From Bacillus sp. BA3 (GTDB lineage: Bacteria; Bacillota; Bacilli; Bacillales; DSM-1321): a DNA stretch of 64,000 bases. This document shows positions 1 to 64,000 of the stretch, in pieces. A program made the position numbers and the translations under genes. Below the pieces are notes generated by a model, which saw nothing but the letters and a program-made list of their open reading frames with translations, did no database searches and was not told where the DNA came from. Location: positions 185,494 to 249,493 of the forward strand of contig PIZR01000001.1 in the NCBI GenBank assembly GCA_002835675.1, read 5' to 3'. Within the stretch, counting starts at the first letter, position 1. Every line of letters begins with the position of its first letter.

Positions 1-585
1 GAAATAGGTATGACCAACCCGAAATTCAATGAAATTGAACAATATCGGGACGTGGAATCGATTAATTATTACAATATTTTAAAAGAGGCAGGCAAGGATG
101 AAAAGGAAATAATCGAAATCCTTCAAGCTAAATCCCGTGATAACTCGAGAACTCCCATGCAGTGGGAAAATGCGGAACATGCAGGCTTTACAAAAGGGAC
201 TCCATGGATTGCAGTGCCTGATAATGCCAAAATCATCAATGCTGAACACGCACTGATGGATCAGGATTCCATTTTTCATCATTACCAAAAACTTATATTC
301 TTACGCAAGAAACATGATATCATTGCATATGGGGACTATCAGGAAATTCTTGGCGACCATGACCAATTGTACGCTTATGTACGCAGTTATGAAGACGAGA
401 AACTTTTGGTCGTCAATAACTTTTATGCAAAAGAAACGGTCTTCGAAATTCCAAAGGATATAGACCTATCCGGATACAACTCAGAGCTCCTTCTCTCAAA
501 CTATATCGATTCGAAAGAACTTGCAGGTGATTTTATCCTTCGTCCCTATGAATCGGTGGTCTATTTGTTGAAAAAGGACGAGTAG
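1..585 (+). CDS. treA: alpha,alpha-phosphotrehalase, C-terminal part (cut by window edge)
   Basis: The reading frame is open to the first base, so this is the last 194 residues of a larger protein. The motif SRDNSRTPMQW, followed by a beta-sandwich C-terminal domain, is characteristic of GH13 enzymes of the oligo-1,6-glucosidase / trehalose-6-phosphate hydrolase group. The family splits imported trehalose-6-phosphate into glucose and glucose-6-phosphate in the cytoplasm. The gene directly downstream, 31 bp away on the same strand, is a TreR-type GntR repressor, and this context decides for TreA over other GH13 members. The catalytic acids lie upstream of the window and cannot be checked. Confidence 0.88.
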   Translation, partial: EIGMTNPKFNEIEQYRDVESINYYNILKEAGKDEKEIIEILQAKSRDNSRTPMQWENAEHAGFTKGTPWIAVPDNAKIINAEHALMDQDSIFHHYQKLIFLRKKHDIIAYGDYQEILGDHDQLYAYVRSYEDEKLLVVNNFYAKETVFEIPKDIDLSGYNSELLLSNYIDSKELAGDFILRPYESVVYLLKKDE

Positions 586-616
586 CGGACTAAGAAAAAT
601 ATATTGTGGTGATGAA

Positions 617-1330
617 ATGAACAGCAAATACCTATCGCTATATGGTGATATCGTTTCAAAAATTGAAGAAGGAACCTTTCCGACAAATTCAAAGCTTCCT
701 TCCGAAAGCAGCTTCATGGAAGAGTATGACATATCCAGGGATACTGTGAGAAAATCCTTACAGTTGCTTGAACAAAATGGATATATCCATAAAATCAAAG
801 GCAAGGGTTCCTTTGTCTTGGATTTCAGCAAATTTAATTTTCCTGTAGCAGGCTTGATTTCCTATAAAGAAATGGTGGAAAAGTTGAATTTGCATTCCAA
901 AACGATCATCCACAAGTTGGAGCTTGAGACCCCCGACTCAAAAATGGCCAAGCTTCTAGACTTAACTGATGATGGTGAAATATGGAAGGTGTTCCGGGTA
1001 CGCCAAATCAATGGGAAGAAAATCATACTGGACAAAGACTATTTCAAAAGCGAATTCGTAACTAACCTGACCAAGGAAATTTGTGAGGATTCTATTTATG
1101 GATATATCGAAAAGGAACTCGGGCTCCAGATTGGTTTTTCCAACAAGGAAATTACCGTGGAGCCATGCAGTGAGGAAGATAAACAATTATTGGACATTGA
1201 AGACTTCGATATGGTGGCAGTTGTGAAAAGTACGGTCCATTTAATCGATGGAAGCTTGTTTCAATATAGCGAATCCAGGCATAGACCCGATAAATTCAAG
1301 TTCACTGACTTTGCACGAAGGACTTGGTGA
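617..1330 (+). CDS. treR: trehalose operon repressor, GntR family (HutC/UTRA type)
   Basis: A 237-residue protein with an N-terminal winged helix (residues about 5-65, motif LPSESSFMEEYDISRDTV) and a C-terminal UTRA effector domain ending FARRTW. In the family, TreR binds trehalose-6-phosphate and releases the tre operator. It follows the phosphotrehalase gene by 31 bp in the same direction, as in other bacilli where the repressor is the last gene of the operon. The size fits the family (about 238 aa). Only a modest ribosome site (GGTGATGAA) precedes the ATG, consistent with translation from the upstream message. Confidence 0.9.
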   Translation: MNSKYLSLYGDIVSKIEEGTFPTNSKLPSESSFMEEYDISRDTVRKSLQLLEQNGYIHKIKGKGSFVLDFSKFNFPVAGLISYKEMVEKLNLHSKTIIHKLELETPDSKMAKLLDLTDDGEIWKVFRVRQINGKKIILDKDYFKSEFVTNLTKEICEDSIYGYIEKELGLQIGFSNKEITVEPCSEEDKQLLDIEDFDMVAVVKSTVHLIDGSLFQYSESRHRPDKFKFTDFARRTW

Positions 1331-1389
1331 AGGTTAAGGAAGAAATGAAGGACTGACTCTTGAAAGTTCAGTCCCATTCAAAATGAGAA

Positions 1390-1429
1390 CCCCGCCGTTG
1401 AAGATATTTTTATTTTTGAACGAGCGGGG
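1390..1429. terminator. inverted repeat between convergent treR and ebrB
   Basis: CCCCGC plus CGTT pairs with AACG plus GCGGGG (one bulged A) around an AT-rich loop. No clean T-tract follows, so termination is only plausible. A second short hairpin, GGACTGA/TCAGTCC, lies at 1350-1374. Confidence 0.4.
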
Positions 1430-1435
1430 AGATGA

Positions 1436-1462
1436 GGAGAGTCAAACTTAATTTGACTCTCC
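1436..1462 (-). terminator. hairpin at the 3' end of ebrB
   Basis: Perfect 11-bp stem (GGAGAGTCAAA / TTTGACTCTCC) with a 5-nt loop that contains the ebrB stop codon. It overlaps the coding end and has no long T-run, so it may act as a terminator or an mRNA-end stabiliser. Confidence 0.5.
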
Positions 1463-1795
1463 TTCCGCTTGTTTAGTGGTATGGGAAGCATTTAGTAAAA
1501 TCACTCCGCCAATGATTAATACTAAACCGCCTAATGTAGTGATACTAAATGGCTCATTCCATAATAGTACGCCAATCATTGCCGTTAAAGCTGTGCCTAT
1601 TCCTGACCAAATGGCATATGCTAAGCTTAACGGAATTGTTTTAAGACATAAAGATAAGCTATAAAATGCAATGCTAAACCCAATTATAACTCCAAATGAA
1701 GCGAATAAATGTGTGAAGCCTTCAGACAACTTAAGCATGGTCGTACCAAATACTTCACTAATGATTGATATTCCTAAGGCTATGTATCCCTTCAT
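1448..1795 (-). CDS. ebrB: SMR-family multidrug efflux protein, EbrB-like
   Basis: A 115-residue membrane protein with four predicted helices. The conserved membrane glutamate (E14, in SIISEVFG) and the helix-3/4 signature YAIWSGIGTALTA are typical of small multidrug resistance transporters, which exchange protons for cationic drugs. It is the second gene of a pair: the companion SMR gene ends 24 bp upstream on the same strand. Such pairs (EbrAB, YkkCD) work as heterodimers in Bacillus. The longer polar tail (HTTKQAEGESN) resembles EbrB. Start is ATG with an AATGGAGG ribosome site. Confidence 0.87.
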   Translation of the reverse strand: MKGYIALGISIISEVFGTTMLKLSEGFTHLFASFGVIIGFSIAFYSLSLCLKTIPLSLAYAIWSGIGTALTAMIGVLLWNEPFSITTLGGLVLIIGGVILLNASHTTKQAEGESN

Positions 1796-1819
1796 ATTAT
1801 TACCTCCATTACTAAATTG

Positions 1820-2149
1820 TTAAGAAGTGCCTCCACTAGAGAGTTTCAAAACAACAACTCCTCCAATGATCAGGACTAAACCTAAAAATTTTTTCACGTT
1901 AAAGCTTTCTTTATAAACGATAACTCCCACTAAAGCAGTTAAAGCAGTGCCTATTCCCGACCAAATGGCATAAGCCGTTCCAAGCGGTATGGTTATTAAA
2001 GATAATGACAGGCAATAAAAAGCCAAACCCATTCCAATTACCACACCAATGGAAGGGAATAACCTTTTAAACCCGTTTGATACTTTTAACATCGAACTGC
2101 CAAACACTTCACTTAGGATGGCTATTGCCAAGAACGCATAAGGATTCAA
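1820..2149 (-). CDS. ebrA: SMR-family multidrug efflux protein, EbrA-like
   Basis: A 109-residue, four-helix SMR protein with E14 in AIAILSEVFG and the motif YAIWSGIGTALTALVG. It is the promoter-proximal member of a two-gene SMR operon with the EbrB-like gene. The start codon is TTG, 8 bases downstream of a perfect AGGAGG site, which settles the start. The family pumps quaternary ammonium compounds and dyes out of the cell; the native substrate cannot be told from sequence. YkkC/YkkD-type assignment is the alternative. I saw no guanidine (ykkC) riboswitch upstream. Confidence 0.87.
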   Translation of the reverse strand: MNPYAFLAIAILSEVFGSSMLKVSNGFKRLFPSIGVVIGMGLAFYCLSLSLITIPLGTAYAIWSGIGTALTALVGVIVYKESFNVKKFLGLVLIIGGVVVLKLSSGGTS

Positions 2150-2460
2150 GATGAACTCCTCCTAAATATTGATCTATTTTCGACCACTTCCCTCAAGAAT
2201 CTTATCATCTAAAGGACTCATATTAAACTAAAACCACCTATAGTCAGTATCATATTTTCTGTCTTTGCTATTCACGCTCAATATTCATTTTAAAGTGATA
2301 CAATAAGCCGCTTCTTCGAACCTGGTAGCAACATATAAGAAGGGTGAACAGGGATTTATAGGAATTTTGTCGAATTATTCCTTTAACGATTATATTACTT
2401 AAGAAATAGGGAAACGGTAGAATATGAAATTAATTAATAGTTATTCGGATAAATTTACTT
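2150..2460. other. intergenic stretch upstream of ebrA
   Basis: AT-rich, no convincing ORF on either strand. It should hold the ebrA promoter (leftward), but I could not pick a clear -35/-10 pair. Confidence 0.5.
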
Positions 2461-2643
2461 TTACACTGTGGGAAGAACCTCTGTAAGTACATAATTTATT
2501 TTAAAATATACCTCGATAGAATAAACTGATGATGTAGCTACACTTTGAATCCGTATTTCATCTCTATTAGCAACAACTTTAATAGGATTAGGCTTCCCGT
2601 TCTGGGGGAATAGATCACGTTCACAACAATTTAGGTATCCCAC
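2461..2643 (-). CDS. unknown 60-residue ORF, possibly a gene fragment
   Basis: A short ORF with a GTG start and no visible ribosome site. The peptide has a plausible protein composition (NPIKVVANRDEIRIQS...) with a cysteine pair near the N-terminus, but I recognise no family. It may be the tail of a larger decayed gene or a chance ORF. Confidence 0.25.
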   Translation of the reverse strand: MGYLNCCERDLFPQNGKPNPIKVVANRDEIRIQSVATSSVYSIEVYFKINYVLTEVLPTV

Positions 2644-2698
2644 TTTAGTGCATACTCTTTACAAAGCTAGTTAATTTAATCAGATGTTACCGGGATGT

Positions 2699-2731
2699 AA
2701 AAAGGGATTTTCTATAGGAAGATCCCTTTTT
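2699..2731 (-). terminator. bidirectional-type terminator downstream of the P-loop kinase gene
   Basis: AAAAAGGGAT pairs perfectly with ATCCCTTTTT over a 13-nt loop. A- and T-runs flank the stem on both strands. It lies 170 bp past the leftward kinase gene. Confidence 0.65.
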
Positions 2732-2903
2732 ACTACTTCTTCAACTAACGACCCTTAAATCAAAAGCTAAACAAAAAGGCTTTGGTTATACCGGTATGTT
2801 TATTTGGCAAAGAAAGCCAGCAGCAGACAAGAGTGGATTTCGAATAAACGTGTATTTCATCAGAAAGGTCCATATCTGCATTTATAAAAAAAATTTCCTT
2901 TAT

Positions 2904-3395
2904 TTAGGCAAGCTTTTCCATTATCCATTGTTTAATTAACTTAGCTACTTGGGGCGGCGAAGTGGTAGAAGTGTCTATAGTAGGTATTGGTGGAACTGAT
3001 GTTTTGGCTTCTTGAACTAACTTCTCAGATAGTTCATTCATATAATTAATGCTGTCAGCCGTCCATTTGCCACGAGCCGATAATCGTTGTGTACGCGCTT
3101 CACCGTTACAATAAAGATGTAGGTAATGAACTGGATTAAATAAAGGGAAATGGTCGCAAATTTCAACATTATATGGATCGGGTACATTGCCGAATAATAC
3201 GGAATTACGTCCGGAATAAGCACTATAATAGGCAACCTTCAACCAATTATCACATGCTGTTTGATAATCGTCGTTGTTAACGATAAGATCCATATCAAAT
3301 ACATTGAAATCCAACATGATTTTCTGCAATTCCAGTGAAGTTGCTGATTTACCTGAGCCACTAATGCCAGTCACAATAAAAAGAGGGTAAGTCAT
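2904..3395 (-). CDS. P-loop nucleotide kinase-like protein
   Basis: About 163 residues. A Walker A motif GISGSGKS sits right at the N-terminus (FIVTGISGSGKSATS). A DMD motif follows at about residue 40, as in small-molecule kinases related to guanylate, shikimate or uridine kinases. A middle Arg-rich stretch (RTQRLSARGKW) could be the LID. Substrate unknown. The frame extends to a GTG at 3404 and an ATG at 3401, but the GGAAGGTG ribosome site fits the ATG at 3395 best. The gene stands alone, leftward, and ends at the hairpin at 2699-2731. Confidence 0.7.
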   Translation of the reverse strand: MTYPLFIVTGISGSGKSATSLELQKIMLDFNVFDMDLIVNNDDYQTACDNWLKVAYYSAYSGRNSVLFGNVPDPYNVEICDHFPLFNPVHYLHLYCNGEARTQRLSARGKWTADSINYMNELSEKLVQEAKTSVPPIPTIDTSTTSPPQVAKLIKQWIMEKLA

Positions 3396-3647
3396 GATCA
3401 TCACCTTCCAGTATATTAAGGAAATAGGTTACTAATATCATAATGATATTTTCCACTTTATTTATTAGTATGTTCAAACTGTTAATTCGCATCTTTTTTT
3501 TACCCAGAATGAAAAAAGAACTTTGCCTGCCTCTCTAGGAATGTGATTCTTCTTTAAGGCTATTGACTGGCCTATATAAAAAATGTACTTTGAATATGAA
3601 CATTACTGGTATATGGAAATTCACAGGATATAGTCAGGGGGATAATT

Positions 3648-4109
3648 ATGTATGTTAGTCAAACCAGGGATCATGAAGTAATTGCAAAACTAAATAGAAA
3701 TGTCCACGATCTGCATGCAAAACTATATCCTAATTATTTTAAGGAATATAATTATAGTGCAATGAAGGAATCTTTCAAAAGTTTGGTTGGAAATAACAGT
3801 TTTGTTTTTCTCGTTTTAAAAGAACATGAAGAACCGATCGGTTACGTATGGATTGAAATTAAAAAATATCCAGAAAGTGCTTTTAAAAATGCGTATAAAT
3901 CAGTTTATGTGCATCAGCTTAGTATCGTTGAAAATCAAACCAAAAAAGGTTACGGTAAAATACTAATGAATGAGGTCTATGAAATTGCCAAAAAGAATGA
4001 TATAGATTTAATTGAACTGGATTATTGGTTTGAAAACAAAGCTGCAAAAGAGTTTTATCAAAAACAACACTTTAAAAAGTATAGGGAGTTTGCATTTAGA
4101 CAGTTGTAA
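3648..4109 (+). CDS. GNAT-family N-acetyltransferase
   Basis: A 153-residue protein with the GNAT fold: acceptor-binding N-terminal half, a beta-strand core (HQLSIVENQTKKGYGKILM) with the acetyl-CoA pyrophosphate loop QTKKGYGK, and a C-terminal segment (ELDYWFENKAAKEFYQKQ) typical of the family. The family transfers acetyl from acetyl-CoA to an amine; the acceptor is unknown. Ribosome site AGGGGG, ATG start. Followed by a strong terminator at 4154-4178, so it is monocistronic. Confidence 0.82.
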   Translation: MYVSQTRDHEVIAKLNRNVHDLHAKLYPNYFKEYNYSAMKESFKSLVGNNSFVFLVLKEHEEPIGYVWIEIKKYPESAFKNAYKSVYVHQLSIVENQTKKGYGKILMNEVYEIAKKNDIDLIELDYWFENKAAKEFYQKQHFKKYREFAFRQL

Positions 4110-4153
4110 ACCCTTTGACACTCATTATTCAAAGGATGGAGGAAGGAATTAAT

Positions 4154-4178
4154 AAAAACCCCGAATTGGGGTTTTTTT
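4154..4178. terminator. bidirectional terminator between GNAT and cotD-like genes
   Basis: AAAAACCCC pairs with GGGGTTTTT around a 5-nt loop. It serves the rightward GNAT gene and the convergent leftward coat gene. Confidence 0.88.
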
Positions 4179-4180
4179 AA

Positions 4181-4483
4181 TTAATATCTTACCATTCTCC
4201 TTGAAAAACTAGGGGGTTGAGGAACTCCACAAATAAAGCTTTGGGAATAACAATCTTTCACGATACTTCGGGTATGCGGTATATATGTGTTGAAGTGTTT
4301 ATTCACCGTAGTTGTATGTGTCGGGTGAAAAACCGGAATCACCGTGTTGATGACATTGGTTTTTACATATTGCTTTGCTGGGGAGATTTGAGGTGGATTA
4401 TACTGTGTAGGCATTCTGTGAGGTGGGCAATATTGTCGTGGACATTGACCGCCTTTCGGATGCCCCCAGGGCTTATTATACAT
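4181..4483 (-). CDS. cotD: CotD-type inner spore-coat protein
   Basis: A 100-residue protein rich in His, Pro, Tyr and Cys. The central segment VFHPTHTTTVNKHFNTYIPHT matches the layout of B. subtilis CotD (HPTH... HPQHTTNVN), an inner-coat protein made in the mother cell. ATG start with GGAGGTG ribosome site. Upstream on the same strand, CATAAACTA (4522-4530) fits the sigma-K -10 consensus CATAnnnTA; a clear -35 AC was not found. This protein is longer than B. subtilis CotD (75 aa), with an extra Pro/Gln-rich N-terminus. Confidence 0.78.
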   Translation of the reverse strand: MYNKPWGHPKGGQCPRQYCPPHRMPTQYNPPQISPAKQYVKTNVINTVIPVFHPTHTTTVNKHFNTYIPHTRSIVKDCYSQSFICGVPQPPSFSRRMVRY

Positions 4484-4521
4484 TTAAACACCTCCTGGAT
4501 TTTTTTTTGAAAGTCATTATT

Positions 4522-4530
4522 AGTTTATGA
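4522..4530 (-). promoter_or_regulatory. candidate sigma-K -10 element of the cotD-like gene
   Basis: Leftward CATAAACTA matches CATAnnnTA. The -35 half is not recognisable, so the call rests on the -10 and on the coat gene it precedes by about 40 bp. Confidence 0.45.
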
Positions 4531-4614
4531 AAATAAATGATAAAGGGACTAGTATAAATGCCTTTATCAAAAATATCCTGGGCATATCAGATTTTTCACT
4601 CATTTTAAAAAACA

Positions 4615-5535
4615 TTAATTTAAATGAATTCGGTTAATCGCTTGACGAACAAATGACTTGTGTCTTTTTCGCCAATTATTTTCCTTGCTCTTTTCCAAGC
4701 CCCATTCAGGAAATGTAGATAACCGTAATGCGGCAAATAATTGCCAGTAGGGTAAGTTTGTAAAATTCACCTCAGGCATCAGGGTTTTATATTGATTGGT
4801 GAAGTCATTCATCGCTTGCATTCCAAAATGATAAAAGATTTCGAGTTGACTATTGGCAAGGTCAATCAAAGGGTCCCCTAAACCTGAATCTTCCCAATCA
4901 ATTATGGAAACTAGTTTACCCTCTGTCCATAATAGATTTCCTGGCCAATAATCACCATGAAGGATCACTTCCTTATTCATGGATGGTAAAGGCGTGAAAT
5001 ATTTTAACAAATCCCTAATCAAGCTCAGATTTAATGCTTCGTCCAGGATTACCCTATCTTTATTATTTAACATTTCGATATATGTATTTTCTAATTTAGG
5101 CAGGAATGATAAAGATAGATTTGCACAATCAACACGATGGATTTTTGCTAGATTTATTGCCGATTGTAAGATATGATCATTGAGATTTGAGGGTGTGAAT
5201 TCTGACTTCCCCTCAATAAACTCGATAAGTATGCATGGCTTGGAAAAAATCTCGCACGATTGCTCTAGGTAATATGGCATCGGTACAGGCAAACCTGCAG
5301 CTTTCAATATCCCTAGGAGCTTGTGTTCATCAGCTGCAACATTTGGATTCCGTTTTAGGTCAGGATCACCATGCTGACGAACGATCATTTTCATGAGCCG
5401 CCCTGAAGGATGTAATACTTCAAGGCCTGTAACCTGTGCAGAAATTCCGCCTTTTAATTCCCATGCGCGAATTAGCTTGCTTCCTTGATCAAACTTTTGA
5501 ACCAATTGTTCAAACTTACCATATTCATTCATCAT
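4615..5535 (-). CDS. aminoglycoside phosphotransferase (APH)-fold kinase
   Basis: A 306-residue protein with the APH/choline-kinase fold: Brenner motif HGDYWPGNLLW (catalytic Asp, then Asn), and the Mg-binding segment SIIDWEDSGLGDP. These residues are complete, so the enzyme should be active. The family phosphorylates small hydroxyl compounds (aminoglycosides, choline, sugars such as fructosamines); the substrate cannot be predicted and resistance should not be assumed. ATG start preceded by AAAGGAGAG. It is monocistronic and divergent from the hydrolase at 5683. Confidence 0.8.
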   Translation of the reverse strand: MMNEYGKFEQLVQKFDQGSKLIRAWELKGGISAQVTGLEVLHPSGRLMKMIVRQHGDPDLKRNPNVAADEHKLLGILKAAGLPVPMPYYLEQSCEIFSKPCILIEFIEGKSEFTPSNLNDHILQSAINLAKIHRVDCANLSLSFLPKLENTYIEMLNNKDRVILDEALNLSLIRDLLKYFTPLPSMNKEVILHGDYWPGNLLWTEGKLVSIIDWEDSGLGDPLIDLANSQLEIFYHFGMQAMNDFTNQYKTLMPEVNFTNLPYWQLFAALRLSTFPEWGLEKSKENNWRKRHKSFVRQAINRIHLN

Positions 5536-5682
5536 ACAACTCTCCTTTAAAAAATTTTAGCTATAGGATAAGTTTCCAGATAACTTTCGTAAAAATTAAA
5601 GCATTATGTTAGAACTTCAATAAATGAAACCAAAGCTTGTTACACTCGTAGAGTAATCTAAACAAAGTTAGGTGCGCTGACA

Positions 5683-6446
5683 TTGAAAATAGAAAAATAT
5701 AAAGTGGAAACACTAAAAGGGACGTTACAATATAATATTAGTGGAAAAGGCAAACCAAATATAGTTTTGATTAACGGTGGTTCTGGCCCGATAGAGGGTT
5801 GGATGAAAATACTACCGGCGATTTCTGAAACATCATCTGTATTTTCCTATAATCGCTTTGGTGTTGCTGGCAGCGATAAACCTAAGGAAAGCCAAGACAG
5901 GAAAAGTATTGTTAACACTTTACGTGAGGCATTAACAATCGAGGGGTTTGAACCTCCATACTTATTGGTCGGACATTCGCTAGGCGGCCTATATGCTAAT
6001 TTATATGCCCGACTTTACCCAAATGAAGTGGGGGGAATAGTTTTTTTAGAATCCAGTACAACGAAAGATATAAACCTTAATGAATATCAAGGCAAGGCCG
6101 TAAAAACCATTAATAGGATGTTCAAGGTGTTTGATTCCTTAGCCTCGCATAAACAATTCAATGAAGTTAATTTTGTAAAAAAAACTGTGGATCAAATCCA
6201 GCAAACTGATACATTTCCCGAAATACCTGTATTTGTCATTACTGGTGGACAAGAAAATCGAATGATGCCAGAGGAAATTCGAAAAAAACGACTTAAGAAT
6301 CAATCGGAATTGCTTTCATTGTCAAGAAACAGCAAACACATTGTCGCAAAAAAAGTGGGCATTTTCCGCAATTATCAGAACCAACTATAGTGATTGACTC
6401 AATCAAAGACTGTGCAGAACAATTAAATAAAACAAACCATAACTAA
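5683..6446 (+). pseudogene. alpha/beta hydrolase, frameshifted near the 3' end
   Basis: Reads as an alpha/beta hydrolase: oxyanion region NGGSGPIEGW, nucleophile elbow GHSLGG, later strand FVITGGQ. In the annotated frame it stops at 6390 with a non-homologous tail after HIVAKK. If one base is added to the seven-A run at 6348-6354, the frame continues as SGHFPQLSEPTIVIDSI to a stop at 6446. This restores the catalytic His (SGHFP) and a normal length of about 254 aa. The visible product therefore lacks its catalytic His. Could be a real mutation, a slippage-prone tract or an assembly error. TTG start, weak TTAGGTG ribosome site. Confidence 0.8.
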
Positions 6447-6624
6447 ATAAATGCAAGCATTCTGTTAGAGCATTTTTGTTAATGTTGACTTTTTTAATCT
6501 CTCTATCTCCTTCTATCACTTTATTTGTAGACGCCAAATAATTCCTGATAGAAAAGTATAAAAATGGAAGAAGGGTTTTTGAAAATTCCGCGCCCATTTG
6601 GCGAATGTCATCATATAATCCATG

Positions 6625-6649
6625 ACACCTTTAAGGTGTGTTTTTTTTT
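6625..6649 (+). terminator. terminator after the alpha/beta hydrolase
   Basis: Short stem ACACC/GGTGT followed by nine T. It lies about 180 bp after the restored hydrolase stop; the intervening DNA shows no supported gene. Confidence 0.6.
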
Positions 6650-6758
6650 GGAACTGTGGCCGAGAGATGAATTCTTTATTTTGAAATTTCTTTAATCAGA
6701 TAGTTATGTGTACAAGCATTTATTGATACGTAACATAAGATTAATAGAGGTGATAGAA

Positions 6759-7448
6759 ATGGTAAAAGTATTTATTGATCCCGGCCACGGCGGTACGGAT
6801 CCAGGCTCGGTGGGGAATGGATTGAGAGAAAAGGATTTAACTTTATCCATTGCAACTCGAATTAAAGACATCTTATTAATAGAATATAATAACGTTTCTG
6901 TAAAAATGAGCAGGTACCAAGATACGTACCCCTCTTTAAACGATAGGACGAATGCAGCGAACGCGTGGGGAGCCGACTTTTATCTCTCCATCCACATCAA
7001 TGCCGGCGGCGGCACTGGGTATGAGGATTACGTTTATACGTCTACTAATCAGATTACGAAAACGTATCAAGATCATATTCATTCAGAGGTCTTGAAGCTT
7101 ATCAACATCCAAGACAGAGGACAAAAAACAGGAGATTTACATGTGCTCCGTGAAACGGACATGCCTGCACTACTGACTGAAAATGGATTTATCGATAATG
7201 TCAATGACGCAGCCAAATTGAAAACGGCAGCCTTTATCGAATCACTGGCTCGCGGGCATGTAAACGGTTTAGTTAAATGCTTCGATCTTAAAAAGAAAAT
7301 TACAGCTGTATACCACACAGTCGTTAATGGTGACACCGTATACTCCTTAAGCATGGCTTATGGCAGTACGGTTCAGCAAATTAAAGATTGGAACGCTCTT
7401 GACAGTCAGTACACCATTACAGTAAACCAGAAATTGCGGGTTAAATGA
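6759..7448 (+). CDS. N-acetylmuramoyl-L-alanine amidase (Amidase_3) with C-terminal LysM
   Basis: Residues 1-175 form an Amidase_3 domain with its zinc ligands and catalytic acid visible: H in DPGHGGTDPG, E in REKDL, H in LSIHINAG and E in LTENGF. A LysM wall-binding domain (YHTVVNGDTVYSLS ... QKLRVK) closes the protein. The family cleaves the lactyl-Ala bond of peptidoglycan. I chose the ATG at 6759 because AGAGGTGATAGAA precedes it and the domain starts at once; the frame opens earlier at 6708. There is no signal peptide, as in phage endolysins and mother-cell lysins such as CwlC. Its LysM is closely similar to that of the glucosaminidase at 12809. Confidence 0.87.
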   Translation: MVKVFIDPGHGGTDPGSVGNGLREKDLTLSIATRIKDILLIEYNNVSVKMSRYQDTYPSLNDRTNAANAWGADFYLSIHINAGGGTGYEDYVYTSTNQITKTYQDHIHSEVLKLINIQDRGQKTGDLHVLRETDMPALLTENGFIDNVNDAAKLKTAAFIESLARGHVNGLVKCFDLKKKITAVYHTVVNGDTVYSLSMAYGSTVQQIKDWNALDSQYTITVNQKLRVK

Positions 7449-7506
7449 ATAATTAATAGTTGCCTGGTTAAATTATTTTTAACTTCCAGAAGCACACCAC
7501 ACAGGA

Positions 7507-7750
7507 AGCCCTTCTCAAAAAGAGCTCGTCTTCAGTTTTTAAGGATTAGTACAATTTGAACGTTGATTTCCACTACAGGCACCCGTTTTCCGCGGGCGGT
7601 CCGGAAGCCTCCTCGACGCCTTTGCGCCTGGCGGGGTCTTCCTTGGACACGCATTTCCCTTAGGCGTCTCGCCACCCGCTCCAATCAACTTTGTTTTAAC
7701 TTTTAGAGAGAACCTCTTTTGTCTACAAACTCAGCCCTTCTCAAAAAGAG
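7507..7750. repeat. 18-bp direct repeats flanking the structured repeat element
   Basis: AGCCCTTCTCAAAAAGAG occurs at 7507-7524 and again at 7733-7750, 226 bp apart, bracketing the inverted-repeat element. The right copy is half of a complete terminator hairpin; in the left copy the second arm is missing. This looks like a duplication made when the element inserted. Confidence 0.6.
7562..7689. repeat. dispersed structured repeat, copy 1 (about 128 bp)
   Basis: The ends are inverted repeats (GTTGATT at 7562-7568, AATCAAC at 7683-7689). Inside, GCGGGCGG can pair with CCACCCGC, and TCCGGAAGCC with GGTCTTCCTTGGA with mismatches, so the unit can fold into one long imperfect hairpin. Its GC content is far above the surroundings. 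The first 36 bases recur at 63965-64000 with 4 mismatches. No ORF or transposase. Compatible with a REP/MITE-like non-coding element. Confidence 0.75.
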
Positions 7751-7757
7751 AGGGGCT
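7733..7757 (+). terminator. terminator right of the repeat element
   Basis: AGCCCTTCTC pairs with GAGAGGGGCT over five A, followed by TTTT. Probably the original terminator of the amidase gene, now separated from it by the repeat. Confidence 0.6.
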
Positions 7758-7920
7758 TTTCCTCGTTCAGGAATATGCGTGTAATAAAATAGTCGTGTAC
7801 ATTCTACTGTCTTAAATCAGTACTTAGATAATAGCGGAAGAAGTGAAAGGGAAAAATAAATGAATTTGCACAGAGGGCTAAAGTGGAATTGAATATATAC
7901 TCGCATTTTCCAAGAAACAA

Positions 7921-8116
7921 GCCTCTGACGGGATTCGAACCCGCACTCCTTTCGTAAGCATAGGCTAGGGGAGAACACGCTTCCCTACGGATTTTCACCG
8001 GCAGGAATTCCACCTGCCTCAGCGTATTTGCTTTTCGGTGCTTCTGAAACCCTTACCTTGCGACCCGGTGGCTACAAATGTTTTCCGGCGCTCTTCCCTT
8101 CTAGAGCTACAGAGGC
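7921..8116 (-). ncRNA. stand-alone tRNA-like RNA with a ~120-nt insert
   Basis: Read leftward, the 196-nt segment starts with GCCTCTG and ends with CAGAGGC, a perfect 7-bp acceptor stem. Next comes TA and a D-arm (GCTC, 10-nt loop with GG, GAGC). The 3' side has a canonical T-arm, GCGGGTTCGAATCCCGT. Where a tRNA has a 17-nt anticodon arm, there are about 130 nt with their own hairpins: CCGG/CCGG, GGCAGG/CCTGCC around TGGAATT, and TAGGG/CCCTA. A sigma-A promoter sits at the right distance (8133-8161). No CCA is encoded. It is too short, and of the wrong layout, for tmRNA; I see no group I intron core. Identity unknown. Confidence 0.7.
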
Positions 8117-8132
8117 AAATGCTTATCATCCT

Positions 8133-8161
8133 ATTATAAGATTCCCATATGAGGTTGTGAA
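8133..8161 (-). promoter_or_regulatory. sigma-A promoter of the tRNA-like RNA
   Basis: Leftward TTCACA (8156-8161), 17-bp spacer, TATAAT (8133-8138). The predicted start falls about 9 nt before the acceptor stem, as expected for a stable-RNA gene. The remaining bases to 8471 hold no gene that I can support. Confidence 0.75.
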
Positions 8162-8471
8162 CCGAATAATAAAAATATGATAATTTGATTGCCTAATACA
8201 GACAATTATATTCATTCTGCATGAAAGGGAAATCTGAAATAAAAGCCCGAGGAAGCTTATAGCTCCAAAAACATTCACTCAATGAAATAAGTAATCTGGG
8301 GAAAACGGATATGCCTTTGTATATAGGCTGACACAAATTTTAATTATCTTTTGCAAAGACATATATAAAGAACAATACTAATAAGCACAAACCATGATGG
8401 CTTGTACCTAATATATATCAGTCAACAAAGAGAACTAAAGTAATACTCCATAAAAAAATTCTAAGCGGACA

Positions 8472-9110
8472 TTAATCGTATATTTTAATGGCTTGAACCA
8501 CTTTTCCTAAAATTCGAACTCTATCATTTTTGATGTTATAGGTTTTTTCTTCATAAAAAGGATCCGTGCTGCAGGGAGTGAGTGTGATGTTTTCTGCATC
8601 GATATTCACTTTTTTGACAGTGGCATCGTGACCATTTACCAAGACCACTCCGATTTTTCCTTTATCAACGTAGGTTGTTTTTTCAACGAGAATCAATGAT
8701 CCGTCACTGAATTCTTTGTTCATGCTATTGCCATTCACTCTAAGGAAAAAATATTCTTTATTCGTTTTTAGCATCGAATTTAATGTCGGCATATAGGCTT
8801 CTATATATTCATTGGTAAAATTAGGCTCTCCAGCAGGGATATTGCCATATACTCCAATTAATCTTACATTTTTTTCATTTAGAAATTCCATTCCTGGAGC
8901 ATTTCTAACGTTAGGTGCTCCTTCAATGAGGTGGGATAGCGGTATTTCAAAGCATGAGGACATCATGCCCAATTTATCCATTAAAGGTTTATTCCGTCCG
9001 GATTCCCATGCTGATACTGCCGTTGGTGCCACCTTTAATATATTTGCCAAATCTTCTTGTGTCATTTTTCTTTCTTTTCTTAACATTTTAATCCGTTCAC
9101 CAATGTGCAT
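8472..9110 (-). CDS. phage-type repressor: XRE DNA-binding domain plus S24 peptidase
   Basis: A 212-residue protein. Residues 1-60 form an XRE helix-turn-helix (MTQEDLANILKVAPTAVSAW). Residues 90-210 form a LexA/CI-type S24 domain with the catalytic Ser in VNGNSMN and the Lys in ATVKKVN. The self-cleavage site should lie in the linker (VYGNIPAGEP; an AG dipeptide is visible). Such repressors are inactivated through RecA during DNA damage. It is divergent from a small Cro-like gene, a classic lysogeny switch. GAGGTGAA ribosome site, ATG start. The lytic genes it would control are not here, so the prophage is largely gone. Confidence 0.85.
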   Translation of the reverse strand: MHIGERIKMLRKERKMTQEDLANILKVAPTAVSAWESGRNKPLMDKLGMMSSCFEIPLSHLIEGAPNVRNAPGMEFLNEKNVRLIGVYGNIPAGEPNFTNEYIEAYMPTLNSMLKTNKEYFFLRVNGNSMNKEFSDGSLILVEKTTYVDKGKIGVVLVNGHDATVKKVNIDAENITLTPCSTDPFYEEKTYNIKNDRVRILGKVVQAIKIYD

Positions 9111-9158
9111 ATTTCTTCACCTCTTACTTGAATATACACCATGAGTGAAGGTGAGTAA

Positions 9159-9210
9159 ACTTAAAGTGCGTGAATTTTGCGAAAAATTGTTGGTAACTAT
9201 ACTTCAAGTG
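9159..9210. promoter_or_regulatory. paired operator candidates between the S24 repressor and Cro
   Basis: Two near-identical 9-bp palindromes, ACTTAAAGT (9159-9167) and ACTTCAAGT (9201-9209), lie 42 bp apart (four helical turns) in the divergent promoter region. They are the best candidates for repressor sites. Confidence 0.5.
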
Positions 9211-9244
9211 TGATATCATTTTTTTAGATAGGTGGTGACAAGAT

Positions 9245-9469
9245 ATGACAAACGTTAAGTTCACACTTAAACAAGCGAGGAAGTATAAAGGTTTAACACA
9301 GGAAGAAATGGCTAAAGTGCTGAAGATGGCCAAAAGGACTTACATTGACTATGAGCAATATAAGATTCCTTTGCGAATCGATAAGGCTTATTTGTTTGCT
9401 GAATGTGTAGGGTTCTCGATCGACGATATTATTTTTTTTGATCCCCACCTACACTTCAAATGTAGTTAA
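9245..9469 (+). CDS. Cro-like XRE helix-turn-helix protein
   Basis: A 74-residue protein that is nearly all one HTH domain: FTLKQARKYKGLTQEEMAKV followed by LKMAKRTYIDYEQYK. It lies divergent to the S24 repressor, 134 bp away, with a strong AGGTGGTGA ribosome site and ATG. By position and size it plays the Cro or early-activator part of a prophage switch. No phage replication gene follows. Target sites are presumably the dyads in the shared intergenic region. Confidence 0.8.
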   Translation: MTNVKFTLKQARKYKGLTQEEMAKVLKMAKRTYIDYEQYKIPLRIDKAYLFAECVGFSIDDIIFFDPHLHFKCS

Positions 9470-9553
9470 AGGATCAAGACTATCAATCATTTATTCACCA
9501 AAGTAACCATTCCTGGGGCAAAATTTAAGTAATGATCGAAACAGGGTGAAAAA

Positions 9554-9673
9554 ATGGGAAAGGAAAATCAGATAAATAAATTATACAATTGGAAGAGCGA
9601 GCATAGCCCTGATATTATTTATCCAGTTCTCATTGTGAAATACGCGTATGTGGCGTTTAGGGGAGGGCTTTAA
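9554..9673 (+). CDS. possible 39-residue small protein downstream of Cro
   Basis: ATG preceded by AGGGTGAAAAA opens a 40-codon frame (begins MGKENQINKLYNWKSE, ends AFRGGL). The composition is protein-like, but I know no homologue. Many phage early regions encode such short proteins; it may also be a remnant. Confidence 0.3.
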   Translation: MGKENQINKLYNWKSEHSPDIIYPVLIVKYAYVAFRGGL

Positions 9674-10181
9674 GGAGTTAATAATCCAAATACACGATTG
9701 ATACTGAGATCCCTATGAATGACAGCCAATTGCTGTGAAAGAATTTTTTCAACAATTTACTTAATGTATAGGATGGACTTCAAAACAACATGAATAGGAG
9801 CAATTGGACAGTGGCAAATTCGAAAAATAATATTTGGATGCTCATAAATAAAGTCAAGCCCTACATCCGTTGCAGGAGAAGGGCTTATTCTCTTTTTCTT
9901 CGTGAACATACAGCATTCGATATATGGATTTCCTCTATAAGGATAATTTCATAATTGGAAAATGACTGTATACATAAACGAATTGAAGGCAAATCATCAT
10001 ACTATATCTCCATTTTTTATGAATTCTTCTAGTTTTTTTCTCCTATCTTTATGAAGATAGCAGGTAATGGTATGCAAAAGTACAAATATATACTAATGAA
10101 GGCTATCAAAGGCATGGAAGGAGGGCGTTGAAAATAGGATGAGTTCGAAAGAATTCCACATGATATTGGAGGAGATAACAA
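9674..10181. other. gene-poor stretch between the phage switch and the lipase
   Basis: Only short frames, none with a good start. A hairpin AAGCCCT/AGGGCTT (9856-9886) followed by TTATTCTCTTTTT is a likely rightward terminator. Confidence 0.5.
9856..9886 (+). terminator. terminator in the remnant phage region
   Basis: AAGCCCT (9856-9862) pairs with AGGGCTT (9880-9886), then a pyrimidine-rich, T-rich run. No complete gene ends at it, which supports gene loss upstream. Confidence 0.55.
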
Positions 10182-11774
10182 TTGAAAAGGAATGTAATCA
10201 ATTATGTCGTTTTTCTTGTCCTCATTCTAACCATATTAATTATGGCCAAGCCAGACATTTCCTCAGCAGGAAAATTAAAGCCCCCTTCCGAAACTTTCAG
10301 TCCAGGGGATTGGTTTCTTGGAAGTATTCCTCCCAATCTTGATACAAAGAAACCACCGATCGTGTTTGTTCAAGGGAAAAACGGCAGTTCAACCAGCTGG
10401 TACGGTGAAACGGATTATCATGGTGTCAATGATATGTATACCAAAGCGTATGAAGCAGGCTACCAAACTGTTTTTGTTCAGCTTCATGATTCAGCTGGAA
10501 ATGGATCAGTGAGCCAATATGCTAATGGAAGGCTTTTAGCTCAAATGCTTGCAGAAATCAGTAACCATTTCGGGGGTGAAAAAGTAAATATTATAGCTCA
10601 CAGCAAAGGGGGCCCAGATACCCAAGCGGCTCTAGTGCACTATGGAGCACACCAGTATGTTGGAAGGGTGATCACTTTAGCTTCCCCCCATCATGGTTCT
10701 CACCTAGCTGATTTGGCTTATAGCTGGTATGCGGGCTGGCTTGGTTCCCTATTAGGTCAAAAAGATGAGGGAACTTATTCTTTACAAGTTGGTAAAATGG
10801 CTGAATTTCGTTCGGTCACGGATAACCATGTTAATTCTCGTAAAAACATGTATTTCACTGTGGCAGGCATGAACAGAGGCCCGGTTCTATCAGCCTTATC
10901 AATGGGTGGACAATATTTATCTTCATATGGGGAAAATGATGGTCTAGTGAATGTATGGAGTACAAAAATACCCTATGCAACACATTTATTTTCAGATCCC
11001 AACTTTGATCACGACAATATACGAGTCGGCTCAGCTGTATTTTCAAGAATTGAACCATATTTAAGAAGCACCTCCACCGCTGGGATCCCTGAATATAATG
11101 TCAATTATAAAGAACGGGTTGAAGAAGATGTCATTACCACCGCACTCGCTCAAACCGTTCTGGGTGATGTCCTGAAACAAAATGTCTGGATCGAACTAAG
11201 CTTCCATGTAAATGAATCAGCCCCAGGCAATATAAACATATATACAGCATCAAATGATGTCGAGGTTGAAATGATTTCTCCATCCAATAAAAAGTATTCA
11301 CCTTCCTTAATGGTTCATTCAGCCAAAAACGAAACTTCCTTTTTTAATGGTGCAACCGTCCAATCATTCAATAGAAACAACCTTGAAATTGGTGATTGGA
11401 AAGTGCGTATGAAGACTAAATCGCCAAAAGACGCCTACCTGTTCACAGCACAATTTAACGAAAAGAATCCCATTACATTAAGTATGGCCGGTAAAGTTAA
11501 GCAAAAAGATGCGAAATTTTTAATAAAGAACCCAATGAATGATAAAAAAAGGCCAATCAGCACAACATTTTTGGTTCATCTAATAGATGAAACAGGTAAT
11601 GAAATTAGTGAAAAAAGCTCAATTAAGGCAATGGATACAGAAAATTTTACTGGCACCCTTCCGGAAGTACCTAAGTCAGGTGTTTATAATGTAACAATAG
11701 ATGTCAAGGAAAAAAATGTGGATGGTACTGAAAGAACCCGGACAATGATTCGTTCGGTCTATATTGAGAAATAG
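10182..11774 (+). CDS. secreted lipase/esterase with C-terminal beta domains
   Basis: A 530-residue exported protein. Residues 1-30 are a signal peptide (KR, then VVFLVLILTILIMA, cleavage near SSAG). Residues 55-300 are an alpha/beta hydrolase with VFVQGKNG as the oxyanion strand and nucleophile elbow AHSKGG (Ser141). Candidate Asp is in GENDGLVN and candidate His in FDHDNIRVG. The last 200 residues look like beta-sandwich domains of the kind that bind surfaces. TTG start fixed by GGAGGAGATAACAA. It lacks a paired chaperone and is monocistronic. Triacylglycerol lipase is likely, but other esters are possible. Confidence 0.8.
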   Translation: MKRNVINYVVFLVLILTILIMAKPDISSAGKLKPPSETFSPGDWFLGSIPPNLDTKKPPIVFVQGKNGSSTSWYGETDYHGVNDMYTKAYEAGYQTVFVQLHDSAGNGSVSQYANGRLLAQMLAEISNHFGGEKVNIIAHSKGGPDTQAALVHYGAHQYVGRVITLASPHHGSHLADLAYSWYAGWLGSLLGQKDEGTYSLQVGKMAEFRSVTDNHVNSRKNMYFTVAGMNRGPVLSALSMGGQYLSSYGENDGLVNVWSTKIPYATHLFSDPNFDHDNIRVGSAVFSRIEPYLRSTSTAGIPEYNVNYKERVEEDVITTALAQTVLGDVLKQNVWIELSFHVNESAPGNINIYTASNDVEVEMISPSNKKYSPSLMVHSAKNETSFFNGATVQSFNRNNLEIGDWKVRMKTKSPKDAYLFTAQFNEKNPITLSMAGKVKQKDAKFLIKNPMNDKKRPISTTFLVHLIDETGNEISEKSSIKAMDTENFTGTLPEVPKSGVYNVTIDVKEKNVDGTERTRTMIRSVYIEK

Positions 11775-11805
11775 TGAAATGCATTCTCTTCTTTGAGAGG
11801 GTATC

Positions 11806-11843
11806 AGACTGTAGACAAATTCGAAGTTTGCCTTCAGTCTTTT
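11806..11843 (+). terminator. terminator of the lipase gene
   Basis: AGACTGTAGACAAA pairs with TTTGCCTTCAGTCT (two mismatches) and TTTT follows. The DNA just after (11865-11925) shares short blocks such as CTTTCCGC and GCCTCGGC with the dispersed repeat and may be a decayed copy. Confidence 0.65.
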
Positions 11844-11950
11844 CTTGAATAATAGATCCAGTTGAATACAGAAATCCGCTCCCTTTCCGCAGATCCTACC
11901 AAGCCGCCTCGGCAGGAGTGTAAAAAACATAATAACCCACTTTTCCCGAC

Positions 11951-11988
11951 AAAAAAAACCCTTCTCATAATTGAAAAGGTTTTTTTTG
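11951..11988. terminator. second hairpin in the lipase-holin gap
   Basis: AAAAAACC-CTT pairs with AAAAGGTTTTTT. A- and T-runs on both sides make it a bidirectional candidate. The rest of 11990-12156 shows nothing I can support. Confidence 0.55.
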
Positions 11989-12156
11989 GATGTAATGTGG
12001 TGCTAACATGGGTGGTTTGTTTTAGCCAAAGGATTCAGCCAGTTTGTAATTACTAATACAGCGATTAAATTAATGGTGTTCGATGGGAAATAAAGCTAGT
12101 AAGGTCATCTAGCAATAAAAAGATTGATGAATTTCAGCTAGACAACAAGAATAGAT

Positions 12157-12444
12157 TTAATCCGTCTTTTTGTAGGATTCTCTATAAGACAAAATACCAG
12201 TTTTGAGTGCAGCATAATTGCCTATGCTTGCATAGCCATAAAACCAGCCCATGAAAATTCCTGAAACCAAGTGATGACGATGACTGATGAAAATGGAAAT
12301 GAACAAGCCAAGACCCAAAGCGATGGTAGGGACGAATTTTGGATGAATATGAAACATGACCTTAATAAGTTGAGTAAGAATCATGATGGTAGGAATGGCT
12401 ATCACTGCATCCCAGAAGTTTGTATGGACGGTTGGGTAGTCCAT
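12157..12444 (-). CDS. small holin-like membrane protein
   Basis: A 95-residue protein with three hydrophobic segments (IPTIMILTQLIKVMF, VPTIALGLGLFISIFI, LVSGIFMGWFYGYASIG) and a charged tail (YRESYKKTD). Size and topology fit phage holins of the A118/Hol118 type, though identity is not obvious. In a phage, a holin releases the endolysin; here two LysM wall hydrolases lie nearby but in other transcription units. ATG with AAGGTGGTGA. Alternatively an unrelated small membrane protein. Confidence 0.5.
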   Translation of the reverse strand: MDYPTVHTNFWDAVIAIPTIMILTQLIKVMFHIHPKFVPTIALGLGLFISIFISHRHHLVSGIFMGWFYGYASIGNYAALKTGILSYRESYKKTD

Positions 12445-12566
12445 GATTTCACCACCTTGAAATGAAGTTTTTAAAAATAGTTTTTGTTTTTCATCAAGGT
12501 TTTATACAAAAATAAATAATTACAAATTTAAAATTAACGAACAAGTTTTGAAGATTTTCAGTGTTC

Positions 12567-12620
12567 AACAGGAAAAGCCGTCAATCCATTTAATTAAATG
12601 GATTGACGGCTTTTCCTGTT
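12567..12620. repeat. 54-bp perfect palindrome
   Basis: Two 27-nt arms (12567-12593 and 12594-12620) are exact reverse complements with no spacer. The outer arm reads AACAGGAAAAGCCGTCAATC. An RNA from either strand would form a hairpin followed by TTTTCCTGTTT, so it could terminate both ways between the leftward holin gene and the rightward glucosaminidase. Confidence 0.8.
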
Positions 12621-12808
12621 TGGTAGGGAAATGGATAAATAATACTCGAAGCAGGCCACTCTAGGTAAGAAATCTATAATAAAAACAATTAGCCAAACAT
12701 CAGAACCTTTTGTATGGGACTTGCTGTAACCTTTTTCATAGATGAGAATACGATAAGAATGAAGATGAACAGTGAAAAATAAAGTAAAACCATTGATGGG
12801 AGGTTCTA

Positions 12809-13423
12809 ATGAGCAAGGAAACATTTATTAAGGAAATTGCTCCCTATGCCCAGAAAATTCAACAGGAATTTAAAATATTACCTTCTGTTGTCATTGCACA
12901 AGCTTGTTTGGAGAGTGGATATGGGACAAGTTTATTAGCAAGCAAAGGAAAAAATATATTCGGTACAAAAGGTGACTTCAAGGGTGAGTCTGTCATCATT
13001 CAGACAATGGAATATGTCAATGGCGTACCCGTTCAAGTATGGAACAAATTCAGAAAATACCCATCTTGGGAAGAAAGTCTTAGAGATCTTGCCAATTTAT
13101 ATGTAAAGGGGACTTCATGGAATAGAAGTCTTTATACGGCTGTCATTGGAGAAAAAGATTACAGAAAAGCACTCAAAGCAATTTTCGATGCTGGGTACGC
13201 CTCGGATCCCAACTATATTGAAAAACTGGTGAACCTTATCGAAACAAGCGATTTAACAAAATATGATGCAAGTATAGAAGAGGTTTATCATATTGTCCAA
13301 AAAGGGGATACCGTCTCTGCGCTTGCAAAAGCATACGGTTCTACACAAGTGCAGATTCAACAGTGGAACGGCTTGGTAGATCTTAACCTAATTAAAGTGA
13401 ACCAAAGATTACGAGTGAAGTGA
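12809..13423 (+). CDS. N-acetylglucosaminidase (GH73/LytG-like) with C-terminal LysM
   Basis: A 204-residue protein. Residues 1-150 form a GH73-type glucosaminidase domain: PSVVIAQACLESGYG contains the catalytic Glu, and SKGKNIFGTKG and YPSWEESLRDLANLY are typical flanking motifs. Residues 160-204 are a LysM domain (YHIVQKGDTVSALAKAYGS ... RLRVK). The enzyme class hydrolyses the glycan strand of peptidoglycan. There is no signal peptide, so export would need a holin or mother-cell lysis. The LysM matches that of the amidase at 6759 closely, suggesting a shared phage-like origin. Ribosome site GGGAGG, ATG start. Confidence 0.83.
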   Translation: MSKETFIKEIAPYAQKIQQEFKILPSVVIAQACLESGYGTSLLASKGKNIFGTKGDFKGESVIIQTMEYVNGVPVQVWNKFRKYPSWEESLRDLANLYVKGTSWNRSLYTAVIGEKDYRKALKAIFDAGYASDPNYIEKLVNLIETSDLTKYDASIEEVYHIVQKGDTVSALAKAYGSTQVQIQQWNGLVDLNLIKVNQRLRVK

Positions 13424-13432
13424 ATTTTAACT

Positions 13433-13460
13433 GGGAGCGGTAGTTAAAGCTCTCTTTTTT
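13433..13460 (+). terminator. terminator of the glucosaminidase gene
   Basis: GGGAGC pairs with GCTCTC (one wobble) and is followed by TTTTTTA. Confidence 0.55.
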
Positions 13461-13609
13461 ATTGTAATCAGATTGTTACCAAAGTACATATTAGGCGATC
13501 ATATACTTCCGTTCGTAATTAAGGACGTTTAAATTCCCATGAAAACTTGATTCTATTAAAATTCCATATGCATATTGAGAGAATTCGGGACATAGATTAA
13601 ACAAACAAA

Positions 13610-13630
13610 AAAAGCGCGGTTAGCGCTTTT
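13610..13630 (-). terminator. terminator of lexA
   Basis: Leftward AAAAGCGC/GCGCTTTT stem with a 5-nt loop and T-run; it overlaps the lexA stop codon. Confidence 0.8.
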
Positions 13631-14252
13631 AGTGTATTTGTCTATATAAGCCTATTACTTTTCCAAGTATCGAAACATCTCGTAAAATAATTGGTTCCAT
13701 ATTCGAGTTCTCAGGCTGAAGCCTTATGTAATCCGGTTCCTTAAAGAATCGTTTTACAGTGGCTTCATCATCTTCCGTCATGGCCACGACGATATCTCCA
13801 TTATTGGCATTGCTTTGTTGTTTCACGATGACATAATCCCCATCATGAATTCCTGCTTCGATCATACTTTCACCCATGATTTCCAGCATGAATACATGGT
13901 CATCATGTGGAACCATGCTTTCGGGAAGCGGAAAGTATTCTTCTATGTTCTCAATGGCCGTTATCGGCATTCCCGCTGTTACTTTTCCAAGTAACGGCAC
14001 GTTCACGACATTGACTTTGGGAATATTGTTCGCTTCCTCCAAATTCATTATTTCAATGGCCCTTGGCTTGGTTGGGTCACGTCTAATCAGGCCTTTGCTT
14101 TCCAGGCGTGATAAATGCCCGTGTACTGTTGAACTTGAAGCAAGTCCCACTGCTTCACCAATCTCCCGTACGGAAGGTGGATACCCTTTTTGGCGGACCT
14201 CTTCTTTAATGAAATCAAGAATATCTTGCTGCCTTTTTGATAGTTTAGTCAT
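13629..14252 (-). CDS. lexA: LexA, SOS-response repressor
   Basis: A 207-residue protein of standard length for Bacillus LexA (DinR). The N-terminal winged helix starts [19 protein letters not shown]. The cleavage site Ala-Gly is in KVTAGMP, the catalytic Ser in GESMIEAG and the Lys in ATVKRFF. LexA represses DNA-damage genes, and activated RecA triggers its self-cleavage. It is divergent from yneA, and the shared 155-bp region carries three LexA-box-like dyads, so it represses both itself and the yneA operon. Ribosome site AGAGGTG. Confidence 0.96.
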
Positions 14253-14310
14253 ATGTGCACCTCTTCCCCAATGTTCTTTGCTACATTATAGCATGGCCCC
14301 CAATTCTATA

Positions 14311-14391
14311 CAAACATAAGTTCGAATTTTGTTGTTGACTGAAACAAACGTTCGTATTATAATTTGACCATAACATACGAACGAACATTCG
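14311..14391. promoter_or_regulatory. LexA boxes and yneA promoter
   Basis: Three matches to CGAAC-N4-GTTCG: CAAACATAAGTTCG (14311-14324), GAAACAAACGTTCG (14341-14354) and CGAACGAACATTCG (14378-14391), with two, two and one mismatch. A rightward sigma-A promoter, TTGACT (14335-14340), 17 bp, TATAAT (14358-14363), has the middle box exactly in its spacer, so bound LexA blocks polymerase. Confidence 0.85.
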
Positions 14392-14407
14392 CTTTGGAGG
14401 GATATTT

Positions 14408-14719
14408 ATGAAAAATTTATACAAAAATTATATTTATACGATTCTATTAGCGGGATCAGTATTCATCTTTTCAATTTTATTCTCTTGTACATTGAACAAT
14501 GATCCAAAAAAGGATTTCCTTTCTATAGAAGTAAGTGAAGGTGATACCCTATGGGGAATCGCTGAAGAATATGAAGAAGCAAATTTGACAAAAAAAGAAT
14601 TCATTGGTTGGATAGAAGAGCATAATGGTGTCAGGGCGGATACAATTAAGCCTGGTCAAGTCATCGTCATACCGGTTAAAGGGGAAGAACTTGTCCAGAA
14701 TTTGGCCAGTGAGCAGTAA
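14408..14719 (+). CDS. yneA: YneA, SOS-induced cell-division inhibitor
   Basis: A 103-residue protein: a short cytoplasmic start, one membrane segment (YTILLAGSVFIFSILFSC), then a LysM domain outside (EVSEGDTLWGIAEEYEE ... GQVIVIPV). This matches B. subtilis YneA, which delays septation during DNA damage. Position confirms it: divergent from lexA and first in the yneA-yneB-ynzC operon. A LexA box overlaps its promoter. The ribosome site TTTGGAGGG is strong. Confidence 0.93.
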   Translation: MKNLYKNYIYTILLAGSVFIFSILFSCTLNNDPKKDFLSIEVSEGDTLWGIAEEYEEANLTKKEFIGWIEEHNGVRADTIKPGQVIVIPVKGEELVQNLASEQ

Positions 14720-14732
14720 GCAGTGAAGGTAG

Positions 14733-15395
<663 letters not shown>

Positions 15396-15460
15396 AACTT
15401 GTAATTTCGCTTTTTTTTTAATACCATGACAATATCCGGAGATTATGAAGGAGCGAAATT

Positions 15461-15694
15461 ATGTTATCAAAAGAAAAAATAGCCCGTATTAATGAACTTT
15501 CTAAAAAGGCAAAGGCTGAAGGTTTGACGGAAGTTGAGGCGAAAGAGCAAACCCAATTGAGAAGTGAGTATTTGGAAACATTCAGAAAGTCCATGTCCGA
15601 TACGTTGGAGCATGTGAAGGTCGTTGATCCAGAAGGTAATGACGTCACTCCTCAAAAGATAAAAAATATAAAAGAAAAAAGAAACTTACATTAA
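15461..15694 (+). CDS. ynzC: YnzC, DUF896 protein
   Basis: A 77-residue DUF896 protein (ARINELSKKAKAEGLTEVEA then EQTQLRSEYLETFR), a small helical hairpin. It is the third gene of the yneA-yneB-ynzC SOS group, 65 bp after yneB, with a GAAGGAGCG ribosome site. Its biochemical role is not known. The C-terminus is basic (KIKNIKEKRNLH). Confidence 0.92.
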   Translation: MLSKEKIARINELSKKAKAEGLTEVEAKEQTQLRSEYLETFRKSMSDTLEHVKVVDPEGNDVTPQKIKNIKEKRNLH

Positions 15695-15860
15695 TGCTTG
15701 GATCCTTCTGATAAAACATTCCGCTTGAGTATCCTGTTAGTATTTAGGAGTAAAAAGGGAGTGCATGCATGTATGTATTCTCCTATTTAGTTTAATCTAA
15801 ATAGGGGACTTCTGTTATTATAGAAAATTGTAATATTGAGGCAGTAAATAGTGATTTTAG

Positions 15861-15889
15861 TTGTGATATTATGCTTGTCACTATAATAT
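15861..15889 (+). promoter_or_regulatory. candidate tkt promoter
   Basis: TTGTGA (15861-15866), 17 bp, TAATAT (15884-15889), 37 bp before the tkt start. TATAAT overlaps it at 15882 with a 15-bp spacer. Confidence 0.45.
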
Positions 15890-15925
15890 AAAGAGGTACA
15901 TTACAGGAAGGGATGTTTTTACAAT

Positions 15926-17929
15926 ATGTTAGATAAATTAGATGCACTTTCTATCAATACGATTCGTACATTATCAATTGATGCAATTGAAAAGGCTAAT
16001 TCCGGCCATCCAGGTATGCCAATGGGTGCTGCGCCGATGGCGTATAAACTATGGACCGAATATATGAACCATAACCCGAAAAATCCCGATTGGTTTAATA
16101 GAGATCGCTTTGTTCTTTCAGCTGGACATGGTTCTATGCTGTTATACAGCCTTCTTCATTTATCGGGCTATGGCTTATCTATCGATGATTTGAAAAGCTT
16201 CCGTCAATGGGGCAGTAAAACTCCAGGACATCCTGAATACGGTCATACGGCTGGTGTTGATGCAACAACCGGGCCGCTTGGACAAGGTATCGCAATGGCA
16301 GTAGGAATGGCAATGGCTGAACGTCACTTGGCAGAAAGCTATAACCGAGATTCTTATAATGTGGTCGATCACTATACATATGGCATTTGTGGAGATGGAG
16401 ATTTAATGGAAGGTGTTTCTGCAGAAGCCGCTTCATTAGCTGGACATCTACAACTCGGAAGACTCGTTGTTTTATATGATTCTAATGATATTTCTCTTGA
16501 CGGCGACTTAAGCCAATCATTTAGTGAAAGCGTAGCAGACCGGTTCAAATCTTATGGATGGCAATATATCCGCGTTGAGGATGGGAATGATCTTCAGGAA
16601 ATTGCTAAAGCGATTGAAGAAGCGAAAACCGACGATGCACACCCAACATTAATCGAAGTGAAAACGGTTATTGGTTACGGTTCACCAAACCGTTCAGGTA
16701 AATCTGCTGTTCACGGCGCTCCGCTTGGTGCAGATGAGCTGAAATTGACAAAGGAAGCATATAAATGGACATTTGAAGAGGACTTCCATGTTCCGGAAGA
16801 AGTGTATTCACACTTTAATGAATCTGTTGTTAATGCAGGCGCTCAAAAAGAAGAAGCTTGGAATGAATTGTTCAAAAATTACAAAGAAGCACATCCTGAG
16901 TTAGCACAGCAATTGGAGTTGGCCATCAAAGGTGAACTGCCTGCTGATTGGGATCAGGAAATTCCGGTCTATGAAGAAGGTAAAACATTAGCTTCCCGTG
17001 CTTCAAGTGGGGAAGTGTTAAATGCTATTGCCAAAAGGGTCCCTAGCTTCATTGGGGGTTCTGCGGATTTAGCCGGATCTAATAATACTGCCATCAAAGG
17101 TGAGACAGATCTATTACCTGGTAATTACAGTGGCCGTAATATATGGTTCGGTGTACGTGAATTCGCTATGGGTGCGGCTTTAAATGGAATGGCACTTCAT
17201 GGTGGATTAAAAGTATACGGAGGAACATTCTTCGTATTCTCTGATTATCTACGTCCTGCCATAAGAATGGCAGCACTAATGGGACTGCCTGTAAACTATG
17301 TATTCACTCATGACAGCATTGCTGTAGGAGAAGACGGACCGACTCATGAGCCAATCGAACAATTGGCATCATTGCGTGCAATGCCTAACCTAGGGGTAAT
17401 CCGTCCAGCTGATGGCAATGAAACGGCAGCAGCCTGGAAAGTGGCTATGGAGTCTACAAATAAACCAACTGCCCTTGTACTGACTCGTCAAGGATTGCCA
17501 ACAATTAAAGATACTTCCGAAACTGCGTATGAAGGTGTTTCAAAAGGAGCTTACATCATCTCTGCTTCTAAGAAAGAAGTAGCCGATGCATTACTTCTTG
17601 CGACTGGTTCCGAAGTGAACTTGGCTGTGGAAGCACAGAAAGCTTTGGCGAACGAAGGAATTGATGTTTCTGTTATCAGCATGCCATCATGGGATCGATT
17701 TGAAACTCAATCTAAAGAATATAAACAAAGCGTAATCAATCCGGCAGTGAAAAAACGTCTAGCTATCGAAGTGGCTTCACCGTTTGGTTGGGATCGTTAT
17801 GCAGGTGATGAGGGTGAAATATTGGCCATCAATCATTTTGGAGCTTCTGCACCAGGCGGTAAGATCATGGAGGAATTCGGTTTTACTGTAGAAAATGTAG
17901 TTGCTCGTGTTAAGGAAATGCTTAACTAA
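15926..17929 (+). CDS. tkt: transketolase
   Basis: A 667-residue, full-length transketolase. Landmarks: [14 protein letters not shown] near the N-terminus, the thiamine-diphosphate/Mg motif [19 protein letters not shown], the pyrimidine-domain residues in [19 protein letters not shown], and [17 protein letters not shown] with the catalytic His. The enzyme moves two-carbon ketol units between sugar phosphates in the pentose phosphate pathway. The tkt position between ynzC and sirA is conserved in Bacillus. Monocistronic: own promoter region and a strong terminator after it. Confidence 0.97.
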
Positions 17930-17940
17930 TAGTAATGGAG

Positions 17941-17975
17941 AACTGACACCAACTAGTTTGGTGTCAGTTTTTTTA
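17941..17975 (+). terminator. tkt terminator
   Basis: AACTGACACCAA pairs perfectly with TTGGTGTCAGTT over a 5-nt loop, then TTTTTT. Confidence 0.92.
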
Positions 17976-18224
17976 TCAAAAACAATCCTGATTTATATTG
18001 TGTGCTTCTATTCTAAGGGAAATCTTCCATTCGACAAAAAAAGAAGAAAATTTCTCCAGCAAACAACATATCTTTTTAGTTTGTCAATATATAATGAGAA
18101 TAAATAAATTTCGTTTAAATGTGTCAGTTAAAGGGGAAAGTTATTAATAGTGGAAAATAGTGGAGAATGTCTGGTGGTTAGTTATTTTCGTGACCAAAAT
18201 AGGAAAGCTAGGAGGCATTGGCTG

Positions 18225-18665
18225 ATGAGAACCTATCAAATTTATTTAATCGAAGATGAATTTGCCCATCATTATTATGGAAGAGAAAGGCTATTTTTCA
18301 ATTTGTTTTTGGAGTATATTCAAGCAAAGGGCAGACTGAAGAGTATTTTGCAAAAACAAATCGAATATGTCACCAAAACAGTCCCGATTATCCAGTTGCA
18401 GTTAGCCATTGAACAACGTTTGCAAAAAAAGATGAATTATTGGACTCAAAATGGAAAATACTATTTAGAAAAAACAAACGGATCAAGTAAGGCCGTTTTA
18501 ATCATTCAGCATGATTCCATTATTCTAAAAGCTGAAGGAGACTATGAAGCGGAGACGGCTTTCTTTGAAAGTATTCGAAAATATGAAGCGAGCTTTCTGG
18601 CCATTGATTTTGAACATGAAAAATACGGTTGGTTAAAACCGATAAAAGAAAGAAAATTTGTCTAA
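18225..18665 (+). CDS. sirA: SirA, sporulation inhibitor of DNA replication
   Basis: A 146-residue homologue of B. subtilis SirA (YneE), which binds DnaA domain I during sporulation to stop new rounds of replication. Diagnostic parts: start YQIYLIEDEFAHHYYGRE, motif GDYEAETAFFESIRK, and end KYGWLKPIKERKFV. The frame opens at 18150, but the ATG at 18225 has AGGAGG nine bases upstream and aligns with the known N-terminus, so I use it. Position between tkt and yneF supports the call. Confidence 0.9.
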   Translation: MRTYQIYLIEDEFAHHYYGRERLFFNLFLEYIQAKGRLKSILQKQIEYVTKTVPIIQLQLAIEQRLQKKMNYWTQNGKYYLEKTNGSSKAVLIIQHDSIILKAEGDYEAETAFFESIRKYEASFLAIDFEHEKYGWLKPIKERKFV

Positions 18666-18749
18666 ATGGGGGACTTTTCAGTAGCGGGTATTGTATAATA
18701 ACCTTTGGTCTAGTACACTGATGTTAGACAACACGAAGGAGGAAATAGT

Positions 18750-18965
18750 ATGTGGGTTTACATTCTAGTTGGCGTACTGGCATTGATTGCTGGAGTAGTG
18801 CTGGGATTTTTCATCGCTCGTAAATACATGATGGATTACTTAAAGAAAAATCCGCCAATTAACGAACAGATGCTGAAAATGATGATGATGCAAATGGGTA
18901 TGAAACCATCCCAAAAGAAAATTAATCAAATGATGAGCGCCATGAATAAACAACAAACAAAATAA
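18750..18965 (+). CDS. yneF: YneF, UPF0154 single-span membrane protein
   Basis: A 71-residue protein: one N-terminal membrane helix ([20 protein letters not shown]) followed by a Lys/Met-rich cytoplasmic tail ([20 protein letters not shown]). This is the UPF0154 pattern, and the gene occupies the usual place after sirA. Function unknown. AAGGAGG ribosome site. Confidence 0.94.
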
Positions 18966-19069
18966 GATAGCAATTATAAGATAAGCAAATCATAACTACC
19001 GTGAAGAGTGAATCTTTCATCATAAATTTTTTTTGTTTTTGCTTTATCTTTCGTTACTAATCCGAAACT

Positions 19070-19106
19070 TCTTTCTCTGGTGGAAACTAAATCAGAGAGA
19101 GGGGTT
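19070..19106 (+). terminator. possible terminator after yneF
   Basis: CTTTCTCTG pairs with CAGAGAGAGG (one wobble), then GGTTTTTT. The remainder of 18966-19288 holds no gene I can support. Confidence 0.4.
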
Positions 19107-19288
19107 TTTTGTGTTGTAAGGAGATAAGCAAGAGGGCAATCATGGGCTTGAAAGGTTTCATATAGAGGGAATCTAGTTCATGTGACTTTCAAACTACTAC
19201 ACAGGATTCATCAAATTCAGAAACTTACTATAATTCATGTATCGTTTCTGAAATTGAATGCCTGGCCATTCAATTTTCTATATAATAC

Positions 19289-20101
19289 TTACGGTTTTAA
19301 CACCACTTTAATGCATCCGTCTGTCCTTGTATCGAATACTTGGTAACCATGTTTAGCTTGATCCAATGGTAGTACGTGGGTTACGACATCGCCAGGATCA
19401 ACTTTTCCTTCAGATATTAGATTATAGAGATATGGCATATAATGGATAACGGGAGCTTGTCCGGTCTTGATATCCACGTTTCTTTGAAATATATCTCCTG
19501 GCGGAAAGCCATTATAACGCCCTCCGTAAGCACCAGTTATTTGAATGGTTCCTGCTTTACGGACCGCTTGTGAGGAGATTACAATACCACCCATTGCACC
19601 GCCATGAAGCTTAAGCCCCGTTACAAGATATTCCATGGGAGTCATTTTACCACTCATGCCTGAACAGTCAATTACAATATCGGCTCCGCCTTTAGTTATG
19701 TCTTTGAGATAATCCCCTACGTTTTCATATTGTTCGAAATTTACGATTTTGACTTTATTTGTCCTTTTTGCATGTTCCAGACGATAGTTGAGATGATCGA
19801 CGGCAATGACCCTTTTCGCTCCTTTGAACCAAGCGAATTTTTGTACGAGTAATCCAACGGGACCGCAGCCTAAGACGATTACAGTATCACCTGGTTTTAC
19901 TCCTGCATGATCAACGCTCCAAAATGCGGTTGAAGCTGCATCGGCGAGTAATATCAATTTTTCATCTTCAATCTCACAGTCTTCTGGAATCTTAAAAGGA
20001 GTGAAATTCCCATAAGGGACCCGCATATATTCTGCTTGTCCTCCAGCATAACCGCCAGTTGTTTCTGAATATCCAAAAAACCCGCCCATTTCTCCATGTG
20101 A
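19289..20101 (-). pseudogene. adhB: zinc-dependent alcohol dehydrogenase (AdhB-like), N-terminus deleted
   Basis: About 266 residues remain of a protein normally near 380. The Rossmann nucleotide-binding motif VIVLGCGPVGLLVQ and the C-terminal half are intact. The N-terminal third, with the catalytic-zinc Cys/His ligands and the structural zinc cysteines, is missing. Homology starts at SHGEMGGFFGYS, and just before it an in-frame TAG (20102-20104) closes the frame. The first ATG (20089) is only three bases from GGAG. The product cannot bind catalytic zinc, so I call it a pseudogene. Its neighbour, a CotF-type pair, recalls the B. subtilis adhB/yraD-yraG region. Confidence 0.82.
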
Positions 20102-20218
20102 CTACATGTTGTTTTCCAAATGGTTTTAACCTTCTAAAAAAATGAAAAGGAATGAATAAGAGCTTTTGAACAACGAAAGATAAGTAAGTGATTGTTACTG
20201 AAAGGAGAGATGCTTCTT

Positions 20219-20425
20219 GTGGAAAAGTTGGGACTGCATGAAACGTTAGAACTGCATGAAATATTGAACTTCAAAAGCCTTTGTCTATCAAAAGCTTCTA
20301 CAATGAATGGGTTAGTCCAAGATACGGAATTAAAAAACATTCTTTTACAAGACATGAGCAGCGGAAGAGAGCATATTCAAAAATTACAGGAAATCCTGCT
20401 AAACCAAGGCGAGGGAAGACAATGA
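20219..20425 (+). CDS. small spore-coat-associated protein, partner of CotF (YraG/YraD type)
   Basis: About 68 residues, all helical: LELHEILNFKSLCLSKAS, then MNGLVQDTELKNILLQDM. This is the short companion commonly encoded before CotF-family proteins in bacilli. The frame opens earlier, but GAAAGGAGAG sits too close to the ATG at 20210 and fits the GTG at 20219, which I use. It overlaps the next gene by ATGA (20422-20425), implying coupled translation and a shared complex. Probably mother-cell expressed, though I did not find a clear sigma-K site. Confidence 0.7.
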   Translation: MEKLGLHETLELHEILNFKSLCLSKASTMNGLVQDTELKNILLQDMSSGREHIQKLQEILLNQGEGRQ

Positions 20426-20721
20426 CTAACTTTTTGCAAAATATGGCGGGGATGGGTGGTATGACCGATCAGGTTATTGCTACTGACTTTCTGAATTCTG
20501 CCAAATCAGGAATAAGAAATACGGCTTTCGCCATAACAGAAACAGCTTCCCCTGAATTGAGGGCTGCATTACGGCAACAGCTGAGGTCTGCTGTGGAAAC
20601 ACATGGGCTAATAAGTGATTACATGGTTTCAAAAGGTTATTATCATCCTCAGGATATAATTGAGCAAACGAAAGTGAATCTAAAAGCGGCTAGTACGGCT
20701 TTGAATCTTTCTCAAGGATGA
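20422..20721 (+). CDS. CotF-family spore coat protein
   Basis: A 99-residue protein with the coat-F domain: VIATDFLNSAKSGIRNTAFA, ITETASPELRAALRQQL, then SDYMVSKGYYHPQDIIEQ. Its start overlaps the stop of the small partner gene by ATGA. CotF-like proteins occur in the spore coat, and several Bacillus paralogues (YraF, YraG) are of this size. It follows a truncated adhB, resembling the B. subtilis yra locus. The longer frame beginning at 20281 is not the real start. Confidence 0.82.
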   Translation: MTNFLQNMAGMGGMTDQVIATDFLNSAKSGIRNTAFAITETASPELRAALRQQLRSAVETHGLISDYMVSKGYYHPQDIIEQTKVNLKAASTALNLSQG

Positions 20722-20746
20722 TATTATCGGTTTGTAAAATTAGCTG

Positions 20747-20790
20747 AATGAAATTCCCTCAATCCTTTGTGCATAGGAGGGAATTTCATT
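20747..20790 (+). terminator. hairpin after the CotF gene
   Basis: AATGAAATTCCCTC pairs perfectly with GAGGGAATTTCATT over a 16-nt loop. No T-tract follows. Its position argues against the upstream start of the next frame. Confidence 0.6.
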
Positions 20791-20900
20791 GCAATCATAA
20801 AGTAATCAACAAAGTTGAGAACTCTGTTGAGTTTTTTGAGTTGACTTTACCAACTGTAAACATTAAAATTACAGTAATCTCCTTGAGGAGGATGCGAAAA

Positions 20901-21320
20901 GTGAATAGTGATTTTACAATAGCTGTGCATAGTTTGGTCTATTTAGCTTATCTACCAGATCATATGGCAAGCAGTGAGTCTATCGCAGAAAACGTTTGTA
21001 CAAACTCGGCAAGGATTCGGAAAATGATGAGCTGCTTAAGAAAAAAGGGATTTGTTAAAACGAAAGAAGGTGTGGGCGGAGGTTATATTCTAGACTGTAA
21101 TCCTGAAGAGGTAAGTTTGGCAGATATTTATATAACGGTCTCACATGGAACCTTGAAACCGAAATGGTGTACAGGCGATCCGGAGAAAAAATGTGTCATA
21201 TCCTCCAATACCCAGGTAGTCATGGATCAAATATTCGATGAAGCAGAATTGTATTTTGAAAAATATTTGGAAGATATAACTCTCAGCACTTTTTTGGAAA
21301 AAATTAAACAATGTCCGTGA
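20901..21320 (+). CDS. Rrf2-family transcriptional regulator
   Basis: About 139 residues. A winged helix covers residues 1-85 (DFTIAVHSLVYLAYL, then RIRKMMSCLRKKGFVKTKEG with GGGYIL as the wing). A Cys pair in WCTGDPEKKC could sense redox state or hold a cofactor; the classic three-Cys Fe-S pattern of IscR is not evident. I start at the GTG at 20901 because GAGGAGG lies nine bases before it and family members begin there. It precedes an IDEAL-domain gene, thioredoxin and an old-yellow-enzyme oxidoreductase, suggesting control of redox functions. Confidence 0.82.
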   Translation: MNSDFTIAVHSLVYLAYLPDHMASSESIAENVCTNSARIRKMMSCLRKKGFVKTKEGVGGGYILDCNPEEVSLADIYITVSHGTLKPKWCTGDPEKKCVISSNTQVVMDQIFDEAELYFEKYLEDITLSTFLEKIKQCP

Positions 21321-21420
21321 TATTGATTTAGTTTTTTCTTTGCACAAAATGTATATTTTATTAATACAGTTAATAACTATAGTTTTAATATTAAATGAAT
21401 ATAAAAGGGGTGTTAAGGAA

Positions 21421-21804
21421 ATGGTTGAAAACAATCTGTTCAAAAATGGGGATTGGGTACAGGGAAAATCAAGAGATGGAGAACTTATCCATGGTTTCGT
21501 TGAAAACGTGAGCGATAATCGTGAAATTGTTAAAGTGAATGTGGTGGAAAGTGACAATGAAAAAGCGGTTGGGAAATCTATTTGGATTCCAAGTAGATGG
21601 ACTGAAAAGCTGCCGGATCTAGAAATCAGTAACGAAACACATCTTTTGGCCTTAATTGATTTGGCTTTACTTTCTAAAGATGAAACATGGTTCATGGAGT
21701 TATCCGGTAAATTGGAATCCATCAAAATCCATCCGAAAATGAATGCCAGGAAATCAGTGGCTTTTATCCCGGGAAATAGAATCGCAAAACTTGATTTTAA
21801 ATAG
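21421..21804 (+). CDS. IDEAL-domain protein of unknown function
   Basis: About 127 residues from the ATG at 21421 (GGGGTGTTAAGGA upstream). The N-terminal part is a small beta-rich domain (NGDWVQGKSRDGELIHGFV). The C-terminal part contains an IDEAL-type segment, LLALIDLALLSKDETWFMEL, known from small bacillus proteins that bind other regulators. The frame extends to 21340, but that part is hydrophobic and has no ribosome site. It sits between the Rrf2 regulator and thioredoxin. Role unknown. Confidence 0.65.
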   Translation: MVENNLFKNGDWVQGKSRDGELIHGFVENVSDNREIVKVNVVESDNEKAVGKSIWIPSRWTEKLPDLEISNETHLLALIDLALLSKDETWFMELSGKLESIKIHPKMNARKSVAFIPGNRIAKLDFK

Positions 21805-21855
21805 TTGGTGAGTAAAGACCATAAATATTTCGGATAATACAAGGAGGAAATGATC

Positions 21856-22170
21856 ATGACAATAGAACATGTTACAGATGATAATTTTGCTAGTGAAATC
21901 AAGGAAGGTTTAGTATTGGTTGATTTTTGGGCACCGTGGTGCGGTCCGTGCAAAATGATTGCCCCAGTTCTTAATGAAATCGATGAGGAAATGGGTGATC
22001 AGGTTAAGATCGTAAAACTTAATGTGGATGAAAATTCAAATACGACAAGCGAATATGGAGTGATGGGAATTCCAGCACTTATTCTATTTAAAGATGGAGA
22101 AAAGGTAGATCAAGCTATTGGCTTCCAGCCAAAAGAAGCCATTTCGGCATTAATCGCAAAGTATGCATGA
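21856..22170 (+). CDS. thioredoxin
   Basis: A 104-residue thioredoxin with the redox-active motif WAPWCGPCKM and the cis-Pro loop GVMGIPALILF. Two close ATGs exist; AAGGAGG is eight bases before the second (21856), so I use that. The protein reduces disulfides in the cytoplasm. This is probably an accessory copy rather than the essential trxA, because of its accessory neighbourhood next to an Rrf2 regulator and an OYE reductase; that is inference. Confidence 0.93.
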   Translation: MTIEHVTDDNFASEIKEGLVLVDFWAPWCGPCKMIAPVLNEIDEEMGDQVKIVKLNVDENSNTTSEYGVMGIPALILFKDGEKVDQAIGFQPKEAISALIAKYA

Positions 22171-22238
22171 TATTTAAATTAGTTTGCGGATTTGATTTAT
22201 TATACAAACCAGTGGGTTACAAAATGGAGGATTACTAA

Positions 22239-23360
22239 ATGAATTCTAAATATACACCATTATTTGAATCGTTCAATTTAGGAAAGGGAATGGAATTGAA
22301 AAATCGATTGGTGATGGCACCTATGACAAATTTCTCTTCTAATTCTGACGGTACCGTTACCGACGCAGAAGTTAATTATTATGAACGCCGGTCAAGCGGT
22401 GTCGGCATGGTTATAACGGCTTGTACTTACGTGACGGCTAATGGAAAAGGTTTTCATGGGGAATTTGGCGGAGATAAGGATGAATTGATACCTAGTCTAA
22501 ATCGATTGGCATCAGCGATTAAAGCGAAAGGGGCAAAGGCAATTCTCCAGATTTTTCATGGCGGCCGAGAGGTTCCACCGGAATTAGTAGATGGTGATGT
22601 AGTCAGCGCAAGCAATATCCCGTCGGAAGGCGAAGGGAAAGCAGTTCCGCGTCCACTTTCTGAAAAGGAAATAGAATCGATCATTCTCGACTTTGGTGAA
22701 ACCACCCGACGTGCCATTGAAGCGGGATTTGACGGTGTAGAAATTCACGGTGCTAATGGGTACTTGCTTCAGCAATTCTTTTCTCCTCATTCAAACCGTC
22801 GTGAAGACAAGTGGGGCGGTTCCCTTGAAAAGCGCCTGACTTTTCCATTATCGGTTGTGGATGAAGTGAAAAAGGCTGTTGCTGAACATGCAAAGGATCC
22901 CTTCATCGTAGGATATCGTTTTTCACCGGAGGAGCCGGAAACTCCAGGAATAACCATGGATGATACACTTGCATTGATTGATGGACTTGTAACAAAGGAT
23001 TTGGATTATCTTCATGTTTCATTAATGGAATTCTGGTCGAAAGCAAGACGGGGAGCCGACGTTGACCGACCTCGGATAGAAATGATAAAAGAACGTATCG
23101 GAGATCAAGTTCCCGTCATTGGAGTTGGTTCCATCTATACAGCGGATGATGCGATTAAAGCACTGCAATCCGGGATTCCATTAATCGCATTAGGCCGTGA
23201 AATCATAATCGATCCTGAATGGGTACAAAAAGTGGAGCAAGGCAGGGAAGCAGAAATCGTGACAAAAATAAACAAAGATAATCAGCTGCAACTAGATATT
23301 CCAGATCCATTATGGCAAGCGATCATCCACTCTCCAGGATGGTTCCCAGGGGTAGAATAA
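22239..23360 (+). CDS. NADH-dependent flavin oxidoreductase (old yellow enzyme, YqiG type)
   Basis: A 373-residue TIM-barrel FMN enzyme. It starts with RLVMAPMTNFSSNSDG and carries the flavin-binding and catalytic segment IEAGFDGVEIHGANGYLLQQ followed by FFSPHSNRREDKWGGS. The phosphate-binding end is PVIGVGSIYTADDA. The family reduces activated C=C bonds with NAD(P)H and often detoxifies electrophiles. Closest known bacillus relative by length and motif is YqiG. It lies 68 bp after thioredoxin, with a GGAGG site and a strong terminator behind it. Confidence 0.88.
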   Translation: MNSKYTPLFESFNLGKGMELKNRLVMAPMTNFSSNSDGTVTDAEVNYYERRSSGVGMVITACTYVTANGKGFHGEFGGDKDELIPSLNRLASAIKAKGAKAILQIFHGGREVPPELVDGDVVSASNIPSEGEGKAVPRPLSEKEIESIILDFGETTRRAIEAGFDGVEIHGANGYLLQQFFSPHSNRREDKWGGSLEKRLTFPLSVVDEVKKAVAEHAKDPFIVGYRFSPEEPETPGITMDDTLALIDGLVTKDLDYLHVSLMEFWSKARRGADVDRPRIEMIKERIGDQVPVIGVGSIYTADDAIKALQSGIPLIALGREIIIDPEWVQKVEQGREAEIVTKINKDNQLQLDIPDPLWQAIIHSPGWFPGVE

Positions 23361-23384
23361 AGTAAAAAATACATTCTGGTTTTC

Positions 23385-23429
23385 AAAAACCCCTGATAAG
23401 GATAAAAGTGTTCCTTATCAGGGGTTTTT
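23385..23429 (+). terminator. terminator of the OYE gene
   Basis: AAAAACCCCTGATAAGGA pairs perfectly with TCCTTATCAGGGGTTTTT over a 9-nt loop. Confidence 0.92.
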
Positions 23430-23561
23430 ATTTTTATGAGATACCACTTATAGGAGTGAGAATCTATTAAGTGAATTTCAAATTGAATCCTTAAACTGAG
23501 TATTCTTTTTCTAAGCTGTTTCGGAAAATAAAACAGGGGAAAGATTTAGAATTTTCATTGA

Positions 23562-23831
23562 CTAGAAATTAAGTCTCGACGGCAGATACATTCGGAAATT
23601 TTGGTGAGGAAAGGGGCTTTCTTTACGGAACGCTTGAAAAAGGTTAGGAAGGACGTTAGGTAACACCAGAAGAGCTAATATCAAAGATATTTGCAGAGAA
23701 ATGATAAGTAAAAGAGACAATATAAAATGTTCATCTAAAGAAGCATCATAGCTAAAGATAAAAAATAAAATCACTGATATTATTAGAATGCAAATGAAAT
23801 TAATAATGACTTGCCTCATGGGCCCCCCCAT
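23562..23831 (-). CDS. unknown two-helix membrane protein
   Basis: Up to 89 residues with two strong hydrophobic stretches (VIINFICILIISVILFFIF and ILSLLLIISLQISLILALLV) and a basic, aromatic tail. No family recognised. Two ATGs are possible (23831 and 23819); the run of seven G before the second may serve as a ribosome site. Monocistronic, between convergent and divergent terminators. Confidence 0.45.
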   Translation of the reverse strand: MGGPMRQVIINFICILIISVILFFIFSYDASLDEHFILSLLLIISLQISLILALLVLPNVLPNLFQAFRKESPFPHQNFRMYLPSRLNF

Positions 23832-24203
23832 TCTAACAACAGATTAATAACACCCGGAGATAAAAGAACATGAGGTTATGATCATTCTCATAATTACTGT
23901 ACTCTATTTTTCCTGATTATGAGTCTTGGTTTTTAGACATGATATTTCAAATTAGGAACAATTGTTTGCAGGAACATAAAGAATAGGATTCGAATTTAAT
24001 GGCATTATTCCAACTCATTTGTAAAAATTACTGTACAGCAGTGATTTCACAGGTAGTTTGCATTTCAATATTGAAACCATCTTATTTAAATATGGGACAA
24101 CCTATGTTCCTATTTCCTCAACACAATAATCGAAGTATCCATTACTCGATTTTTAAGCTTTAATAACCAAGATAAAAATTTCTGAGCAATGGGGAAAAGA
24201 AAA
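23832..24203. other. gene-free stretch
   Basis: AT-rich, no ORF with a usable start on either strand and no clear hairpin. Nothing seen. Confidence 0.5.
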
Positions 24204-24234
24204 AACACGGAGTGGATTAAACCCACTCCGTGTT
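24204..24234 (-). terminator. terminator of the DoxX gene
   Basis: AACACGGAGTGG/CCACTCCGTGTT stem with a 7-nt loop. On the leftward strand a T-rich tail (TTTTTTCTTTT) follows. Confidence 0.9.
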
Positions 24235-24272
24235 ATCCGTAATGTAGGGATTTAGCAAACCCACCGATTTCC

Positions 24273-24671
24273 TTAAAATAGAAAGGAATCAAGTGAGTAT
24301 GGGCCAGCTCCCGTTAACGCTATGCCAATCGCCACTGCAAGGATGGCAAGATTATATTCATAACCGTTTTGAGTTGCCCAATAGCCATTTGCTCCATGGA
24401 CTTTAACGATTGCAACGAGCATTGTAAGTGCAATCAATATACCTGCAAAGGGTGTAAAGAGACCTAATGCAAACAAAGCTCCGCCAATAAGCTCTGATAG
24501 ACCAGCAAATAGGGCCATGGTAACTCCTGGCTTCATGCCAATCGAATCAAACCAGCCTCCTGTACCTTTCAAGCCATGACCGCCAAACCAACCAAATAAT
24601 TTTTGTGCCCCATGACCTACAAACGATAAACCGATAACTACACGTATAACTAATAAGCCTATACCAATCAT
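24273..24671 (-). CDS. DoxX-family membrane protein (MhqP/CatD type)
   Basis: A 132-residue, four-helix DoxX protein with the motif FVGHGAQKLFGWFGGHG and a conserved Glu in LSELIGGALFALGLF. In B. subtilis, DoxX proteins MhqP and CatD belong to quinone/catechol stress operons controlled by MhqR and YodB/CatR. Here three palindromes that look like MhqR boxes lie directly upstream. That supports induction by quinone-like electrophiles. AGGAGGAATC ribosome site, ATG start, own terminator: a one-gene unit. Confidence 0.88.
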   Translation of the reverse strand: MIGIGLLVIRVVIGLSFVGHGAQKLFGWFGGHGLKGTGGWFDSIGMKPGVTMALFAGLSELIGGALFALGLFTPFAGILIALTMLVAIVKVHGANGYWATQNGYEYNLAILAVAIGIALTGAGPYSLDSFLF

Positions 24672-24707
24672 TTATGATTCCTCCTGGAATTTAATTTGAA
24701 TTTAGAT

Positions 24708-24779
24708 ATCTTTAATTCGAGATTTGTGATTTTAAAAAAGATATTATCTCGAATTAATTTATCTTTAATTAAAGATAAA
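24708..24779 (-). promoter_or_regulatory. three MhqR-like operators upstream of doxX
   Basis: ATCTTTAATTCGAGAT (24708-24723), ATCTCGAATTAATTTAT (24746-24762) and a 22-bp perfect palindrome at 24758-24779 with core ATCTTTAATTAAAGAT. All fit the MarR-type pattern ATCTCGAATTCGAGAT known for MhqR in B. subtilis. The last two overlap. Confidence 0.65.
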
Positions 24780-24988
24780 CTTATTTTAGTGATTTGTCAA
24801 ACATAATTTTATCTCTTATGGCTTATTTCAACAGGAGGGTTTTTGGAAAACAGATGAACTTAGCCTGGAGCAAAACAATAAGTCAGAACCGTAACACATT
24901 CCTTTTTCCTACTGTAGGTTAGCTTTCAGTTTGAATTTCGTAGTCGCAATTAAGGTCTTCAAACGGATACCCTACTGCTATATCTATC

Positions 24989-25271
24989 TTACTCGTAAAT
25001 TTCACACTTTTACTCGTGAGGTTTGCTCATTTACTCGAGAATTTTGCTGATTTACTTGTGAGTTTGGCTCGTTTACTCGTGAATTCCACTTTACTCATGC
25101 GTTTTACGCAATTACTCGTGAATTTAACGCAATTACTCGTGAATTTTGCTGATTTACTCGTGAGTTTTACGCAATTACTCGTGAAATATGCTGATTTACT
25201 CGTAAGTTTTATACTTTTACTCGTGAATTCCGCGCAATTACTCGTAAATTACTCAATTTTCCTCATGATCA
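24989..25271. repeat. 21-bp tandem repeat array, 13 units plus a partial
   Basis: Unit consensus TTACTCGTGAATTTTGCTGAT. The first 11 bases (TTACTCGTGAA) are best conserved and the last ten alternate between a few forms (TTTGCTGAT, TTTACGCAA, TTTCACACTT). Thirteen units run from 24989 to 25258; unit five is 18 bp; a degraded fourteenth follows. Both lengths are multiples of three, so a long frame is open through it, but it has no ribosome site. No spacers, so not CRISPR. Confidence 0.9.
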
Positions 25272-25820
25272 GTATATGAAATTCAATTTCAATTTTAATT
25301 AATTTAGGAATCGTTTAGGAACAGGCCGCTCATTTAAATAATGAACATTTGCAAAATGATTGGTGTCCCTTTTATTGGGATATCAATCGTGTTCAATTAA
25401 GTTTTCCTTTTTCAACGGTGTAATTATCGTGGGGCTGCAATACACCATTTATGAATAAATTCATATAGGATACATTTGATGGATCAAGTATTGTCTATGT
25501 CAGCTATTCCGTCTTTTCTTCATAAATCCGTTGGCACCCATTTGCAATAGCATAAAATTCATAAGAAATGATTCTTTTTGGGATCCTCGTGCGAACTTCG
25601 TTGGGAGAGCACTTAGGGAAAAACAACAAAGGTCTCGGGATAGCTGTATCTTCTTTAATGAAACGGAAATATTTACTGTGCATTTCTAAAACTCTCCCCT
25701 TTTCTTATCTCCTTATACATTTTACATAAAGTACAGATTATCGTGAGGACCATTTTTGAAAATTGTCTATACAATTCCTTTTGCAAAAGTCATAGCATGG
25801 AGAGAAGAGAGGTGAATATT
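25272..25820. other. gene-free stretch before the DUF4183 gene
   Basis: No supported ORF. CATAAAGTA at 25725-25733 fits a sigma-K -10 element for the following gene, but no matching -35 is visible. Confidence 0.4.
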
Positions 25821-26201
25821 TTGCCGTTAAAAATAATGAAATTAGCGATAGCGGCTACCTCGGTGATCAATGTGAATCCATTGGTCACCCGATTATTTTA
25901 TGAGGTGCCTGCCGCATCGACTGGTCCAACCACGCTTTCAATTGATCCAGCAAGCTTTTTCTCGGATACTGGTGACCCTGCGACTGTACTGCCTGTATTA
26001 AGTACTGAAAACAGTTCATATGAGGTGTTTATTAATGGGGTGCTGCAAATGGAGGATTTAACAACATACACACCAGGTGCCACTGGGGTAGGAAGTCTTG
26101 TGATCACTGTTCCGGACGGTTCTTCCATCTTAGCTGGATCTCCTATCGTTCTTGTTGTGACAAACTATGCACCGACATCCGATGTTGATATTGCTACATG
26201 A
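25821..26201 (+). CDS. DUF4183 protein, possible spore-surface component
   Basis: About 126 residues. The pattern LKIMKLAIAATSVINVNPLV followed by DPASFFSDTGDPATVLP, FINGVLQMEDLTTYTPG and LVITVPDGSSILAGSPIVL is that of DUF4183 proteins of bacilli, often encoded near exosporium or collagen-like surface genes. I use the TTG at 25821, seven bases after GAGAGGTGAA; the frame opens at 25743 without a ribosome site. Function unknown. A CATAnnnTA box upstream hints at late mother-cell expression. Single gene with its own terminator. Confidence 0.72.
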   Translation: MPLKIMKLAIAATSVINVNPLVTRLFYEVPAASTGPTTLSIDPASFFSDTGDPATVLPVLSTENSSYEVFINGVLQMEDLTTYTPGATGVGSLVITVPDGSSILAGSPIVLVVTNYAPTSDVDIAT

Positions 26202-26233
26202 TTTTTAAGCATTATTTTAAATGAAAAAACAGG

Positions 26234-26269
26234 AAAACAGGCAGCGCCCATGGTGCTTGCCTGTTTTTT
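26234..26269 (+). terminator. terminator of the DUF4183 gene
   Basis: AAAACAGGCA pairs with TGCCTGTTTT, with an inner GCGCC/GGTGC extension, then TTTAA. Confidence 0.88.
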
Positions 26270-26385
26270 AATATAGCAAATGTCATGCCTATGTATTCAA
26301 ATTGTGAAAGAATGAAAAAGGGGAGATTGACAGCAAAATAAATCATATAATAATATATGTGGTTATCAATGGGAGAGGTACTGGG

Positions 26386-26559
26386 TTAAAAATTTGTACC
26401 TGTTTTATAAAAAAGTTCATTATATTTATTTAATAATTGATCAAGTTGCTGGCTGTATTCAACGGCAACATTTGAGTTCAAACCATCTTTAGCGACAATC
26501 TTGATAAGTTCATTTCTCTTCAATTCAATCTGTTCGAGAAATTCATTCTTTTTAGCCAT
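26386..26559 (-). CDS. Spo0E-type aspartyl-phosphate phosphatase
   Basis: About 57 residues forming a helical hairpin: FLEQIELKRNELIKIVAKDG, then VAVEYSQQLDQLLNKYNEL. The Ser-x-x-x-Asp motif (SQQLD) is the signature of Spo0E-like phosphatases, which dephosphorylate Spo0A~P and delay sporulation. I use the ATG at 26559 with AAAGGAAAT before it; the frame runs up to 26583. Which response regulator it acts on is not visible. Confidence 0.8.
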   Translation of the reverse strand: MAKKNEFLEQIELKRNELIKIVAKDGLNSNVAVEYSQQLDQLLNKYNELFYKTGTNF

Positions 26560-26815
26560 TATATTTCCTTTCTGGCCCAACATTTTTTCATGGTACCATT
26601 AATTTATGTGTTCGTTGTAAAATCTGTATGAATATAACAATTATATCGGCTTGGACTAATGAATTCAAATAAGTTATCTTATTGAAAATTAAACCGTCGC
26701 CCCATTCTGTTTTTAGGCAATTGGCTGTCATGAAATATTCACAGTTCCATAAATGTATTTTTTTATCTTATTTGTTACAATGTTTATAGGTTGACATACA
26801 TAGGAGTGAGCTTAT

Positions 26816-27523
26816 TTGAATGATATTAATATGTTTTTAGCATTTGGGGCGGGATTCCTGAGTTTTATTTCGCCATGCTGCTTACCGTTATATCCGGCCT
26901 TTTTATCTTATATCACTGGTATGAGTGTTGGTGAAATCAAATCCGAGAACGCCATGCTCCAAAGAAGGAGCATGCTGCATACCTTATTCTTCCTGCTTGG
27001 GTTTTCTCTGGTTTTTATCGCAATAGGTTTTAGCACATCATACCTAGGTTCTTTTTTCGCGGATTACAAAGAATTAATTCGTCAGATTGGCGCCATCCTG
27101 ATAATCATTTTTGGTTTATTCATTGTAGGAATCTTTCAGCCGAAATCTTTGATGAAAGACAGCCGCTTTGAATTCAAGAACCGACCTAGCGGATATATAG
27201 GTTCCATTCTTATCGGACTGGCCTTTGCCGCTGGATGGACCCCTTGTGCAGGTCCGCTATTAGGCGCTGTCATTTCACTGGGTGCAACAAATCCTAGTGC
27301 CGCCATGAGCTATATGACTGCCTATATTTTAGGATTTGCCATACCGTTTTTCATATTATCCTTCTTTGTCGGAAAATTGAAATGGATCAAAAAGTACAGC
27401 CAATACATCATGAAGATTGGCGGATATTTAATGATTGTAATGGGTGTGATTTTGTTTTTTAATTGGATGACCAAAATAATTGCAGTCCTGTCTAGACTAT
27501 TCGGCGGCTTCACGGGTTTTTAG
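26816..27523 (+). CDS. ccdA: CcdA, thiol-disulfide membrane transporter for cytochrome c maturation
   Basis: A 235-residue, six-helix protein of the DsbD/CcdA family. The redox cysteines are in [15 protein letters not shown] and [15 protein letters not shown]. CcdA carries electrons from cytoplasmic thioredoxin across the membrane for cytochrome c assembly and spore-cortex thiol chemistry. TTG start with AGGAGTGAG upstream. In B. subtilis it precedes yneI and ccdC (yneJ); here a decayed yneI and an intact ccdC follow, which confirms orthology. Confidence 0.93.
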
Positions 27524-27631
27524 TCCATAATAAGTTATTTTTTCAATATTCTAGTTGATTGCCTGCATTTAGGTCTTATGGTATCAATTTCGTTTATTTT
27601 GGGTCTAAGGTCATTCACTGAATTGTCGGTA

Positions 27632-27820
27632 TATCAAAATTAAATCCTGACCTAAGAAATTAAAAAGGAATTTCATGCCGCAAAGGTTATAATAAGCTCT
27701 GCTATAGGTGGTCAGCAAAAATATGGTTATCAAAGGCTAAAGTAAGCCAGGGTGCAAGAATTTTTTCTTCAAGCCTTTGGACGAAGGGGGGGCATTGGAA
27801 GCATTAAATGGTAGCTTATT
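27632..27820 (+). pseudogene. yneI: decayed yneI (CheY-like response regulator) relic
   Basis: No long ORF remains, but translation across frames gives pieces of a CheY-like receiver in the right order: LNPDL, then KEIKKEFHAAKVIISSAIG with GQQK, then parts resembling GAKDFIVKPF with stops and shifts. A deletion joins LNPDL directly to KEIKK. The position between ccdA and ccdC is exactly that of yneI in B. subtilis. The phospho-acceptor Asp region is lost. A genuine dead gene, recognisable from sequence and synteny. Confidence 0.72.
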
Positions 27821-27936
27821 CAATAACACCTCCTTGTTTATCTCAAATAGGTAATATATACTTTGTTTATAAATTGAAGTCATATATAATTTTTAATGGT
27901 ACTTACCTATTTTTAGTTTAAAGGGATGGTTAAGAG

Positions 27937-28413
27937 ATGATATATATATCAACAGGTATAGCGATCGTGATGGCTATAGGTGTTTTCATATTACGGATGA
28001 AGGAAACGAAAAAACCAGTGAATGAAAAGAAAATCATCTTACCGCCGCTGTTTATGAGTACGGGTGCTTTAATGTTTATTTTCCCGATGTTCCGTGTGAC
28101 TCGATACGAATTGCTGGAGGCTATTGTTGCAGGGATGTTATTTTCCATCTTATTGATTAAAACATCTAAATTTGAAGTAAGAGATGAAAAAATTTATATT
28201 CTGCGCTCTAAAGCGTTCATATTCATATTGATTGGTCTCATGGTGATTCGACTGGTGGCAAAACTGATGCTTGGAAGCACGATTGAAATCGGTGTATTGA
28301 GCGGAATGTTTTTCTTACTTGCTTTCGCGATGATCGTTCCGTGGAGAATTGCCATGCTTTACCAATATAAAAAAGTTAAAGCAGCCAGTTTCGGCAGAAG
28401 CAGTATGGTGTGA
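27937..28413 (+). CDS. ccdC: CcdC (YneJ), DUF1453 membrane protein
   Basis: A 158-residue protein with four to five membrane helices and the DUF1453/CcdC pattern: PPLFMSTGALMFIFPMFR, FSILLIKTSKFEVRDEKIYI, LRSKAFIFILIGLMVIR and a closing FAMIVPWRIAMLYQYKK. CcdC lies downstream of ccdA in bacilli and was named for that, although it is not essential for cytochrome c formation in B. subtilis. ATG with AAGGGATGG before it. Followed by a strong terminator. Confidence 0.88.
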   Translation: MIYISTGIAIVMAIGVFILRMKETKKPVNEKKIILPPLFMSTGALMFIFPMFRVTRYELLEAIVAGMLFSILLIKTSKFEVRDEKIYILRSKAFIFILIGLMVIRLVAKLMLGSTIEIGVLSGMFFLLAFAMIVPWRIAMLYQYKKVKAASFGRSSMV

Positions 28414-28420
28414 TAATCAA

Positions 28421-28458
28421 AAAAACCTGAGTCGATATTCATGATGACTCGGGTTTTT
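28421..28458 (+). terminator. terminator of ccdC
   Basis: AAAAACCTGAGTC pairs with GACTCGGGTTTTT (one G-T wobble) over a 12-nt loop. Confidence 0.9.
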
Positions 28459-28570
28459 CATTTGCCTGGAACTTTTCATGAGTAAAAAAAATAATCCAAA
28501 AACCTAGTAATTTCATCCGGATTATATTATATTAGTATTATTATTATTTTACTTAAGGAGGAAACGGTAC

Positions 28571-29626
28571 ATGTTACAAATGATTGTGTTCGGGATTATT
28601 TGTGGTTTATTGCTTGGATTTGTGCTTCAAAGAGGCCGTTTCTGTGTTGTTGGTGCATATCGTGATTTGATTTTAGCTAAAGATGGACGGATGTTTTTGG
28701 CTACATTTGTTGTTATAGCGATACAAAGTATTGGTGTTTATGCATTGAATGATACAGGGGTCATTCAGTTTGGAAATGATGGTTTTCCATGGTTGGGAAC
28801 AATCGTGGGTGGCTTTATTTTTGGTATTGGTATGGTTCTGGCAGGAGGTTGCGCCACTGGAACATGGTATCGTGCCGGAGAGGGTATGATCGGAAGTTGG
28901 GTTGCCCTTTTTGGATATATGCTAGGGGCAGCAATGACGAAATATGGTATATGGAAAGTGGCTGGAGATAATCTATTATCATATCGTACAAATGATACGT
29001 ATATTCATGAAACGTTAAATGTTTCGCCTTGGGTGCTTGTGATTATTGTGACACTCTTGGTTGGCATATTGGTGATTCGTGAATTGAGAAAGCCGAAACT
29101 GCCAATTTTTAAAATGAAGCCGAAAAAGACGGGATTGGCCCACATCTTATTCGAGAAACGTTGGCATCCTTTTGTTACAGCATTATTGGTTGGCCTTATT
29201 GCAATCATGGCATGGCCGCTAAGTGCAATGACAGGCCGAATGTTCGGACTGGGAATTACAGCGCCTTCCGCGAACATTTTAACTTTCCTTATAACCGGAG
29301 ATGATGCGTTAATCGATTGGGGTACGTTTTTAGTATTGGGCATTTTCCTTGGTGCTTTCATTGCAGCCAAAGGGAGCGGGGAATTCCGTTGGCGTTTGCC
29401 TGATATGAAAACGTTACGTAACAATGCAATTGGCGGTGTAACCATGGGATTCGGCGCAAGTGTTGCCGGAGGATGCACAATCGGAAATGGACTGGTGAAC
29501 TCGGCGTTATTTGCTTGGCAAGGTTGGATCGCGATTGTCTTTTTCCTGCTGGGTACATGGGTAGCAACTTATTTCACGATTATCCGTAAGCAAAAGCAGA
29601 CAGCTGCTGCATCCAAAGCGGCTTAA
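28571..29626 (+). CDS. tsuA: YeeE/YedE-family thiosulfate/sulfur transporter (TsuA type)
   Basis: A 351-residue membrane protein, ten or so helices, with duplicated YeeE/YedE repeats. The conserved cysteines lie in LQRGRFCVVGAYRD, VLAGGCATGTWYRAGEG and VAGGCTIGNGL. In the characterised family member TsuA, such cysteines pass thiosulfate through the membrane. The next gene, 40 bp downstream, encodes a TusA-like sulfur carrier (TsuB), the usual partner. AAGGAGG ribosome site. Confidence 0.88.
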   Translation: MLQMIVFGIICGLLLGFVLQRGRFCVVGAYRDLILAKDGRMFLATFVVIAIQSIGVYALNDTGVIQFGNDGFPWLGTIVGGFIFGIGMVLAGGCATGTWYRAGEGMIGSWVALFGYMLGAAMTKYGIWKVAGDNLLSYRTNDTYIHETLNVSPWVLVIIVTLLVGILVIRELRKPKLPIFKMKPKKTGLAHILFEKRWHPFVTALLVGLIAIMAWPLSAMTGRMFGLGITAPSANILTFLITGDDALIDWGTFLVLGIFLGAFIAAKGSGEFRWRLPDMKTLRNNAIGGVTMGFGASVAGGCTIGNGLVNSALFAWQGWIAIVFFLLGTWVATYFTIIRKQKQTAAASKAA

Positions 29627-29666
29627 GATACGAGCCGAAAATTTTTGATCAAGGAGTGGAATATAA

Positions 29667-29894
29667 ATGGCAAAGGTATTGGAAACGACTGGGATGGTAT
29701 GTCCATTCCCTTTAGTGGAAGCGAAAGAAGCGATAGTGGACATGGCAAAAGGAGAGGAATTGATCATTAATTTCGATTGCACACAAGCAACGGAGAGCAT
29801 TCCCCGTTGGGCTGCTACCGAAGGTCATGAAATCACGGAGTTTGAGCAAATCGATGATGCTAAATGGAGAATAATCGTCAAAAAGGGAAAGTAA
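29667..29894 (+). CDS. tsuB: TusA-family sulfur carrier (TsuB type)
   Basis: A 75-residue TusA/SirA-fold protein. The catalytic Cys is in TTGMVCPFPLVEAKEA (CPxP motif), and the central FDCTQATESIPRWA is typical. It accepts persulfide sulfur from a partner. The adjoining YeeE/YedE transporter gene makes it the TsuB half of a TsuAB thiosulfate-uptake pair. AAGGAGTGG ribosome site and a strong terminator close the operon. Confidence 0.9.
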   Translation: MAKVLETTGMVCPFPLVEAKEAIVDMAKGEELIINFDCTQATESIPRWAATEGHEITEFEQIDDAKWRIIVKKGK

Positions 29895-29904
29895 ATTGAT
29901 TGGA

Positions 29905-29939
29905 AAAAAACGTGCGCGGGTTTCCTGTGCACGTTTTTT
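29905..29939 (+). terminator. terminator of the tsuAB operon
   Basis: AAAAAACGTGC pairs with GCACGTTTTTT. Confidence 0.88.
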
Positions 29940-30022
29940 CATTTTTTCAAGGTTGAATGATTGGCGCTGAAAGCTCCTAGTGATAACATGTCTTTAACCA
30001 CTTTATTAAGGAGATGTTGATA

Positions 30023-30328
30023 ATGGTAGACGAGGTCATTTTAAACGATGTTCCAATTCATGTTACTGATTTTCATGCTGAAAATGTAAAGGATTCTGAA
30101 GGTAAGGAAATCAGGAAAATCAGTTTTAACTTTAAGGTTACACATAGTGAATATCATGATATTACAACATTGCTTTATCAAATGGTATTTGATATAAAGA
30201 TTCCACAGTCAAACGAGGAGTTTCGTGCAGAGATCTTTAACTATGCAACTTCGGTCACGAATCTATATGAAGAAAATGCGGTGGGGGATTTTTCGCTTGT
30301 CTTGCTGGAAGTGAACGGTCAAGAATGA
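30023..30328 (+). CDS. conserved hypothetical protein, DUF3219-like (YkvR type)
   Basis: A 101-residue protein from the ATG at 30023, nine bases after AAGGAG. It reads as a compact alpha/beta protein: EVILNDVPIHVTDFH, KISFNFKVTHSEYHDITTLL, EEFRAEIFNYATSVTNLYEE and DFSLVLLEV. I recall this pattern from the DUF3219/YkvR family of bacilli, of unknown function; the assignment is from memory. Single gene between tsuB and yneK. Confidence 0.6.
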   Translation: MVDEVILNDVPIHVTDFHAENVKDSEGKEIRKISFNFKVTHSEYHDITTLLYQMVFDIKIPQSNEEFRAEIFNYATSVTNLYEENAVGDFSLVLLEVNGQE

Positions 30329-30408
30329 TTGCATTGCCAGTCTTGTAAAGATATGGGTTACTGTCTATAATAATAGTGACGATCATTCTATACATATGAG
30401 GTGGTACT

Positions 30409-30837
30409 TTGCTTAGCGGATGGTTTTTATGGTTTATTCTATTTTGGGTAGCCCTTTTAATTATATTGATGAGCATAGGTGGCTTTTTCATGTTTCGAAA
30501 GTTCCTGAAAAGATTTCCCAAAGAAGATGGGAAATCCGATATGGATTGGGAAGAATACTATTTGGAACAAACAAAGCACTTATGGTCAAAGCAGCAAAAG
30601 GAATTACTAGAAGATTTAGTGAGCCCTGTGCCAGAACTTTTTCGTGATGTTGCACGACATAAAATCGCAGGGAAAATCGGAGAGTTGGCGTTAAAGGAAA
30701 AAGCGGGCGATATTACGGAAGATTTAGTGATACGCGGCTATATCATTGCCACACCAAAACGTGATCATAAATTTTTACAAAAAAAATTAGCTGAAAGAAA
30801 GGTGAATATGAGTCCATATGAACACTTATTCAGCTAA
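30409..30837 (+). CDS. yneK: YneK, DUF2621 membrane-anchored protein
   Basis: A 142-residue protein: one N-terminal membrane segment (WFILFWVALLIILMSIGGFF), then a cytoplasmic helical domain (DWEEYYLEQTKHLW, ELFRDVARHKIAGKIGEL, VIRGYIIATPKRDHKFL). This is the DUF2621 pattern of B. subtilis YneK. The gene follows the ccdA-ccdC region as in B. subtilis, with the tsuAB insertion in between. TTG start with GAGGTGG. Function unknown. Confidence 0.87.
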   Translation: MLSGWFLWFILFWVALLIILMSIGGFFMFRKFLKRFPKEDGKSDMDWEEYYLEQTKHLWSKQQKELLEDLVSPVPELFRDVARHKIAGKIGELALKEKAGDITEDLVIRGYIIATPKRDHKFLQKKLAERKVNMSPYEHLFS

Positions 30838-30842
30838 TGATG

Positions 30843-30877
30843 AAAAAAGCAGACTCTTTTGGAGTTTGCTTTTTTTA
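30843..30877 (+). terminator. yneK terminator
   Basis: AAAAAAGCAGACTC pairs with GAGTTTGCTTTTTT (one mismatch) over a short T-rich loop. Confidence 0.88.
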
Positions 30878-30999
30878 TTCTGAATAATTCAAAAGAATGG
30901 TGCGGTGTGGTAAAAATTAGAACGTCTGTACCCGAACCATGCTATTCGTAAAATTTTTGATATAATAATAGTAAGTAAAAATTAGGACGGAGTGAAACT

Positions 31000-32145
31000 A
31001 TGAAATTTATCCATACGGCTGATTGGCATTTAGGGAAAATCGTTCACGGGGTACATATGACAGATGACCAAAGGCATGCGCTCTTGCAATTCATAGAAAT
31101 TGTCGAAGAGGAAAAACCGGATGCGGTTGTGATCGCCGGTGATCTATATGATCGTTCCGTTCCGCCGACTGAAGCGGTGGAGCTGCTTGATGAAATCCTT
31201 TATACGATTAATGTGAAAATGAATACACCGATCGTTGCGATATCGGGAAACCATGATTCTGCGGAAAGACTGGCATTCGGTTCATCATGGTATCGTCATA
31301 GCCAGTTATACATTCATGGGAAATTGACAAAAACATGTGAGCCGGTTCGCATCAAGGGAGTGAACTTTTATTGTGTTCCATATGCAGAACCTGGGACGGT
31401 TCGCCATCTTTTTGAAGATGATAGTATCCATTCCCATCAAGAAGCTATGAAGCGGATAACCGGAACGATTGCTGAGAATTTCAATAAGGATGAGCCGAAT
31501 GTCTTCGTAGGACATGCTTTTGTATTAGGCGGAAAAACGAGCGATTCGGAAAGGATCTTGTCGGTAGGTGGTTCTGGCTGTGTTTCATCCGACTTATTCG
31601 ATGCGTTCGATTATACGGCACTTGGGCATTTACATAGTCCAGACGCGATACGTCATCCTAAGGTGTTTTACTCTGGATCACTATTAAAATATTCTTTTTC
31701 CGAGGCCAAGCAGAATAAGTCGCTTTCGATCGTCGATATGCAAGAAGATGGAAGCTTTGATATTCGCTATCGTTCTTTGGCACCCAAGTTCGATATGAGG
31801 GAAATATCCGGATCGATGGAAGAGTTGCTTGATCCCGTTTTTTATCAATCGCAAAAAAAGGATGACTATTTAAAAATAACACTAAATGATGAGGGGGCAC
31901 TCATCGATCCCATAAATCGCTTGCGCCAGATTTATCCGAACGTACTACATCTAGAACGTAAATGGGATTTGACCGACCTTAGGAGAAAAAATTCCTTCTC
32001 TTCAGTAAAAGATGAACGGAAATCGGAATTGGACCTGTTCGAGACGTTTTATCAAGAAATGACAGATCGGGCCTTTGATTCCAAAAAGCAGGATTTGATG
32101 GTTTCGGTAATTGAAGCTGTTAAGAAAGAGGAGGCTTTGAAATGA
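31000..32145 (+). CDS. sbcD: SbcD, nuclease subunit of SbcCD
   Basis: A 381-residue Mre11-family nuclease. All metal-binding motifs are present: HTADWHLGK, IAGDLYDRSVPP, ISGNHDSAERL, VFVGHAFV and TALGHLHSPD. With SbcC it cleaves DNA hairpins and protein-blocked ends. It overlaps sbcC by the ATGA at 32142-32145, so the two subunits are co-translated. In B. subtilis, sbcDC sits next to addAB; here it sits between yneK and cotM, a different place. Confidence 0.96.
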   Translation: MKFIHTADWHLGKIVHGVHMTDDQRHALLQFIEIVEEEKPDAVVIAGDLYDRSVPPTEAVELLDEILYTINVKMNTPIVAISGNHDSAERLAFGSSWYRHSQLYIHGKLTKTCEPVRIKGVNFYCVPYAEPGTVRHLFEDDSIHSHQEAMKRITGTIAENFNKDEPNVFVGHAFVLGGKTSDSERILSVGGSGCVSSDLFDAFDYTALGHLHSPDAIRHPKVFYSGSLLKYSFSEAKQNKSLSIVDMQEDGSFDIRYRSLAPKFDMREISGSMEELLDPVFYQSQKKDDYLKITLNDEGALIDPINRLRQIYPNVLHLERKWDLTDLRRKNSFSSVKDERKSELDLFETFYQEMTDRAFDSKKQDLMVSVIEAVKKEEALK

Positions 32146-35100
32146 GACCGGATATTTTAACGATGCAGGCATTCGGACCATATGCAGGAAGGGAAACCAT
32201 TGATTTTAATTCCCTAGGAGAACGGACCATGTTTGTCATTTCTGGAAAGACAGGCGCAGGGAAAACAACGATATTTGATGGGATTAGTTTTGCGATATAT
32301 GGTAAAGCCAGCGGTGAAGATCGCAGCGGGCAAGATTTGCGAAGTCAGTTTGCAGAAGATGATATGTTGACGGAAGTTTCATTACAATTTACCCTGCGAG
32401 GAAAAACGTATTTGGTGACCCGGTCGCCGCAGCAGGAACGCAAGAAAAAAGCAGGTGAAGGAACAACAACGGTTGGAGCAAAGGCTGAGTTATATGAGAT
32501 ATTGGCCGAAGGAAAAAAATTGCTGGGTGCAAATGTACGAGAAGTTGAAGAAAAAATAAAAGTACTCATTGGACTTGATGCGAATCAATTTCGGCAAATC
32601 CTGATGATTCCTCAAAATGAATTCCGAAAACTGTTAACTTCCGACAGCAAGGATAAGGAACAGATTCTTCAGAAATTATTTCATACTGAACTTTATAAAC
32701 GAATAGAAGAAAAGTTAAAAGAAGAGGCTTCGATCCTTAGAAAGCAAAGTGAAAAAAGTGCTCAGCGGAGAATCGAATTAATGAAAGGCATCCAGCCTGG
32801 CAATCATGAAAAATTGCAGGCGCAATTACAAGGGGAAGAGCCTAATGAACAGCAGGTCTTGCCCTTGTTACAGGAAGTCATTTTGCAAGCAACAGAAAAA
32901 AATGAGTATATAAATAAACAAATACAGGAAAAGCAAAATGCCCGTGATCAAGTAAATCAAGAACTTTCAAAAGCTGTCGATTTATTAAATCGATTTTCGG
33001 AAAAAGAAACACTGCGAAAAGAAAAGGAAAACCTTGAAGCAAAGCTGCCAGAAATGGAACTAGTGAAAGTCCAAATAAAAATGGCACACAAAGCGGCATC
33101 GCTTGAAAAGCAGGAACAATACTATTTGCGTATCGGCAAACAAGTACAAGATGCTAGTACCGAACTTCAAAAGTTAAGTGAGCAATCCGAGAAGTTACGG
33201 GCTGAGCGCATTGAGAAGCAGGATTTCTATGATAAGGAAATGTTGAAGGGAAATGAAAGAGAGCAGGCAGTCCGAACTGTTCATCAGCTTGAGCAGGTAA
33301 AAGAGGCTGTCAGGACTTTTGCAAGCTTAAAAGCACAGGTTACTTTAGACGAAAAAGAGTGGCAAACGAGTAAACGACTTCGTGAAAAAACTGTTTCGGA
33401 ACATCTGGCGATTGAAGCGGAAGCAGAGAAAGTCGCTCAAGAAAAAACAGAAGCGGAAAAAGCAGCTGCCCTTTATCGTGATCAGGAAATTGAAGCAGAA
33501 AGAAATAATTCTTCGTTATCGAAAATTAAAAAGCTTCAAGAAGTTCTTAATGAAATAACTAATACGAAACGGGTTCTGGATGAAAAGAATATTCGGTTCC
33601 ATGAGTTACAAAGAATACAAACTCAGGAGAAGGAAAAACTGGAAACCTTGAATCGAAGCTGGAGATCAGGCCAAGCGGGTATGCTTGCCTCCATGCTGCA
33701 CTCAGGAGAAAATTGTCCTGTTTGCGGTTCGCAAAGCCATCCAAAACCTGCGCAAATGCATGAGCATATGCCGACGGATTTGGAACTGAAAGAGCAAGAA
33801 AACAAGCTGAAATCTGCGGAACAACAAAAAAGCCAAGCGGAAAGTGATTATTATCAAGTGAAATCCAAATATAATGCACTGGCAGAGTCTTCACAAGAAA
33901 AGCTTTGTGACATACAAAATGACTTGCCGGAGTTTAGGTTTGAGGATATTGAAGAGCATTTGACACAGTTTGTACAAAAAGGCAAAGTACTGCAAGAGCA
34001 GCTAAAAGAATTGATGTGGAAAAAGTCTGTATTCAATGATCTGGAAAAAAGGTTACTTGATTTAAAAGACCAGGCAACCCAGCTAAAGGAGAATCTGATC
34101 TCTTTAGAAAGAAAAGAGGACGAAGGGAAAACCAGGTATATTGAAAACTCTACAAAACTAACAGGATTAACCGATTCCCTGCCTGACGGAATAAGGACAG
34201 AGGAAGAATATAATGCTGTTTATCAAATGGCTGTAAAAACACAGAAACGCTTACAATCGGCCTTGGAAGATGCACAAAAAAACCTTCAACTGGTGAAGGA
34301 AAGAGAATCGGCCATCATTGCAAAAACAGAATCCTTAAGTGGAAATATAGAGGCTTTCAAGACAGAATTGAAAGAGGAGCGGGAAAAGTTAATTACGGAA
34401 ATGACCAATCAGGGCTTTTCCAATTATAAAGAATATACGGCAGCAAAAAAATCGGAAGCTGCTCTTGGAAATTTGGAAGATCAAGTTCAGCAGTATAATC
34501 AAAATTGGCAAAGTGTTTTAAGTCTGTTTCATGACTTGGAAATGAAATTAAAAGATGTGACCAAACCGGACCTTGAAGGATTGAAAAAGACTTTCGATTT
34601 CATAGATGGAGAATTGGAGTCTTTACGCCTAAATCAGAATGAGTTGCAGGCTGAAAAACGAACTAATGAAGAAATCGATAGGAAATTGGCGCAAATCAGG
34701 GAAGAACAGAAAAGTTTGGATGAAAGGTACAGTATAGTCGGTCATCTGTCTGAGATTTCCAAAGGTCAAAACTCCTTCAAAATAACTTTTGAACGTTATG
34801 TATTGGCAGCCTTTTTAGATGATATCCTAAAAGAAGCCAATTCAAGGCTGCTGAAAATGACAAGCGGAAGATATCAGCTATTGCGAAAGCTTGATCCTAC
34901 ACGCAGGAATATCCAGAGCGGTCTGGAGTTATCTGTGTATGACCAATATACAGGACAAGAGAGGCATGTCAAAACCCTTTCGGGAGGAGAGAGCTTTAAG
35001 GCTTCCCTTGCACTTGCCTTGGGTCTTGCGGATGTTGTCCAGCAGAATGCTGGCGGAATTTCACTTGAAACGATGTTCATCGATGAAGGTTTCGGTACGC

Positions 35101-35273
35101 TCGACCCTGAATCTCTTGATCATGCAATTGAAGCATTAATGGATATACAAAGCACCGGGAGATTGGTCGGGATAATATCCCATGTCCCGGAATTGAAAGA
35201 AAGAATCGATGCCCAGCTTCAAGTCATTTCGACACAAAAAGGAAGTCGGACGTCCTTTTATTTTGCTGGGTAA
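32142..35273 (+). CDS. sbcC: SbcC, ATPase subunit of SbcCD
   Basis: A 1043-residue SMC/Rad50-like ATPase. Walker A is in ISGKTGAGKTTIFDGI. Long coiled coils run from about residue 170 to 880, interrupted near residue 525 by the zinc-hook motif NCPVCGSQSHPKP. The C-terminal lobe has the signature LSGGESFKASLALALGLAD and the Walker B segment MFIDEGFGTLD. SbcC drives DNA unwinding and tethering for the SbcD nuclease. The start overlaps the sbcD stop. Ends at a bidirectional terminator. Confidence 0.96.
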   Translation: MRPDILTMQAFGPYAGRETIDFNSLGERTMFVISGKTGAGKTTIFDGISFAIYGKASGEDRSGQDLRSQFAEDDMLTEVSLQFTLRGKTYLVTRSPQQERKKKAGEGTTTVGAKAELYEILAEGKKLLGANVREVEEKIKVLIGLDANQFRQILMIPQNEFRKLLTSDSKDKEQILQKLFHTELYKRIEEKLKEEASILRKQSEKSAQRRIELMKGIQPGNHEKLQAQLQGEEPNEQQVLPLLQEVILQATEKNEYINKQIQEKQNARDQVNQELSKAVDLLNRFSEKETLRKEKENLEAKLPEMELVKVQIKMAHKAASLEKQEQYYLRIGKQVQDASTELQKLSEQSEKLRAERIEKQDFYDKEMLKGNEREQAVRTVHQLEQVKEAVRTFASLKAQVTLDEKEWQTSKRLREKTVSEHLAIEAEAEKVAQEKTEAEKAAALYRDQEIEAERNNSSLSKIKKLQEVLNEITNTKRVLDEKNIRFHELQRIQTQEKEKLETLNRSWRSGQAGMLASMLHSGENCPVCGSQSHPKPAQMHEHMPTDLELKEQENKLKSAEQQKSQAESDYYQVKSKYNALAESSQEKLCDIQNDLPEFRFEDIEEHLTQFVQKGKVLQEQLKELMWKKSVFNDLEKRLLDLKDQATQLKENLISLERKEDEGKTRYIENSTKLTGLTDSLPDGIRTEEEYNAVYQMAVKTQKRLQSALEDAQKNLQLVKERESAIIAKTESLSGNIEAFKTELKEEREKLITEMTNQGFSNYKEYTAAKKSEAALGNLEDQVQQYNQNWQSVLSLFHDLEMKLKDVTKPDLEGLKKTFDFIDGELESLRLNQNELQAEKRTNEEIDRKLAQIREEQKSLDERYSIVGHLSEISKGQNSFKITFERYVLAAFLDDILKEANSRLLKMTSGRYQLLRKLDPTRRNIQSGLELSVYDQYTGQERHVKTLSGGESFKASLALALGLADVVQQNAGGISLETMFIDEGFGTLDPESLDHAIEALMDIQSTGRLVGIISHVPELKERIDAQLQVISTQKGSRTSFYFAG

Positions 35274-35280
35274 TCAACAA

Positions 35281-35320
35281 AAAAGAATGGCTAAGGGGAG
35301 TTCCCCAGGCCATTCTTTTT
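35281..35320. terminator. bidirectional terminator between sbcC and cotM
   Basis: AAAAGAATGGC pairs perfectly with GCCATTCTTTT over a 17-nt loop containing GGGGAGTTCCCC; A- and T-runs flank both sides. Confidence 0.9.
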
Positions 35321-35336
35321 ATTTTTAATGAACGGA

Positions 35337-35744
35337 CTACTCAATGTTAATATCTTCTGCTGTTTTTCCGGGGGAAAACTTATGGATGCGAATCACCAAG
35401 ATCGGATTCGAGAATTCAGCGGTAATTCTGCGTGAGCAAATCGAAAAGGGGAAAGGGATTTTTCTCTGTGTGGGTAGTTTATCTTCTTTTTTATCAAGAA
35501 ATGGCTTATGAGTATCGTCAACGATGATCGATAGCTCATTATCACTTAGGCATACTTTAATATCTTTCACATCATGATCTTCCAAAACCGCTTCCACCAT
35601 ATACTCATCGTCACTTTCGTATATATCAATTGAAAAAAGTTGATGATCCAACGCACAAGTTTCCGGATCCAGAAAAAAACTTTTTACCCATTCATCAAAC
35701 TTTTCAACCTCATTCATTTGCGATCCATGTTGATTGTCTTGCAT
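35337..35744 (-). CDS. cotM: CotM-like outer spore-coat protein (small heat-shock fold)
   Basis: About 135 residues with an alpha-crystallin-like beta sandwich. The N-terminal part FDEWVKSFFLDP and the strand LFSIDIYESDDEYMVEA closely follow B. subtilis CotM (DEWLRQFFEDP, PIDLYETSQQYIIEA), an outer-coat protein. I start at the ATG at 35744: it gives the CotM length, GGGGGT lies six bases before it, and a sigma-K promoter lies 28 bp upstream. The frame opens to 35984, but that part is unrelated. Location next to the yne block matches B. subtilis. Confidence 0.82.
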   Translation of the reverse strand: MQDNQHGSQMNEVEKFDEWVKSFFLDPETCALDHQLFSIDIYESDDEYMVEAVLEDHDVKDIKVCLSDNELSIIVDDTHKPFLDKKEDKLPTQRKIPFPFSICSRRITAEFSNPILVIRIHKFSPGKTAEDINIE

Positions 35745-35771
35745 GTTGATACCCCCGGTTTTCCTTTGAGG

Positions 35772-35800
35772 TATTATATGTTGGGGCATGAGGAATGGTG
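35772..35800 (-). promoter_or_regulatory. sigma-K promoter of cotM
   Basis: Leftward CACC (35797-35800), a 16-bp spacer and CATATAATA (35772-35780). This fits the sigma-K consensus mACm-N16-CATAnnnTA exactly, and the start codon follows at 35744. Late mother-cell expression is expected. Confidence 0.8.
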
Positions 35801-35984
35801 AATGAAAAAGTGAAATTGATGATGATAATAAGTTCTCCGAAAACGTGGTTGAAAAAAATGAAAAAGCCACCCAATGCAAAGGAACGATGGGTATGTGGGT
35901 ATAAAAGAGAATCAAAAAGTAGAAGGAATTCAATAAAAAAGTGATGACCAATTTTAATTGAGTTGGTAATTTTTTTATAAACAA

Positions 35985-36317
35985 TCAAGTTGATCGATCA
36001 TGCTATTAAAGTTAATACAACTACAAATGTCATATTAAATGTATTTTTTATATAATTCACCAAAAATAATTACGATTCTGAAGATACTCGATCTGTTTCC
36101 TCTTTAGCAAACTATGTTATAAATTCAGCAGAACCGTATATTTCTGAAATCCCACTGTTCACTTTTGGAATTTATCAAGTTGAAACTTAGTTTATTATGG
36201 ATTCACTAGATATATAGTTAGAATGTAATGATAATGGCAAAAAAATCAACGAGATCCTTCCTGTAAATAGTAATCTAGTGATTCGCGTCGTAACTTTTAG
36301 GGGAATTTTGCTTTGAA
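35985..36317. other. gene-free stretch
   Basis: AT-rich, only short broken frames. Nothing recognisable up to the hairpin at 36318. Confidence 0.5.
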
Positions 36318-36363
36318 AAAAGGATTACACAAATTAGTCCTGACTAATTTGTGTAATCCTTTT
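36318..36363 (-). terminator. long hairpin downstream of the CitMHS transporter
   Basis: Two 22-nt arms (start AAAAGGATTACACAAATT) are perfectly complementary around a 2-nt loop. It lies 150 bp beyond the leftward transporter gene and ends in a T-run on that strand. Confidence 0.75.
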
Positions 36364-36516
36364 ACATCTTTTCAATAAACACGCCTTATATTCAGTAGCA
36401 GCGACAAGATTTTGATAGAATGCTTTTATTCTTGTGTATGTACATTCTGCGTATATTTGTGTTGCAGTGAAATGGAAGATATTTGTTTCAATCAAGCTCT
36501 TATAAGGACTTTTTTT

Positions 36517-37881
36517 CTATATCGGCAATGCCCCGGTTAATGTATAAACAACTAGGTATATAAATATGATGGGCCAAGCATAAATTACATACTTTATTTG
36601 AAAGTCTATAAAGTTTGTCTCCGTAGAATCAACTAACATATATAGAGCTGGAATAACTGGTGAAATTAGACGGAATGCTTGTCCCACCATGGAAGCTACA
36701 GCTGCTTCGCTAGCAGAAATTCCATATTGGCCCATAACATCTGACATAACGCCGGCAATCCCAAAATAGAAAGCATCTTGCGGTAAAAATGTAATTGCAG
36801 GTGCTGCAATTAATGCGTAGATTGGTGCCATATTTGAGCCTAGTGATTCTGGGATCATAGCTGTAATAGATGTTGCTAAAGCGGTTGACATCCCGCTACC
36901 TGTTAAAACGCCAGAGAAAACCCCGGCAGCCAAAGTTGCCAAAGCTGGTGCTAAAGCATCTGCCGCTAAGTCATCAATTCGTTTATTAATAAGACTTGTA
37001 GACTTATAGTTTACCGTAAGGGCAATTGCTGCACCTATACCAAATAAAACACCGCCATGTGCAACATCCATCACAAGCATAACTAAAATAGCTAGCGTTA
37101 AAATCAAATTAAAAGCATATAGTTTAGGTCGCTTTAATTCAGGATCTTTTAGACGAATAGCGTTTAACATACTTTCCAATTGCTCTGGAGAAATATCTTT
37201 AGCTGTCTTAGGATCAAAGTTTAAGCGTTTTCTTTCTTTTATTCCGATAAAATAAGCCATAAAAATTGCAAATACTTCAGCAACTAGCATTCCTGGCAAT
37301 AAATCTTTAAACAATTCGCTAATACTTACACCCATTGCTGTGCTTGCAGCAATTGTTGGGCCTCCCCATGGTAACTGATTAAAAATTCCAATAGGGGTAA
37401 CGATAATTACTGCTAAATAAATTAGCTTAATATTCATTTGTTTATAAAGTTGAAGGAAAGCAGCAACACAAATGATAATAGTTGTAGTAGTATCACCATT
37501 CATAGTGACTACTGTCGCAGTTAAAACGGTTGCCATTGTAACTTTCAATGGGTCCCCTTTTGCTTTTTTTATAAAGAATTCACATAAAGGGTCAAACAAA
37601 CCGACATTAAGCATTAAACCAAAATACAACACCGCAAATAAGATAACGATAGCAGGTGAAATAACCCCAGTAGAAACCTTTCCTGTTTCTTCATCTACAC
37701 TAAATAAAATACCTTCTTTAATCCATTCAAACAGATCCAAAAAGGAAGCGCCCGTTACAAAGGTTGCAATTGTTCCAAAGACAAATGGAATAATTGTTAA
37801 TGCCCCGAAAACAGATAATTTATTTTTTGAGAGAAGTACAATGAATACAATGATCATTAATAATGCTAGGAATGTTAACAT
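36517..37881 (-). CDS. CitMHS-family citrate/dicarboxylate transporter
   Basis: A 454-residue membrane protein with about 12 helices. Family markers include VVTMNGDTTTTIIICVAAFL, NQLPWGGPTIAASTAMGVS and the repeat AAPAITFLPQDAFYFGIAGV. CitMHS proteins import metal-complexed citrate or related di- and tricarboxylates with protons. It is divergent from the two-subunit hydro-lyase genes, with matching operator dyads in both promoters, so its substrate is probably what that enzyme uses (tartrate, malate or fumarate) or citrate. ATG with GGGAGC. A long leader of about 430 nt separates it from its promoter. Confidence 0.85.
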   Translation of the reverse strand: MLTFLALLMIIVFIVLLSKNKLSVFGALTIIPFVFGTIATFVTGASFLDLFEWIKEGILFSVDEETGKVSTGVISPAIVILFAVLYFGLMLNVGLFDPLCEFFIKKAKGDPLKVTMATVLTATVVTMNGDTTTTIIICVAAFLQLYKQMNIKLIYLAVIIVTPIGIFNQLPWGGPTIAASTAMGVSISELFKDLLPGMLVAEVFAIFMAYFIGIKERKRLNFDPKTAKDISPEQLESMLNAIRLKDPELKRPKLYAFNLILTLAILVMLVMDVAHGGVLFGIGAAIALTVNYKSTSLINKRIDDLAADALAPALATLAAGVFSGVLTGSGMSTALATSITAMIPESLGSNMAPIYALIAAPAITFLPQDAFYFGIAGVMSDVMGQYGISASEAAVASMVGQAFRLISPVIPALYMLVDSTETNFIDFQIKYVIYAWPIIFIYLVVYTLTGALPI

Positions 37882-38311
37882 ACAAACCAGCTCCCGTATA
37901 AAGTATGAACCTAAGTTTTTTGTAATTTTAAATAGTTAAGTATATGACTACGAATTTAAGCTTTGAATATATTTATCTTTTATCCAGAACCTTATCAGAA
38001 GGGCCTTTAAATGAGGTTCTAGGTTCTTTTTCATTTATTTGATGAAACTAACTCGCTAGCAATGGAAGCGTATACAAAAATGTTCATCACTTATGATAAT
38101 ACGAAAAAACAAATCGTGGATGTAGGAGAATACATTGGTAGGGCAATGTTATTAAACGTTCTCTTTTTTTACGTACACCCCCATTTCTTTAATCTTTGAG
38201 TGACAGGACTTTTTTTCTGAAATCTAAGTTCTCCAGATTAAGAATGATTACAAATGGAAATTTTGCTCGAAAGCGCAACCAATAATATCACTCCTTGTAT
38301 TTCTAAATTTG

Positions 38312-38341
38312 ATTGTATGTTAATGTATACGTTAATGTCAA
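38312..38341 (-). promoter_or_regulatory. leftward promoter with internal operator (CitMHS gene)
   Basis: Leftward TTGACA (38336-38341), 18 bp, TACAAT (38312-38317). The spacer holds the dyad TTAATGTATACGTTAA (38320-38335) centred on GTATAC, the kind of site bound by GntR-FCD regulators. Confidence 0.65.
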
Positions 38342-38466
38342 CTTAATTTTTAGAATATTCAACCTTTTTAATATGAGATTTATAAAATAATGTAGAAAAT
38401 ACATTATGTAGTGAAGGAGTTACGTTTTTGCCTAGAAATTAATTTTAATAATATGAAATAAAACCA

Positions 38467-38495
38467 TTGACTTTAATGTATACGTTATTTAATAA
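38467..38495 (+). promoter_or_regulatory. rightward promoter with internal operator (ttdAB)
   Basis: TTGACT (38467-38472), 17 bp, TAATAA (38490-38495). The spacer contains TTTAATGTATACGTTATT, nearly the same dyad (GTATAC at 38478-38483) as in the divergent promoter. Confidence 0.6.
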
Positions 38496-38566
38496 TTAAC
38501 TCATAAGATATTTACATTACTCTGGTTCACATGAAAGAGATGTGAATAGTGGTAGGAGAGCTAGCA

Positions 38567-38814
38567 ATGAAGGAACAACCTTTTTTCGCATCTATCCCTG
38601 ATGAAGAAATTTGATTCCTCCCTTTGAGGTTGTGGGTATATCGAAAATGGGCATATGGTGGATGGTAAGGGATTTAGAAAAGCTTTACTTAGCAATTGAT
38701 ATAGCTGGAGCCGGAGTTTTGTGTCAGAATATTCTTACATTGAGCTTTGAAGACAGTTATCGATTTTCTTCTCTTTCTACACAAAATATTAAAGATAAAA
38801 AAAGGAGAGTTATT
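38567..38814 (+). other. leader of ttdAB with a possible broken first gene
   Basis: TAGGAGAGC followed by ATG (38567) opens only 15 codons (MKEQPFFASIPDEEI) and stops at 38614. The DNA up to the ttdA start is then open in another frame (from 38611) without a known family. It could be the remains of a small first gene of the operon, or an untranslated leader. Confidence 0.35.
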
Positions 38815-39726
38815 ATGAGTGTTATTATGGAAAAGTTACAGCAAAAAGATAAGATGACTGATTTGATGGCGAGGTTTGTCTCCCTTGTCAGCTACAAACT
38901 TCCCGATGATGTGGAAAATAAACTGAAAGAACTAAGTGAAGAGGAAGATAATAAGCTTGCAAAAATCATTTACAAAACCATGTTTGATAATCAAAAGCTG
39001 GCTTATGAGTTAAAGAGACCTTCATGTCAGGATACAGGTGTTCTCCAGTTTTTTGTTAAGTGCGGACAGAACTTCCCCCTGATTGGACAGTTAGATAGTA
39101 TTCTGAGGGATAGTGTGTATAAGTCAACTCAAGAAACTCCATTGCGACACAATTCTGTAGAAACATTTGATGAGTACAATACAGGAAAGAACATCGGTGA
39201 CGGTTCACCAAGCATCTTCTGGGAAATTGCAGAAGACAGTGATAAAGTGGAAATCTATACTTATATGGCAGGAGGAGGTTGTACCCTTCCTGGAGTGGCG
39301 ACGGTTTTAATGCCGGGTGAAGGCTATGAAGGCGTGGTAAAGTTTGTTCTCGATCGGATGACTAGTTATGGAATTAATGCCTGTCCTCCACTTCTTGTTG
39401 GTGTAGGCGTCGGTACTTCTGTAGAAACAGCAGCTATGAACTCTAAAAAAGCTCTTATGAGACCTGTTGGAAGTCGTAATGAAAATGAAAATGCTGCTAA
39501 GATGGAAAAGCTTCTTGAAGATGGAATTAACGCTATTGGCCTTGGACCTCAGGGGCTTAAGGGATCTAAATCTGTCATGGGTGTAAATGTTGTGAATACG
39601 GCAAGGCATCCTTCTACTATTGGTGTGGCAATTAATACAGGGTGCTGGTCCCATAGAAGAGGAAAGATCACCTTTGACAGTAATTTGAACTATGAAATTA
39701 GTACTCACGAGGGGGTAACACTATGA
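38815..39726 (+). CDS. ttdA: class I Fe-S hydro-lyase alpha subunit (L-tartrate dehydratase / fumarase type)
   Basis: A 303-residue protein homologous to TtdA and to the N-terminal half of class I fumarases. The three cysteines for the [4Fe-4S] cluster are visible in [22 protein letters not shown] and [12 protein letters not shown]. The enzyme removes water from L-tartrate (to oxaloacetate) or malate (to fumarate). The start is the ATG at 38815, right after AAAGGAGAG; the open frame extends to 38611 without homology. It overlaps the beta-subunit gene by ATGA. Substrate choice between tartrate and malate/fumarate cannot be settled from sequence. Confidence 0.87.
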
Positions 39727-40334
39727 GTAAAAAAGTATTAACCACACCTATAAAAGATGAGGATCTTAAGGACATAAGAATTGGAGACATTATCTACCTA
39801 TCAGGTACACTGGTTACTTGCAGAGATGTTGCCCACAGGAGACTTATAGAAGAGAAGATCCCTTTACCTGTAGATCTTAAGGGCAAAGCCATATTTCATG
39901 CAGGTCCCATTGTTAGAGACCTTGGAAAGGAACAGTACGAAATTGTTTCTATTGGTCCAACAACGAGTATGAGAATGGAAAAATTCGAAAAGGAATTTAT
40001 CGAAGAAACAGGTGTTAAACTTATTGTTGGAAAAGGTGGAATGGGGAAGAATACTGAAGAAGGATGCAAGAATCATAAAGCGCTGCATCTCGTCTATCCA
40101 GCCGGAAATGCAGTTTATGCGGCAACAAAGGTCGAACAGATCAGAGAAGTACACTGGAAAGACCTTGGGATGCCAGAATCTCTTTGGGTATGTGAAGTGA
40201 ATGAGTTCGGTCCTCTTATCGTTTCCATTGATACAGAAGGAAATAACATCTTTGAAGAAAATAAGGTGGAGTTCAATAAAAAGAAGGAAGAACAATATGA
40301 GTTAATCAGTAAACAAGTAAGATTCATCAAGTAA
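39723..40334 (+). CDS. ttdB: class I Fe-S hydro-lyase beta subunit (L-tartrate dehydratase / fumarase type)
   Basis: A 203-residue TtdB / fumarase C-terminal-domain protein: [29 protein letters not shown], then [31 protein letters not shown] and [14 protein letters not shown]. It supplies substrate-binding residues to the alpha subunit. Its start overlaps the alpha-subunit stop (ATGA at 39723-39726), so the two are made together. A strong terminator follows. Confidence 0.87.
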
Positions 40335-40369
40335 GTTATGGAGTAAGATTCTATCATTATTAATAAATT

Positions 40370-40410
40370 AAGGCTGTAGAGATTTCACAGAAATCAACTA
40401 CAGCCTTTTT
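40370..40410 (+). terminator. terminator of ttdAB
   Basis: AAGGCTGTAG pairs perfectly with CTACAGCCTT, then TTTT. Confidence 0.9.
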
Positions 40411-40500
40411 TAATATTACGGAATTTCCATAATGGGTTAGTTTATGATGATAAACCAAATATCAAAACTGATTTATCAATATTAAGTACGACTGTCTAAA

Positions 40501-41322
40501 TCATGGAAAAGTCTCGTTATTTCCCGTTTCTTCCGGTAATGGAGGCATAGATTGAAGAGCATCTAGAATTTCGTTGCGCGCTCTATAGCGATGAGATTGC
40601 AACATAGTTCTTACAGCTTCAGGCTCGCCTGCTCGCATGACTGCTAAAATCGCCTTATGTTCAGTCACTGATCGTGTTGGCTTTGGTCGAAGCCCAATTG
40701 TGTATAAGCGTGCGCGATAGAGTTGGTCAGACTGACTATCAACAATCCCTCTAAGGCGTGGGTTTTGAGCTAGATCAACAATATAATTATGAAATTGATC
40801 ATCGAGTTCTGTCCATGCAAGTAGATCGTTTAGTTCTAGTGCCTTTTCTTGTTCTTCAATCAGATGTTCAAGTTGGTTTAACTCTTGGTGAGTAGCACGA
40901 CCGGTAGCGAGTCTGCCAGCAACACCATCGAGCGCTTCCACCACTTCATAAATCTGTTGAAGATCATCTGCTACAAGTGGTGCAACAATAAAACCACGAC
41001 GCGGTATGAGCCGTACCCAGCCTTCCGTTTCCAAACGGACAAGTGATTCACGTACAGGTGTCCTGCTCATGCCCAGGATTTCTGCCATTTCCCTCTCTAG
41101 TACAGTCTGTCCAGGCGGCAATTGAAGGTGGCGAATCGCATGTCGAACAGCTAGATAAGCACGTTGTGGCAATCGTGACTCTCCATTTAAATCTAAATTA
41201 GATAAAAATGAACGAACAGCTAGAGAAAGGTCAGACTGATCTAGTCTTTTAACATTAGAATCAGGTGTTTGAGGTGTTTTTTGATTATTCATTTCCTTAT
41301 CACTCATCCCGACAAATTTCAA
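40501..41322 (-). CDS. GntR-family regulator, FadR subfamily with FCD domain
   Basis: A 273-residue protein. A charged N-terminal extension is followed by a GntR winged helix at about residues 50-115 (AVRHAIRHLQLPPGQTVLER, MSRTPVRESLVRLETEGWV) and an FCD domain at 120-255, whose metal/acid-binding His and Asp lie in LDDQFHNYIVDLAQNP and SVTEHKAI. It is the natural candidate for the GTATAC dyads in the divergent ttdAB / CitMHS promoters. The start is uncertain: TTG at 41322, or ATG codons five and ten residues later. Its own upstream region carries TTATGTAATACATAA (41333-41347 region), a possible auto-operator. Confidence 0.83.
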   Translation of the reverse strand: MKFVGMSDKEMNNQKTPQTPDSNVKRLDQSDLSLAVRSFLSNLDLNGESRLPQRAYLAVRHAIRHLQLPPGQTVLEREMAEILGMSRTPVRESLVRLETEGWVRLIPRRGFIVAPLVADDLQQIYEVVEALDGVAGRLATGRATHQELNQLEHLIEEQEKALELNDLLAWTELDDQFHNYIVDLAQNPRLRGIVDSQSDQLYRARLYTIGLRPKPTRSVTEHKAILAVMRAGEPEAVRTMLQSHRYRARNEILDALQSMPPLPEETGNNETFP

Positions 41323-41349
41323 ATTTTATGTAATACATAACCAAATAAT

Positions 41350-42087
41350 GTTGAGTAGGTTATGATTAACAAGGTTATATTATGACTTTACAAGTAAATC
41401 ATAACAGAAAAACAATCACTCTCTCAATTGGTAAAATTGAAAAACAGATAATCTTGGTAAAGGTCATAAGTGATGATTATCTTATTATTCACAAAAAAGC
41501 ACTCTATATCCAGAGGATTTGAGGGGGCTTTCGTTAAACAACGGGGTTGCTGCGGCAGCCCCTTTTCTTAATCGACACATAGTTTATATAAATTGTTCAT
41601 CAAACATATACTAAGAGAGATACTAAAAAGTGAAAGAACGAGATATTAGGTCTTAACAGGATGGTCCGATCGATTGAACCAGTTATGTGGCTTGGGTGAA
41701 TCTTGGATTCAGCGCTGGAAAAATCAGTCTGCGAATGCCCCTACGTTAAAAAATCCTGGAATGGAGATTGAGCTCTTTATTTAATACACTCGTAAGCCAA
41801 GTTTCATTAAATATTACACTTGCCCATCCTTAGCTGGATAGGCTTTTCAAATTTCTTTATACACCATGATAAAATCAAAATCATGATTTGTGAGTAGAGG
41901 TAATCTATAATATGGAAAAAACCTACTTTTTAAAATCGTTAGAAAACCAATCGGAGTTTGTTTGAAATTCAAAAATGAATTATGGGCATTTCGATGAATC
42001 CTCTACAGAAAGGCATTATTAGTGTATAAAATTCATAAATGAATTGAGTTGTACGTAAAATCTTGCTGTTTTACTCCTTTATAGGAC
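41350..42087. other. gene-free stretch before the acyl-CoA island
   Basis: Only decayed or short frames. One piece at about 41650-41780 reads GESWIQRWKNQSANAPTLK but has no start and no family I know. An orphan terminator lies at 41543-41566. Confidence 0.45.
41543..41566 (+). terminator. orphan terminator
   Basis: GGGGTTGC pairs with GCAGCCCC over a TGCG tetraloop, then TTTTC. No rightward gene ends here, so it closes either an unseen small RNA or a lost gene. Confidence 0.65.
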
Positions 42088-42116
42088 TTGGCATGCAAGT
42101 TGCATAATCATATAAG
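42088..42116 (+). promoter_or_regulatory. promoter of the acyl-CoA island with palindromic operator
   Basis: TTGGCA (42088-42093), 17 bp, TATAAG (42111-42116). The spacer contains the perfect palindrome ATGCAAGTTGCAT (42093-42105), well placed for a repressor. Confidence 0.6.
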
Positions 42117-42165
42117 TATAAAATAAACATGCACGATATGAAATTCGTTTATGTGTGGAGGGATA

Positions 42166-43767
42166 ATGGTGCGAAAAACGATAAATAAACCATGGGAGCA
42201 ATGGTATGTTGAAAGTATGAAATCTATGAAGCTACCGGAAATATCCGTCTATTCACTGCTTGATATAACAGCAAGTAAGTTTCCACACCATACAGCCATC
42301 ATTTATGAAGACCAGTCAATGGATTATAAGAATTTAAAATTGCAGGTAGACAAACTTGCTGGTAAATGGAGAGAAATGGGCTTTGTTAAAGGTGAACGAA
42401 TTGGCCTGATGATGGCCAACCATCCTTATTTCATTATCAGTTATTACGCTGCCCAGGCACTAGGCCTGTTGGTTGTACAAATTAATCCCATGTATAAACC
42501 GCGGGAACTATTGCAAATTTTAATAGACTCAAATACAAAGAATATCGTATTTGACAATACGGCCGCAGTTACAATCGAAGAAACGAAAGCGATATTTGAA
42601 TTTGATGTTTGCATTGATACGGAAAAAGATCAAAACGGCTCTTATTCCCTTCAAACGATGATTAAGACCGGTGACGCCATTAAGAAGCCCGTAATGATAA
42701 GCCCGCATGAAGATACTGCAGTCATCCAATATACTGGCGGCACCACTGGGAAAATGAAGGGTGTCATGCTCACTCACCATAATTTAACCTCCAATGTCGT
42801 GCAGAGCTTTGAAATGTATGGGGATTCCTTGAAACCTGGCGAAGAAATCGTTTTGGCAGCTACGCCCCTTTACCATGTTTATGCCATGACAAGTGCAATG
42901 AATCTAGGTATCTATATTGGAGCTGCCATCCTCTTATTTCCTAAATTCGAACTTGAAGAAGTACTTGCAAAAATAAAAATGCATCGTCCGACATTCTTTC
43001 CAGGAGTTCCAAAAATGTATAATGCATTTGTCAATCATCCTGGAATTGAAAACTATGGACTGAATTGTTTAAAAAGTTGTTCTTGTGGATCGGCGCCCCT
43101 GCCAGTTGAAGTAATTAAGCGATTCGAGGAGCTGACCGGTGCCAAAATCGGAGAGGGTTTCGGTTTGTCGGAGGCCTCACCATCCACTCATCGTAATCCG
43201 CCTTTCGGAAAAAGGAAAATAGGAAGCATTGGCATCCCTTTTCCAGGCACTGACTGTATGATCATTGACGATGAAAATAATGAAGTGCCTAACACATGCG
43301 TTGGGGAGTTGCTCATAAAAGGTCCGCAAATCATGAAGGGTTATTGGAATAACGAAGCCGAAACCAAAAAGGCCTTACAGAATGACTGGCTATATACTGG
43401 CGATCTTGCTGTGATGGATGACGAAGGTTATTTCTATATCGTCGGCAGGAAAAAAGAAATGATCATCGTCGGCGGATTCAATATTTACCCGCAGGAGGTA
43501 GAAGGGGTTCTGTATGAACATCCAGCAGTTAAAGAGGCAGCTGTGGTGGGCATCCCCCATAAAGAAAAAGGCGAAATAGTAAAAGCATTCATCGTCCCTA
43601 AAGAAAGCGCTTCCGTGGATATTGAAGAAATAGAAGGATATTGTTATTCCCAATTGACGCCTTATAAGGTACCAAAAGTATTTGAATTGAGACAAGAACT
43701 TCCGCGAAATACAGTGGGAAAACTTTTAAAAAGATTGTTAGTTAAAGAGGAATTAGAAAAGGATTGA
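42166..43767 (+). CDS. acyl-CoA synthetase (AMP-forming), FadD-like, first copy
   Basis: About 533 residues of the ANL adenylating family. Motifs in order: A3 loop IQYTGGTTGKMKGVMLTHHN, A5 EGFGLSEASPSTHRNP, A7 WLYTGDLAVMDDEGYF, hinge IVGRKKEMIIVGGFNIYP and catalytic Lys near PRNTVGKLLKR. It activates a carboxylic acid to its CoA thioester. Chain length is not predictable. The ATG at 42166 follows GTGGAGGG; the frame opens at 42151. It heads an island of acyl-CoA enzymes and is similar throughout to the second synthetase at 49501, so the two are paralogues. Confidence 0.9.
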   Translation: MVRKTINKPWEQWYVESMKSMKLPEISVYSLLDITASKFPHHTAIIYEDQSMDYKNLKLQVDKLAGKWREMGFVKGERIGLMMANHPYFIISYYAAQALGLLVVQINPMYKPRELLQILIDSNTKNIVFDNTAAVTIEETKAIFEFDVCIDTEKDQNGSYSLQTMIKTGDAIKKPVMISPHEDTAVIQYTGGTTGKMKGVMLTHHNLTSNVVQSFEMYGDSLKPGEEIVLAATPLYHVYAMTSAMNLGIYIGAAILLFPKFELEEVLAKIKMHRPTFFPGVPKMYNAFVNHPGIENYGLNCLKSCSCGSAPLPVEVIKRFEELTGAKIGEGFGLSEASPSTHRNPPFGKRKIGSIGIPFPGTDCMIIDDENNEVPNTCVGELLIKGPQIMKGYWNNEAETKKALQNDWLYTGDLAVMDDEGYFYIVGRKKEMIIVGGFNIYPQEVEGVLYEHPAVKEAAVVGIPHKEKGEIVKAFIVPKESASVDIEEIEGYCYSQLTPYKVPKVFELRQELPRNTVGKLLKRLLVKEELEKD

Positions 43768-43860
43768 AAGAGGGGGAATGTGGTTCCAACATATAAGTTG
43801 AAGCTTACGTTGGAAGGCATGCCAGATTGTGAACAAAAATAATGAAGAGGAGGGATTCAT

Positions 43861-45129
43861 ATGCGTTGGGTTGTTCTCATTCTATTATTCTTTGGAGCCG
43901 TCATCAATTTTGCAGATAAATCGATCGTAGGTCTCGCAGCTGTTCCCATCATGAAGGAATTCGATCTTACCTATGCGGAGTGGGGTCTTGTTGGAAGCAG
44001 TTATTATTGGCTCTACCCAGTAACAGGGATTTTTGGGGCAGCATGGGCCGATCGGCTGGGGGCTAAAAAGGTACTGGGATTCATCATGCTGACATGGACC
44101 GTTTTGCAATTCGGGGTCTTAGCCATCACTGCTCTTCCATTATTAATTCTATACAGGATTTTGCTGGGAGCATTCGAAGGGCCTTATAGCCCGATTGCTT
44201 ACAGTCATGCCGATAAGTGGTTTCCGCCGAAACTGAAAGGCTTTGCCAATTCGGTGGTGGTTGGCGGAGGGACCGTTGGTGCGATGATCGTGGCACCGAT
44301 CCTCGTTTCCTTAATTACGATATTCGGCTGGAAGGTTGCCTTTGCAGCACTTGGTGCAGCAAGCCTTGTTTGGTTCTTCCTCTTTCAATTTTTAACAAAA
44401 GAAAATCCAGTTGAAGTATATGAAAACGTACAAAAGAAAAAGAAACAAAAACTTGAAAAAATAAAAGTGAAAGACTTTTTGCTGCTACTGGCCTCACCTA
44501 CTGCTTTGTTTACTACACTAGCTTATTTTTCAACATATATTTTAGTTGTTTGGTTTTCAGTTTGGCTCCCGATTTATTTAGTGGAAGCCGTAAAAATGAC
44601 TCCAGGTCAAATGGGAACAAGTGTTGCGATAATCGGAATCGTTTCCGTATGTATTTATATGGGTGTTTCGATGGCGTCCGATCATTTATTCAAGAAGAAT
44701 CAGAATTGGCGATCATCAAGGGTATTCGTCGTCGCGGGCGCCATGATTCTTGGTGCATTGTTCTTTTCCTCAATCATGGTATTTCAAAATCCAATCTGGG
44801 TGATAGTCGCCATGTGTTTAGCAAAGGGCCTTACATATGCCATTTTACCGATCGGACCAACGATCATGATCAATGAAATGCAGGAGCGGGGGGGATTGAT
44901 GACAAGCATCTTAACATCATCAGGAAATCTAGCGGGAATTGTTGCACCTCTATTAACTGGCTATATCATAAGTCTAGCTGGAGGAAATCAACTATTGGGT
45001 TATAATCTATCGATATTGTTCATGGCCATCCTTGTCCTGGCTTTTGGCATCCTGTTTGCCATATTCGTTAAACCGGCCGGGAAACTTAAAAATAAAAGTT
45101 CTGATAATTTTGACCTTAAGTCCTCATAA
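43861..45129 (+). CDS. MFS transporter, anion:cation symporter (ACS) type
   Basis: A 422-residue, 12-helix major facilitator protein. The loop 2-3 motif appears as GAAWADRLGAKKVLG, and DKSIVGLAAVPIMKEF at the end of helix 1 is typical of the organic-anion carriers (hexuronate, phthalate, 4-hydroxyphenylacetate). It sits 93 bp after the first acyl-CoA synthetase and before a thiolase, so it probably imports the carboxylic acid which the synthetases activate. AGAGGAGGG ribosome site. Confidence 0.85.
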   Translation: MRWVVLILLFFGAVINFADKSIVGLAAVPIMKEFDLTYAEWGLVGSSYYWLYPVTGIFGAAWADRLGAKKVLGFIMLTWTVLQFGVLAITALPLLILYRILLGAFEGPYSPIAYSHADKWFPPKLKGFANSVVVGGGTVGAMIVAPILVSLITIFGWKVAFAALGAASLVWFFLFQFLTKENPVEVYENVQKKKKQKLEKIKVKDFLLLLASPTALFTTLAYFSTYILVVWFSVWLPIYLVEAVKMTPGQMGTSVAIIGIVSVCIYMGVSMASDHLFKKNQNWRSSRVFVVAGAMILGALFFSSIMVFQNPIWVIVAMCLAKGLTYAILPIGPTIMINEMQERGGLMTSILTSSGNLAGIVAPLLTGYIISLAGGNQLLGYNLSILFMAILVLAFGILFAIFVKPAGKLKNKSSDNFDLKSS

Positions 45130-45224
45130 GCAGGGTCGAACCTGCTTACATTCAATGAAACTAGTGAAGAGAAGGAATGCCTTCAAATAATGGAGTGAAT
45201 AAAAGGAAAAGGAGCGGATGGGAC

Positions 45225-46397
45225 ATGAATAGAGAAGCCGTCATAGTTTCTGCAGTTCGAACAGCAATTGGAAAGCAGGGAGGTGCACTTGCATCTGTTC
45301 CTGCCCATGTATTTGGAGCAGAAGTGATGAAAGAAGCCTTGAAACGAGCGAATGTCGAACCTCGAATGATAGATGATGTAATCATGGGGAATGTGTTAAG
45401 CGGGGGTGGAAACATTGCCAGGTTAACTGCACTGGAAACTGGCCTCTCAATTCATCTTCCGGGACTGACTGTCGATCGTCAATGCGGCTCGGGAATAAAT
45501 GCTGTCAACTTGGCTGCACAAGCGATCCGGGCTAGCGAAGGAGATGTCTATATCGCCGGTGGGGTCGAGAGCATGAGCAGGGCGCCATACTTGATGGATC
45601 GTCCGGAAAAAGCATACAGTGCAAAGCCGCCACAGTTCAGAAAGTCACGGTTGTCCCCGAAGGTGATCGGCGATCCCCCGATGGGAATCACTGCTGAAAA
45701 CTTAGCGGAAAAATATGAGGTCAGCAGGGAAGAACAAGATGAATTCGCTCTACAAAGCCAAAAAAATATGGCCAGAGCCGTGGAAGAGGGCCGTTTCAAT
45801 GAGCAAATTGCGCCTATTTACATTCCAGTCAGAAAAGGTGACGATATTGAATTTAAATTGGATGAACATCCACGACCGCAAATAACGAAAGAAGGGCTAG
45901 CCAAATTATTGCCTGCGTTTTTAGAAGGCGGGTCCGTGACTGCAGGCAATAGTTCGGGATTGAATGATGCAGCATCAGCATTGGTCATCATGTCGAGGGA
46001 AAAAGCGGTGGAATTGGGGATTAAGCCTTTAGCGACGATCAGGGCACAGGCCGTTGCAGGGGTAGATCCAAATTATATGGGAATAGGACCTGTTCCCGCT
46101 ATAAGAAAGGTAATGGAGAAATCAGGGCTTTCCTTAAATGAAATGGACATCATTGAAATTAATGAAGCATTCGCTGCTCAAGTCATTGCTTGCAATCGGG
46201 AGCTTGATATGAATCCCGCCAGAGTGAATGTGAATGGGGGAGCCATAGCACATGGACACCCACTAGGTGCGACGGGTGCCATCCTCATTACGAAAGCGGT
46301 TTATGAATTGAAGCGTTCTGCCGGAAGGTTTGCTCTTATTACGGCTTGCATTGGAGGCGGACAGGGAATTGCTACGATAATTGAACGTGAAGCTTGA
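45225..46397 (+). CDS. acetyl-CoA C-acyltransferase (thiolase), first copy
   Basis: About 390 residues. The acyl-carrying Cys is in VDRQCGSGINAVNLAAQAI, the His in VNGGAIAHGHPLGATGA and the second Cys in ITACIGGGQGIA. Thiolases split 3-ketoacyl-CoA in the last step of beta-oxidation, or run in reverse. I use the ATG at 45225 (AAAAGGAGCGG upstream), where homology starts; the frame opens at 45177. A second thiolase follows two genes later. Confidence 0.92.
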   Translation: MNREAVIVSAVRTAIGKQGGALASVPAHVFGAEVMKEALKRANVEPRMIDDVIMGNVLSGGGNIARLTALETGLSIHLPGLTVDRQCGSGINAVNLAAQAIRASEGDVYIAGGVESMSRAPYLMDRPEKAYSAKPPQFRKSRLSPKVIGDPPMGITAENLAEKYEVSREEQDEFALQSQKNMARAVEEGRFNEQIAPIYIPVRKGDDIEFKLDEHPRPQITKEGLAKLLPAFLEGGSVTAGNSSGLNDAASALVIMSREKAVELGIKPLATIRAQAVAGVDPNYMGIGPVPAIRKVMEKSGLSLNEMDIIEINEAFAAQVIACNRELDMNPARVNVNGGAIAHGHPLGATGAILITKAVYELKRSAGRFALITACIGGGQGIATIIEREA

Positions 46398-46534
46398 TTT
46401 TGTAAGTGTGTTTAGCAGAATACATTGAATTCCGTTAAATGGTTAGATGACACAGCATTCAGCTCTATATGCCCTATTAAGAAAACTTGTACAATGGCTG
46501 CTATACATGAACAGACCTAAGGAGGAATAAACTC

Positions 46535-47683
46535 ATGACAATCACTTTAACCAAGGAAATGCAGCAAATGAAGGAAATGATCCGTAATTTTGTTGAAAGG
46601 GAAGTGGAGCCCTACGCCTTACAAATTGAAGAAGAAGATGCCATCCCTGAGCATTTGGTGGAAAAAGCAAAAGACCTTGGCTTATTCGGGATAAGCATTC
46701 CCGAACAATACGGTGGAATTGGCTTAAATTCGGTGGGAAAAGCTACCGTATTAGAGCAGTTAGGAAGGACACATAATGGTTTTGTTTCTTTAATAAGCGC
46801 TCACACCGGGATTGGAAGTACAGGTTTGGTTAAGCTTGCATCCGAACATTTGAAAAATAAATACTTGCCAGAAATGGCAGCAGGCACGAAAATTGGTGCC
46901 TTTGCTTTATCTGAACCAGGAGCGGGATCGGATGCAACCAATTTGGCAACAAGTGCAGAAAAGAATGGTGATTACTGGGTGATGAACGGGACGAAACATT
47001 TCATCACGAATGGGCCGATTGCTGATGTTTATACAGTATTCGCTCTAACGGATAAAGATAAAGGGGCAAAGGGGGGGATTACCGCTTTTTTAGTAGAAAG
47101 AGATTTTCCCGGTTTGACTGTCGGCAAAAAGGACAAAAAAATGGGGTTGAGGGGATCATATACCTCACAGGTCATTTTCGAGGATTGTATCATACCTGAA
47201 GAAAATGTTATCGGCGAAGTCGGAATGGGATATATCTCTGCCCTGAAAATTTTAGGTGAAGGGCGTGTAGGTTTGGCTGCAAGAGCAGTGGGGTCAAGCG
47301 GTAAATTGATTGAATTATCAGCTAAGTATGCAAAAGAGCGCATTCAATTCGGTAAACCAATCGCAGACAACCAAGCGATTCAATGGATGCTTGCTGATAT
47401 GGCAACCGAAACGGAAGCCGCAAGGGCATTGACGATGATGGCGGCACAAAAGATTGATGAAGGAAAAAAAGTGATCAAGGAAGCATCAATGGCAAAGCTG
47501 TTCGCTTCAGACGTGTTTAATCGGGTCGCGGATAAAGCGGTTCAAATTCATGGCGGAATGGGATATATGGCTGAATATCCAGTTGAACGTTTTTATCGGG
47601 ATGCCCGCATAACGAAGATCTATGAAGGAACGAATGAAATCCAACGTTTAATCATAGCAAGGAATGTCTTGGAAGAGTGTTAA
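46535..47683 (+). CDS. acyl-CoA dehydrogenase
   Basis: A 382-residue flavoenzyme. The FAD/substrate signatures are GAFALSEPGAGSDATNLAT and QIHGGMGYMAEYPVERFYRD, and the catalytic Glu is in RITKIYEGTNEIQRL. It makes the 2,3-enoyl-CoA in the first oxidation step and passes electrons to ETF. Length and motifs are those of short/medium-chain enzymes. AAGGAGG ribosome site. No ETF gene is present in this island. Confidence 0.93.
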   Translation: MTITLTKEMQQMKEMIRNFVEREVEPYALQIEEEDAIPEHLVEKAKDLGLFGISIPEQYGGIGLNSVGKATVLEQLGRTHNGFVSLISAHTGIGSTGLVKLASEHLKNKYLPEMAAGTKIGAFALSEPGAGSDATNLATSAEKNGDYWVMNGTKHFITNGPIADVYTVFALTDKDKGAKGGITAFLVERDFPGLTVGKKDKKMGLRGSYTSQVIFEDCIIPEENVIGEVGMGYISALKILGEGRVGLAARAVGSSGKLIELSAKYAKERIQFGKPIADNQAIQWMLADMATETEAARALTMMAAQKIDEGKKVIKEASMAKLFASDVFNRVADKAVQIHGGMGYMAEYPVERFYRDARITKIYEGTNEIQRLIIARNVLEEC

Positions 47684-47753
47684 TTTCTTACTGATTGATT
47701 CAGGCAGGTAGTCTTTTGCCTATGAATCTGGAATTTCAAGGGGGAGGAACGAA

Positions 47754-48938
47754 ATGGGAGAAGATATCGTGATCGTGAGTGCTGTACGAACACCAATTGG
47801 AAGGTACGGTGGAGCATTTAAAGAAATCAGTTCCGGTCATTTGGCGAGCATTGCCATTAAAGAAGCGGTCAAGCGGGCGAATATTGCAGCTGAACAAGTG
47901 GACGAAGTCATTTTCGGGGAGGTTAGGCAAACGACCGAATCCTCGAATGTAGCCAGAGTTGCAGCACTGCGCTCAGGAATTCCCGATTCGACACCGGCTT
48001 TTACGGTAAACCGCTTATGTGCATCCGGAATGCAGGCCATCACCTCAGCAGCACAGCAAATAAGCTCAGGTCAAGCAAATATAGTAGTTGCCGGCGGTAC
48101 GGAAAGCATGAGCCGCGCACCGCTTTATTTAAGAAGTGCCCGTTTTGGGGGAGACCGGACAAGGCTAGTGGATTCTAATACTGAAGCTGGACAGCAGCCT
48201 CAAGAAATTTATGGAAAAAGTTTAGGGATGGGAATTACCGCTGAAAATGTCGCACAGCGATACAACATTTCCAGGGAAGAACAAGATGCCTTTTCAGTGG
48301 AAAGTCAACGAAGAGCGGCGCAAGCGATAAAAGAAGGAAAGTTCAAGGATGAGATCGTTCCTGTCCAGGTCTCTGACAGGAAGAGTACGGTTACAATTGA
48401 AACGGATGAATATCCACGCCCCGATACCACAATGGAAAAGCTTGCAAGCTTAAAACCGGCATTCAGGGAAAACGGAACCGTCACTGCAGGGAATGCTTGT
48501 GGCCGTAATGACGGGGCAGCTGCATTGGTATTAATGAAGGCCAGTGAAGCGGAACGGTTGCAAGTACAGCCAATCGCAAAGATCGTCGATTGGGCGACTG
48601 CCGGAGTTTCTCCTGATGTGATGGGAATTGGTCCAGTACCAGCCGTTGGAAAACTTATGGAGCGCACCGGGAAAAAAGTTGAAGAAATTGGGCTTTTCGA
48701 ATTAAATGAAGCGTTCGCTTCACAAGCATTGGCAGTAATCAGGGATTTATCGTTAGATGAAAACAAGGTGAATGTAAACGGAGGCGCCATTGCACTTGGG
48801 CACCCAGTCGGATCGACGGGCGCAAGGATCGTGACAACGCTAATACATGAACTGATTCGCAGGAAAGAAAGATATGGAGTTGCTACACTTTGTGTTGGCG
48901 GCGGACAGGGAATGGCTATCATGATTGAAACGACTTAG
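47754..48938 (+). CDS. acetyl-CoA C-acyltransferase (thiolase), second copy
   Basis: A 394-residue thiolase with its Cys in [19 protein letters not shown], His in [17 protein letters not shown] and Cys in [13 protein letters not shown]. It is related to, but clearly distinct from, the first copy (which has QCGSG), suggesting different chain-length or branch preference. The segment [19 protein letters not shown] resembles thiolases of aromatic or adipate-type pathways (PaaJ/PcaF). Ribosome site GGGAGGAACG. Spacing to the dehydrogenase is 70 bp. Confidence 0.92.
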
Positions 48939-49024
48939 GCCAACGATAAAGGAGTGGATACCCTATACGTTTCTGCTCCTTTCCGTATATAAGTTGAATC
49001 GCGCATAAGTGAGGGGGAGAAAGA

Positions 49025-49429
49025 TTGCCAGTTGAAGTGGAGGATATTCGGAATCAATTCGAAAGTAGTGCATTCTTTTCACATATAGGGTTTGAAATCA
49101 TTCGGTTTGAAGAAGGGAATGTAACAATAAAGCTAAACATTGAAGAACATTTACTTAATGTTAATGGATCACTGCACGGGGGCATTCATGCCACCATGCT
49201 GGATACCATTCTAGGAATGGTGACTCGTTCCGTTACCAAATCTAAAGTTGTGACGACAAGCTTAACTGTACATTATTTAGCCAGCATATCAAGCGGGGAA
49301 CTATTCGCGGAAGCAAAAGTCCTTCAAAAAGGATACAAAATTGCCTTTACTGAAGGAGAAATAAAAGATACTGAAGGCAACATCATTGCAAAGGGCACAG
49401 GAATTTTTAAAATCATTCGTGATAAATGA
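49025..49429 (+). CDS. PaaI-type hotdog thioesterase
   Basis: A 134-residue hotdog-fold protein. The active-site region NVNGSLHGGIHATMLDTILG is that of PaaI-like acyl-CoA thioesterases (conserved HGG and the Asp on the helix). Such enzymes release stalled CoA thioesters. It lies between the second thiolase and the second synthetase on the same strand. TTG start with GAGGGGGAG. Confidence 0.85.
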   Translation: MPVEVEDIRNQFESSAFFSHIGFEIIRFEEGNVTIKLNIEEHLLNVNGSLHGGIHATMLDTILGMVTRSVTKSKVVTTSLTVHYLASISSGELFAEAKVLQKGYKIAFTEGEIKDTEGNIIAKGTGIFKIIRDK

Positions 49430-49500
49430 GGCAAGGATATCAAGTCGGCTGATAAGTGACTATGCTCCATTTTACTAGAAAAGAATGAGGTGTGAAAAAA

Positions 49501-51099
49501 TTGACTAGAGCTTGGCATGGATTTTATCCGAGAGAAACTCCTGCTGAAATTGATATTCCAACATTGTCATTATATGGACTCCTTGAACGTTCAGCCCAAC
49601 TTTACCCAACCTGCAAAGCCGTAATAGATGGGGATCGGGAAATGACATATATGGAATTAAAGGATGCCTCAGATCGCTTTGCTGTGAATTTAGACAAACG
49701 AGGATTTCAAAAAGACGATCGCATAGCAATCATGCTGCCAAATTGTCTAGAATATATCATTGCCTATTATGCCATTCATCGTTTGGGAGGTATGGTCGTT
49801 CAAGTGAACCCGCTATATCGGTCTAGTGAATTGGATTATATATTACGGGATTCAGAAGCCAATTGGTTCATTGGGCGTGAGGAACAAAGGGGAAAATTAG
49901 TGCTAACAAGTTTTTCTGATAGATTAACGTTCATATCTGCCGAGGAATTAATAGAAACTGGAACGGATTTATCAAGGAAGGATAAGGAACTTCCTGCCCT
50001 GGCTATCGACCCCAAGGAGGCTGTGGCTGTTCTTCAATATACAGGAGGGACTACAGGGAAATCAAAAGGGGTCATGCTTACGCATTTTAATTTGATCTCG
50101 AATGTATTCCAAGACTTTGCCTTCACGGCGAATGCACTTCATCTCCAAAGGCCTGGCGAACGGCTGCTTGGCTTGACCCCATTATTCCATGTGTTTGGTA
50201 ATGGACGATTGAATAGTGCCATATATGCCGGATCAACTTATATCACATTAGAGAGATTTGAAATAGATAAAGTAGTGGATTTGATTCGAACACATAGGCC
50301 AACCATTTTTCCTGGTGTCCCGACCATGTATATTGCTTTACTGAATCACCCGGATATAACGGCTGACGATTTAAGTTGCTTTAAGTACTGCAGCTGTGGC
50401 TCTGCGCCGCTCCCGATAGAAATCATTCATCAGTTCGAAAAAAAATTCCGGGTTACAATATTGGAAGGTTTTGGAATGTCAGAAACATCTCCCACTACCC
50501 ACCGCAATCCAGTGATAGGACAGAAAAAACCAGGAAGTATCGGAATTCCGTATCCCAATACCGATGCTAAAATCGTCGATCTGAAATCAGGTGTTGATGA
50601 ATTGCCAGCAGGAGAAACAGGCGAACTGATCATTAAAGGTCCGCAAGTAATGAGGGGATATTGGAAAAATCCAGAGGAAACGGCAACAGCTTTGCGAGAT
50701 GGATGGCTTTACACTGGGGATATCGCGACGATGGATGAAGACGGATATTTTTATATCGTAGGCAGGAAGAAAGATATGATCATTGCAAGTGGTTATAATG
50801 TTTATCCAATTGAAGTCGAGGATATTATTTATCAGCATCCAGCCGTAAAAGAGACTTGTGTGTATGGAGTACCGGATTCATACCGTGGGGAAACGATAAA
50901 AGCGGTTATAGTCTTAAAGAAAGGAAAGTCAGTCTCGGAGCAGGAAATCAGGGAGTTTTGCATGCAACGATTGGCCAGATATAAAGTGCCGCGAAGTTTT
51001 GAGTTCAGGGAGCAACTGCCAAAATCAGCTGTCGGGAAAATATTGCGCAGAATATTAATGGAGGAAGCAACGCAGAGTCCTATTGCCGGGGAGAGATAA
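49501..51099 (+). CDS. acyl-CoA synthetase (AMP-forming), second copy
   Basis: About 532 residues, ANL family, with LQYTGGTTGKSKGVMLTHFN, EGFGMSETSPTTHRNP, WLYTGDIATMDEDGYF, IVGRKKDMIIASGYNVYP and the catalytic Lys in LPKSAVGKILRR. It is paralogous to the gene at 42166. I favour the TTG at 49501, eight bases after GAGGTG; the GTG at 49492 overlaps that site. Last gene of the island; a hairpin at 51135 follows. Confidence 0.9.
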   Translation: MTRAWHGFYPRETPAEIDIPTLSLYGLLERSAQLYPTCKAVIDGDREMTYMELKDASDRFAVNLDKRGFQKDDRIAIMLPNCLEYIIAYYAIHRLGGMVVQVNPLYRSSELDYILRDSEANWFIGREEQRGKLVLTSFSDRLTFISAEELIETGTDLSRKDKELPALAIDPKEAVAVLQYTGGTTGKSKGVMLTHFNLISNVFQDFAFTANALHLQRPGERLLGLTPLFHVFGNGRLNSAIYAGSTYITLERFEIDKVVDLIRTHRPTIFPGVPTMYIALLNHPDITADDLSCFKYCSCGSAPLPIEIIHQFEKKFRVTILEGFGMSETSPTTHRNPVIGQKKPGSIGIPYPNTDAKIVDLKSGVDELPAGETGELIIKGPQVMRGYWKNPEETATALRDGWLYTGDIATMDEDGYFYIVGRKKDMIIASGYNVYPIEVEDIIYQHPAVKETCVYGVPDSYRGETIKAVIVLKKGKSVSEQEIREFCMQRLARYKVPRSFEFREQLPKSAVGKILRRILMEEATQSPIAGER

Positions 51100-51134
51100 G
51101 CATATCTGTTATCAGTGAGCTCAGATGAAACCTT

Positions 51135-51161
51135 AAATAAGTGAAACCTTTTTTCGAGGTT
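51135..51161. terminator. bidirectional terminator
   Basis: AAATAAG plus AACC pairs with GGTT plus CTTATTT (small internal mismatches), separating the synthetase from a convergent gene. Confidence 0.7.
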
Positions 51162-51191
51162 CCCCTTATTTAGGGTTTATAGACTATAAAA

Positions 51192-51944
51192 CTACCTTTC
51201 TTTTAGGGGAATTTCAAATGAAGTCCCATTCACCAGTAATTCATGAGACTCACCATCCGCTATATCATCGGTAGTGAATGAAAAGGAATCGAGCCGATCT
51301 AATTTTGCCTCTGGATCAACCAATAAACCAATTGTGCCTTTTCTCAATTCTCCTGGTTGGTAATCTGATCGACTTACTTTTTTTGTCCCTATAAAAGTAT
51401 CCCCGGAATGGATGAAATTTTTAGAAGGCACATCATATGTAAGATCATCATTGAAAGTAACATTTTCCATGCTGAAGAACTGAAGTTCCTTCGAATCTTT
51501 ATTTTCAATAGAATAAGTTATCTCTAGATAAGAAACCTCTTCATCGATATCCGTTTTAGACAACGCCGCCTGTTGATCGATTTCCTCCATGGATAAATTC
51601 TCTTTATAATATATCGAATAGGCCTCTTCAAAACTCAATCCTGTATAGGACTTGAGTTCCTCCTTTGCTTCATCTGTGAGTGATGATAATTGAATCCTGC
51701 GGATATCCTTGACTGTGATGACCATCGGTGCCAATTCAAATGACTCATTAATAGACTTCGATTCTAGTAATGTGAATGATCCCCAATTTTTTTGGCGAAC
51801 CTTATCGCCGACTTCTTTAAGATGGATCCCGCCATATTCCTCCACCTCAGGAATTTTGGATTCCTTGGCTTCCGCATTTTTCCCTTTTTCAGTTTGATCG
51901 CTCCCGAAATAATTGTAGGCAATTACACTTATACAAATAAGCAA
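51192..51944 (-). CDS. unknown membrane-anchored extracytoplasmic protein, start region damaged
   Basis: 250 residues from a TTG without a ribosome site. The frame continues upstream through a membrane helix (IRKRWIISTIVGLLLICIS) with no start codon. A good site, AAGGAGTG, then ATG at 51990-51988, lies in another frame; removing one T just after ATGAAG would give MKIRKRWIIS and a normal anchored protein of about 265 aa. So there is likely a one-base insertion at the start, a rare start or a base error. The rest is soluble, acidic and beta-rich with no family I recognise. Confidence 0.55.
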   Translation of the reverse strand: MLICISVIAYNYFGSDQTEKGKNAEAKESKIPEVEEYGGIHLKEVGDKVRQKNWGSFTLLESKSINESFELAPMVITVKDIRRIQLSSLTDEAKEELKSYTGLSFEEAYSIYYKENLSMEEIDQQAALSKTDIDEEVSYLEITYSIENKDSKELQFFSMENVTFNDDLTYDVPSKNFIHSGDTFIGTKKVSRSDYQPGELRKGTIGLLVDPEAKLDRLDSFSFTTDDIADGESHELLVNGTSFEIPLKER

Positions 51945-52149
51945 TAACCCAACAATTGTTGAAATGATCCATCTTTTACGGATACTTCATCACTCCTTGT
52001 CTTAAAACGTTGATGTCAAAGTATAATATACCATTTTTTCTGCAAATGGCAGGATTGGGTAACTGAAGAAATTAAAAGGGATGAGCCCGGTAGATTTCCG
52101 AGTTCATGCCCTCACAGCTGTGCTTATTTAAATAAAATAAAGTGTCTAA

Positions 52150-52710
52150 CTTTTAGGTTCACTGGGACGAGGTTACATATCGTATGCCAGCTACCATTCA
52201 GTTCCCCTTGTAAAGGACATTAATTTTGAACTTAAAAAAAGGAAGGTGCTGGGTCTCGTTGGGGAAAGTGGTAGTGGTAAAACCGTTACAAGTATGTCCA
52301 TTTTACTGCTACTTGACCGGAAAACAACGACAATAGAAGGCAGCATTACCATACGTGAACGCAACTTGACTGGTTTAGATGATAAAGAAATGCGTGAAAT
52401 TCAAGGCAAGTACATCGCATTTATTATGCAAAATCCGATGAATGCATTTACGCCTGTTTTTACAATTGGCAATCAATTTGTTGAAACGATTAGGTCTCAT
52501 ACCTCATTGAATAAAAAACAAGCAAAGGAGCTTGCCATCGATGCGATTAAAAATGTAAACCTACCAAATCCCGCGAAATCATTAAAAAGCTATCATTTTC
52601 AATTGAGTGGAGGTATGCTTCAACGCGTGATGATTGCTCTCCTTTTTGAACACTTGATTAAAGAGAATAGTGAATTTTTCGTATTTTCAATATTTACAGT
52701 CAATATTTGA
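52150..52710 (+). pseudogene. truncated peptide/nickel ABC transporter ATPase (OppD/NikD type)
   Basis: Homology starts around SVPLVKDINFELKKRKVLG with no start codon, continues with Walker A GLVGESGSGKT, the Q-loop FIMQNPMNAFTPV and the signature FQLSGGMLQRVMIALL, and ends abruptly at about 52650. Walker B, the D-loop and the C-terminal oligopeptide domain are missing; the tail ELLIKENSEFF-like run is not homologous. Both ends are gone, so it cannot be functional. Partner permease genes are absent. It marks a deletion or insertion joint directly left of the M20 island. Confidence 0.8.
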
Positions 52711-52858
52711 AATGGTAGTATAATAATATCTGTTAATAATTATAAAATTATAAGGTTTTTTCAAAAAAATCATTTTTTTATTATAATGAAAGTTTTTTAA
52801 ACTAAAATATTATTATTATAGTTAGAATATTTTGTATTTAATTTTCTTAAGGGGATGA

Positions 52859-54085
52859 ATGATAATGAGTATCAAAAAAATGTCAAATTCAATAAAGTCA
52901 ACTGAAATAGTAGCGCGAACATTTGGAATTTATGAAGAAGCTGTGAGATTAAGAAGAATGATCCATGAAAATCCTGAGCTTGGATTTGAAGAGCATAAAA
53001 CGGCTGAAATTATTGCCAATTATTTAAAAGAGCTTGGAATTGAAGTGAGATCCGGAGTAGCTAAGACAGGAGTTGTGGGTATTCTTCGAGGAGATAAAGA
53101 GGGGCCTGTGCTTGCTTTACGAGCTGATATTGATGCTTTACCTATTCAAGAGAAAACGGATGTAAGCTACAAGTCTAAAAATCCTGGGGTTATGCATGCC
53201 TGCGGACATGATATGCATACCGCAATGTTACTATCTGCCGCTAATATTTTATCTCAAAATAAGCATCATATTGCGGGTACAATAAAATTCATTTTTCAAC
53301 CTGCTGAAGAGATGAAGGGCGGAGGAATAATGATGGTTGAAGAAGGTGTATTAAGCAACCCTCCCGTTGACCATGTTTTTGCTTTTCATGTTTGGCCTGA
53401 ATTAGCTACTGGAACATATGGTTTTAGAAATGGTGCGATAATGGCAAGCATGGATTCTTTTGATGTTGTATTAAAAGGTAAACAAGGTCACGGGGCAGCA
53501 CCGCATCAAGGAGTAGATGCTATTGTGGGTGCTGCTCATGTTGTAACAGCTCTACAAACAATTGTTAGCAGAGAAACTGATCCAGTAGATTCTGTTGTTA
53601 TTACAATCGGAACAATTGAAGCAGGGGATGGCTATAATATTATTCCTGAAAAAGCTAGTTTTAAAGGAACTGTACGAACACTTAATGCGACCACTCGTAA
53701 GGAAGTGGCAACAAGTATTCAACGAATTATCGAAGGCGTAGCTTCCGCACTTAAATTAGAAGTTGAAATAAACTATAACTTTACAGTGGGGTATCCTGTT
53801 ACAATGAATGATCCAAAATTTAATGAACATGTTGCTGCTATTGCTTCTGATTTATTTGGAGAAAACTCAGTGCAGTGGTTGACTAAACCTAGTATGGCAA
53901 GTGAAGATTTTGCTTTCTATTTAGAAAAAGTCCCGGGTACATTTGTCTTCTTAGGAGTAGGAGAAAACCCAGAGGATCCGATGAAGCTGCATAGTGACGT
54001 ATTTTTACCAGATGAAAAAGCGATGATCCAAGGGATTTCCCTTATCGTAGGACTAGCTATAAATACTACTGAAAAAATTCAATAA
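52859..54085 (+). CDS. M20-family amidohydrolase (N-acyl-amino-acid hydrolase type)
   Basis: About 406-408 residues, M20D family. Metal and catalytic residues are seen in ALRADIDALPIQEKTD, MHACGHDMHTAMLL, FQPAEEMKGGG and PSMASEDFAFYL. Relatives cleave N-acetyl-diaminopimelate, hippurate or other N-acyl amino acids. Two ATGs (52859, 52865) follow AAGGGG; either may be used. It is the first gene of a three-gene unit with two small membrane proteins, which suggests uptake or efflux of its substrate or product. Confidence 0.87.
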   Translation: MIMSIKKMSNSIKSTEIVARTFGIYEEAVRLRRMIHENPELGFEEHKTAEIIANYLKELGIEVRSGVAKTGVVGILRGDKEGPVLALRADIDALPIQEKTDVSYKSKNPGVMHACGHDMHTAMLLSAANILSQNKHHIAGTIKFIFQPAEEMKGGGIMMVEEGVLSNPPVDHVFAFHVWPELATGTYGFRNGAIMASMDSFDVVLKGKQGHGAAPHQGVDAIVGAAHVVTALQTIVSRETDPVDSVVITIGTIEAGDGYNIIPEKASFKGTVRTLNATTRKEVATSIQRIIEGVASALKLEVEINYNFTVGYPVTMNDPKFNEHVAAIASDLFGENSVQWLTKPSMASEDFAFYLEKVPGTFVFLGVGENPEDPMKLHSDVFLPDEKAMIQGISLIVGLAINTTEKIQ

Positions 54086-54164
54086 GTTAAAAAATAATAA
54101 GCAAAAATAGTGTTGGTTTTCCTTTTTAGAATCAGCATAATTTATAGAAAAGGAGTGTAATAAA

Positions 54165-54989
54165 GTGCAAGAAAATTCTCTGCGTAATTGGAAAATTCAT
54201 TTATTTGTTTTGATATTAGTCTGTGTTACAGAATTTATTGGCGTAAAAACGTTTAACATTGGGATTGGAGCCATTGCATTATTTCCAATGCTGTATGCAT
54301 TAATTATCGGAGCCATTATTAGTTTACCTTCTTTAAAAATTTTAAAAATGAAGGAAATGAATGTAGCGGCCAATATTTTAGGAATTTCATTCATGCTTTT
54401 TGTAGCCAAATTGGGAATGTTAATGGGGCCTTCATTGCCGAAGATATTTGATGCTGGGATTTCTTTAGGATTGCAAGAAGTGGGACATTTCGCAGGGACA
54501 ATCCTATTAGGTTTACCGATTGCTTTATTACTTGGAATGAAAAGAGAAGCAGTCGGTGCTACTTTTTCAATCGATAGAGAACCTAACTTAGCCATTATTG
54601 CTGAAAAATATGGCTCGGATTCACCAGAAGGACGGGGAGCACTAGGCGTATATGTTTGTGGTACTTTGTTTGGGGCTTTATATCTGTCAGTGTTAGCAAG
54701 TTTTTTGGCTCAAACTGGTTGGTTTCATCCAATTTCACTAGCCATGGGTGCGGGTGTAGGTTCAGGTAGTATGATGGCTGCCATGTCAGGAGCATTAGCT
54801 GTTATATTCCCAGAATCCGCAAAGGATATCGCAGTTTTTGCGGGTGCTGCTAACTTAATTACAACAATTTTAGGAACGTATATATGTGTATTCTTTTCTC
54901 TTCCTTTAACAAACTATTTATACAAAAAGTTTGAGCCTATTTTAGGGCGAAAGTCAAAAAAAGATCAAATGAAAAATATTGAAGCATAG
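54165..54989 (+). CDS. multi-span membrane protein, DUF3100-like
   Basis: A 274-residue protein with about eight hydrophobic segments and the motifs LQEVGHFAGTILLGLPIALL, TFSIDREPNLAIIAEKYG, GVYVCGTLFGALYLS and SLAMGAGVGSGSMMAAMSG. The glycine-rich GAGVGSGSMMAA stretch looks like a transport-site loop. I recall this pattern from DUF3100, of unknown function. It starts at GTG after AAAAGGAGTG. A shorter membrane protein follows 21 bp later. The two probably form one transporter linked to the M20 enzyme. Confidence 0.65.
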   Translation: MQENSLRNWKIHLFVLILVCVTEFIGVKTFNIGIGAIALFPMLYALIIGAIISLPSLKILKMKEMNVAANILGISFMLFVAKLGMLMGPSLPKIFDAGISLGLQEVGHFAGTILLGLPIALLLGMKREAVGATFSIDREPNLAIIAEKYGSDSPEGRGALGVYVCGTLFGALYLSVLASFLAQTGWFHPISLAMGAGVGSGSMMAAMSGALAVIFPESAKDIAVFAGAANLITTILGTYICVFFSLPLTNYLYKKFEPILGRKSKKDQMKNIEA

Positions 54990-55010
54990 GATATTAAGGG
55001 GAGATTTTAT

Positions 55011-55454
55011 ATGAAAGATAAAATATTGACATTTATAATTATTGGTATAATAGCTATTATGGGAAATTGGGTTGGATACAATGTTTCACCAATTGACGCA
55101 TTACCAGGTATGATGATTATTGTTGCTGTAACGATATTAGGGTTCTTTTTCGCAAAAATCTCCCCTATCAAACTACCAATTGTTGTTTGGGTTTCTATGT
55201 TAGCCTTATTGGTTACAACTCCGATTTTTCCAGGAAACGCAGGAATCATTAAAGTAACAGAACAAGTTAATTTTATGGCCTTGGCAACACCTATTTTGGC
55301 TTATGCTGGCCTTTCCTTTGGGAAAGATTTGAAAGAATTTAAAAAATTAGGATGGCGTATAGTTGTTATATCTCTAGTTGTATATACAGGAACATTTTTA
55401 CTATCAACTCTAGTTGCAGAAATTGGTTTTAGATTAACTGGTAAATTCCATTAA
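55011..55454 (+). CDS. small membrane protein, partner of the DUF3100-like protein
   Basis: A 147-residue protein with four or five membrane helices: ILTFIIIGIIAIMGNWVGY, GMMIIVAVTILGFFFAKI, IVVWVSMLALLVTTPIF and a C-terminal ISLVVYTGTFLLSTLV. The layout resembles half of an exporter of the LysO/LrgB kind, but this is only impression. Its tight linkage (21 bp) to the previous gene implies a two-subunit permease. Ribosome site AAGGGGAG, ATG start. Confidence 0.6.
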   Translation: MKDKILTFIIIGIIAIMGNWVGYNVSPIDALPGMMIIVAVTILGFFFAKISPIKLPIVVWVSMLALLVTTPIFPGNAGIIKVTEQVNFMALATPILAYAGLSFGKDLKEFKKLGWRIVVISLVVYTGTFLLSTLVAEIGFRLTGKFH

Positions 55455-55611
55455 GTTATTGTGATCGTGCTACTAGTATTTAACTTAAAATCAAGGAAAC
55501 GAAAAATTGAAAGAGCTTATGGCGACTATAGAACGAATATTGAAGTTGTCTACACTGTATGAGATGTCAAAAGAGCAGTACAGTTTTACCTTTTAACTTT
55601 AATAGCTTAAT

Positions 55612-55649
55612 AAAATGTCCGATTCTAATATTATGGAATCGGGCATTTT
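55612..55649 (+). terminator. terminator of the M20 unit
   Basis: AAAATGTCCGATTC pairs with GAATCGGGCATTTT (one wobble) over a 10-nt loop, then TTTT. It lies 160 bp after the last gene. Confidence 0.85.
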
Positions 55650-55952
55650 TTTATGCAAGGTAAGCATCAATTTCCCCAGTAAGAACTGAAGTATTAGTTT
55701 CCTAGATTGTTATCTAATTTCCAATGGATATAGATATGATTAGCAAAATATCCTACGCAATGTATAGCTATACTCTTTAACATTGAAGCAGCCAGAGGAT
55801 TGCAGTTGTTTAGTTATTACAATGTCCGTTCCATATAATGAAGCAACTTATAAACAGTTAGAAGGAAAAGAAAAGCAACAAATATCTCATGAATTAGATA
55901 AATAGAAGCATCTTTCTTAAGTAGTCTAATGTAATTTAAGGAATATATTGAT

Positions 55953-56078
55953 TTAACAATGGAAGGGACATTCTAACTGTATAGCTAATGCCTGATAAAT
56001 CGGTCTATCTTCTCGATTTAATATCGGCTTCCATGTCATTGGATATTCTTCAAACGAATTAATAGGCACAATCCTCAT
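55953..56078 (-). pseudogene. 5' fragment of a MocR-type (GntR/aminotransferase) regulator
   Basis: The 41-codon frame reads MRIVPINSFEEYPMTWKP, ILNREDRPIYQALAIQLE and then breaks. The pattern of a W-x-P followed by RPIYQALAxQLE is how MocR-family PLP-dependent regulators begin, just before their winged helix. The HTH and the aminotransferase domain are missing. Identification rests on this short block only. Confidence 0.45.
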
Positions 56079-56462
56079 CCTTTTTCATAAATTATAAAAT
56101 TGTATGGCAACAAATTCAAATCCATAAATTCCTTTAATTTTATCAATATTTTTTAAATGTAGGTCTTGATAAACAATGATATGTGGCTGATCTATTATCC
56201 ATATCATCTGTTAATTGGGTAATATTGGGAAAAATATGTCTATTTGCCAATAAAGGCCCAGGGCGAACTGGATGCACGAAGATATAGTATTCTCTAGTGG
56301 AAAAGGAATGGAGAAAGCCCAAATAAATAACTGACTGCTCAAAAAAAAAGTATTTCGGTCCATAAACAGACATTTACTTTTATTATTTAGATAGTTAAAG
56401 TTATAAACAATAATAAAAATTTACTATTCAGTATTATTTGAAAAATAAAAGTGGAGGATCGG

Positions 56463-57782
56463 ATGAATACAAAAGTTTTAGTAATAGGTCCTATAGATTT
56501 AGTAGAACTAGTGTTTACTATCGGTCAATCGTACTCTGACATTACCATGTTACCTGCACCTTATAAACATGAACAGGAAACAATAGATGTGATTAAAAGA
56601 AGAGTCGACGAGGCGGATGTTTTATTCTTTTTAGGCATAATTCCTTATCAAATGGCAAAGAATCAAAATATTACAAAACCTATGGTATTTATCCCCTCAA
56701 CAGGAACATCCTTGTATCGTACTCTTTTTAAGATCATTACAGAAACTTCTTTTAATCCAATCAAGGAACCGTTAAGGATTAGTATAGACACATTGCCAAA
56801 TAGAGAAGTAAAAGAGTGTTTTGAGGATTTAGAAATATATCCAGAAAAGATGTTTCTGAAAGCTGATCAAAAAGCGGAGGAATTGGTACATTTTCATTAT
56901 GAATTATGGAAAAATAATCAAACTCAGGTGGCCGTTACCTGTGTTAAATCCGTATACGAATCGTTAAAAGGGCTAGGGGTGCTAGTATTCAGGGTTCTCC
57001 CTACAATGTCCGCCATTCGAACTAGCTTGAATAATGTTCTTTTGGAGGGGAAGGCCTTGCTTCAAAGCGATACACAAATTGCCATTGGAATCCTGCATTT
57101 TAATAACTTGCTTTCTTCTTTAAAAAAGCCCATATCAGAATATGGAGAACAGCGAAAAAAGGCTGCACTTCAAAATCTTCTAATCGATTTTTGTGAAGAG
57201 GTCCAGGCTATTTTTGACTGGTCAGAACGAGATGAAGTCCGATTTATAACCACTAGGGGCGCCATTGAAAGGACTACCCACAAATATAAAAAAGCTCCGC
57301 TATTAGATGAGATAGCCATGAAAATTGATATAGAGACCACCATTGGAATAGGATTTGGACATACAGCAAACGAAGCGGAAGTGAGTGCTCGTAAAGCACT
57401 TATGAAAGCGAGAGTTAATAAACCGAGTTGCTTTGTGGTTGACATGGATGGAACTGTTTTTGGGCCTGTCGGAAAAGATGGGAAATTGAAATATTCTTTG
57501 CGGAGTGATGACCCACATCTAATGAATTTAGCAAAAACAGCTGGGCTCAGTATTGCAACCATAAACAAATTACTTTCCTTTTGTGAGTGCTTTGGCAATA
57601 GATGCATCACAGCAAATGATCTTGCTAACGGACTAGGTTTGACCATTAGGAGCGCAAGGAGAATCCTGAATACCCTTGAAAATACGAATCTAGCTGCCAT
57701 CGTGGGTGAGGAACAGCCCATAAACCGAGGGAGACCCCGACAGCTATATGAATTCCAATTTTCCAGGGAGTCAGTCAGATAG
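56463..57782 (+). CDS. unfamiliar transcriptional regulator with C-terminal winged helix
   Basis: A 439-residue soluble protein from the ATG at 56463 (GGAGG five bases upstream). Residues 1-190 form an alpha/beta sensor-like region (VLVIGPIDLVELVFTIG, LFFLGIIPYQMAKNQ). A middle domain (about 200-330) ends IGIGFGHTANEAEVSARKAL, which resembles degenerate nucleotide-cyclase-like folds. The C-terminus (about 365-435) is a winged helix: RCITANDLANGLGLTIRSAR and RRILNTLENTNLAAIVGEEQ. I recognise no named family. It precedes the M81 peptidase gene by 37 bp, so it probably regulates that operon. Confidence 0.65.
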   Translation: MNTKVLVIGPIDLVELVFTIGQSYSDITMLPAPYKHEQETIDVIKRRVDEADVLFFLGIIPYQMAKNQNITKPMVFIPSTGTSLYRTLFKIITETSFNPIKEPLRISIDTLPNREVKECFEDLEIYPEKMFLKADQKAEELVHFHYELWKNNQTQVAVTCVKSVYESLKGLGVLVFRVLPTMSAIRTSLNNVLLEGKALLQSDTQIAIGILHFNNLLSSLKKPISEYGEQRKKAALQNLLIDFCEEVQAIFDWSERDEVRFITTRGAIERTTHKYKKAPLLDEIAMKIDIETTIGIGFGHTANEAEVSARKALMKARVNKPSCFVVDMDGTVFGPVGKDGKLKYSLRSDDPHLMNLAKTAGLSIATINKLLSFCECFGNRCITANDLANGLGLTIRSARRILNTLENTNLAAIVGEEQPINRGRPRQLYEFQFSRESVR

Positions 57783-57819
57783 GGTTTTATTAATTAATAG
57801 TGAAGAAAGGGGAAATTTT

Positions 57820-59298
57820 ATGAGAATAGCAATCGGTCAGTTGGCACATGAAACGAATACGTTTTCTCGAGTAAGAACGACAGTCGACTTATTTAAAGTA
57901 TGGGAATGGACCCAAGGAGAGGAACTTCTCGATAGGCATACTGGTGTATTGGATTATTTGGGTGGGATGATCGATCGGGGAGAAGAGCTGGGGATTGAAA
58001 TTGTGCCGACCTTTGCAGCCATGGCCAATCCTTCAGGAACGATAACACAGGAAACGTTTCAAAAAGCAAAAAATCTATTAATATCAAGTATTATGAATTC
58101 TGGAAAATTGGATGGGATTTGTCTATTTCTTCATGGAGCAGGAGTAGCGGAAGGAGTTGACGATATTGAAGGCGAGATCCTATCGGAATTAAGAAGCATT
58201 TTGGGTTCAAAAATACCAATCGTAGCTGCTTTGGACCTCCATGGTAATATTACGGAAACCATGGTTAAAGAAGCAGATGTACTACTCGGCAATATAGATT
58301 ACCCTCATACGGATTCCTATGAAAGGGGGATAGAAGCGATTGATTTAACTGCTCGCATGATTCAAGGGAAAGTTAACCCAGAAATGGCTCTATCTAAATT
58401 ACCATTACTAATTCCTACTACAACCTCCTACTTTTCTCCAATTAAAGAAATCAATGAATGGTGCGAGGAATGGGAAAAGCATCCCGAGGTCCTTGATTGT
58501 ACCTTATTCCACGGCTTTCCATATTCAGATATCCCTCACGCAGGAGTTTCGGTAATTACCATTACGAATAATGAACCCTCTTTAGCACAAAAAATATCAA
58601 ATGATATAGCTGCTAGAATTTTTGAGAAGAAAGATGAATTTTATCCAATATTGCCGTCACCAAAGAAAGCCATTTCATATACTTTCTCCCGAAATGAAAT
58701 GCCCATCATCATTAATGAAGCTTCTGATAACCCTGGTGCTGGTACACCAGGTGATGGCACCTTTTTATTGAAGGAAATGATAGAAGCAAACATTCCAAAT
58801 AGCTGCTTTGGGTTTATTTTTGATCCAGAAGTAGCAAAAGTGGCCCATAAAGAAGGTGTGGGGTCCCTAATTCATGTCGAATTAGGCGGTAAAACAGATC
58901 GTTTACATGGTAACCCTCTAAAAATATCAGCTTATGTAAAAAGCCTTTCTGATGGCAAGTTTATTCAGTCCTCACCGATGTGGAATGGAAGCAAGGTGAA
59001 CTTGGGGAGAAGTGCAAGATTATTGGTTGGTAATGTGGATATCATTGTATGCTCTGTTAATTCCCAGACTTTTGATGAACAAATTTTCCTTCTTCATGGA
59101 ATAGATGTTGAGAAATCGAGTATTGTGGGTTTGAAATCATCTCACCATTTTCGCGCAGCCTTTATGCCTATTGCTAAAGAAATCATAACGGTTGACTCGC
59201 CTGGGTTAAGCAGTGCGAAGTTATCAACCTTTGATTACAAGAATATAAGCAGACCGATTTACCCTTTTGATTCTATTTTAAATCATCAATTAGTCTAA
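57820..59298 (+). CDS. M81-family metallopeptidase (MlrC-like)
   Basis: A 492-residue protein. The N-terminal DUF1485/MlrC domain starts MRIAIGQLAHETNTFS, with metal-site candidates in GQLAHETN, AALDLHGNITETM and YPHTDSYERG. The C-terminal half contains NPGAGTPGDGTFLLKEM, typical of the family. The founding member MlrC helps degrade linear microcystin, but most members have unknown peptide or amide substrates. The ATG at 57820 has GAAAGGGGA upstream. It is followed 24 bp later by an N-acyl-D-amino-acid deacylase gene. Confidence 0.83.
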   Translation: MRIAIGQLAHETNTFSRVRTTVDLFKVWEWTQGEELLDRHTGVLDYLGGMIDRGEELGIEIVPTFAAMANPSGTITQETFQKAKNLLISSIMNSGKLDGICLFLHGAGVAEGVDDIEGEILSELRSILGSKIPIVAALDLHGNITETMVKEADVLLGNIDYPHTDSYERGIEAIDLTARMIQGKVNPEMALSKLPLLIPTTTSYFSPIKEINEWCEEWEKHPEVLDCTLFHGFPYSDIPHAGVSVITITNNEPSLAQKISNDIAARIFEKKDEFYPILPSPKKAISYTFSRNEMPIIINEASDNPGAGTPGDGTFLLKEMIEANIPNSCFGFIFDPEVAKVAHKEGVGSLIHVELGGKTDRLHGNPLKISAYVKSLSDGKFIQSSPMWNGSKVNLGRSARLLVGNVDIIVCSVNSQTFDEQIFLLHGIDVEKSSIVGLKSSHHFRAAFMPIAKEIITVDSPGLSSAKLSTFDYKNISRPIYPFDSILNHQLV

Positions 59299-59322
59299 CT
59301 ATTATATAGAGGATGTGGTCAA

Positions 59323-60945
59323 ATGCTAGACGTGATTATAAAGAATGGAAGGGTTTATGATGGAACAGGGAACCCTTGGACGAAAACTGACATTGGAATA
59401 GAGGATGGAAGAATTACTTTAATGGGGAATTTAAGCAGCGAACAGGCTGGGCAAACTATAGATGCTAATGGGTTGGCAGTTTCACCAGGATTTATTGATC
59501 CCCATGTTCATTCCGATTTACTTTGCACTGTTCCTGAAGTTCATAAAATAAAGGCACTTCAGGGTGTGACTACAGAATTATTTGGACAGGATGGTATTTC
59601 TGTTGCTCCTGTATCGGAAAAAACAAAGCCGTTATGGAGAAAACAATTAAGTGGACTGAATGGCGATATTGGGGAGTGGCAATGGAATAGCATTGATGAA
59701 TATTTTTCATTTCTAGAAAAGTCAAAAATGATAGGAAACGCGGCTTACCTGGTACCTCATGGCGCGGTTCGTTCCTTGGTCATGGGATTTGAGGATAGAG
59801 TGGCTACTAAACAAGAATTGGAAAAAATGCGTTTGCTGGTCGAGGAAGGAATGCGTATGGGAGCAGTGGGCTTGTCCTCAGGATTGGTATATCCCCCAAA
59901 TGTTTTCTCCAATAAGGAAGAATTGATTGAAATATGCAAGGGTACTGCGAAATATGACGGCTGTTTCGTTGTCCATATTCGGAATGAAAGCATTCACTCT
60001 TTATCAGCTTTGGATGAAGTCATAGATGTTTCCAGACAATCCGGTGTAAGATTACATATTTCCCATTTTAAGATAATCGGCCAAGGAAACAGGGATAAAT
60101 TTAAGAACGCACTGGACAAGATGTATGCCGCTAGAGAGGAAGGTATTGAAATTACCTTTGATCAATATCCATATTCAGCCGCTTCAACCATTTTTCATGC
60201 CATACTTCCACCTTGGATGCATGCAGGTGGAACGGAAGAAACGCTGATACGATTGAGTATTCCAGAAATCAGAAAAAGAATCTCAGATGAATTTAAAACA
60301 AACACAGAGTATGAAAATTGGGTTTTGAATTGTGGCTGGGAAAATATCATGATTACCTCCGTTCAAACGGATTCTAATAAACGCTTAGAAGGCAAAGACA
60401 TGATTGAAATTTCAGAACTCAGGCAGCAATCCCCTGAAGATGCCGCATTTGATATTCTCATTGAGGAAAAAGGGAATGTAGCAATGGTTATTCATTGGGG
60501 ATTTGCGGAAGATGTTTTGCTGAGTATGTGCCATCCACTGCAAATGGTGGGATCTGATGGGATTTTTGGAGGTAAACCGCATCCTCGATTATATGGGACG
60601 TTTCCGAGAGTATTAGGCAAATATGTTAGGGAAGAAGGAGCTTTGACGCTTGAACAAGCGATTCGTCGAATGACAGGTGCTCCTGCGCAGCTAATGAGAT
60701 TAAAGGATAGGGGGTTAATAAAAGAGGGATATCAGGCAGATATTGTTATATTTGATCCTGAAAAAATTAAAGATCGAGCTACATTTGAAGAGCCGCTACT
60801 AGAGCCTGAAGGCATACATGTGGTTTATATAAATGGAAAATTAACCGTTTATCATGGGGAATACACAGGAGCACGAGAGGGGAAGGTAATTAGAAGGTTC
60901 CAAAGTTCAAAAATAGATAAAGTGGCAACATTTCAAGATCGATAG
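59323..60945 (+). CDS. N-acyl-D-amino-acid deacylase (amidohydrolase family)
   Basis: A 540-residue amidohydrolase. Metal ligands: His-x-His in FIDPHVHSDL, LQGVTTELFGQDGISVAP near the bridging residue, His in FVVHIRNES and in VRLHISHFKIIG, and Asp in MVGSDGIFGGKPHPR. The N-terminal beta sandwich opens with IIKNGRVYDGTGNPW. This is the D-aminoacylase / dipeptidase-like group that hydrolyses N-acyl-D-amino acids. It is longer than typical D-aminoacylases (about 480 aa), with an insert around residues 310-360. Same operon as the M81 protein and the MFS carrier. Confidence 0.87.
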   Translation: MLDVIIKNGRVYDGTGNPWTKTDIGIEDGRITLMGNLSSEQAGQTIDANGLAVSPGFIDPHVHSDLLCTVPEVHKIKALQGVTTELFGQDGISVAPVSEKTKPLWRKQLSGLNGDIGEWQWNSIDEYFSFLEKSKMIGNAAYLVPHGAVRSLVMGFEDRVATKQELEKMRLLVEEGMRMGAVGLSSGLVYPPNVFSNKEELIEICKGTAKYDGCFVVHIRNESIHSLSALDEVIDVSRQSGVRLHISHFKIIGQGNRDKFKNALDKMYAAREEGIEITFDQYPYSAASTIFHAILPPWMHAGGTEETLIRLSIPEIRKRISDEFKTNTEYENWVLNCGWENIMITSVQTDSNKRLEGKDMIEISELRQQSPEDAAFDILIEEKGNVAMVIHWGFAEDVLLSMCHPLQMVGSDGIFGGKPHPRLYGTFPRVLGKYVREEGALTLEQAIRRMTGAPAQLMRLKDRGLIKEGYQADIVIFDPEKIKDRATFEEPLLEPEGIHVVYINGKLTVYHGEYTGAREGKVIRRFQSSKIDKVATFQDR

Positions 60946-61010
60946 ATAATCCCTATTAATTTGCCCATGGAAAGAAAAATGAAGGATTAGTAGAAAAAGG
61001 GAGGAATAAG

Positions 61011-62231
61011 ATGAAGCGTTACATTGGAGGGTCCCAAAATAAGCACTTTATATTATTTTTGCTGTTCGTTGGTTATCTGGTTGATTATTTGGATCGGATG
61101 GTCATGAGTGTGGCTGTTGTATCTATTAAGGAAGAATTTAATTTGGATGCTGCTGCTGTCGGGGCTATCTTGAGTAGCTTCTTCTTATCCTATGCTATCA
61201 TGCAAATACCAGGAGGATGGCTAACAGATAAACTGGGTTCGAGAAGAGTCTTAATATGGTCCATCATTGTATGGTCTGTTTTTACTGTATTTACCGGTTT
61301 TGCCTGGTCTCTTATTTCGTTACTTGTCATACGTTTTCTCTTCGGGCTTGGTCAAGGAGGATATCCTTCCGCTTCCCAAAAGGGGATAGCGGATTATTTT
61401 CCCCGGGATGAAAGGCCAAAGGCTTCTGCTTACTTGATGTCATCCAATTACTTTGGGATGGCACTTGCCCCACTGGTGGCTGCGCCGATGATTTTATTTA
61501 TGGGCTGGAGAAACATGTTTTATGTAATCGGATTGCTAGGAATATTGTTAACGATAGCTTTCTGGGTATATTTTAAACCCAAAGAAAGCACTGCTCCATT
61601 AAAAGACAATAGTGTTCCAATGAAGGAATTACTGATGAATTCCGGCTTGTGGAAAATAACCGTCATGTGGTTTGCTGCCGGAATAGTAAATTGGGGACTT
61701 TCTTCCTGGATTCCATCCTATTTGATGGAAGCAAGAGGAATGGATCTGTTGTCCATGGGTTTTTATGCAGCGTTACCGGGTATCTCAACGGGAGTTGCTA
61801 TGTTGTTCAGTGGATGGCTTCTTGACAGGTTTTTTAATCATTTGGAAAAATATTATGCGGCATTTGGCATGCTTATGTCAGGGATATTCCTATATTTGAT
61901 GTTTACATCGACCTCGTTAGTAGCTGCAATGGTTTATTTGAATCTTTGTATGGTCTTTAAAAGCTTTGCCTTTACAGTTGCTTTTGCTTTACCACATAAA
62001 ATCATGTCTAAAAAGGTTATCGGTTCCGCAATGGGAGTAATTAATATGGGGGCACAGGCAGCAGGTTTCATATCACCTCTTGTCATGGGCTTTATCATCA
62101 CCCTTACAGGATCCTACAATGGGGCATTTTGGTTCTTAATCGCATGTTCCGCCATTTCAATAATTGCTGCGCTATCCATTAAAAAGAATAATCAAATGGA
62201 GCAACCAAATGATGTTGACTTATTAGCATAA
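61011..62231 (+). CDS. MFS transporter of the D-acylase/M81 operon
   Basis: A 406-residue, 12-helix major facilitator protein. Helix 1 ends with VDYLDRMVMSVAVVSIKEEF, loop 2-3 has GGWLTDKLGSRRVL, and helix 4 has FLFGLGQGGYPSASQKGIAD, all typical of organic-anion carriers of the ACS type. It lies 65 bp after the deacylase gene and is the last gene before a terminator. It probably imports the acylated amino acid or peptide on which the two hydrolases act. AAAGGGAGG ribosome site. Confidence 0.86.
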   Translation: MKRYIGGSQNKHFILFLLFVGYLVDYLDRMVMSVAVVSIKEEFNLDAAAVGAILSSFFLSYAIMQIPGGWLTDKLGSRRVLIWSIIVWSVFTVFTGFAWSLISLLVIRFLFGLGQGGYPSASQKGIADYFPRDERPKASAYLMSSNYFGMALAPLVAAPMILFMGWRNMFYVIGLLGILLTIAFWVYFKPKESTAPLKDNSVPMKELLMNSGLWKITVMWFAAGIVNWGLSSWIPSYLMEARGMDLLSMGFYAALPGISTGVAMLFSGWLLDRFFNHLEKYYAAFGMLMSGIFLYLMFTSTSLVAAMVYLNLCMVFKSFAFTVAFALPHKIMSKKVIGSAMGVINMGAQAAGFISPLVMGFIITLTGSYNGAFWFLIACSAISIIAALSIKKNNQMEQPNDVDLLA

Positions 62232-62290
62232 TTCTTGAAGAGTCCTTCTTGTAAAGCATACTTATCAAAAGTGAAAAAATAGAAAAGAAG

Positions 62291-62328
62291 AAAACCCCGG
62301 ATCTGGTATTTAACTACCCCGGGGTTTT
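62291..62328 (+). terminator. terminator of the M81/deacylase/MFS operon
   Basis: AAAACCCCGG pairs with CCGGGGTTTT, then T. Confidence 0.92.
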
Positions 62329-62689
62329 TGTATTTAATTAAGATGACTCAAAAATAAACAGTTTCCTCCCTCTCCTCCCTTCATTGGACTAGATATAGTA
62401 TTTTTCCAATATTCTCAGCTACAGTACAAGCCGTTTTATAATAAAGTCATACTATATAACGAAGGGGAAATCTTGAAAAACTGAGAACATGATCGGTAAT
62501 GGATCCATGGATGATGGATTGGTTTAGGAAAGACAAATAGCATACCCTTGCTTATGAAAATTCTTGCCGTTCATGAACCTGCTGCAAAAAATTTTACCTT
62601 ATTATTGATTCTTCTATGTACTTGTTTTTTCATCCCTGGAACCCAATCTCTCTAGTAACAAATATTAAAAAAAAGGAGACGTTTAGGGA
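62329..62689. other. gene-free stretch
   Basis: No supported ORF; short pyrimidine-rich runs only. Nothing recognisable besides the AAAGGAG ribosome site of the next gene. Confidence 0.5.
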
Positions 62690-63265
62690 ATGTTGTGGCC
62701 AATTAACAATGGTAAGGAAAGGTTACATCAGCCGAATAAAAGTGCAATGCTGTCCATGCAAGAGATAAAAGCCATTGAGTCATGGATATCTCAAATAGGG
62801 AAATTCCAAATTTATATAACCGCTGGACAATTAGTATCTACCGCCAGAAAAACGCTAAAGTTCAAGTATAAAATGATCGGGTATGGTTTTAATCGGGTCG
62901 TCTATGATTTAAATAATGGCTATATTTTAAAAATTGCATTGTCACAAGTAGGACTAATAAGCAATGCAAATGAAGCTTATATCTATAATAACTGTAATGA
63001 GGAAGTCAAAAAGGATATTTGTCCGGTTAAGGAGCATGGGACGGGCTGGATTATCATGAAGAAGGTAGACACGAAAGTGCCGTTTGCAATCAAGGAATAT
63101 ACGAAACTGATCAGTTTGGAATTAAAATTCCTGAGGCACGGTATTATCCCAATAGATTTGCGTTTAGATAATGTCGGATATAACGAGAATGATGAAATGG
63201 TCGTCATTGATTACGGTCTATTCACCATGGATCTCCAAAGCCTTGTGCTGCGATGGCTTGTTTGA
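62690..63265 (+). CDS. small protein-kinase-like protein
   Basis: A 191-residue protein with parts of the eukaryotic-type kinase fold: a glycine loop and beta-3 Lys in IGYGFNRVVYDLNNGYILKI, a catalytic-loop-like segment IPIDLRLDNVGYN and a DFG-like metal site in VVIDYGLF. It is shorter than a full kinase (about 250 aa) and ends soon after the DYG, so it may be a minimal or degenerate kinase related to small bacillus lipopolysaccharide-kinase-like proteins. Ribosome site AAAAGGAG, 11 bases before the ATG. Standing alone; target unknown. Confidence 0.6.
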   Translation: MLWPINNGKERLHQPNKSAMLSMQEIKAIESWISQIGKFQIYITAGQLVSTARKTLKFKYKMIGYGFNRVVYDLNNGYILKIALSQVGLISNANEAYIYNNCNEEVKKDICPVKEHGTGWIIMKKVDTKVPFAIKEYTKLISLELKFLRHGIIPIDLRLDNVGYNENDEMVVIDYGLFTMDLQSLVLRWLV

Positions 63266-63369
63266 TGAGGTGTCTATCCAAAGAAAATATAAAATTGATT
63301 TACAATGAGGTGTTAGGCGAAGCGGTGAATCTTGTGCTCTCTTGATTTTATCGAATGTCTAAATGAAAG

Positions 63370-63410
63370 AAGCATGTTACGAAGGGCTTTTTTGTGCAAC
63401 ATGCTTTTTT
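63370..63410. terminator. bidirectional terminator between kinase-like and thioesterase genes
   Basis: AAGCATGTT pairs perfectly with AACATGCTT, T-run after it. Confidence 0.85.
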
Positions 63411-63417
63411 TTATGGT

Positions 63418-63834
63418 TTAAAGGATCATAACTGATGACACAACGCTTGCCACTTTTTTATCATTTTGAAATAAATCTGCAAGTACATAAGCTGTTTTTT
63501 TTCCGATTCGGTCTACTTTTGCTTCAACTTGTACGTCTCCTAATCTTACTGGTCGATGAAAGGTAGTATGTAAATCAATCGATGCGAAGGATTGTCCGAT
63601 GCTTAATTTAGATGATATCGCATAAGCCATCATAATATCTGCTGCAGAAGTGACAAATCCACCCATTGCTACACCAATTCCGTTAATAAACTTTTCATCT
63701 ACTTTCCATACACCTCTCGCAATTCCATCCTGGGCATAATTTGCTCCAATCTGTAACGTTAGATCACAATTCGGAGGCTGTTTCCCTTCCGTTATAACTT
63801 GTAAAAGTTCGTGTCCTTTAGATGATTCCCCCAT
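63418..63834 (-). CDS. PaaI-type hotdog thioesterase
   Basis: About 138 residues with the hotdog thioesterase pattern: GVAMGGFVTSAADIMMAYAI in the helix and ASIDLHTTFHRPVRLGDVQV along the sheet. The usual HGG is replaced by MGG, so the catalytic set differs from classic PaaI. The start is the ATG at 63834, preceded by AAGGGGGGC; the frame opens to 63975 without homology. Probably acts on a CoA thioester; substrate unknown. Leftward single gene. Confidence 0.78.
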   Translation of the reverse strand: MGESSKGHELLQVITEGKQPPNCDLTLQIGANYAQDGIARGVWKVDEKFINGIGVAMGGFVTSAADIMMAYAISSKLSIGQSFASIDLHTTFHRPVRLGDVQVEAKVDRIGKKTAYVLADLFQNDKKVASVVSSVMIL

Positions 63835-63964
63835 TAAATAGCCCCCCTTGAATAAGTTGAAACTACTGAATATTCTAACATATATCTTGATGTCAATGAA
63901 GTTATTGATTTTACAAATAAAGTAATTAGAGACCCGAACCAAGAAGTGAAATTTGGTGGTGGAT

Positions 63965-64000
63965 TTGATTTCCACTTCAGGTACTCGCTTTCCGCGGGCG
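63965..64000. repeat. dispersed structured repeat, copy 2 (cut by window edge)
   Basis: 36 bases matching 7563-7598 with 4 mismatches (shared core TTTCCGCGGGCG). The rest of the element lies beyond the window. Confidence 0.75.

Follow-up and report, generated by a model that had tools for sequence, protein, structure and literature searches.

A putative mobile tRNA-like RNA with a conserved core domain in bacilli and Listeria plasmids: a probable new class of tRNA mimic

The tRNA-like RNA locus

The window, i.e. the whole 64,000-nt stretch of Bacillus sp. BA3 DNA that was analysed, carries on its minus strand (8116–7920) an RNA gene of 197 nt including the discriminator base, adjoined by an S24 repressor gene and an HTH gene (Table 1). 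The surrounding region (6708–13423) holds an amidase-LysM gene, the S24 repressor, the divergent HTH gene and a glucosaminidase-LysM gene next to lexA, which suggests a prophage remnant. The two ends of the RNA, GCCTCTG (8116–8110) and CAGAGGC (7927–7921), form a perfect 7-bp acceptor pairing, 196 nt from end to end. An earlier note on this DNA, made from the sequence alone, had described this acceptor together with a D-arm and a canonical T-arm, and all three are present in the window sequence. It had also placed a sigma-A promoter about 9 nt before the acceptor, in agreement with the motif found: the −10 element is spaced 16 nt from G1 and the inferred start lies ∼9–10 nt upstream of the acceptor. 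Among the family, TATAAT is matched at five or more of six positions in 63 of 76 flanks (mononucleotide shuffles: mean 47, maximum 58). The further statement that the anticodon arm is replaced by a folded insert is correct in part: there is a large folded insert, mainly P2–P3 (8057–7963) with P4 (7959–7945) preceding the T-arm, but the anticodon-arm position itself is occupied by a local hairpin, P1 (8088–8065).

Table 1. Features of the tRNA-like RNA and its promoter in the window
Feature	Position	Strand	Evidence
tRNA-like RNA, 197 nt	7920..8116	-	cmsearch with covariance model R1, 235.7 bits (own sequence is in the model); homologues
Acceptor stem, 5′ strand GCCTCTG	8110..8116	-	pairs with 7921–7927; compensatory in 4/7 pairs; 99.6% of cells paired
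Acceptor stem, 3′ strand CAGAGGC	7921..7927	-	pairs with 8110–8116; covariation as for the 5′ strand
Discriminator base, U in the window copy	7920..7920	-	A in 51/77, U in 26/77 unique homologues
D-arm (GCTC/GAGC)	8090..8107	-	98.1% of cells paired; no compensatory change
P1 hairpin at the anticodon-arm position; loop with AAAAC and UGU	8065..8088	-	100% of cells paired; 2/4 pairs compensatory
P2, 5′ strand of long-range stem	8050..8057	-	pairs with 7963–7970; 3/7 pairs compensatory
P2, 3′ strand	7963..7970	-	pairs with 8050–8057
P3 domain with hairpins P3a and P3b	7996..8040	-	P3b covaries in 3/6 pairs; P3 and P3a without compensatory change
Unpaired core strand with GTAGGGAAGCG	7971..7995	-	17/25 positions invariant in 40 sequences
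P4 hairpin, GNRA-type loop in 36/40 sequences	7945..7959	-	99.0% of cells paired; closing pair compensatory
T-arm GCGGG-TTCGAAT-CCCGT	7928..7944	-	99.5% of cells paired; no two-sided change; loop invariant at 6/7 positions
Sigma-A-type promoter TTCACA-17-TATAAT	8133..8161	-	11/12 consensus match

Secondary structure and covariation

Forty homologues were aligned, taken from 47 diverse sequences after exclusion of six that lack ∼15 internal nt and of one distant homologue. The structure, comprising 45 pairs, was made by hand and drawn from the aligned sequences themselves, which favours it in the slide control. Over the 40 homologues 99.0% of the cells are paired; in versions of the structure slid along the alignment this value falls to 35–50%. 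Two-sided changes affect 13 pairs and 70 cells, against shuffle means of 5.6 and 13.5, respectively. None of five covariation measures was reached by any of 500 shuffles and the slid versions were also lower, although the shuffle figures overstate the case because related sequences are not independent. Compensatory pairs are distributed over the acceptor stem (4), P1 (2), P2 (3), P3b (3) and P4 (1). Each of the acceptor pairs 4–7 shows compensatory change; pairs 1–3 are G-C, C-G and C-G in 39, 39 and 40 of the 40 sequences. The covariation check proposed in the earlier note for the acceptor, D and T stems was borne out for the four acceptor pairs but not for the other two stems: the D-stem, the T-stem, P3 and P3a contain no two-sided change in the 40 sequences, so that covariation is no test of them.

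P2 closes the domain holding P3, P3a and P3b, and inspection of the distant homologue reveals a P2-like pairing kept with other letters. P4 is similar to the variable arm of class II tRNAs (compare the tRNA-Leu-like arm at locus L157). A pseudoknot (AAGCGTG/TATGCTT, 98.6% paired) and a loop contact (AAAC/GTTT, 99.4% paired) are both nearly invariant and hence offer no covariation test, and an alternative pairing (TAGGG/CCCTA) is paired in 95.5% with zero compensatory changes. At seven loci (L012, L015, L059, L074, L077, L089 and L094) the ∼15 nt between two GGTGAAANTCC repeats are absent and hairpin P3b is lost; this loss in several species looks recurrent. An antisense role of the core sequence CCGTAGGGAAGCGTGTT was considered and rejected: with up to three mismatches it occurs at 4 places in its own genome, itself included, compared with 10 for the reversed control.

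Folding of single sequences was no better than that of shuffles (z −0.35 for the window copy and −0.24 for the distant homologue), and the minimum-energy fold of the window copy contains no D-arm. The case for the structure therefore rests on the homologues.

Relation to known RNA families

ARAGORN reported neither a tRNA nor a tmRNA in the window and, run without introns, called a tRNA in 0/47 and a tmRNA in 0/47 sequences. The Rfam comparison that the earlier note had advised yielded no family at its gathering score in the window; when thresholds were relaxed for the window stretch and for two homologues, only matches below the cut-off appeared, mostly chance or T-arm. The best match of the tRNA model (RF00005) was partial, with 18.9 bits at locus L039 against a cut-off of 29. 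The tmRNA model (RF00023) matched a 15-nt T-arm segment only (12.4 bits, cut-off 47), and no group I or group II intron reached the gathering score, the best group II model giving 10.9 of 49 bits. The RNA possesses the 7-bp acceptor stem and the T-arm with a TTCNANT loop of a tRNA. The 5-bp anticodon stem with a 7-nt loop is absent; P1 is a 4-bp stem whose loop is longer and variable.

A stand-alone RNA gene, as claimed at the outset, is supported by homologues and covariation. The two exclusions made in the earlier note have held, that of tmRNA by the RF00023 and ARAGORN results, and that of an intron-bearing tRNA by inconsistent anticodons (see below) and intron families below their cut-offs. 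By the sources searched, the RNA is almost certainly real and of a new class, and the interpretation as a new class of tRNA mimic, already offered in that note, is supported: Rfam and ARAGORN are without a match and covariation extends across 40 homologues. We recognised no description of the family in a literature search of open-access papers. Transcriptomes of Listeria plasmids name other plasmid RNAs (PMC9484302, PMC6985202). Since neither ARAGORN in its default mode nor Rfam calls the gene, standard annotation is likely to miss it.

Ends and probable maturation

For the analysis of the ends 78 sequences were extracted and one was dropped owing to a low acceptor score, leaving 77 unique sequences; 11 loci were skipped by the extraction. 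The base following the discriminator (+74) is T in 71/77 and C in 6/77, compared with 36% T downstream (binomial 4e-25, a value overstated by kinship). Directly before G1 (−1) we counted T 35, C 35, A 6 and G 1 (n = 77), the upstream 40 nt being 37% A. U74 fits RNase Z and a pyrimidine at −1 fits RNase P. A CCA is encoded in 2/77 sequences, near the chance expectation of 1/64. Judged from these end signatures, a tRNA-type maturation of the RNA is quite likely: after transcription from its own promoter, the tRNA-like half (acceptor, D/T elbow and T-arm) would route the transcript into tRNA maturation, in which RNase P would cut the 5′ end and RNase Z the 3′ end, followed by CCA addition. A distant homologue with an encoded CCA lies within a cluster of tRNA genes for Glu, Ile and Trp. 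At locus L160 the cluster comprises tRNA-Glu, a 96-nt tRNA-Ile-TAT, tRNA-Trp and the tRNA-like RNA.

Distribution and proposed mobility

Among the 72,556 plasmid records searched, 18 gave a match (8 from Listeria, 5 from Cytobacillus, 2 each from Peribacillus and Bacillus, and 1 from Priestia), and in 16 of these the match spans 80% of the query or more. None of 50,697 phage records matches. Many loci lie on chromosomal contigs. In the host family 23/43 genomes match, all 23 in one genus. A near-full copy (at least 180 of the 197 query bases by BLAST coverage) is present in 15/23 of these genomes and 8/23 carry partial copies only, so that the RNA is not essential. Within the host class 11/398 genomes match, a number which includes the host and one match taken for chance. 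A gapped-pattern scan of named genomes, with a pattern biased to copies with an intact core, gave 77 loci; 72 of these are fitted by R1, four scoring below 100 bits, and 26 of the 72 were used in building the model. Counted from record titles, the 72 loci cover 24 genus names. Two viral contigs retrieved by the same pattern also match R1, and three viral scans returned the same two loci or none.

Two distant homologues occur in the host's class (98.3 and 73.4 bits), the lower-scoring of which may be in decay. To find relatives outside Bacilli, R1 was run on 398 genomes of the phylum (stricter filters, six candidates scored per genome) and produced matches in 24 of them: in four the match is genuine, with E below 1e-55, and the other 20 reach 25–30 bits. 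Eight of these 20 were inspected; six hold tRNAs according to ARAGORN, one is a tRNA by eye and one is not a tRNA. When the distant homologue served as query in 42 genomes of one order, four matches were obtained, two already known, one coding-like and one tRNA-Leu (the last two by eye). In the host genus there is a second copy, mostly degenerate or truncated, beside a putative gene for a small acid-soluble spore protein of the alpha/beta type; the ten loci listed (L002, L018–L020, L023, L025–L028 and L030) have ∼260 nt in common upstream. Loci L076 (2646–2818; 45.4 bits) and L104 (2239–2376; 34.7 bits) each hold one further match of the RNA model at a lower score, perhaps a decayed copy.

In 250 pairs drawn at random from 66 loci, the RNA shows a median identity of 0.92. 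For the 100-nt flanks of the same pairs it is 0.47 and 0.44, with 0.46 and 0.44 for shuffled flanks. The Listeria plasmid copy and two Kurthia copies are 99.5% identical in the RNA, 80–81% alike in the upstream 100 nt and 63–64% downstream, where a similar terminator-like hairpin can be seen by eye. From this likeness of RNA and flanks, a unit of promoter, RNA and terminator seems to have moved between families.

The neighbour scan covered 120 of 124 immediate neighbour ORFs at 68 loci, four at locus ends being omitted. The commonest Pfam family occurred in 5/120 adjacent ORFs, a count without background control, and no PADLOC defence model (E 1e-10) in more than 2 of the 120. One ORF cluster extends over 30 loci and was taken for reading frames across the RNA itself; the next-largest covers 7 loci, mostly non-adjacent to the RNA. 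At locus L160 the ORFs beside the tRNA cluster were read by eye as HTH regulators and a serine recombinase. The suggestion of the earlier note that the RNA is possibly phage-borne finds some backing in these ORFs and in the S24 repressor and HTH gene beside the window copy, but not in the databases, given the lack of phage matches, the plasmid records and the absence of a Pfam family from more than five adjacent ORFs. As a best reading of the sequence comparisons, the RNA would represent a mobile class.

Proposed function and alternatives

As an overall explanation we favour an accessory mimic that matures like a tRNA and, through a specific core, would act on conserved components of translation, and regard this as moderately probable. 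In place of the codon-reading part of a tRNA there is a short hairpin together with a covarying domain of ∼100 nt, whose nearly invariant unpaired core (25 nt, 17 of them invariant) would be the effector. Such a mimic could act on a host synthetase, EF-Tu, the ribosome or tRNA enzymes; charging, partner and effect are what we infer. Action on the translation machinery, proposed because the RNA occurs in many genera with no recurring partner gene adjacent, is the more tentative part and falls somewhat short of an even chance. We found no identity element that would point to a single synthetase, and as discriminator both A and U occur. According to the identity rules for threonine, the P1 loop motif NGU (73/77: UGU 69, GGU 2, AGU 2) and the fixed G1-C72 and C2-G71 pairs hint at threonine. 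A bolder and rather unlikely extension is a second hybrid of tRNA and domain besides tmRNA, mobile, with tRNA-like carriage or charging and a core that binds a ligand or is catalytic on the ribosome or a tRNA enzyme; for this reading the NGU motif and the two fixed pairs make threonyl-tRNA synthetase (ThrRS) the first candidate partner.

We weighed four alternatives. A decoy or replacement tRNA mimic could shield mobile elements from tRNA-cleaving enzymes of the host, which would suit the plasmid-borne copies and the tRNA cluster adjoining HTH-like and recombinase-like ORFs in one genome. Such a role is nevertheless unlikely in view of the missing phage matches, the many chromosomal loci and the lack of recurring defence models; moreover P1 has no normal 7-nt anticodon loop and the core is far bigger than a decoy requires. 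Still less likely is that a small intron, perhaps self-splicing, interrupts a tRNA and is excised to yield a normal one. ARAGORN with introns allowed does fit an intron-bearing tRNA in 30/47 sequences (with CCA appended to each), and a ribozyme would suit the invariant unpaired core. However, the predicted exons give conflicting anticodons (Ile 11, Glu 10, Gly 4, Leu 2, Thr 2, His 1; 17 none), on which the intron-bearing tRNA fails, and the stem at the anticodon position, P1, pairs locally with compensatory changes; the intron models, as described above, stay below their gathering scores.

A mimic of threonine tRNA acting on T-box switches of ThrRS genes is very improbable. It would be in line with the NGU motif and the conserved G1-C72 and C2-G71, and the host does have T-boxes upstream of putative ThrRS genes. 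We examined 21 ThrRS-like loci, two weaker ones (∼40% identity) being left out, and found the bulge at 20/21, with UGGA in all 20. By the pairing rule, a UGGA T-box bulge requires U73, but 9/14 hosts carry an A73 RNA despite UGGA bulges, and the most distant homologue lacks NGU in its P1 loop. On this ground a threonine T-box effector lacks support, as the bulge is UGGA whichever discriminator, A73 or U73, the RNA has. Upstream of a second gene resembling that of threonyl-tRNA synthetase, the host carries three T-box elements side by side (L212–L214, L237). Least credible of all is that the locus is a tRNA in decay or a scar left by the integration of a mobile element, functionless as RNA: the host genus has many degenerate and partial copies and ARAGORN without introns calls none of the 47 sequences, but five helices with compensatory change, unpaired bases conserved over 40 sequences, conserved end signatures and an RNA identity far above that of the flanks all stand against it.

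Comparison with known systems

The accessory tRNA mimic proposed here shares single traits with several known RNAs. With class II tRNAs such as tRNA-Leu it has in common the canonical T-arm and a P4 that is like the long variable arm; it differs in the ∼100-nt domain between the anticodon-position hairpin and the P4 arm and in U73, found in 26/77. Group I intron-bearing tRNAs carry their insert in the anticodon region, as does our RNA, which in contrast has no consistent exon tRNA and matches no intron family at cut-off. In bacterial Y RNAs of the YrlA type a tRNA-like domain is likewise part of a stand-alone noncoding RNA; there it is internal or permuted, whereas the acceptor stem described here is formed by the true ends. 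The corresponding test gave no Rfam family at cut-off in a library that may lack a YrlA model. The pseudo-tRNA tRNAOther of Bacillus cereus is a tRNA-like small RNA of Bacilli that lies near a genomic island, is unused in translation, carries a Trp anticodon and has been suggested to be a tRNA-like element within a larger regulatory RNA (PMC3399842). Our RNA is set apart from it through the absence of a normal anticodon loop and through its conserved ∼100-nt core.

The closest parallel is tmRNA (RF00023). To our knowledge few bacterial RNAs combine a tRNA body with a sizeable non-coding domain, and tmRNA, central to ribosome rescue, is the well-known one. Both RNAs have a tRNA-like acceptor and T-arm joined to a big structured domain, no normal anticodon and a stand-alone gene. 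Differences are the D-stem, present in our RNA, and the third acceptor pair, which is C-G in 40/40 and not G3-U70, the alanine identity pair of tmRNA. In addition no tag frame is kept: on inspection, several homologues carry an additional base that disrupts the candidate frame seen in the window. Because of the failed RF00023 model, the missing G3-U70 and the tag frame as judged by eye, the RNA resembles tmRNA in plan but is not tmRNA itself. A second such class, occurring in many genera and on plasmids both of bacilli and of food-borne Listeria, would show tRNA mimicry to be a recurring accessory trait, and with promoter, likely ends and structure in hand, and with hosts that suit laboratory work, the RNA is directly testable.
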